Part shown: piece by piece, positions 1-32,695 of the stretch
Position numbering within the stretch: the stretch's first letter is position 1
Layout of the letters: each line of letters opens with the position of its first letter
Assembly: GCA_003601835.1 (NCBI GenBank)
Contig: PIYB01000009.1
Span: 25,502 to 58,196 of the forward strand
From: Candidatus Bathyarchaeota archaeon
GTDB lineage: Archaea > Thermoproteota > Bathyarchaeia > Bathyarchaeales > DTEX01
Reading direction: 5' to 3'
DNA length: 32,695 nt
Notes under the pieces: generated by a model
Told to the model about the DNA's origin: nothing
What the model saw: the letters and a program-made list of their open reading frames with translations, nothing else
Databases searched by the model: none
Program-made: the position numbers and the translations under genes

Positions 1-199
1 CAAGAGGGTTCTTGTGAAGCGCGTTTCCAACAGCCCTGTAAGCACGGGGTTTTCCGATTTTCTCCGCTATTCTTCGATATGTGCTGACTTTTCCTTTAGG
101 TATCTCAAAGGTTGCGACCAGAACGTCTCTCTCGAATGGTGTTTCATCGATTAGATGTTTGATCACATCTTCCTTCGTCTTTATCCGAGGCTGCGGCAT
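1..199 (-). CDS. Methylated-DNA-protein cysteine methyltransferase / alkyltransferase-like DNA-binding domain (partial, runs off the left edge)
   Basis: Minus-strand translation from ATG at 199: MPQPRIKTKEDVIKHLIDETPFERDVLVATFEIPKGKVSTYRRIAEKIGKPRAYRAVGNALHKNPL, matching the Ogt/ATL pattern (GKVxTYxxIAxxIGxPxAxRAVGNALxxNP). The PCHR site lies outside the window. Confidence 0.85.
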   Translation of the reverse strand, partial: MPQPRIKTKEDVIKHLIDETPFERDVLVATFEIPKGKVSTYRRIAEKIGKPRAYRAVGNALHKNPL

Positions 200-314
200 C
201 AGCTTTGTTCTCCTTTCAACTACGCTACGTTGTTTCGACACAAAAACTCTTCGATTTTTTAAGGTTTAGAGACGTATCAGGATGCTCATGCAGACCGCCA
301 ATTTTTCCATCGAC

Positions 315-434
315 ATGCTCCTCCACCAGTATTACCTAAGTCAGGTTCAAGGGATCAACAGTCTGTTCAGCCGTCCTCTCAGCCGAATCGAACTCAGCTC
401 TCTTTTCTTCACCCATTTCGCACGCACCCTTCAA
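315..434 (-). promoter_or_regulatory. TPP (THI-element) riboswitch-like aptamer
   Basis: Minus-strand RNA reads ...GGGUGCG...GGCUGAGAGG...GAUCCCUUGAACCUGACUUAGGUAAUACUGGUGGAGGAGCAUG. It has the conserved CUGAGA, CCCUUGAACCUGA and UAAUAC blocks in the correct order. A P2-like GGG/CCC and a P1-like CCUUUU/AGGAGG pairing can be drawn. Confidence 0.75.
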
Positions 435-725
435 CAAAAGGTTTTTGAACCTTCCTGAACACTCTTGTCCAGAAACTTTTGTTAAAGACTGTTAACCGCA
501 CTCGACAGTGTTAACAGCAGATTCTGTAGAATCCAAAATGTTATTCTTTAGACTCCGATTTCCTCTTGAAAACAACTGTATTGGACATTACTGTTCAAAT
601 GGATGAAGAGACGTAAATGTCTAGGAGCTTGATTTTTGCGCCGAAGCCGAGGGAACTATTTATCAGTTAACCCTTTCCAGAAGTTGACTTCACATCCGCC
701 ACCGGGAGCATTTCGTGAAGTTTCA

Positions 726-1307
726 TCAGACTGTTTTGGTTGAACCTCGTGTTTTCTCGTACATCTTTTCAAGTGTCCAACGCGTCGCTGATTGGATCTC
801 TCTTTCTCTTTGAGGCACGAAGTTTCGGATTATGATCTCTTTGATGATTTTGCCGTCTGTTCTGATCTTGTACGAGAACGCTTTTTCGGGTACAAGCTTC
901 CCTTGGTTTACCAGCTCTTGGTCTTTTTCCCGCATCTTTGCAAATATTCTTTCAACCAAGAACGCGGTGAAAGGAGGCGTGTTTACATTGAAAACCTTGT
1001 TTTCCATCGGGACGATTCGCATCTGCCCGTCTTTGATGTACAGGTTCGCAAGAGGTTCACCAGAGCCCGTTTTCAACAACACCGTTCTAGCCTGTTCTCT
1101 TGGGGGCGCCGGCTTGGGCTTAACTTCCGGCGCGGGAACAGACGGTTTCGCTATTTCTTCTGCTCTTTTGAAGCTTTTTTCAATCAGCAGATCGTTGATG
1201 AAATCTAGCAAAGCTCGTAAACCATCCAGCTCGGTTTCCAGCGTCTTAACCCGTTCTTCCAACGTTTCTCTTAGCTGCGCAATTTTTCTTATCTTCTCTT
1301 CTTCCAT
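726..1307 (-). CDS. Conserved hypothetical protein with N-terminal coiled coil
   Basis: 193-aa ORF; N-terminus MEEEKIRKIAQLRETLEERVKTLETELDGLRALLDFINDLL is heptad-like. The antisense ORFs look like shadows. Confidence 0.7.
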   Translation of the reverse strand: MEEEKIRKIAQLRETLEERVKTLETELDGLRALLDFINDLLIEKSFKRAEEIAKPSVPAPEVKPKPAPPREQARTVLLKTGSGEPLANLYIKDGQMRIVPMENKVFNVNTPPFTAFLVERIFAKMREKDQELVNQGKLVPEKAFSYKIRTDGKIIKEIIIRNFVPQREREIQSATRWTLEKMYEKTRGSTKTV

Positions 1308-1453
1308 TCCCGGAATTCCCCGCTCCTATAAAAACCAACATGATCATCTTCATATTCTGTGAGAATCTTAAAGGCTTTTTGGGAGCCTTCTGTGAAGCGG
1401 GTTTCAGCGATAGACTTTTAGTCTTAAAAGAACAGTACTATTTGGTGTGTCAT

Positions 1454-1681
1454 ATGCAGATTAGTGTCTACATTTTGGTCCAGGTGAAAGGCGAACCCTG
1501 GCGGGTTGCAGCTGAAATTTCAAAGATGCAAGGGATCAAGACCGTCCACACGGTAACAGGACAATACGACATAATTGTCTTTGCTGAACTGGACGGTTTA
1601 GACGTGCTAAAAGATATTGTAAAAGAAATGCACAAGATAGAAGGCGTGCAGCACACTCAGACAGCTGTTTGTATTCCCTGA
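1454..1681 (+). CDS. Stand-alone Lrp/AsnC ligand-binding (RAM) domain protein
   Basis: MQISVYILVQVKGEPWRVAAEISKMQGIKTVHTVTGQYDIIVFAELDGLDVLKDIVKEMHKIEGVQHTQTAVCIP; RAM fold pattern (G.YDII...) with no HTH. Internal ATG at 1454 preferred over the longer ORF start. Confidence 0.85.
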   Translation: MQISVYILVQVKGEPWRVAAEISKMQGIKTVHTVTGQYDIIVFAELDGLDVLKDIVKEMHKIEGVQHTQTAVCIP

Positions 1682-1686
1682 ACTGA

Positions 1687-1712
1687 AGAGCTGACAAGCT
1701 CTCCTTTTTTTT
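1687..1712 (+). terminator. Hairpin plus T-tract downstream of the RAM gene
   Basis: AGAGCT-GACA-AGCTCT followed by CCTTTTTTTT, just after the stop codon. Confidence 0.6.
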
Positions 1713-1733
1713 CTTTCAACAGAATTTATGCAC

Positions 1734-2522
1734 CTAGCCTACGAGAAGCTGTGTTAACGCGGGGAACTGGATGTATATTGAAACGTAAACGGAAACCACG
1801 AAGATAACTGCCGAGACCAAGATTAGGTAAATGTCTTTTCCTCCGATTTTAAGGACGTAAAGGTTTGTCCGATTTTTTGTGGCACCCCATGCTCTGGATT
1901 CCATGGTTTCTGCAAGTTCAAGACTTCGACGAATAGCGTTAACTATCAAAGGAATCAAGATCGGTATGTAATTCCTAATCTTCTTGATGAAGTTGCCGCC
2001 TTCAAGCTCAAGCCCCCTAGCTTTCTGAGCATCCATAATGGTTTGAGCCTCCTCCGCAAGCACCGGTACAAACCGCACAGCTGTTGTGAACGCGAAACAC
2101 AATTCGTAAGGAACATGACTTTGCTCCAACGCAAGTCCAAGCAGATCCGGCGAGGTTGTGAGGAAGAACACGGAAAAAGACTCGATAAGAACCAGAAACC
2201 GCACAGTCATGGCGAGAGAACGTTCAATAATCGCCGGCAGAGAACCGTAGCTCCCATAAAAATACAAAGATAAAAGGTTCATCGTGAAGATTATAACCGC
2301 AAACATGGCTGAACCCTTCATGGAGCGTAACCATTCCTTCTGAACACCTGCGAGGACAACAAACGGTATCTGGATTACAAACAAAATCAAAAGCGGGATT
2401 AGCTGATTGAACATCACCGCCACAGAGAACAAGGCGCAAACATAGATGAACTTGGCTCGTGGATCCATCGTGTGAACAGGAGAAGACACGCTGCGGAACT
2501 TGAAGCCGTCGAACATGCTCAA
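1734..2522 (-). CDS. ecfT: Energy-coupling factor transporter transmembrane protein EcfT
   Basis: Polytopic; QKARGLELEGGNFIKKIRNYIPILIPLIVNAIRRSLELAETMESRAWG carries the EcfT coupling motifs (ARG and SRAWG). Confidence 0.92.
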   Translation of the reverse strand: MSMFDGFKFRSVSSPVHTMDPRAKFIYVCALFSVAVMFNQLIPLLILFVIQIPFVVLAGVQKEWLRSMKGSAMFAVIIFTMNLLSLYFYGSYGSLPAIIERSLAMTVRFLVLIESFSVFFLTTSPDLLGLALEQSHVPYELCFAFTTAVRFVPVLAEEAQTIMDAQKARGLELEGGNFIKKIRNYIPILIPLIVNAIRRSLELAETMESRAWGATKNRTNLYVLKIGGKDIYLILVSAVIFVVSVYVSIYIQFPALTQLLVG

Positions 2523-3340
2523 CTCGGTTCACCCAGTTTTTGAAGAAGAATTCTGCTTGCCTCGTAGACATCGATAACCTGCCTTGGAAACCCTTTCTCA
2601 GCGAGATTGTGGAAAATGCGAGCTATTTCCGGAAGGACGACAGATGCTCGGTTAACCAACTCCTGATTAGTCAGAATTTCCTCCGCCCTACCTTGAGCAA
2701 GAATCTTCCCGTTTGCCATTAGAACAATGCGCGGTTTGCACTCGGTTACAAATTCGATGTCGTGAGTCACGATGATGACGGTTTTACCTTGCTTGTTCAG
2801 CTGCATGATGAACTGTCTGAGACGTTCTTTCTGCCGGTTGTCCTGCCCAATTGTAGGCTCGTCAAGTATAACGATCTTAGGGTCCCAAGCCAACACCGAG
2901 GCTAAAGCAACCCTTTTCCTTTCTCCTCCGCTAAGCATAAACGGGGAAACCTTCCGGTACTCAGTTAAGTCCAGCAGGTTGAGAGCCCAGTCAACCCGTT
3001 CTTTTATGGCTTTTTTGTCGTAGCCGAAGTTTTTCAGTGCGAAGCTGATCTCTTCCTCCACGGTTTCGCTGAAAAGCTGATGATCAGGGTTCTGGAACAC
3101 AAAGCCTACCTTTCGAGCTAACGTTGCCACACTTACTTTAGTGGTTTCAACCCCATCCACAAGCACCGTTCCCTTCGTAGGCTTCAACAACCCGTTTATG
3201 TGCTTAACCAAGGTTGTTTTCCCAGCTCCATTCTGACCCATGATCGCCACGAATTCCCCGTCCGCAATCTCAAGACTGACCCCTCTCAATGCTTCAACCC
3301 CGTTTGGATAAGTATGGTGAAGATCCTGAATCTTGATCAA
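2519..3340 (-). CDS. ecfA: ECF transporter ATP-binding protein
   Basis: Walker A GQNGAGKTT, signature LSGGERKRVALASVLA, Walker B KIVILDEPT, H-loop VTHD; overlaps ecfT by 4 nt. Confidence 0.93.
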   Translation of the reverse strand: MIKIQDLHHTYPNGVEALRGVSLEIADGEFVAIMGQNGAGKTTLVKHINGLLKPTKGTVLVDGVETTKVSVATLARKVGFVFQNPDHQLFSETVEEEISFALKNFGYDKKAIKERVDWALNLLDLTEYRKVSPFMLSGGERKRVALASVLAWDPKIVILDEPTIGQDNRQKERLRQFIMQLNKQGKTVIIVTHDIEFVTECKPRIVLMANGKILAQGRAEEILTNQELVNRASVVLPEIARIFHNLAEKGFPRQVIDVYEASRILLQKLGEPS

Positions 3341-4212
3341 CGGGCTAACGTCTCCACTACGGCTTCATAGGCTTCTTCAGAGCTTAAGGGAACCCGCCCA
3401 AGGTCTACTCCGCCTGCTTTAAGAATCTGGTAAAGCCGTGTAGCCTTAGGTATCCCCACTCCGATGAGGCGGGCTTCCTCGCTGTTGAACACTTCTCTAG
3501 GATGACCGTTCAGAACGATCTTACCTTTCGTCATGACCATAACGCGGTTTGCATATTTCGATGTTAAGTCAAGCCTGTGTTCAACAAGGATTATCGTAAT
3601 ACCGAGTTTCTTATTGAGGTCGTTGATCACCTTGAAGATCCGCAAGGCGCCAAGAGGATCCAAAAAACTGGTCGGCTCGTCAAGCACAATTATCTCCGGT
3701 TGCATAGCAAGAACCGATGCCAAAGCAACCCTCTGCTGTTGCCCACCTGACAGCTCATACGGCGCCCGGTCTTTCAACCCGTATATGCCAGCCATTTTAA
3801 GAGCCCAGTCAACCCGTTCCCGAATTTCTTCCCTAGGGACGCCGAGGTTTTCCAGCCCGAAAGCCACATCCTTCTCAACTGAAAGCGCGAAAAGCTGGTT
3901 TTCAGGATTTTGAAAAACCATGCCAACGTGTTGTGCGAGCTCATGGATTGGATGTTCTGAAACTTGAAGTCCTGAAACCGTGATTTCGCCTTCAAGTTTT
4001 CCACCGTAAAAATGCGGGATAAGCCCGTTGAAGCATCTGCACAGAGTTGTCTTCCCGCATCCGCTTGGCCCAGTCAGGATAACGAATTCTCCTTTCTCAA
4101 TATTCAGAGATACATCTTCGAATGCGGGTTTCGTTCCTATCGGATACGTATATGTCAGCCCTTCGGCTTTGATGATTGCCAACAGCTCACGCCTCACACA
4201 TGACCCAAGCAA
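3337..4212 (-). CDS. ecfA: ECF transporter ATP-binding protein (second ATPase)
   Basis: Walker A GPSGCGKTT, LSGGQQQRVALASVLA, EIIVLDEPT, VEHR. The true start may be the TTG near 4182 (MAIIKAEGLTYTYP). Confidence 0.92.
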   Translation of the reverse strand: MLGSCVRRELLAIIKAEGLTYTYPIGTKPAFEDVSLNIEKGEFVILTGPSGCGKTTLCRCFNGLIPHFYGGKLEGEITVSGLQVSEHPIHELAQHVGMVFQNPENQLFALSVEKDVAFGLENLGVPREEIRERVDWALKMAGIYGLKDRAPYELSGGQQQRVALASVLAMQPEIIVLDEPTSFLDPLGALRIFKVINDLNKKLGITIILVEHRLDLTSKYANRVMVMTKGKIVLNGHPREVFNSEEARLIGVGIPKATRLYQILKAGGVDLGRVPLSSEEAYEAVVETLAR

Positions 4213-4576
4213 GCTCGCATTTTTCGGAGTAGATACTCGAAAGAGGGATACTTAAATCAATTGTTTGAAACCTTTAACTTTGTCTATACTACGTGCATAA
4301 CCTGCTTGGAAGACGTTTTCGCTCACGCATTTCGCATCTTAAAACCACCGGTAAACCTCCGTTTTTTCGGCGGCTCCCTGGAGAATCTTTAACCCGCATA
4401 ACATTGAATTTTTTTCACTTCGACAAGAACCTCAAAGTAACCCGGAGGCTTTCTAGCGTAAAGACTTTTTAGCAAGGGCATTCTTTGGTTTCAGTAGAGA
4501 TATTCTGTTCCGCTTGGATCGGGGGTGCTAAAAGCGGACGGAAAAGAGGCTAAGGCGAGGATAAGGTGGACTTAGC

Positions 4577-5131
4577 ATGCCAGAATTCGAAGGAAAGATT
4601 CAGCTCCGAGTCGAGGATATTGAACGTGATGCTCTTGCTGAAGGCATCGCCAGAATCGATGAAGAATCCATGAAGGCACTAGGATTATCTGAAGGTAGTT
4701 TCATTGAGATTATCGGAAAAAGAACAACAGCAGCAACAGCCTATTTGGGTGAACCTAAAAGCGAAATGAAGAACATGATACGTATCGACGCATACACTCG
4801 CAAAAATGCAGGTGTCTCAATAGGCTCGCTTGTTGAGGTCGCTAAAGCCGAGGTTAAAAGCGGCGAAAAAATTGTTTTAGCGCCGATGGGAATGCAGATA
4901 ACTGTGGATAAAGAATTCAAGAGATACGTGAAGAACAGGCTTCTGTCGAGGGCGTTCACGGAAAATGACCTTGTGGCTTTGAAGATTCTTGGGCAGCCGA
5001 TTCATTTCGTGGTTGTTAACACATTGCCGAAGGGTATAGTCCGATTAACAAACCGTACGCATCTACAAATACTGAACAAACCGTTAAGCCTAGCTGAGGA
5101 AGAACAGGTTTCAGCAAACAGGTTAACCTGA
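4577..5131 (+). CDS. Stand-alone CDC48/VCP N-terminal domain protein (no AAA domains)
   Basis: LRVEDIERDALAEGIARIDEESMKALGLSEGSFIEIIGKRTTAATAYLG...IRIDAYTRKNAGVSIGSLVEVAKAEVKSGEKIVLAPMG resembles the archaeal Cdc48 N-domain (double-psi barrel plus N2). The ORF ends without a Walker A. Confidence 0.85.
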   Translation: MPEFEGKIQLRVEDIERDALAEGIARIDEESMKALGLSEGSFIEIIGKRTTAATAYLGEPKSEMKNMIRIDAYTRKNAGVSIGSLVEVAKAEVKSGEKIVLAPMGMQITVDKEFKRYVKNRLLSRAFTENDLVALKILGQPIHFVVVNTLPKGIVRLTNRTHLQILNKPLSLAEEEQVSANRLT

Positions 5132-5450
5132 CGGTTAAAGTTTACGCCATGAAGACTTGTTACGCGGGTCTAAGCCGCTAGACTGTGTACCTATGGGATT
5201 TTTACTGGAACCCATCCGTTAACTGAGAGAACATTTGTTGGAAATCCATGTGTTAGAAACATGTCTAGCCTTCAGAAACGGTATATAGGCGCACGGTTTA
5301 GACATTCAGACTGAAGGTTCAGACCGGACGGCCACGTTGCGAGGGCTTTCCGAAGAGTCGAAGTAGTTGTTTTGCTAGTTGTGCGTATGCTCAACCGACG
5401 CACAAACCAAAATATCCTTTTTACGGGTCAACAGTTGTTCAGTGAGAAAA

Positions 5451-6014
5451 ATGAAGCAGCTGTTTAACAACAAAAAAGCGCTCAGCACAGTGGTAACTGC
5501 ACTGATAATTCTAGTGGTCTCAGTTCTCTTGGCAGGCGTCGTCACAATGTATGCTATTAACATAACCTCGACCAGAACACAACAGGAAGATCTAAGGCTT
5601 TCTAAACAGAAAATATGGGTTTACGCTAACGGCACGGCATTCGCGGCTGTCGCTATAGATAACGTTGGCGGAAGAGACGTGGTTATAGATAAAGTGCAGG
5701 TTAGAGGCGTCGAAGCTGGATGGTCAACAGTTCATTACTTGAGACTGTCCTCAGCAATCTCTACTTCGTTGAACTGCCCTGGCTCCAGCGGACACAACTG
5801 GTCCTCATTCACCTACACTGGGTCTACTAGCGGAAGCTTCTCAACCGCCAGCACAGACTTGCCGCTTGCTTCCGGTGAAACGATGATAATCTACGTGGAA
5901 AGCCCAGACAGCATTAACGTGAACGACATTGGCACAACGATCGGCATCACCATCTTCACCGAAAACGCACAATACTACGTTGAATGCAACGTGAGAACTG
6001 CTGAAACCGCATAA
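5451..6014 (+). CDS. Archaeal type IV pilin-like / archaellin-like secreted protein
   Basis: From the ATG at 5451: MKQLFNNKKALSTVVTALIILVVSVLLAGVVTMYAINI, a class III signal-peptide-like N-terminus (KKA/LSTVVTALIILVV) followed by a beta-rich Ser/Thr-rich region. Confidence 0.8.
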   Translation: MKQLFNNKKALSTVVTALIILVVSVLLAGVVTMYAINITSTRTQQEDLRLSKQKIWVYANGTAFAAVAIDNVGGRDVVIDKVQVRGVEAGWSTVHYLRLSSAISTSLNCPGSSGHNWSSFTYTGSTSGSFSTASTDLPLASGETMIIYVESPDSINVNDIGTTIGITIFTENAQYYVECNVRTAETA

Positions 6015-6045
6015 ACACAGTGTTGAATCCCAGCGCACGCCATAA

Positions 6046-6078
6046 GGGATGGGAAAAACTCATCCCCATTTCTTTTTC
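6046..6078 (+). terminator. Hairpin plus T-rich tract downstream of the pilin-like gene
   Basis: GGGATG (6046-6051) pairs with CATCCC (6061-6066), followed by CATTTCTTTTTC. Confidence 0.45.
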
Positions 6079-6113
6079 TGTATTGGCGAGAGGTTTCGCC
6101 AAATGGGAAATGT

Positions 6114-6842
6114 TTACTTTTCTAAGTTGCCAATCTCACCGTTGTTTAGCCCAAGCTTTGCTCGGATTCTTTCCTCGAGCACCGGGTTGACTTCTATGCC
6201 GATGCATCTTCTTTTTGTGCGCAGACAAACCATCATTGTTGTGCCTGATCCCAGAACCGGGTCGACTACAAGATCGCCTTCATTCGAAGAGGTACGAACA
6301 CATTTCTCAACCAGTTTCTCTGGAAGCTCGTTGCCTGCGGTTCTTTCGCCGCGGTGGTACGGTCTTCTGATGAACCACACGTCTTCAGCGTAATGTTCAG
6401 GCTTGTTGAATGTGTAATCCTTAGGGTTTTTAACCAACAGCAGCAGATGATAATGTGATGTTGTGAACCGTTTTTTTGTGAACACTCCGAACTGGTATTT
6501 CCAGATGCAATGGTTGAGAAGGTGAAAACCTGACTGCTCAATTGCTCCCAAAACGACAGCCAGGTTGTTCCAGCCTGAGAGCAGCCACATGCTTCCTGAG
6601 TTTTTAAGCACATCATAAGACCAGCTGAGAAGATCCTTGATGAAAGCCGGGTATTCCTTCAACGGCACCTCTCGATAAGACAACGCATCCGGTTTCCTGT
6701 GATAGGACTGCAGATTCCCGGTGAACTCGATTCCGAAAGGAGGATCAGCAAAGACCAAGTCTGCTTTCACATCTAGTTTAACATTTCGGAAATCGTCAAA
6801 TATGACCTTGCAATCTTCGCTGACATCGATGGTGTGAACCAA
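6114..6842 (-). CDS. DNA (N6-adenine or N4-cytosine) methyltransferase, N6_N4_Mtase family
   Basis: Motif IV ADPPFGIEF precedes motif I DPVLGSGTT, a beta-class-like order; RRPYHRGERTAGNELPEKLVEKCV is typical of the family. Confidence 0.88.
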   Translation of the reverse strand: MVHTIDVSEDCKVIFDDFRNVKLDVKADLVFADPPFGIEFTGNLQSYHRKPDALSYREVPLKEYPAFIKDLLSWSYDVLKNSGSMWLLSGWNNLAVVLGAIEQSGFHLLNHCIWKYQFGVFTKKRFTTSHYHLLLLVKNPKDYTFNKPEHYAEDVWFIRRPYHRGERTAGNELPEKLVEKCVRTSSNEGDLVVDPVLGSGTTMMVCLRTKRRCIGIEVNPVLEERIRAKLGLNNGEIGNLEK

Positions 6843-6918
6843 CGGGGCTCACCTAGAAACGTGCAGAATGATTTGGAAACACCTTACAAAGGGCAGCGGT
6901 TTCCCGGCACAGATTTCC

Positions 6919-7824
6919 TTATTTCTGTTCGAAAAGGCTCCGGTATTGAGGCACAATATCTGCAGTGAAGTTTTTCATTCCTTCAGTTGTTTTGTAATGT
7001 TTGACCATCTGCTTAATAACCTCGAAAGGTAAGGTTGCTATGTGGACACCTAGTTCCGCTACTTCTCGAACTTGCCGAGCGTTTCTCAAACTTGCTGCAA
7101 TGACTTCGGTTTTGAACCCGTAATTTCGGTAGATCCGCAGGATCTTTGCCACAAGATCTACGCCGCTGAACACACCATTGTCCTGTCCAACCGCAACAAG
7201 CTTTTTCAGGTCGCTGTTGACGTAGACTTCGGGTATGGAGTCAAGGCGATCAATTGTTTCATCCATCTTTCTTTCCAAGGCTTTTCTCAGCAGCGCATGG
7301 TCAAAATAGTCGCCTTTCTGGAAGTCTACACCTCGTTTCATCCCCATTCCAGCCCGGATGTAATCGTCAATCCTTCCCGCGAAAGGACTGGCGTACGCAG
7401 CTCCAGCCTTAGCAGCCAAAAGCGCCTGCTCCGGAGTCATTATCAACGTAACGTTTACGGGTATACCCTCGTCAGAAAGCTGTCTTATCGCCCTTAATCC
7501 GTCAAACTCTAGACCGTCATCTTTCCGGATGCTTGGGTTAACCGGTATCTTGATAGCTACTTCGCCGTACGGACTGAACTTTTCGTAAAGAAGCCTGCCT
7601 TGAGTGACCATCTCGTCAAATGTTCCGCCGAGAACCTCCAAGCTCACAGGTCCCGGAACAATCTTGACAATTTCACGGATATACTCATCCATCGTTACCT
7701 TTCCAGCTCTTCTATCAACCGCTTTTTTTATTAATGAAGGATTAGTGGTTGCGCCATCAATAATTCCCCAAGAAATGGCTTCACTGATCTCATCCAGCTC
7801 CGCCGTATCTATGAAAATCTTCAC
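6919..7824 (-). CDS. tal: Transaldolase family protein
   Basis: MKIFIDTAELDEISEAISWGIIDGATTNPSLIKKA; IKIPVN; VNVTLIMTPEQALLAAKAGAAYASPFAGRIDD; AASLRNARQVREVAELGVHIATLPFEVI. Confidence 0.93.
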   Translation of the reverse strand: MKIFIDTAELDEISEAISWGIIDGATTNPSLIKKAVDRRAGKVTMDEYIREIVKIVPGPVSLEVLGGTFDEMVTQGRLLYEKFSPYGEVAIKIPVNPSIRKDDGLEFDGLRAIRQLSDEGIPVNVTLIMTPEQALLAAKAGAAYASPFAGRIDDYIRAGMGMKRGVDFQKGDYFDHALLRKALERKMDETIDRLDSIPEVYVNSDLKKLVAVGQDNGVFSGVDLVAKILRIYRNYGFKTEVIAASLRNARQVREVAELGVHIATLPFEVIKQMVKHYKTTEGMKNFTADIVPQYRSLFEQK

Positions 7825-7867
7825 CGCTTTCTACCTCTAAACAATCGCCAAAAAAACGATAAATGGT

Positions 7868-8866
7868 TTACACGCATAAAACTTTTTCAATCTCAGCGAT
7901 CTCCGCATCCGTCAATTCCCTCGGAAAATTGTAGATCGGCCCACCAGGGCGCTCGTTATAATAGGGCCTGTTGCAGCCGGGGCAGCCTGACGTTTTGAAC
8001 GGTTCTCCCGTTCTGATGATTCTTAACAGCTCCGTTTTGGGGATGCCGAAACTGACTAAACGACCAGCCTCGAACCTCATATCTCCATAACGGGCAATCC
8101 CACGTGTTATCAGGTAATGAGCAACCTGCATTCTTCTGTATGACACTATGGAAGGAGCTTGACGGTTCGCTAACTTGGTTCCTTGCACCGGTGTGAAAGC
8201 AAAAAGAGCAGGATAAACCCCTAGGTCAACACATTTCTGGATCATGGCAACAAACTCTCGCTCAGTTTCCCCTAGGCCAACAATAAGATGGGTGGAAACA
8301 TTGTTTTTTCCAAACACTTCAACAGCTTCCGCTAAAGCCTTAAGATGCGTATCCCACTGATAGGGCCCGCCGACCGAAGCGCCTTTTATGCAGTCAAACA
8401 GGTCCTTTGTGACGGCGTCTAAGGCGATTCCTACCCGATTCACGCCCGCCGTGACAAGCCGCTGCATGTCTGTTTTTGTAAGCGGCTGGCAGGAAACCGA
8501 GATGGGAACCTGAGATGATTCTCGCAGCTGTTTAACCAGGCTCCATATGTCCTCCAGTACACTTGGATAGTTCAGCGCTTGGATGCAGACCCTTGCGATT
8601 TTACCGGTGTTGAAGGCTTTTGCGACGCGTGGAATCACGTCCACTGTTTGGAAGGTTGGCCATACAATTCTGGAAAGCATGTCCGCTCTTCCGCCGCTGG
8701 TTCGGGATTGAGGACAGAACGCGCAGTTGGCAGAACACTTTCCTCGTTTGTAGGTAAGCATGTAGATTGTTGTGGGTTCCGCGTCAAGCCGTCCTTCAGC
8801 TAAACCAAGCAGTATCGCTGAGCCAAGTGAAAGCCTTACTTTTGACGGTGGGTTTTTCCAAGTCAT
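7868..8866 (-). CDS. Radical SAM protein, biotin-synthase-like (possible LipS2-type lipoyl synthase component)
   Basis: KCSANCAFCPQS gives CX3CX2C; C-terminal SGCPGCNRPYYNERPGGPIYNFPRELT has extra Cys that may bind an auxiliary cluster. The LipS2 assignment is inference. Confidence 0.85.
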   Translation of the reverse strand: MTWKNPPSKVRLSLGSAILLGLAEGRLDAEPTTIYMLTYKRGKCSANCAFCPQSRTSGGRADMLSRIVWPTFQTVDVIPRVAKAFNTGKIARVCIQALNYPSVLEDIWSLVKQLRESSQVPISVSCQPLTKTDMQRLVTAGVNRVGIALDAVTKDLFDCIKGASVGGPYQWDTHLKALAEAVEVFGKNNVSTHLIVGLGETEREFVAMIQKCVDLGVYPALFAFTPVQGTKLANRQAPSIVSYRRMQVAHYLITRGIARYGDMRFEAGRLVSFGIPKTELLRIIRTGEPFKTSGCPGCNRPYYNERPGGPIYNFPRELTDAEIAEIEKVLCV

Positions 8867-8974
8867 CTGTTTGGCCCTTCCATGTAGAATATTTGTGTGA
8901 CGTACTTAAGGAAGGCGCTCGGTTTAAGGTTTCCATAACAATTATCTTGGGCACCGATGATTATTTGAGGATGT

Positions 8975-9862
8975 ATGTACATCGTCTTTTCGGAGAGATG
9001 TCTTGAATATTGGGCGCCTTGGCATGTTGAAAGCCCTGAACGCGTTTATGAAGTCTACAAGCTACTAGAGGCGAAGGGGTACAGGTTTGTTGAGCCGGAT
9101 ACGTGCACCGATGAAGATTTGAGGCTTGTCCACAGTCAGAAGCTGATAGACAGGGTGAAAAACGGCGATTTCCTTGATGCTGACACACCTAACCTTCCAG
9201 GAATGTATGAGTATGCAAAACTCGCGGTTGGAGCCGCCGTAAAATCTATGGAGATAGCGCTGGAACACGGTTTGGCGTTCTCTTTGATGAGGCCGCCGGG
9301 GCATCATGCGGGGGTTGACGGTAGAGCCCTTGGAGCTGCAACTCAAGGATTCTGTTTCTTCAATAACGTTGCCGTGGCCTGTAAGAAGGCGCTTGAGGTT
9401 GTGGACAAGGTGGCGATCATAGATATTGACTGTCATCACGGTAACGGAACCCAAGAAATCTTTCTCAGGAACCCTGCGGTTCTTTTTGTTTCGCTGCATA
9501 GGTACGGGTTTGTTTATCCGGGAACAGGAGCAGCCTCTGAGGGAAACTGTCTTAATTATCCATTCATGCACCGTGCGGCAGACATGGAATATCTTGAAAC
9601 GTTTGAAAAAGCCGTAGAAAAGGTGAAAACGTTTGATCCCGATGTGATAGCGGTGTCAGCTGGGTTTGACACGAGTAGGTTTGATCCCATGTTCATGTTT
9701 GAGCTGACTGAAGAAGCATACTTTGAGATCGGCAAGATGATCGCGTCACTTAACCGTAGGACCTTCGCTGTTCTAGAGGGAGGTTATGGTCAAAAGATGC
9801 CGGAATGCGTCCACAATTTTATCAGAGGACTTGAACAAGCCCGGCGCGTTACTGTTCGGTGA
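8975..9862 (+). CDS. Histone deacetylase / acetylpolyamine amidohydrolase / AcuC family deacetylase
   Basis: RPPGHHAG, IDIDCHHGNGTQEIF, SAGFDTSRFDP, LEGGYGQ: the conserved catalytic and zinc-binding motifs of the class I/II HDAC superfamily. Confidence 0.93.
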   Translation: MYIVFSERCLEYWAPWHVESPERVYEVYKLLEAKGYRFVEPDTCTDEDLRLVHSQKLIDRVKNGDFLDADTPNLPGMYEYAKLAVGAAVKSMEIALEHGLAFSLMRPPGHHAGVDGRALGAATQGFCFFNNVAVACKKALEVVDKVAIIDIDCHHGNGTQEIFLRNPAVLFVSLHRYGFVYPGTGAASEGNCLNYPFMHRAADMEYLETFEKAVEKVKTFDPDVIAVSAGFDTSRFDPMFMFELTEEAYFEIGKMIASLNRRTFAVLEGGYGQKMPECVHNFIRGLEQARRVTVR

Positions 9863-9951
9863 CTCGTTGATCCTGAGAAACCTTCCGCAATGATTATAGG
9901 AGTCTTGAACATACTCTACGCCTGAACCTACAAGTTGCGGAGAATGCAAAG

Positions 9952-10878
9952 TTGGTTGAAAACCTCGAAGCGGTCAAGGATTACTGTTTGCACGAAAACA
10001 TGTCTGTGCGTGAATTAACGGAACAGATGAAGGCAGCATGGGGATTCACAGCTGAAAAGATCGCTATGGGCATTGATGTTCTGAAAAGGATGACCATGGA
10101 CGAGCATTGTGTAAAATTTCTTTCTTTTCCAGCATGCATCGTGGCTACTGGAACACGGGGCGTCCTAAAGGAGATGGTGAAGCGGCGCCTAGTAGACGTG
10201 GTGGTGACCACTTGTGGAACGCTTGACCATGACTTAGCGCGGAGCTGGGAAAATTATTACCGGGGTTCTTTTGATCTTGATGACGCGCAGCTTCACAAGA
10301 AAGGCGTCAACAGGCTTGGGAATGTTCTCGTTCCGAACCGAAGCTACGGCATAATAATCGAGAAGAAGATGCAGCAGCTGTTGTCCGCTCTTTGGGAAGA
10401 AGGGGTTCGTGAAATTTCAAGCAGAGAGCTCAGCTGGGAGATCGGGAAGAGACTATGCAGCGAAGACTCGATACTTTACTGGGCGGCTGAGAACAAGGTT
10501 CCAGTTTACATACCGGGCATAACGGATGGCGCCGTTGGTTACCAGCTCTGGCTGTTCTCTCAGGATCACCGCCTTAAGATTAATGTTCTGAAAGACGAGC
10601 AAGAGCTTAACGATTTGATCTTTGAGTCTGAAAGAACTGGGGCTTTAATCATAGGCGGCGGAATTTCGAAGCATCATGTGATCTGGTGGAACCAGTTTAA
10701 AGGCGGACTTGACTACGCTATTTACATAACGACGGCGGTTGAGTGGGACGGAAGCCTTTCAGGAGCAAAGGTCCGCGAAGCGATTTCTTGGGGAAAGGTG
10801 AAGGAAGCAGCTAAACGGGTAACAATCGAGGGTGATGCAACGGTAATTCTTCCTTTAATGGTGGCTTCCATACTCTGA
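9952..10878 (+). CDS. dys: Deoxyhypusine synthase
   Basis: VVTTCGTLDHDLAR, GGGISKHHVIWWNQFKGGLDYAIYITTAVEWDGSLSGAKVREAISWGKV. The catalytic Lys context (SWGK) is conserved. Probable TTG start. Confidence 0.94.
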   Translation: MVENLEAVKDYCLHENMSVRELTEQMKAAWGFTAEKIAMGIDVLKRMTMDEHCVKFLSFPACIVATGTRGVLKEMVKRRLVDVVVTTCGTLDHDLARSWENYYRGSFDLDDAQLHKKGVNRLGNVLVPNRSYGIIIEKKMQQLLSALWEEGVREISSRELSWEIGKRLCSEDSILYWAAENKVPVYIPGITDGAVGYQLWLFSQDHRLKINVLKDEQELNDLIFESERTGALIIGGGISKHHVIWWNQFKGGLDYAIYITTAVEWDGSLSGAKVREAISWGKVKEAAKRVTIEGDATVILPLMVASIL

Positions 10879-10943
10879 TATGTTGATGCCAGCCTTCGCG
10901 GCGGAAAACATTCAGGTTTAGCGTACGAGATTTTCCTTAACCG

Positions 10944-11562
10944 TTAGACGTAGCGCAGGGTTAAGCCGAAAGCGTTAACGGCACAATGGGAAAGCAGACA
11001 GCCAGAGATATTTTTTGTTTTGTTGAAAACGAACCCGTTGAGAAATGCTAGGAGGAAAACCACGACGAGGACGAGGGGCACGCCTGACGCTACGTGATGT
11101 TTGTGTATCGAAACGAAGAATGTGGACTGAGCAAGGTTGACCTCGAGATTTTTTTCTGTGGACAGATGGAGGATTCAGATCGGCGAAGTGGTTGAGAAAG
11201 AAGCTTCTGTATGCGATTTCTTCGTATAAGGGGTACCAGAAAACGTCCGTGAAGATGTCGTAGAGGTTCGGGGTGAGCCTTCCTATCAGTGGGAAATAAT
11301 GACGAAAGACAAAGTAGTGTGTTATCATTAGGAAAACTGAAACCATGGTGCCCAGATAGAGAGATTTTGAAGCTCCGTTTTTCTGGAATCCTAGAAAACG
11401 TATTCCTCTCTTTTCCACGAAGATAACGTAAAGAAAAGGCAGCAAAAGCAGAGGGTAAACTGAACCGTTAAGCCACAATGCGAGGAATATGATGGCGGGG
11501 GCAACCTTTTCAACGAGAACCGTTTTTTCCAAAAACGTAACCTTCAGTTTGCTGGGTTTCAA
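10944..11562 (-). pseudogene. CPBP/CAAX-type intramembrane protease, frameshifted at a 7-T run
   Basis: Frame 1 gives YPLYEEIAYRSFFLNHF (EExxxR motif). After the T-run at 11149-11155, another frame continues as KNLEVNLAQSTFFVSIHKHHVASGVPLVLVVVFLLAFLNGFVFNKTKNISGCLLSHCAVNAFGLTLRYV*, which has the FxxxH-like and HxxxN-like motifs. Removing one base restores a single ORF. Confidence 0.8.
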
Positions 11563-11628
11563 GGATTGCAGAATATGTTTCGGAAGGGACTAAAGTCTTT
11601 TTAACCTTGTCACGTACATCAGTACGCT

Positions 11629-12636
11629 ATGGGAACTGCTGCTAAGGCATCCTTCGGTTCGCTGCGGGAGCGTATTGCTCGCGCCCGTGAACTCAGCTGG
11701 CGTCATTTTGGGAGGAAAATCAGTTTCTACGCGCCAAGCTTCGTCGGCTACAAAAACAGATACTACAGGGCTCCGCACGGTTCTTTTCCTTCAATATCAA
11801 TTACAGGGCGCTCCTGCGCTTTGAATTGTGGACATTGCGGCGGAAGAATACTTGAAACAATGATTCCTGCAACAACCCCGGAGAAGCTAATTGAAGCTTG
11901 CAGAGAAGCTAAGGCTAAAGGCGCTGTTGGTTGTCTCATAAGCGGCGGATGTCTCCCAGATGGGTCTGTTCCAATCGGGAGGTTTGTTGACGCCATTGCG
12001 AAGGTGAAACGGGAGTTAGGCTTGACCGTTGTGGCGCACACGGGTCTTATTAACGCTGACACTGCGAGGAGGCTTAAAGAAGCCGGTGTTGACGCTGTGT
12101 CAATAGACATCATAGGTTCAGATGAAACCATAAGAGAGGTTTACAACCTTCAAGCATCCACAAAAGACTACGAGGAATCGTTGTGGGCGCTGGAACACGC
12201 TGGTATTCCGTTTACGCCCCATGTGCTTGTGGGGCTGCATCATGGATGTTTAAAAGGTGAATTAACGGCTCTCAGAATGATTGCGAAACATAAGCCTTCA
12301 GTTCTCATCATAATCGTTTTCTTCCCGATTAGAAAAACGAGAATGGAGAACGTTAAGCCTCCCACGCCTCAAACAATAGCGGAAATATTGGTTGAAGCAA
12401 GGTTTATGATGCCGAGGACGCCGATTGCCCTTGGATGCGCTAGGCCGAAAGGGGTGCACCGAGCGAAAACGGATTCTCTGGCGGTTGAGGCAGGAGTTAA
12501 TGTTGTGGCGTTCCCAAGCGTTGAAGCAATACGGAAAGCAGAAGAGCTGGGGCTTGAAATCATGTTTTCTCCTGTATGTTGTTCCCTAGCGTACAGGGAT
12601 ATGATGCTGATGGATACAGAAAAACCGGGAGCCTAG
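11629..12636 (+). CDS. Radical SAM protein (possible LipS1-type lipoyl synthase component)
   Basis: SISITGRSCALNCGHCGGRILETM (CX3CX2C). The C-terminal FSPVCCSLAYRD and an internal GCA are extra Cys. The LipS1 assignment is inference. Confidence 0.82.
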   Translation: MGTAAKASFGSLRERIARARELSWRHFGRKISFYAPSFVGYKNRYYRAPHGSFPSISITGRSCALNCGHCGGRILETMIPATTPEKLIEACREAKAKGAVGCLISGGCLPDGSVPIGRFVDAIAKVKRELGLTVVAHTGLINADTARRLKEAGVDAVSIDIIGSDETIREVYNLQASTKDYEESLWALEHAGIPFTPHVLVGLHHGCLKGELTALRMIAKHKPSVLIIIVFFPIRKTRMENVKPPTPQTIAEILVEARFMMPRTPIALGCARPKGVHRAKTDSLAVEAGVNVVAFPSVEAIRKAEELGLEIMFSPVCCSLAYRDMMLMDTEKPGA

Positions 12637-12905
12637 GTTTCCCATTTTCTGCCTGTTTGAACTGCGCCTTTCAGCAGGTCCATCAGCTGGTCTTTGAGTT
12701 CTGAGTAGCATTCGCTTATTTTCTCAGCGTCTTCTTTTGACATTCCTTCTTTGACCAGCTCTGCTTCGAAGGAGCTGCGAGCTTTTTTGACGTTTCGGCC
12801 CAGCGTTAGCCAGGCTGCTAGGAGGGCTCCGGATATTTTGAGTATTGAGTATGCGATGCTGAACACCGTCCTTGTTCGACCCATTCTTGTTTTTCCCTTC
12901 TGCAA
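12633..12905 (-). CDS. Small hypothetical protein with an N-terminal hydrophobic helix and a helical C-terminus
   Basis: MGRTRTVFSIAYSILKISGALLAAWLTLGRNVKKARSSFEAELVKEGMSKEDAEKISECYSELKDQLMDLLKG. Confidence 0.65.
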   Translation of the reverse strand: MQKGKTRMGRTRTVFSIAYSILKISGALLAAWLTLGRNVKKARSSFEAELVKEGMSKEDAEKISECYSELKDQLMDLLKGAVQTGRKWET

Positions 12906-12938
12906 AACGGAAAAAAGGGATGCAAAGAGCGTTTATGG

Positions 12939-13301
12939 TTATTCTTCTTCAGGTTCTTCTGGAATCTTCTTTTCTACCTCTTCCTTGATGGCTTTACCTA
13001 GTTCCTTTCCGTGTCTCATTTCTTTGTTGATTCCAATTTTTCCTTTTTTGCTTACAGCTTCCTTGATGATGCCGCCTATGTCTGTGAAGGTTTTCACGTA
13101 GTCTTGAGTCATCTTGACCGCCACATCTTCCGGTATTCCGGCGGCTTTCAGCTCCTTGTAAAAGTTTGCTGCTGCGGCTCCCATGTTCTTTCCTGCCTCG
13201 GCTGAAAAGATTGAGTTCATTATGCCTTTTATCAGGTTAGGCACCATCTCTGAAACAGTTTTCAGCACTTGATGAAGCTCTTCTACATCGTTGTCTGTCA
13301 T
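12939..13301 (-). CDS. Small helical hypothetical protein, start reassigned to the ATG at 13301
   Basis: GGAGGTGAAAATGGAATGACA gives a Shine-Dalgarno-like site for MTDNDVEELHQVLKTVSEMVPNLIKGIMNSIF... It shares a F..EL...G...E.A.K....Y motif with the 12633-12905 product. Confidence 0.65.
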   Translation of the reverse strand: MTDNDVEELHQVLKTVSEMVPNLIKGIMNSIFSAEAGKNMGAAAANFYKELKAAGIPEDVAVKMTQDYVKTFTDIGGIIKEAVSKKGKIGINKEMRHGKELGKAIKEEVEKKIPEEPEEE

Positions 13302-13391
13302 TCCATTTTCACCTCCATCCTTTTCCTCCACGCTAAGAATAGTATGGTCACACGCGTTAACTGTTATGCGCAAAAGTGACCAGTTTTCTGT

Positions 13392-13835
13392 TCACTGTTC
13401 CACAAGCTCGTACGTCGTGCCGAAACCTTCAACCAAGCGGACTACGCCGTCCTTCTCAAGTTTCTGAAGCCTTTGCCTAACGATTCTTCTTGACGCTGTT
13501 CCTCTCATGGCTTTAACTTCACGGGTGATCGCTGAGGTGTTCAACGGGCCTTTCAACGCTAGGGCTTGAACTATGCACCGGGAGATTTCGTCTTTGCGTA
13601 TCTTTGAATGTTTCACGTAACGTTCAGCGAGTTTCAGGCGTGAAAGGATTTTTACAGGTTCGTCATAGAGTCTTATGCCTAGTCTTAGAAGTCTCAGTGA
13701 AGAGGCGACATCAGCGTATTCGGGTTTTTCTATAACCATTGTTTCTAAAAGGTCGAGCCTCCGCATTATCGCATCCAACTTTTTGCTTACTTCTTCAAGT
13801 CTGTCAGAGATTGCCCGTTCACTCATCCCCTTCAC
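13392..13835 (-). CDS. Coiled-coil plus winged-helix DNA-binding regulator
   Basis: RLEEVSKKLDAIMRRLDLLETMV coiled coil, then ISRCIVQALALKGPLNTSAITREVKAMRGTASRRIVRQRLQKLEKDGVVRLVEGFGTTYELV wHTH pattern. Confidence 0.75.
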   Translation of the reverse strand: MKGMSERAISDRLEEVSKKLDAIMRRLDLLETMVIEKPEYADVASSLRLLRLGIRLYDEPVKILSRLKLAERYVKHSKIRKDEISRCIVQALALKGPLNTSAITREVKAMRGTASRRIVRQRLQKLEKDGVVRLVEGFGTTYELVEQ

Positions 13836-14023
13836 TCAGACATTAAGCCTTGTTCACAAATATTGCAGTAGACCTTAAAAAATGAATTAAAAGAGGAAAC
13901 TTTGGAAGCCATCTGAAGAAGACTGCGCGGAACAGAACGTTGGCCAATGCTATGGCGGGTTAGGTTCAAAACGGTTTTGCCGCGGCTTTGCACGGTGTTG
14001 TTTTTAAGTCAGCCCTGTTTAGG

Positions 14024-14305
14024 TCACAAGGTTTGAACTTTCAAAGCGTTTCTTTTGGCTTTCCCTTTGTATTCTCGGGCCACAATCATTGTGGATGTCA
14101 GCATTATGCTGGGTATGCTGCGTATGTTTTCGGATAGGAAGATTTCGAGGGATTCAAGCTCTTCTACGCTGACCTTTGCGATTATGTCATATTCCCCGTA
14201 AATTACGCTTGCATCCAAAACTTCTTCGAAGTCCGCTATCTGTTTGCAAACCTCTCTTTCTGCACCTGAACTTACCTTCAGGAGCACGTAAGCTTTGATT
14301 GACAT
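14024..14305 (-). CDS. Stand-alone Lrp/AsnC ligand-binding (RAM) domain protein
   Basis: MSIKAYVLLKVSSGAEREVCKQIADFEEVLDASVIYGEYDIIAKVSVEELESLEIFLSENIRSIPSIMLTSTMIV; no HTH. Confidence 0.85.
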   Translation of the reverse strand: MSIKAYVLLKVSSGAEREVCKQIADFEEVLDASVIYGEYDIIAKVSVEELESLEIFLSENIRSIPSIMLTSTMIVAREYKGKAKRNALKVQTL

Positions 14306-14510
14306 CCGCTCACCACCAAATTGGTCAAATGCATAATACTTGAGGCTTCCATTTATCTGTTTCCTTACAGACGTTCATGTGCACCGAAAAACCGCAGCTC
14401 AACAAGCGCATAACCGACTTCATGTTCAAAGGGAATCCGCTTGGATTCATGTAAAAACTGGTTTCGACGATAAAAAACTTAAATTTACGCACAGTTTAAG
14501 AGATACTTGC

Positions 14511-14587
14511 GCCTCGGTGGCCTAGCCGGTCAGGGCATCTCCTTGGTAAGGAGGAGGTCGCGGGTTCAAATCCCGCCCGGGGCTCCA
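14511..14587 (+). tRNA. tRNA-Thr (anticodon GGU), CCA encoded
   Basis: GCCTCGG...CCGGGGC acceptor stem; anticodon arm TCTCC-TTGGTAA-GGAGG with GGT anticodon; T-arm GCGGG-TTCAAAT-CCCGC; discriminator T then CCA. No intron seen. Confidence 0.93.
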
Positions 14588-14621
14588 AATTTCAGGTTCG
14601 GTTCCTTCGCCTATTTTTCTA

Positions 14622-15299
14622 TTGGGTGAACAGGGAACGCGGAAGCATAAGGAGCAAATCTACCATTTCAACCGTATCTTTGAGAGGGCTATGAAGCGTC
14701 TAGAGTCGTCTCTTGATGTCCGTGATGAGGATAAAGTCAATATTTGGAGGTTTATCGAGCACTTGTTGGCCAAGGGGGTCAGCAAGGCCAGAGCGGTCAA
14801 ATACATCTATCATCTAGTTGTTCTAGCAAGGGTGACGGATAAGCCGTTTGAAAGTCTAGGAAGAAGAGACGTTGAGCGTTTAGTTAGCTGGATAAACGCG
14901 TCAGACTATTCAGAGAACACCAAGCGTGACTACAAGATAGTCTTGAAGAAGTTCTATCAGTGGCTTAGAGGCTGCAACGAGGAGGAACATGAGTACCCGG
15001 AAGAAGTAAAATGGATAAAGACGAGACTTAAAAGAAGAAGATTGCTGCCTCAAGCGTTGTTAACGCCCGAGGAAGTTAAGAAGCTCGTCAAGGCAGCAGA
15101 AAATCCACGAGACAAGGCCTTCATACTAACGCATTACGAGTCCGGATGCAGAATAGGCGAGACCCTCTCGCTAAGAATAGTTAACGTGAACTTCGACAAG
15201 TATGGCGCCGTCCTGATAGTTGACGGGAAGACAGGGCCCAGACGGGTGAGAGTGATAGCCGCCGCACCCGCATTAGCATCCTGGCTCAGCAAAGGTTGA
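14622..15299 (+). pseudogene. Tyrosine recombinase/integrase, C-terminally truncated
   Basis: N-terminal SAM-like core-binding domain, then LTHYESGCRIGETLSLRI (catalytic Arg) and DGKTGPRRVRV (Lys). The ORF stops before HxxR and the catalytic Tyr. It starts 35 nt after the tRNA-Thr. Confidence 0.82.
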
Positions 15300-15561
15300 G
15301 ATAAGCTCCCATAAAGGATTGAAAGTGAGAGATCCTGAGACAGTCCACGCAAAGTACGTACGGCTGTTAACCACCGCGACGGATGGACGCGCTAAAATAC
15401 AAGCCTTGATTGTGCCGTACCGCACTGGTAATGAGCTTGCCGTGAGGCTTGCCGCCGTCAAATCACGCTTGGTTCAGCCACGTGACGGATTCACCTAAAA
15501 TTTCATTAAGTTCCGAACGACATAATACCTGTTCACATAGAATGGTTGATGGGTGTTAACA

Positions 15562-16476
15562 ATGTACGATGTCATAATAATCGGCTCAGGACCCGCAGGG
15601 TTAACAGCAGCCATCTACACAGCCAGAGCAAAGCTGAAAACCCTTGTGGTCGCCGGCGTCATGTGGGGCGGGCAGCTGATGCTGACAACGGAGGTTGAAA
15701 ACTTCCCCGGATTCAAAGATGGTATCCTAGGTCCAGATTTGATGGACAACATGCGGCTGCAAGCTGAAAGGTTCGGCGCCGAGATTCTTTTTGAGGACGC
15801 TTCCTCCGTTGACTTCTCAACTAAACCCTTCAAGGTTGAAGCCGGCGGCAAAACCTACGAAGGTCGTTCCGTCATCATAGCCACGGGAGCCTCACCTAGG
15901 TGGCTGGGGCTGGAAAGCGAGCAACGTTTAAGAGGCAGAGGGGTTTCCGTCTGCGCCACCTGTGACGCCGCCTTCTTCAGGGACAAGGTAACGGTGGTTG
16001 TCGGAGGAGGCGACACAGCTATGGAGGAAGCGCTTGCTCTTTCCAAGTTCGCGAGGAAAGTCAAGGTTGTACATCGGAGAGACAAGCTGCGAGCCTCAAA
16101 GATTCTTCAGGAGAGAGCTTTCAATGACCCGAAGATAGAGTTCATCTGGAACAGTGTTGTGCAGGAAATCTTAGGCGAAGACAGGGTTGAAGGCGTTAGG
16201 CTGCGAAGAACAGACACGGGTGAAGAATCTGAGATGAAATGTGATGCTGTCTTCTTAGCCATTGGGCATAAACCGAACACGGAGATCTTCAAAGGACAAG
16301 TGGAGCTGGATGAGAAAGGCTACGTCGTTGCATACGACGAGACAAGAACAAGCGTGAAAGGCGTTTTCGTAGCCGGGGACGTACAGGACTTCCGTTACAA
16401 GCAAGCCGTCACAGCCGCAGGATCAGGATGTAAAGCAGCCTTAGACGTGATAAAATACTTGGATGAAGAAACATAG
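15562..16476 (+). CDS. trxB: Thioredoxin-disulfide reductase (FAD/NAD(P)-dependent)
   Basis: MYDVIIIGSGPAGLTAAIYTARAKLKTLVV, redox motif VCATCDAAF, GGGDTAMEEAL, HRRDKLRASK, VFVAGDVQD. Confidence 0.95.
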   Translation: MYDVIIIGSGPAGLTAAIYTARAKLKTLVVAGVMWGGQLMLTTEVENFPGFKDGILGPDLMDNMRLQAERFGAEILFEDASSVDFSTKPFKVEAGGKTYEGRSVIIATGASPRWLGLESEQRLRGRGVSVCATCDAAFFRDKVTVVVGGGDTAMEEALALSKFARKVKVVHRRDKLRASKILQERAFNDPKIEFIWNSVVQEILGEDRVEGVRLRRTDTGEESEMKCDAVFLAIGHKPNTEIFKGQVELDEKGYVVAYDETRTSVKGVFVAGDVQDFRYKQAVTAAGSGCKAALDVIKYLDEET

Positions 16477-16722
16477 AACACATTGCATCCGTTCTAGTTA
16501 AGCTCATTTTTTCATCAAACGTTGCTCGCTTGCCCCTACTAAAGCATATACTCTGTTCTCAACCGTTTCATCGAAACAGAAACTTTAATCAAAAAATCGA
16601 GAGGCATCTCTCAAAGAAAAGAATGCTGGACTACATCGAATACAGGATGTTTCAAACCTTTGTGTTTTTCTAAAAAAGAAGAAAGTTATTGAGGGGGCAA
16701 CGGATGCGGTCTTACCATTTTT

Positions 16723-16803
16723 CCCTCCTTGCTCGTAAGACTCCATGGCTGCCCACGTGTATTCCAAAGCTGCAAGAGCGTCCCTACCTGAGGCTCTCAA
16801 CTG
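16723..16803 (-). pseudogene. C-terminal stub of a Gfo/Idh-type oxidoreductase
   Basis: QLRASGRDALAALEYTWAAMESYEQGG resembles the terminal helix of Gfo/Idh/MocA enzymes. No upstream Rossmann part is present. Confidence 0.45.
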
Positions 16804-16974
16804 TTCGCCGTCATATTCCGGGTTGACAAGTGGACCGGCACCCTTCTAACTGAAACGGATGAAACTGTTGACGCTCGTTTCTTCGATTTAAACGATCTTC
16901 CCAAAGTCTCCCGGATCTGTTTAGAAACCCTTGAAGACCTAAAGAACTATGACGGACAGTTGATCTTAAAATAA
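16801..16974 (+). pseudogene. C-terminal stub of a Nudix hydrolase
   Basis: LFAVIFRVDKWTGTLLTETDETVDARFFDLNDLPKVSRICLETLEDLKNYDGQLILK* matches the region after the Nudix box (F.G.l..ETdE...arFF....LP). The Nudix box itself is missing. Confidence 0.65.
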
Positions 16975-16993
16975 TCACGTGCCAACAGTCAGT

Positions 16994-17958
16994 TCAACGG
17001 GACTCCAAAACCGAGAGGAGCGCCTTGATGTATCCAACAGCGTAGGCGGTGGCTACCTGATGCTGCTGGGTGTCACCGGTAATCAGCGGCACATGATCCG
17101 GGTTCACCGGTCCATCGAACCCGTTTTCCTGCAAGGCTTGAAGAATCTGAAGCATGTTCACGTCCCGTCGTCGATGGCGACCTCCTCGAATCTGCCTGAA
17201 GCTAGGAGAGAACCTTTGACGTTTCTGAGGTGCACCTCGAAGATTTTTCCTTCTCTGCCGAAACGCTGGATCTCTTCAAACATAAGCCGTGTTCCACCAG
17301 CCTCGTATCTTGTGCCAACGCAGTAAAGCAATCCGTTATTTTTGCTTGGGACGGCTTCAAGTATCCGGCGCCACCCTTCGGTGGTGAACGGGGCTTCGGG
17401 AACAGGCGGGTCAGATGGGTGTAGAGCTATTTTTACCCCGGAGTCTTCGGCTACTGGAACCATCGTTCCGTAAAGTTCTATGCATCGGGACCAGTACTCC
17501 TCAACCGGAATCTTGGGGTCCCAGAGTCTTCCCGGTTGCCTCTGTTTTGCAGCGTGCAGATCATAGGCTCTCATTTTGTATCCTCCTCTGTGTTCAGCTA
17601 TGTGGGTCATGAAAACACCGGGGGTTCCGTGGAGAAGAGGTCTAGCGATAGGTATTGAAGCCTCGCCTAGAGCCATTATGGTTTTGCAGAGGTTCTCGAC
17701 TTCCTTTTCTCCTTCAGGTTTTCCTCTGAAGAAATTTGGAGTTTCAGGTAATGTAACCCGGTAAATGTTGAGGTTTGCCGCCTGAAGTTTTCTTTTCATC
17801 CTCGCAAGTTTTTCCGGGTCAGCGTATCCCCGTTCTTTGACGCCTGGCACGTTAAGCGGATTGTGTATGTCAATTCCGTCCACGCCGATCTGTGAAGCTC
17901 ATCTTAGGTAGTCCTCGGAAAGGCTTCTTTCCCAAACCGTAATCTTCAACCAAATCAT
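16994..17958 (-). pseudogene. Mannonate dehydratase (UxuA)-like protein with an in-frame TGA and a frameshift
   Basis: From the ATG at 17958: MIWLKITVWERSLSEDYLR*ASQIGVDGIDIHNPLNVPGVKERG...; TGA at 17899-17901. Near 17162-17168 the frame shifts to DVNMLQILQALQENGFDGPVNPDHVPLITGDTQQHQVATAYAVGYIKALLSVLESR*. Confidence 0.85.
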
Positions 17959-18148
17959 CCCGTCGAATAAGATTCTTGTGTTCAATGCGCCGATTTATGT
18001 TTTTGCAGACCTAAAGCATTCAACGCTGTCCTGCAGGTTAGATCGGTGGCGGACTTAACCGCATTAGAGATAGAGATGAAACGCTTAGAACGGTTACCCG
18101 GCAAGGTTTGTGCAAGAGATAAATAGCTGAAATTCATTGTCATAAAGG

Positions 18149-18970
18149 GTGGTCGTTAAGCAGGTGCCAGAATTGAGTCAGATCGGTAAGGCAATCAGAC
18201 TTGAAAGAATAATGAACCGCGAAACTGGAAAGACGATAATCGTTCCAATGGACCACGGAGTAACACTCGGCCCGGTTCGAGGCTTGCTGGACATGGCGGA
18301 GATGGTGAACAAGGTTGCTGAAGGAGGAGCCAACGCTGTCTTGGGGCATATCGGTTTGCCGCTTTACGGTCACAGAAGATACGGACGAGACATCGGGCTT
18401 ATCCTGCATCTCATGGGTAGCTCCATATTGAGCCCTGACCCGAACAACAAGGTTCTGGTCATGACCGTGGAAGAAGCCTTAGTCATAGGCGCAGACGCAG
18501 TAAGCGTTCACATCAACATCGGGGCAGAAAACGACGCAGAGATGCTTAGGATTCTAGGGGAGGTTTCCAGGCAATGCATGAGGTGGGGAATGCCGCTGGT
18601 TGCAATGATGTATCCGAGAGGGAAGAAGGTGAAATCGGAGCATGATGTTGAAGCAGTGAAACTCGCGGCAAGAATAGGGGCGGAGCTCGGAGCAGACATA
18701 GTGAAAACAAACTACACAGGTGACATCGACAGTTTCAAGGAGGTCGTCAAAGGATGCCCGGCGCCAGTTGTGATCGCCGGAGGACCAAAGGTTGAAACCC
18801 AAGAAGACGTGCTTCAAATGGTGTGGGAAGCCATGCAAGCAGGTTGCGCCGGCGCCTCAATAGGGAGAAACGTGTTTCAAGCAGAAGACCCCACGAAGAT
18901 GGTGCGGGCGCTTTACAGAATTGTCCATGAAGGATGGGACGTGGACGAAGCAAAGAAGGAGCTTGAATAA
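18149..18970 (+). CDS. Class I aldolase, DhnA / 2-amino-3,7-dideoxy-D-threo-hept-6-ulosonate synthase-like
   Basis: [42 protein letters not shown] (Schiff-base Lys context); [18 protein letters not shown]. Confidence 0.85.
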
Positions 18971-19104
18971 CCAGCTCTTCCCTTTCAACAAACCTATCTA
19001 ATCAAATAAGCTGTTCCTTCAAAATCTAATCCGTTTTCACGTCGCAGCGGAACCATACGAGACCTTATATCTGTCGCTGAAGAGGTAAAAACGTCGATTG
19101 GAGG

Positions 19105-19356
19105 TTGCAGCTGATAGCGAGAACCTACAAGATTCTAGGGTTGATCGGAGACGGCATAGCGGAAGAGAGATTTGGCTTCAACCTGGAACTCATCGGTCCG
19201 TATCCGTTCGGCGCCAAGTATTACCTTGACTCCGGCAAGAAATCTTCGTGGCATCCTGAGATAACCCGTGAGCTAATCTACGAGGCTGACGGAATCTTTA
19301 AAGGTCCAGTTGGCTTGCCTGATTGTTCAGCTTGCTGGGTGCTCGCAGATTTATAG
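19105..19356 (+). pseudogene. N-terminal fragment of an isocitrate/isopropylmalate/tartrate dehydrogenase-like protein
   Basis: YKILGLIGDGIAEE...LIGPYPFGAKYYLDSGKKSSWHPEITRELIYEADGIFKGPVGLPD, then the frame ends. Only about 75 residues of an expected 330 or more. Confidence 0.6.
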
Positions 19357-19445
19357 AACCTATCATAGAACTCACTGTGGGCTGGCGCACCTTCACTTTA
19401 TCAGCATCCGAAAGATTTATAGGACCTATCATAGAACTCACTGTG
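19347..19445 (+). repeat. Two 33-bp direct repeats (one mismatch) at 66-bp spacing
   Basis: 19347-19379 AGATTTATAGAACCTATCATAGAACTCACTGTG; 19413-19445 AGATTTATAGGACCTATCATAGAACTCACTGTG. Confidence 0.95.
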
Positions 19446-19478
19446 AACGGGGCCTTAGGTTTAGTGAAGTTGATAAGG

Positions 19479-20831
19479 ATGAACGATATCAAGATAAGCA
19501 TAATCGGAGCGGGAAGCGCCGCCTTTTCTCTTGCTCTTGTCAGAGACTTGTGCCTTACTCCTAACCTTGAAGGCAGCACCGTCTGTTTCATGGACATAAA
19601 CGAGGAAAGGTTGAAAGCGGTCTACACGCTTTGCCGCAGATACGCTGAAGAAACGAACGTCAAATTGAGGCTTGAACAGACGACTGACCGAAAGGAATCT
19701 TTACAGGACGCTGACTTCGTGATAAACACAGCTTTGGTCGTCGGGTACAGCGGGTACAGAGCAGGCTGGAACCTCGGCTTCAAACATGGGTACAGGTTCG
19801 GCGGCAGCCTTCACATAATGCATGATGAAGGATTCTGGATAAACTATTATCAGCTCCGACTTTTCGAATCCATAGTCAACGACATACTGGACATCTGCCC
19901 CGACGCTTGGTATCTTAAACTCGCCAACCCCGTTCTAGCGGGAACAACGTTCCTAGGCCGCAAATATCCGAAACTCAAGTTCATCGGTTTATGTCACGGT
20001 TACCTCGGGGTTTTCTACATCGCCTCGGTTCTTGGGCTTGACAGGGAAAAGTTGGCCTTCAAAGCTCCAGGGGTTAACCATTTCATCTGGATGACGGAGT
20101 TCCGTTACAACGGTGAAGACGCCTATCCGCTTTTGGATGAATGGATAGAAAAAGACTCAGAGAACTACTGGAAAACATGCCAGTTCAGCGAGTATATGGG
20201 CCCTAAAGCCGTAGACCTTTACAGAAGATTCGGAGTTTTCCCCATCGGTGACACTTGCACGCCCGGCGGAGGATCGTGGCCTTGGTGGTATCATGTAGAC
20301 GACGAAACGGAAAAAAGATGGAAGGAAGACCCAAAAGGATGGTGGCGGTGGGCGCTTGAACCTTCCAGCGTAGACCGGGCTTCGGAGTTAATGAAGACAG
20401 CGTACGACCCGTCCGTTAAGGTTACAAGTGTCTATCCTCCAAGAAAATCGCGTGAAAGCATAATCAACATCGTGGAATCAATATCCTGTGACATACCAAG
20501 AGTCTTTCAAGTCAACATCTTGAACACCGACAGTTTTGTTCCGGGGGTCCCAAGAGATTTCGAGGTTGAGGTTCCAGCGGTCGTAAGCAGAACCGGCGTC
20601 AAACCTGAAAGAACCCGAGGGCTGCCTAAAGCCTTAACTTCTTACCTGTTGAGGGACAGGGTTGCACCGGTCGAGATTGAACTCGAAGCATATGAAAACG
20701 GAGACAAAGAAAGGCTATTGGATTTGGTGATGATGGACCCTTGGACCCGGTCAGAGGAGCAGGCGAGAAACCTTCTGAATGACATCTTGGCTCTTCCACA
20801 ATACAAAGAAATGCAGAAACACTACAGATAA
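19479..20831 (+). CDS. Glycoside hydrolase family 4 (alpha-glucosidase/alpha-galacturonidase-like)
   Basis: MNDIKISIIGAGSAAFSLALVRDLCL (NAD-binding), INTALVVGYSGYRAGW, GLCHG (metal-binding Cys/His context). The ATG at 19479 is preferred over the extended ORF start at 19323. Confidence 0.88.
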   Translation: MNDIKISIIGAGSAAFSLALVRDLCLTPNLEGSTVCFMDINEERLKAVYTLCRRYAEETNVKLRLEQTTDRKESLQDADFVINTALVVGYSGYRAGWNLGFKHGYRFGGSLHIMHDEGFWINYYQLRLFESIVNDILDICPDAWYLKLANPVLAGTTFLGRKYPKLKFIGLCHGYLGVFYIASVLGLDREKLAFKAPGVNHFIWMTEFRYNGEDAYPLLDEWIEKDSENYWKTCQFSEYMGPKAVDLYRRFGVFPIGDTCTPGGGSWPWWYHVDDETEKRWKEDPKGWWRWALEPSSVDRASELMKTAYDPSVKVTSVYPPRKSRESIINIVESISCDIPRVFQVNILNTDSFVPGVPRDFEVEVPAVVSRTGVKPERTRGLPKALTSYLLRDRVAPVEIELEAYENGDKERLLDLVMMDPWTRSEEQARNLLNDILALPQYKEMQKHYR

Positions 20832-21188
20832 ACGAGACTTCACAACGCACCGCTTATCTGGATGTACCGAAGCAAGTCCGCCTCGAGATTAACAGAAAAA
20901 AGGGATTTTGGTATATACGGCTAAGATCTCGCTCTTCTGGATTTGATGAAGGACACTACTGCTACGGCTGCTGCGGCAAAGGAAAACTGATGGAGAAAGC
21001 GTAGAAAGTGCTAGAATCTTGTATTTCATCGCCCCCTCCTGAAATCTCTATTTTCCCCTGTATTCATCTTTCTTTGTAACAAAAACGGTGCTCTAACTGT
21101 AATTCTTATATAAGCAGGCGGCAACATTGTGGCTCATGTACGCTTGCTTTACAAAGATATCAAATAACACGGTTTAAGTGGGAACATA

Positions 21189-22220
21189 GTGAACGTAAAA
21201 GCTAGGATTCTATTCGTTTCAGTAATCGGAACCATTCTTGTGTCATGTATTCTCTACGGGTGCTTTTTCATCTTTTCCGGTAACGAAGGAGAGGAAATAA
21301 CCAAACCTCCGAACACAACAATAACGAAATACAAAGGAATTTGGCTGCCGTCCCTGAGGGAAGTGAATATCTCGCTGCGCGATATTGACAGCCTGAAACT
21401 GGACGGAGTCAACATAGTCGCAATCAGCGTCAAAATATGCCTTGAAGGAGACAGCATCATGGAATGCGAGAGCGAAAAACAGATCAGAAATGCAATAAAC
21501 GAATTCCACAAAAACGGCATCCGGGTCTTCTTGATTATTAACCCTGCTCACCCGGATTTCGGAATAAACCCGTTCTCCTCTGAGGCTAGCGGCAAGCCTC
21601 TGCTGGACAAGATTACGTCCATTGTTCTGAAATGGGCAAACATCTCTGAGATGTATGGGATCGAAATCTTCTGTCCAGCAAATGAACCGCAACTTCTGTC
21701 CTACCAAAAGGAAAAGGACGTGTCTGATTGGGCACAAGAGTTGTTGCCGAAGCTGCGAGAAATATATCACGGCAAAATAGGTTTCAGGGTTCAAAACATG
21801 GCTGAAGGCTTTGCCGTTTACAACTTGACAGGATACGATTACGTTGTGTTCGGTGGGTTGACGTGCACAAAGGATATTGAAGAGAATCCGGGATGGGTGG
21901 AAAACATTATCAAACGTGCAGTGAACCGCCTAAAAGAAGTTTATCCGGGTCAGAAATACATCTTTTTCGACTGTGGAGCGTTCACGGGTCCTGACTATTA
22001 TTGGTGGGAACCCATCGCACCTGCAAACATGGCCCATACAATGCCCGATTTGCCGAGAGACTTTTTTACCGTCTCTAACCAGTCTCAAGCCGAGTTTTAT
22101 GATATGTTCTTCAACATAACTTGGGATGAGACTGAAGGATATTTCATTCCGGTTTACAAGGGTTGGGAGTACAGAGGGAAACCAGCTGAAAAGGTTATCA
22201 GAGAATGGTTTAACAAGTAG
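21189..22220 (+). CDS. Secreted/membrane-anchored TIM-barrel glycoside hydrolase-like protein (clan GH-A style)
   Basis: N-terminal hydrophobic helix ending VSCILYGCFFIF; barrel-like sequence with IEIFCPANEPQLL (NEP motif of GH-A) and Trp-rich strands. Confidence 0.65.
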   Translation: MNVKARILFVSVIGTILVSCILYGCFFIFSGNEGEEITKPPNTTITKYKGIWLPSLREVNISLRDIDSLKLDGVNIVAISVKICLEGDSIMECESEKQIRNAINEFHKNGIRVFLIINPAHPDFGINPFSSEASGKPLLDKITSIVLKWANISEMYGIEIFCPANEPQLLSYQKEKDVSDWAQELLPKLREIYHGKIGFRVQNMAEGFAVYNLTGYDYVVFGGLTCTKDIEENPGWVENIIKRAVNRLKEVYPGQKYIFFDCGAFTGPDYYWWEPIAPANMAHTMPDLPRDFFTVSNQSQAEFYDMFFNITWDETEGYFIPVYKGWEYRGKPAEKVIREWFNK

Positions 22221-22382
22221 CTGAAAAGGCAAAAATTTCATGCATCGATGAAAAATGCTTTTCCCGAATGTTTTTCAGCTTCACGGTGCCGCACATCAAA
22301 AACCGTGTCTTCGGAACCTCTTAACCCGAAAGATACTTCGATAAAGCAGGATGTTAGCCATTAAACCTGAAGAATCCGCAGT

Positions 22383-22952
22383 TTGAACAAGTTTAGTTGC
22401 TTTAATATGACCCCTGACATTTTTAACTACGCGGATAATAAGGGCGAAAGAATCTTGAAGGAAAAAGAAGGCTTGTCTCAATTCTGCAGCTCAGCCGTTA
22501 GGTTGGGAGCCGTAGACACGAAGATCATAGAAGCCGATCTGGTTGTGATCAGAAAACAGGTTCGGTGAAAGTGCCGTTTCGGCTACAGCTCTTACGGCAA
22601 GTCCCTGATACGTCCCCATTACACTCCAACCCCCGAACGAAACGCAGACTCTGCTGAAAGAGTATGAATACGCCTTGATCTTCCGTTCTAAACCTTTAGC
22701 TCTCAAAAGTTTAGCTATTGACTGGAAAGAAAGATCTTTCTAGCGGGTTATCCTGCCGCATTAGCTTTTTCCTCAAGCTCCTGCCCCCTCTGCGAAAAAT
22801 GCAACGTGGAAGGCAGCTACCGTGTTAAACCCTTAGAAGCTAAGCCTTCCATGGAAGCCTGTGGGATCAGCGTGTTTGAAACCGCGAGCAATGCTGGTTA
22901 CAGAATTGAGGTGTTACGGTCAAAAAGCAGGATTATTTACGTTACGGCTTAG
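22383..22952 (+). pseudogene. DUF2284-like metal-binding protein with an in-frame TGA and two frameshifts
   Basis: Pieces in order: CSSAVRLGAVDTKIIEADLVVIRKQVR*KCRFGYSSYGKSLIRPHYTPTP / NETQTLLKEYEYALIFRSKPLALKSLAIDWKERSF / FLAGYPAALAFSSSSCPLCEKCNVEGSYRVKPLEAKPSMEACGISVFETASNAGYRIEVL. Three frames make one Cys-rich protein. Confidence 0.8.
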
Positions 22953-22981
22953 TCTTGATGCGTTGAAGGTTCCTTACGTTT

Positions 22982-23464
22982 TTACACGAATCTCCCGTCG
23001 TCTTTTGCTTTGGGAAGCCGGCTTACTCTTTTTTCTAGCCAACCTGTTTTCTCAACTTTTCTTAAATCGAACTCTGGAACATAAGGTTTGATGTCCAAAA
23101 GCGGCGTTCCATCCACAACATCCACGTCTCGGATGTGAAGCATGTTTCTTTCAACCTTGATGAGCTGCACGATTGAAAGCCCTATTGGGTTTGGTCGTGG
23201 CGGCGCTCGTGTGGCGAATATTCCTCGCAAATTGTTATCCATGTAAGGTTTAACCTTCAAAGAAACTCTTTTTGCTAAATGAAAATGATAGATCAAGATA
23301 AGATGTGAAAACCCGTCAACGTCTTTGAGCCCTTCCGCATACTCGGGAAAAACCTCAACGGTTCCTTCCACATCTTTTGCGGCTGTCGGTTGAATCGGTG
23401 TACCCCGAGGTTCTTTGAAAGGAGAATGGATGATTCCTATAGGCTGATACTTTATCTCGTTCAT
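22982..23464 (-). CDS. trmO: tRNA (N6-threonylcarbamoyladenosine(37)-N6)-methyltransferase TrmO (TsaA/YaeB family)
   Basis: YQPIGIIHSPFKEPRGTPIQP; VDGFSHLILIYHF; GIFATRAPPRPNPIGLSIVQL; VDGTPLLDIKPYVPEFD. Confidence 0.95.
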   Translation of the reverse strand: MNEIKYQPIGIIHSPFKEPRGTPIQPTAAKDVEGTVEVFPEYAEGLKDVDGFSHLILIYHFHLAKRVSLKVKPYMDNNLRGIFATRAPPRPNPIGLSIVQLIKVERNMLHIRDVDVVDGTPLLDIKPYVPEFDLRKVEKTGWLEKRVSRLPKAKDDGRFV

Positions 23465-23522
23465 GAACTCATCGCCTTATGATATTTGAATCGTATGAAG
23501 GAATTTATTAGAATGTTTGCTG

Positions 23523-23930
23523 TTATGGACAGAATAATGCGGCTCCTTTTTTCTTTTGTTCAGCAATCCAAGCTTGCACTCCGATTTCCTTCATCTTTTT
23601 TAGGTTCTCAACGGTTCTTTTGTGGTGGGAAAGGCCGTCGGACGCAAATTCTTCTAAGAGTTCACAGGGAAAATCTGAGCATTGAAAACAGTATTCGTGA
23701 CCTTTCTTCTTTGCACACAGCATTATTTTGCAGTCTGAGCTCCAGTGGCGGTCAATCGGTCCTCTGCAACCTTCGCATGTTATCTTCTCAGGTTTTACTG
23801 TTTAGCTGCGTTCCTTCTTGAACCATTCTATTATCCTGTTCCTAAGTTCCTCGTTGCCGTGACCAGCTTCATATATGTCGCATTTCGCACAGTTCAAGCC
23901 GCAAATGGACAGGTTCCATTCTTCACTCAT
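23523..23930 (-). pseudogene. DUF3795-like Cys-rich protein interrupted by an in-frame TAA
   Basis: MSEEWNLSICGLNCAKCDIYEAGHGNEELRNRIIEWFKKERS*TVKPEKITCEGCRGPIDRHWSSDCKIMLCAKKKGHEYCFQCSDFPCELLEEFASDGLSHHKRTVENLKKMKEIG...; TAA at 23802-23804, same frame on both sides. Confidence 0.8.
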
Positions 23931-24181
23931 CATTCAGCCACCTAATACAAACATAATCTGTTTGGTTAAAACCGAATTTAACTGAAACGGATGAAGACTA
24001 ACACCTTGCAGTTTTGGCTTTGCCTGCGTCTTTGGGTTTATCCGTTCGAAGCCTTGACTTACATCAAAAGCTATGCCCAGAAGAACCGCATCAGCACCGT
24101 AACATATATTGAAAGGCCTCTCCTTTTAAAGGCAGATAAATACGTGTGTATGAATCACAGCTCTCTAGCGCGGTAGGGTTT

Positions 24182-24931
24182 ATGGGTTTCGAAATAATAT
24201 GGCTTGGTTCTGCTGCGAGCTTAATCGCCGGCTTATCCACCACCCTCGGAGCTCTCCCAATGTTATTCACCAAGAAGGTTTCAGATAGACTTATGGATGT
24301 GATGCTCGGGTTCTCCGCGGGCATAATGCTTGCGGCTACCTCTTTCAGTCTGCTTATCCCTGCTTTAGAACTGGGCGGGTCATGGGTAGCCGGCTTAGGA
24401 GTCCTCATAGGTGCGTCTGTTATACATCTAATCGATCGTTTCGTCCCTCATTTCCATCCGAGAGTGGGCCTCGAAGGGCGACCTTCAAACTTGTCAAGGG
24501 TCTGGTTGTTTGTTATCGCGGTGACCATACATAACTTCCCCGAGGGACTAGCTGTTGGAATAAGCTTCGGAAGCGGCGACGTGAAGGCAGGACTTATAAT
24601 AGCCACAGCAATCGGTCTGCAGAACATTCCTGAAGGCCTTGCGGTTGCGATGCCCCTTTTGAAGGAAGGGTACAGCCGCAGACAAGCTTTGTGGTACACG
24701 ACGCTTACCGGTTTGGTTGAACCCGTTGGCGGGTTATTGGGCGTTGGAATAGTCTCGTTTTCTAACACTGTTCTGCCTTGGGGTCTCGCTTTTGCCGCTG
24801 GTGCGATGCTTTTCATAATAAGCGACGAGATGATTCCTGAGAGCCACAAGAAAGGTTTCGAAAGGGAGGCTACTTTCGGGTTGATTGTCGGGTTTGTCGT
24901 CATGATGTTTCTTGACACCCTTTTCTCTTGA
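24182..24931 (+). CDS. ZIP-family divalent metal transporter
   Basis: TIHNFPEGLAVGISFGSGD and GLQNIPEGLAVAMPLL are the ZIP TM4/TM5 HNxPEG-type motifs; eight-TM pattern. Confidence 0.93.
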   Translation: MGFEIIWLGSAASLIAGLSTTLGALPMLFTKKVSDRLMDVMLGFSAGIMLAATSFSLLIPALELGGSWVAGLGVLIGASVIHLIDRFVPHFHPRVGLEGRPSNLSRVWLFVIAVTIHNFPEGLAVGISFGSGDVKAGLIIATAIGLQNIPEGLAVAMPLLKEGYSRRQALWYTTLTGLVEPVGGLLGVGIVSFSNTVLPWGLAFAAGAMLFIISDEMIPESHKKGFEREATFGLIVGFVVMMFLDTLFS

Positions 24932-25025
24932 GGGCTCTTGAAGGAAGCAACCGTCCTGAATCCTTTGCACACTTTTTTGTCTGAGGGTTGCGACAAAGAG
25001 ATGTATGGCGTCGTGTAACGTAAAG

Positions 25026-25033
25026 CTTATATG
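25026..25033 (+). promoter_or_regulatory. Archaeal TATA-box-like element of the ECF S-component gene
   Basis: AAAGCTTATATG about 25 nt upstream of the palindrome. Confidence 0.5.
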
Positions 25034-25051
25034 TGATGAGGGGGCACTAGA

Positions 25052-25075
25052 GTAGTAAAGTTATAACTATACTAC
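25052..25075 (+). promoter_or_regulatory. 24-bp near-perfect palindrome (putative operator)
   Basis: GTAGTAAAGTTATAACTATACTAC equals its own reverse complement except for one mismatched pair. Confidence 0.7.
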
Positions 25076-25097
25076 GTTGAATGTTGAGGGACTGAAA

Positions 25098-25850
25098 ATG
25101 GCTCAAGCAAAAACCTCATCCACGTTCACCGTGACAGTTACAGCTGTCTTCACAGCCCTAGTTTGTGCCGCAACAATAATTTTCTCAATGTATGTTCCGT
25201 CAACAGAAGGCTTCTTTAACATCGGCGAATCAATGGTTTTCCTGTCAGCTCTCCTCTTCGGACCGTTCGTCGGGGCTTTCGCCGGCGGCGTAGGATCCAT
25301 GATTGCAGATCTATTATTAGGCTATCCGCATTACGCTCCAGCCACACTCATCATTAAAGCATGCGAAGGATATGTAGTCGGGTTCCTGCAGAAGAACAAC
25401 CCTCGACTGGTTTCCAAAACTCACTGGAAGATCTTCACCTCAATCTTAGGATTGGTTGCCGGCGTCCTGTTAGCGGTTGTCGGCAGCATCTACTACAGCG
25501 GCGAATCGGAGCTAACCCTAGGATTCACAGCATACACCCTGTTTCTCCCGTACCAGTTCTGGCTGGTCCTAGGCGCTGCAGCAGCATGTTGCTTAGCAGG
25601 AATAGGGTTCGTTGCCGATCCAGAGTTCGGCTGGACCGTTTTCTCAGTAATCGCAGGCGGCTTCGTCATGGTCCTCGGCTATTTCATCTATCAAATGTTC
25701 TTCATAGGCTGGCTTTTCAACATCCAAGCTGTCGCAGTGGCAGAACTACCCATCAACATCGGGCAAATGACAGTGGGAGCCGTTATTGCACTTCCAATCG
25801 CCAAGATTGTTTGGCGGGCGTTTCCCTATCTCAAACGTGGGAAAGAATAG
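25098..25850 (+). CDS. ECF transporter S-component-like membrane protein
   Basis: TVTAVFTALVCAATIIFSMYVPSTEGFFNIGESMVFLSALLFGPFVGAFAGGVGSMIADLLLGYPHYAPATLIIKACEGYVVGFL is a typical ECF S-component N-terminal half. ATG at 25098 preferred. Confidence 0.87.
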   Translation: MAQAKTSSTFTVTVTAVFTALVCAATIIFSMYVPSTEGFFNIGESMVFLSALLFGPFVGAFAGGVGSMIADLLLGYPHYAPATLIIKACEGYVVGFLQKNNPRLVSKTHWKIFTSILGLVAGVLLAVVGSIYYSGESELTLGFTAYTLFLPYQFWLVLGAAAACCLAGIGFVADPEFGWTVFSVIAGGFVMVLGYFIYQMFFIGWLFNIQAVAVAELPINIGQMTVGAVIALPIAKIVWRAFPYLKRGKE

Positions 25851-26002
25851 ACATTTTAAGCCACAACTAGCCCATAAGCATCTTTTCGAATCTGTTTGAT
25901 TTGTCCAATTTCAGATTTAAGGCGGAAAACTGCCGTCTTCATGAACATTTTCATGTTAAAATCATATTTATTTAGTATCAATTTTAAAATGTATAGAGGA
26001 AA

Positions 26003-27439
26003 ATGCACGAGCACTGCGGTATAGTCGGAATATTCTCTTTCGAAGGAAAAAACGTAGTTCCGATGCTCATCATTGGATTAGAAACGCTTCAACATAGAGG
26101 CCAAGAAACCTGGGGAATAGCCGTACCCGACCACCAAACCTTCAGAAGAGCTGGGACAGTCTCCCAATCCGTTGAAGAAGAATACAAAACTATTTCAAAA
26201 ATTAATGGACCCGCTGGCATAGGGCACGTGAGATATTCAACTACAGCCAAATCGGTTCTACGGAATGCGCATCCAATAGACATAGGTAACCCCGCAAGCA
26301 AGCACAGTTTCAGCATTGCACATAACGGAACCTTGGAGCGACAGTTGATTGTTGAAACCCTAAAAGATGAAGGTATAACGGTTTCAAACGGGTTAACTGA
26401 CACCGAGCTGATGGGACGAGCACTTCATCAATACTTGAAGAAAGGAATGAACTGGGTTGAAGCCTTCGAAGCGTTAAATCCATATTTGAACGGTTCCTTC
26501 TCAACAGTAATCCTGACGGCGAAAGGCGAGCTCATAGCGGCAAGGGATGAAAAAGGGTTCAGACCTCTCTGCCTCGGCTGGCACGAAGAAACAAACTCAT
26601 ACATCGTTGCGTCCGAAAGCTGCGCGCTAGATGTTCTGGGCGCCCGCCTAATCCGGGATATCAACCCCGGCGAAGTTTTAAAAATAGACAAGAAAGGACT
26701 AACCAGGGAACAATTTTCCGTTCAAGAACATCACGCTCACTGCCCTTTCGAATACACGTATTTTGCGCACCCCAGCTCCCGAATAGAGGGAGTAACGGTT
26801 TATGAGGCGAGAAAAAACATCGGCCGAATCTTAGCGGAGAAATATCCTGTTGACGCGGACATTGTTGTACCGGTCCCCGACTCAGCGAGGCCGGCTGCTT
26901 TGGGTTATTCCGAGCGTTCCGGTATTCCGTTTGAGGAGGGATTGATGAAGGATCGGTACAAGAAGAAGGGAAGCTGGAGGAGCTTCATTGAACCTGAGAA
27001 AAGGGAGGACGTGGTGTCCAACATCACCGCGATCAAGGAAGTAGTAGACGGAAAAAGAATTGTCCTGATAGATGACAGCATAGTCAGGGGAACAAGCTCA
27101 AGAATCATCGTCGGACAGAAGCTTCGAAAAGCAAAACAAGTTTCGTTACTCCTGACTTTTCCACCCATCATCTACCCGTGTTACGCCGGCATCGACTTCC
27201 CAACCCAGCAGGAGCTTCTTGCGTACAGAGTGTGCGGAACCACGAAAACCCTCGCCGAGATCAACAAGGCTGTCGCAAAACACATAGGGATAAACCTCAT
27301 AGGCTACAATGACGCGGACGGCTTAAGCAAAGGCGTAGGAATACCGAAGTGCGAGATGTGCCTTTCTTGCACAACCGGCGATTACAGTTGTCTCAAACGC
27401 AAACCAGAGTTCAAGACGCGGGAAGAGATGAAACAATGA
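26003..27439 (+). CDS. purF: Amidophosphoribosyltransferase
   Basis: MHEHCGIVGIF (Ntn Cys after a 4-residue leader), LQHRGQETWGIAV, IGHVRYST, VLIDDSIVRGTSSRIIV PRPP motif, C-terminal Cys cluster. Confidence 0.96.
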   Translation: MHEHCGIVGIFSFEGKNVVPMLIIGLETLQHRGQETWGIAVPDHQTFRRAGTVSQSVEEEYKTISKINGPAGIGHVRYSTTAKSVLRNAHPIDIGNPASKHSFSIAHNGTLERQLIVETLKDEGITVSNGLTDTELMGRALHQYLKKGMNWVEAFEALNPYLNGSFSTVILTAKGELIAARDEKGFRPLCLGWHEETNSYIVASESCALDVLGARLIRDINPGEVLKIDKKGLTREQFSVQEHHAHCPFEYTYFAHPSSRIEGVTVYEARKNIGRILAEKYPVDADIVVPVPDSARPAALGYSERSGIPFEEGLMKDRYKKKGSWRSFIEPEKREDVVSNITAIKEVVDGKRIVLIDDSIVRGTSSRIIVGQKLRKAKQVSLLLTFPPIIYPCYAGIDFPTQQELLAYRVCGTTKTLAEINKAVAKHIGINLIGYNDADGLSKGVGIPKCEMCLSCTTGDYSCLKRKPEFKTREEMKQ

Positions 27440-28986
27440 TGTCGAAGCCGGATGCAATTCTCGTCTTCGACTTCGGAGGGCAATACTGCCACTTGATTGC
27501 CAGAAGAGCACGGGAGTCCAATGTTTACTCAGAGATAGTGCCATGCGACGTAACTGTCGAGGAGCTGCAGAAGATTGGGTCCCGCCTTAACGTCAAGGGG
27601 TTGATATTCTCGGGCGGACCGTCCAGCGTGTACGACCCGTCTGCTCCGAAGATTGACCCGCGCATTCTAGACTTGGGCATACCCATTCTAGGGTTATGTT
27701 ACGGACACCAGCTCATAGCTCACCTCATGGGGGGAACCGTAAAGGGGGGCTCTAAGCAGGAATACGGCATCACCTATGTTACGGTGGTTCATCCAGTCGG
27801 CGTATTGAAAGGTATGAAAAAGAAAGAGAAAGTTTGGATGAGTCATGGGGACACCGTTCAAAGCCTTCCTGAAGACTTTGAGGTTTTAGCCTATTCTGAG
27901 AACTGTCCTGTCGCCGCTTTCCGTCACGAAGAAAAAGCGATCTACGGACTGCAGTGGCACCCTGAGGTTGTACACACAGAACACGGCGAACAAATGTTAA
28001 AAAATTTCATTTTTGAAGTTTGCAGATGCCGAGCTAACTGGAGACCGTCACATGTTGTTGAGCAACAGATTAAGCTGATGAAGGAAACGGTCGGCGGAGA
28101 AAAAGCCATCATAGCGCTGAGCGGAGGCATCGACTCAGGTACCGCTGCGATCATAGCAGCAAAGGCTCTCGGGGAAAACCTGACCGCTGTGTTCGTGGAT
28201 CACGGGTTCATGCGGGAAGGAGAATCCAGTTACGTTAAGGAAGTCTTTGGAAAGCTCGGCGTAAAGGTCACAGTTGTCGAAGCCAGCGAAAGATTTTTCA
28301 AAAAACTAAAAGGCGTCACCCAACCTGAAGAGAAGAGAAGGATCATTGGGAACGAGTTTGTAAGGGTTTTCGAAGAGGAAGCGAGGAAGATAGGCGCACA
28401 ATACCTCATACAGGGAACAATTTATCCCGACAGAATCGAATCGGGATTCCGTAAACATTCGGACAAGATTAAAAGTCACCACAACGTTGCAGGTCTCCCA
28501 ACCGACATCAAATTCAAAGCAGTAATCGAACCCCTAAAAGACCTGTACAAAGACGAAGCGAGAAAACTAGCCAAGAACCTAGGTCTCCCCGACAGCGTCG
28601 TTTGGAGACAACCGTTTCCAGGTCCAGGCTTAGCAGTGCGGGTTATCGGCGAGGTAACCCCTGAAAAAGTTGAGATCGTGCGGAAGGCGGACAGAATAGT
28701 CTCCGAAGAGATCGAGAAGGCTGGACTGAATAAAGGCTTGTGGCAATACTTCGCTGTTTTGACAAACACGAAAAGCACCGGCGTAAAAGGCGATTCAAGA
28801 GCCTACGGATACGTTGTAGCAGTAAGGATTGTTGAAAGCCGAGAAGCGATGACAGCCAGCTTCGCCAAGGTTCCTTATGAGGTGTTGGAACGGATCTCTA
28901 CGAGGATAACCAATGAGCTGCCTTCGGTTTCAAGGGTTGTGTACGACGTGACACATAAGCCTCCTGCAACAATCGAATGGGAATAA
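27436..28986 (+). CDS. guaA: GMP synthase (glutamine-hydrolysing), fused GATase and ATP-PPase
   Basis: VFDFGGQYCHLIARR, LGLCYGHQLIAHLMGG, LQWHPEVVHTEHG, then ALSGGIDSG P-loop, FPGPGLAVRVIGE and C-terminal SVSRVVYDVTHKPPATIEWE. ATGA overlap with purF. Confidence 0.96.
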   Translation: MMSKPDAILVFDFGGQYCHLIARRARESNVYSEIVPCDVTVEELQKIGSRLNVKGLIFSGGPSSVYDPSAPKIDPRILDLGIPILGLCYGHQLIAHLMGGTVKGGSKQEYGITYVTVVHPVGVLKGMKKKEKVWMSHGDTVQSLPEDFEVLAYSENCPVAAFRHEEKAIYGLQWHPEVVHTEHGEQMLKNFIFEVCRCRANWRPSHVVEQQIKLMKETVGGEKAIIALSGGIDSGTAAIIAAKALGENLTAVFVDHGFMREGESSYVKEVFGKLGVKVTVVEASERFFKKLKGVTQPEEKRRIIGNEFVRVFEEEARKIGAQYLIQGTIYPDRIESGFRKHSDKIKSHHNVAGLPTDIKFKAVIEPLKDLYKDEARKLAKNLGLPDSVVWRQPFPGPGLAVRVIGEVTPEKVEIVRKADRIVSEEIEKAGLNKGLWQYFAVLTNTKSTGVKGDSRAYGYVVAVRIVESREAMTASFAKVPYEVLERISTRITNELPSVSRVVYDVTHKPPATIEWE

Positions 28987-29171
28987 CTATCCAAAGCCTT
29001 TATACCTGAGAATCGCTGAACCCGCTTTTTGGATCGTGACATAACCGAAAACCAGCATTAAGCCGCTCCGAACATAAACAAACATGAGATGTTCATGTTC
29101 TTAATCGTGTGGAAAGCCTTAAAGGCCGTTGAGAATCATAAGAGAGACGGGTTTTTCGTGAAGGCGTCGGG

Positions 29172-30350
29172 ATGAAGGCTAACACAAAAAGTTTCAGGAA
29201 TGTGTTCGCCCTTGGGTTCGTAAGTTTCTTCACTGATGTTTCAAGTGAGATGGTTTTCAGCCTTCTTCCAACATTCATCATAAGGCTCCCCGGGTCCGGG
29301 AGTGCGGTCTTAGGGTTAATCGAGGGCGTAGCAGAGTTCTTAAGCTACGGAATGCGGGTTGTCTCAGGGATATTCTCAGACAGGTTCAGGAAGAGGAAAC
29401 TGCTGGTTTTGGTTGGTTACAGCTTATCGAACATCGTTAAACCATTGTTCGCGGTAGCTCAGACAGCGTTTGAAGCTTTGGCAATACGAGTAACGGATAG
29501 AATCGGTAAAGGCGTAAGAACCTCGCCTAGAGATGCTCTTCTCAGCGAATCGGTTCCGGAAGAACGGAGAGGAATCGCTTTCGGTTTGCATAGAACCCTT
29601 GACCAGACCGGCGCTATTCTGGGACCGTTAATTGCTTCCCTCGGATTGTATGCGCTAGGACTAACCGTAAGAGACATCTTTTGGATCTCTCTGATTCCAG
29701 GCACCGCAGCCCTAGTTGTGCTTCTGGTCTTTGTTGAGGAACGGTTAGGCAAGTCTTCCAACGGGTTCAGGTTGTTGACTGATGTTCATGAGATTCTGAA
29801 GGGGCGGTTCTTATCTCTGCTTTTGGTTGTAGGCATCTTTTCTTTGGGAGCCTTCAATTTTTCATTTGTGCTGCTGAATGCAAGTCAGGCGGGGATCGAA
29901 GAACGCATAATCCCGATAGTCTACGCCCTCATCAACTTAACTCACACCATCATAGCCATTCCTTCGGGGGCGTTGTCAGACAAGATAGGGAAAGAAAAGG
30001 TTCTCCTCATAGGCTACGTTATGTTTCTAGCAGCAGCCGTTTCGCTTTACCTTTTTCCAAGCAACTATCTTTTCGCGTTTCTAATAGCGCTTATATTCGG
30101 GGTTTACGACGGAATCGTCAACACTGTTGCAAGAGCACTAGTTCCGAAGTATGCGGAAAACAGCCTTAGGGGAACTGCATACGGGCTGTACTATCTTGTG
30201 GTTGGTTCATGTTTTCTCGTGGCAAACGTTGTTGTAGGAACCCTTTGGCAAACGTTCGGTCCCTCATCCGCCGCCGTGTACAGCATCACATTTTCATCAA
30301 CAGCAATATTAGGAATGTTGATGTTCATAATCCGTCAAAAAAGGCTCTAA
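29172..30350 (+). CDS. MFS-family transporter
   Basis: ALGFVSFFTDVSSEMVFSLLPTF, DRIGKGVRTSPRDALL, twelve-TM hydropathy pattern. Confidence 0.9.
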   Translation: MKANTKSFRNVFALGFVSFFTDVSSEMVFSLLPTFIIRLPGSGSAVLGLIEGVAEFLSYGMRVVSGIFSDRFRKRKLLVLVGYSLSNIVKPLFAVAQTAFEALAIRVTDRIGKGVRTSPRDALLSESVPEERRGIAFGLHRTLDQTGAILGPLIASLGLYALGLTVRDIFWISLIPGTAALVVLLVFVEERLGKSSNGFRLLTDVHEILKGRFLSLLLVVGIFSLGAFNFSFVLLNASQAGIEERIIPIVYALINLTHTIIAIPSGALSDKIGKEKVLLIGYVMFLAAAVSLYLFPSNYLFAFLIALIFGVYDGIVNTVARALVPKYAENSLRGTAYGLYYLVVGSCFLVANVVVGTLWQTFGPSSAAVYSITFSSTAILGMLMFIIRQKRL

Positions 30351-30389
30351 AATAGACGTTGCTTGCTCATCTAGGAACTCAGCGAATTT

Positions 30390-32369
30390 TCAGCTCAGGG
30401 AAACCTTTTCAATTCCGTTTTCAACAGCCCATTTTGAAATGAATTTCCAGTGGGTGGCATATCGGCGGTCCATAAGATAGAATCTGCACCAGTCGTCCCT
30501 GTGCCGAATTCCTCTTCCCATCGCTTGGTTTGCAGCTCTGAAGGCGTCCATCAGGTACCAGAGCTCCCCAAGCCGCGACTTCTTCCTGTTGAAGAACCCG
30601 ATCTGCGCCTTCACCAGTGGATCATGATAGTCAGCGTAAGGCAAGCCTACGTTGAAGACTCCTCTAGCCTCCTCGTACGGAAAGTTAGAGCCCTCCGCGT
30701 TCCTACCTCTGAACACAGCGAAAAGAACGGCGCCTTGATCCGTTCTAGCTGCCTTCTTGTACTCGTCCACGATTCGAGCGTTTTCCACGGCGCGGGTGCC
30801 CTCCACGAACACAATTTTCTTTCCTAAGAAAAGCCGCCTTCCTCTTCGTCTGATGAAACCGTTTCTCCGCCAGATCGCCACAGCTTCGTTCATGAGCCTT
30901 CTTTGCGGAAAGAAGATTAGGACACCGTTAGGAACATTTTTCGCTAGTTTAGATATTCGTTCACCGTAAAGCTTCAACATATCAGCGCTTCTTTCCTGAA
31001 ACTTCGTGGTGACCGAGATATCCACATATGTGCGCACGTTTTCAGGTTTGGCAATAGCCGAATACGTTCGGGTTTCAGCCTCAGACAGCCCAAGAACCTC
31101 GGTGAAAAGATCTAAAGGTGAAAGCGTTCCAGACATGATCAAAGCTGCATGCGCCTCCTCTATGACCGGTTTGATGGCTAGACTAGGATCTAAACAGCGG
31201 TATTCAACAAGGTTCAGTCCCGATGCGGACTTACGGTAGATAGCTACGTAGCTTTCTTTTTCACTGGAGTCCACCAACAATAAAAAGTTGAGGAGACCGT
31301 TCAGGTAACAAACCGGGACTTCTCCCCGCGAGATTCTTTTTTCCCTTATTTCGTCAACCATAGGCTTGAAGGACTCAACGATGAAGGAAAGATCCTCACC
31401 GAGCACTTCAGTGAGGTCTTTGAAAAGCTGGGAACCCGGTTTAACGACGGGTTCTTCTCTAACCGTTTTCTCGAGGTAGTCTGTTAACTTGCCGATGAAG
31501 ACTGATGGGACGCCTACAAGCTCTAGCTCCCGAACCGCGTTGTCTAAACCTCTTTCGGATAACGTGTCACTGAGGACTTCCTGACCGATCTTGTCAGCGT
31601 TATGAGCCTCGTCGAAAACCAGCACCTTGCCGTTTATGTCAAGCCCCACCGTAGCCCTTATTGACTCGTTGAAGATGTACTGGTAAGGCGCCACAACCAC
31701 TGTGCAGTCCTGAGATATCTTCCGCGAAAGATAGTATGGGCAGATGCCTTTCGTTCTACCGTAGTTCAGCAACCTTCTAGTTGAAAGAACTGGAGGAAGA
31801 GAAGAGCCGAGAAAACTGAACCGAGATTTATAAGGGCATCTCCTCGAGTTCCTTAACACCCTGCAGGCTTCCACAGCCTCCGTCTGCGGCAGCCTTCGGC
31901 AAATCTGGTTCAAACATAAATTCTGTCGGCTGGCTAAAGCAACTGCGGAAAAATCTGTTCCCGCTTTTTTGTTGATCTGCTCAATCTCGCGGAGAACCTG
32001 TCTAACTTGTTCATGGGTCCTTGTGGCATAGATAATCCTTCGCCCCGTCGCCAAAGCACTCGACAACGCACATACAGTTTTGCCGAACCCGTTGCATGCC
32101 TCAGCTACCAACACACCTCCTTTATCCAGAACAGTCTCAGCGTCTTTCATGAACTTCAGCTGTTGAGGATAGGGCTCATATGGAAACAGTCTTAAGAACC
32201 CTTTCTGCGGACGGGACAAGGTTTTCTTGCGGACTACATTCGTTTGCGAAGTGAGAACCCGTTTATCACGGTACGTCAAGAGCTTCCCGCATTTGACGCA
32301 GAAACGGCTTTCTCTGTATTCTTCAGCTGAATGCTGCCAGCCGCATTTCGGACACACATACAGTTCCAA
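30390..32369 (-). CDS. XPD/Rad3-like superfamily 2 helicase with an N-terminal zinc ribbon
   Basis: CPKCGW...CVKCGK ribbon; Walker A VAEACNGFGKT; VFDEAHNAD; Fe-S-like Cys set (LCLNQIC, EACR, RCPYKS, ICPYYLSR); motif VI QAMGRGIRHRDDW. Confidence 0.9.
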   Translation of the reverse strand: MELYVCPKCGWQHSAEEYRESRFCVKCGKLLTYRDKRVLTSQTNVVRKKTLSRPQKGFLRLFPYEPYPQQLKFMKDAETVLDKGGVLVAEACNGFGKTVCALSSALATGRRIIYATRTHEQVRQVLREIEQINKKAGTDFSAVALASRQNLCLNQICRRLPQTEAVEACRVLRNSRRCPYKSRFSFLGSSLPPVLSTRRLLNYGRTKGICPYYLSRKISQDCTVVVAPYQYIFNESIRATVGLDINGKVLVFDEAHNADKIGQEVLSDTLSERGLDNAVRELELVGVPSVFIGKLTDYLEKTVREEPVVKPGSQLFKDLTEVLGEDLSFIVESFKPMVDEIREKRISRGEVPVCYLNGLLNFLLLVDSSEKESYVAIYRKSASGLNLVEYRCLDPSLAIKPVIEEAHAALIMSGTLSPLDLFTEVLGLSEAETRTYSAIAKPENVRTYVDISVTTKFQERSADMLKLYGERISKLAKNVPNGVLIFFPQRRLMNEAVAIWRRNGFIRRRGRRLFLGKKIVFVEGTRAVENARIVDEYKKAARTDQGAVLFAVFRGRNAEGSNFPYEEARGVFNVGLPYADYHDPLVKAQIGFFNRKKSRLGELWYLMDAFRAANQAMGRGIRHRDDWCRFYLMDRRYATHWKFISKWAVENGIEKVSLS

Positions 32370-32547
32370 CAGTTCTTCCCTTAACTCTATGAGTGTCAGA
32401 CGATAAAGATAGTCTTTACCCCTTTTTCCTTACATGGAACAATCAAGCGGGAACTTCTTGAGATGCTCGCCAAGACTCGGACGTTCCAAAATGCTTTTAT
32501 AATTTGCAGACTTCTCAAACGGCAAACACTCATTTGGAAAGTTAGAA

Positions 32548-32695
32548 ATGAGCAGAGTCTACTTTTTGAAGGCTTTTCGACATCGTTGAACAATGTGATT
32601 GCGCCCCGTTCGGCATGGTCCCGTTGGTTCCAGACATAGGCATCATCGCATCAACGGACATAGTAGCCGCCGAAAAAGCAGGCTTGGACCTCATA
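32548..32695 (+). pseudogene. DUF362-like protein, apparently internally deleted (runs off the right edge)
   Basis: ATG at 32548 gives MSRVYFLKAF..., a DUF362-like start. Within about 30 nt another frame reads FDIVEQCDCAPFGMVPLVPDIGIIASTDIVAAEKAGLDLI, a DUF362-like C-terminal segment. Confidence 0.55.

Follow-up and report, generated by a model that had tools for sequence, protein, structure and literature searches.

The TPP riboswitch-like element on the minus strand of the window (by which we mean the whole stretch analysed, 32,695 nucleotides of contig PIYB01000009.1 from a Bathyarchaeia MAG of 1.25 Mb and 85% completeness) is quite probably a decayed and orphaned TPP riboswitch, in other words a pseudo-riboswitch; it is a small evolutionary relic and no new kind of switch. 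Among the possibilities raised by the first-pass annotation, an orphan left behind by the loss of its thiamine gene is the best supported one, given the losses at invariant positions, the faster evolution and the absence of a thiamine gene downstream. The death of a riboswitch is seldom caught in the act; since an intact and a drifting copy are present in one genome, and 121 elements serve as a yardstick, relaxed selection becomes measurable here position by position.

All three THI-element blocks pointed out by that annotation are found on the minus strand in the described order (CUGAGA at 382-377, CCCUUGAACCUGA at 353-341 and UAAUAC at 334-329). The RF00059 match, obtained in a search of 551 bases, spans the full model (1-105; positions 424-300) and reaches an E value of 6.3e-5 in the whole-genome search. 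Its score of 32.9 bits, however, falls short of the Rfam gathering score of 54.3 bits; for this reason the element is absent from a default Rfam scan of the window, which reports a tRNA as its sole match. The features of the element and its surroundings are given in Table 1.

Table 1. Features of the riboswitch-like element and the adjoining sequence, in window positions
Feature	Position	Strand	Remarks
ogt/ATL-like gene, 5' part	1..199	-	PF01035, E 4e-14; likely start ATG at 199
TATA-like stretch CTAAACCTTAAAAAATC before ogt	255..271	-	modest score of 3.9, riboswitch-promoter matrix
16-codon ORF MSMEKLAVCMSILIRL (then stop), probably not meaningful	266..316	-	P 0.17 in shuffles; no detectable thiT similarity
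RF00059 (TPP riboswitch) match, sub-threshold	300..424	-	cmscan, 32.9 bits, E 1.2e-4
Aptamer match to thiT riboswitch of the same genome	320..410	-	blastn, 91 nt ungapped, 80% identity, E 8.45e-19
Shine-Dalgarno-like GGAGG within aptamer 3' strand	320..324	-	layout as in thiT and thiC leaders of the order
C77U in J5/4, pyrophosphate/metal-binding pocket	325	-	invariably C in the confident elements (121/121)
J3/2 CUGAGA (pyrimidine-sensing T-loop), intact	377..382	-	
P3 hairpin GCUGAGUUCGAUUCGGC, pairing kept	382..398	-	relative to thiT copy, one G-C pair became A-U and another G-U
P2 5' strand AGA replacing GGG	401..403	-	all three G in 121/121 confident elements

The nearest relative of the window element is the canonical TPP riboswitch of the same genome (G000:C28:6036-6149), which stands directly before thiT (ThiT/YuaJ; PF09515, 152 bits). 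Both copies share the aptamer plan, the blocks (CUGAGA, GAACCUGA and UAAUAC in the thiT copy) and the Shine-Dalgarno sequence (SD) in the aptamer 3' strand; the window copy, however, scores 32.9 instead of 67.5 bits, carries C77U, G16A, A84G and a changed P2, and lacks both the aptamer fold in silico and a downstream thiamine gene. Because the two can be aligned without gaps at an E value of 8e-19, the window element is, judged by its sequence, homologous to a canonical TPP riboswitch far beyond chance. The flanks of the two elements are not significantly similar on either side (blastn). In the aptamer tree, the window element falls into one clade with the own thiT copy and elements of the genomes G059, G003 and G006, the closest family and order copies (support 0.875), and its tip is one of the three longest. 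A chance resemblance or model noise, with no homology to TPP riboswitches at all, would accord with a score under the gathering threshold, but is refuted by the 91-nt ungapped match at 80% identity to the own thiT aptamer, and the grouping with the elements of the closest relatives also speaks against it. As a side observation, virus-like head genes (a weak Phage_capsid match, PF05065, just under cut-off; L004:3213-5679) adjoin the thiT riboswitch of this genome, so that a provirus is possible.

TPP riboswitches scoring above the Rfam cut-off are present in 110 of the 163 genomes of the order, the host genome included, and the suggestion that an archaeal TPP riboswitch would be a rare instance is therefore wrong; the impression of rarity has to be corrected to two thirds of the sampled genomes in this Bathyarchaeia order. 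A literature search yielded no paper on TPP riboswitches of Bathyarchaeia. As a yardstick, 121 confident elements of the order (51-78 bits) were collected together with their downstream sequence. Their first ORF is thiT-like in 94 cases, thiC in 12 and a CytX-like NCS1 transporter in three, the remainder being four other S-component-like genes, four ParA/MinD-like ATPases, one MEDS-domain gene and three unassignable ones (classes defined by sequence patterns, those of thiC confirmed by PF01964). Below the confident scores there is a gap, followed by a degenerate copy before a ParA-like frame (36.2 bits), a pair at contig edges (35.5 and 30.6 bits) and the window element, while noise-like matches in the order-wide search lie at 22-24 bits and reach about 24 at most.

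Against this yardstick the decay of the window copy becomes apparent. At the 41 near-invariant columns (conservation of 99% or higher across the 121 confident elements), 119 elements depart at none or one and the other two at two, whereas the window copy departs at seven. Its changes (E. coli thiM numbering, according to our own mapping anchored on G40/G42/A43 and C77/G78) include G16A, G18-C48 to A-U, C77U and A84G; CUGAGA, G19, G78 and the pairing of P3, P4 and P5 are intact. In the published structures, G42 and A43 flank the pyrimidine of the ligand, which is bonded to G40 and G19; C77/G78 hold the pyrophosphate together with its metal ions, and A-minor contacts are made on G16-C50, G17-C49 and G18-C48 (PMC7824784; PMC3764141). 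Mapped onto these contacts, the pyrimidine half has been preserved, with both CUGAGA and G19 present, and the damage is found in the pyrophosphate half and in P2: the pocket in J5/4 keeps G78 next to a U in place of C77, and of the three P2 pairs only G17-C49 is kept, as G16A leaves an A.C mismatch with C50 and G18A, together with the change of its partner C48U (354), gives an A-U pair.

A comparable case is L090 (G055:C39, 36.2 bits), situated before a ParA/MinD-like reading frame, which is likewise sub-threshold and has lost several invariant positions (5/41), C77U among them. In contrast to the window copy, its downstream frame is retained, though without a normal start codon, G19 and G40 are lost, and a congener carries an intact version (L218, 60.8 bits). 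We considered C77U as the mark of a variant class common to both elements and rejected this, since L090 also lost G19 and G40; a shared change is to be expected by chance among so few positions.

The window copy differs from the own thiT copy at 19 positions, all of them transitions. Two same-family outgroups place 17-18 of these on the branch of the window copy, leaving 1-2 for that of the thiT copy (p 3.6e-4 and 3.8e-5), and a more distant outgroup assigns 15 to the former and three to the latter; by this comparison the window copy has changed at a much higher rate than its sister. The differences are spread over near-invariant (7/41, 17%), intermediate (3/12, 25%) and variable columns (9/34, 26%), so that there is little sign of constraint, invariant and variable sites having changed at similar rates. 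Of the 25 pairs, 22 are retained, against an average of 21.7 after randomly placed transitions of the same kind (P 0.58); two doubly changed pairs are equally to be expected with such transitions (P 0.41). Maintenance of the structure by selection was therefore rejected, pairing being kept no better than at random. The predicted minimum-energy fold of the window copy (z -0.41) differs from the two-arm aptamer, whereas the folds predicted for five intact elements preserve the TPP arrangement (z -1.5 to -2.7; L033 with an altered P4). It should be noted that a pattern consisting of transitions only can also arise in a structured RNA under selection. Rate, pattern, fold and the long tip are all signs of relaxed selection on the window copy.

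No gene of thiamine synthesis, salvage or transport follows the element. In the direction of minus-strand transcription, the order is ECF genes (4212-1734), an AsnC/Lrp-like gene, a 193-aa protein, the element, ogt and proteasome beta; the small AsnC/Lrp-like gene, identified by eye, lies on the opposite strand. The ECF transporter module noticed in the first pass is indeed there, but being located upstream on the minus strand it is no possible target and not controlled by the element. The same reading had described the next gene as Ogt/ATL-like with a TATA-like region of its own, which agrees with our data (Table 1); transcription of ogt probably starts from a promoter of its own. No good TATA core was found upstream of the element, where the best promoter match is weak (6.1 bits, P 0.064) and situated at -53, real ones centring on -47. 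The gene order ogt-proteasome is kept in many family members, and no TPP element is detectable before ogt in these relatives. Conserved synteny was also considered and rejected: among the relatives compared, neither the 193-aa upstream gene nor ogt has a TPP element beside it. The 193-aa protein itself (726-1307, minus strand) belongs to no Pfam family; a search of 61 genomes found it conserved in 55, the own genome included. Immediately outside the window, just left of 25502 (contig 42), the ogt gene crosses a short N gap, so that its middle is unread. The ECF module (1734-4212) has no adjacent S component; a solitary ECF riboflavin-type S component (PF07155) is encoded at 25077-25850 on the plus strand.

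The layout of GGAGG followed by an ATG (316-314) opening a 16-codon ORF is as first described, with only 3 nt between the SD and this ATG and 9 nt to a second in-frame ATG. An ORF of this length near the SD is not unusual in shuffled sequences (P 0.17; 0.08 for an ATG with at least 14 codons), and taken alone it is within chance; nor is its sequence a recognisable one. A search for a ThiT remnant downstream of the element gave a similarity score of 21 against 20.3 ± 3.4 in shuffles, with none above the shuffles, and the best comparison of the 3' flank with the leaders of the order scored 31, which is not significant against shuffled maxima of 24.6 ± 3.3 (largest 39).

Intact leaders of the order are of two kinds. 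In thiT leaders the gene starts just after the aptamer SD; a short ORF of 9-28 codons follows the aptamer SD in all 12 thiC leaders and in two of the three CytX-like leaders, the start of the main gene lying 63-88 nt beyond that SD. In the thiC leaders (L077, L078, L008, L186, L192, L179, L080, L180, L082, L182, L191, L011) the short ORF begins 2-14 nt after the embedded SD, and in one clade the peptides are alike, (M/V/L)NRSAFKLL-stop. Singly, each of these ORFs could have arisen by chance (for 9 codons, P 0.3-0.4); jointly, the 12 thiC and two CytX-like leaders give a product of about 1.5e-7, relatedness ignored. It is possible that they serve a TPP-gated translational coupling. An attenuator hairpin hiding the thiC SD was sought in the short-ORF leaders, and no consistent or unusually stable structure emerged. 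In a family relative, the leader of a TPP-thiC locus (L094, G006:C12:1492-1605) resembles the window element in that its aptamer SD precedes a short ORF of 9 codons (MLIVQIIKT), which stops ahead of the next gene start. Its aptamer, however, is intact (68.2 bits), and the genes behind it are thiC and one with a kinase domain (thiD-like), where the window has ogt.

Could the element still be at work? A diverged TPP riboswitch gating the 16-codon ORF and thereby, through coupling or read-through, ogt, would be in keeping with an SD embedded in the aptamer directly before an ATG, with the preserved CUGAGA, P3, P4 and P5, and with the short ORFs and separate downstream starts of the thiC and CytX-like leaders; we nonetheless regard it as unlikely, as C77, G16, A84 and others, invariant or nearly so in the 121 elements, are changed, the minimum-energy fold is not the aptamer, the ORF is within chance, ogt starts about 65 nt past its stop behind a TATA-like stretch of its own, and family relatives have no detectable TPP element at ogt. 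Nor is there support for a riboswitch that still governs translation of a leader peptide, in view of the same loss of invariant positions, non-aptamer fold in silico and chance-level ORF. The combination of an intact pyrimidine-sensing loop and G19 with an altered C77 could in principle mark a variant with a shifted ligand, e.g. thiamine or thiamine monophosphate. Such a variant is highly improbable, as the changes are spread evenly over the element with no focus on the pocket, it occurs once among the 163 genomes of the order and has no relatives of its own kind, and there is no target gene. Highly improbable, too, is a re-purposed THI aptamer that continues to be transcribed, responds to another thiamine vitamer through its altered pyrophosphate pocket and couples a micro-ORF to the DNA-repair gene ogt.

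We thus prefer the decayed orphan, for which the following history can be proposed. A thiamine gene at this locus would once have been controlled by a working TPP aptamer, a close relative of the own thiT copy; binding of TPP would have closed the aptamer over the embedded GGAGG and kept translation from starting, a mechanism suggested by how the intact copies are laid out. Once the thiamine gene was gone from this locus, selection would have been relaxed and the aptamer would have drifted by transitions at near-neutral rates, so that at present it most likely regulates nothing. The copy may retain some residual function, since CUGAGA, G19, G78 and the pairing of P3, P4 and P5 are intact and one P2 change (G18-C48 to A-U) is compensated.

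Which gene was lost cannot be told from the identity of the element to thiT or thiC copies. The window layout, with SD, short ORF and separate downstream gene, is nearer to the thiC leaders of the order than to its thiT leaders, and neither thiC nor thiN was found in the 85% complete genome, nor was any thiD above cut-off. Among the other genomes of the family, 16 of 20 have thiC, and G006 keeps TPP-thiC followed by the kinase-domain gene. Because of the layout and the missing thiC, we favour the loss of a thiC-type operon at the window locus, an origin which is unproven, the absence of thiC and thiD being weak, suggestive evidence in a genome of this completeness; the alternative is a stray duplicate of the thiT leader.

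Of broader interest are two leads from the comparison, the short ORFs in the TPP-thiC leaders and the TPP riboswitches before ParA/MinD-like genes. The latter (PF13614/CbiA), an unexpected target for a thiamine switch, stand directly behind TPP riboswitches in several Bathyarchaeia genomes (L184, L194, L218 and L018; degenerate in L090), and in L176 the gene of a MEDS-domain sensory protein (PF14417) stands directly behind a TPP riboswitch of 57.8 bits.
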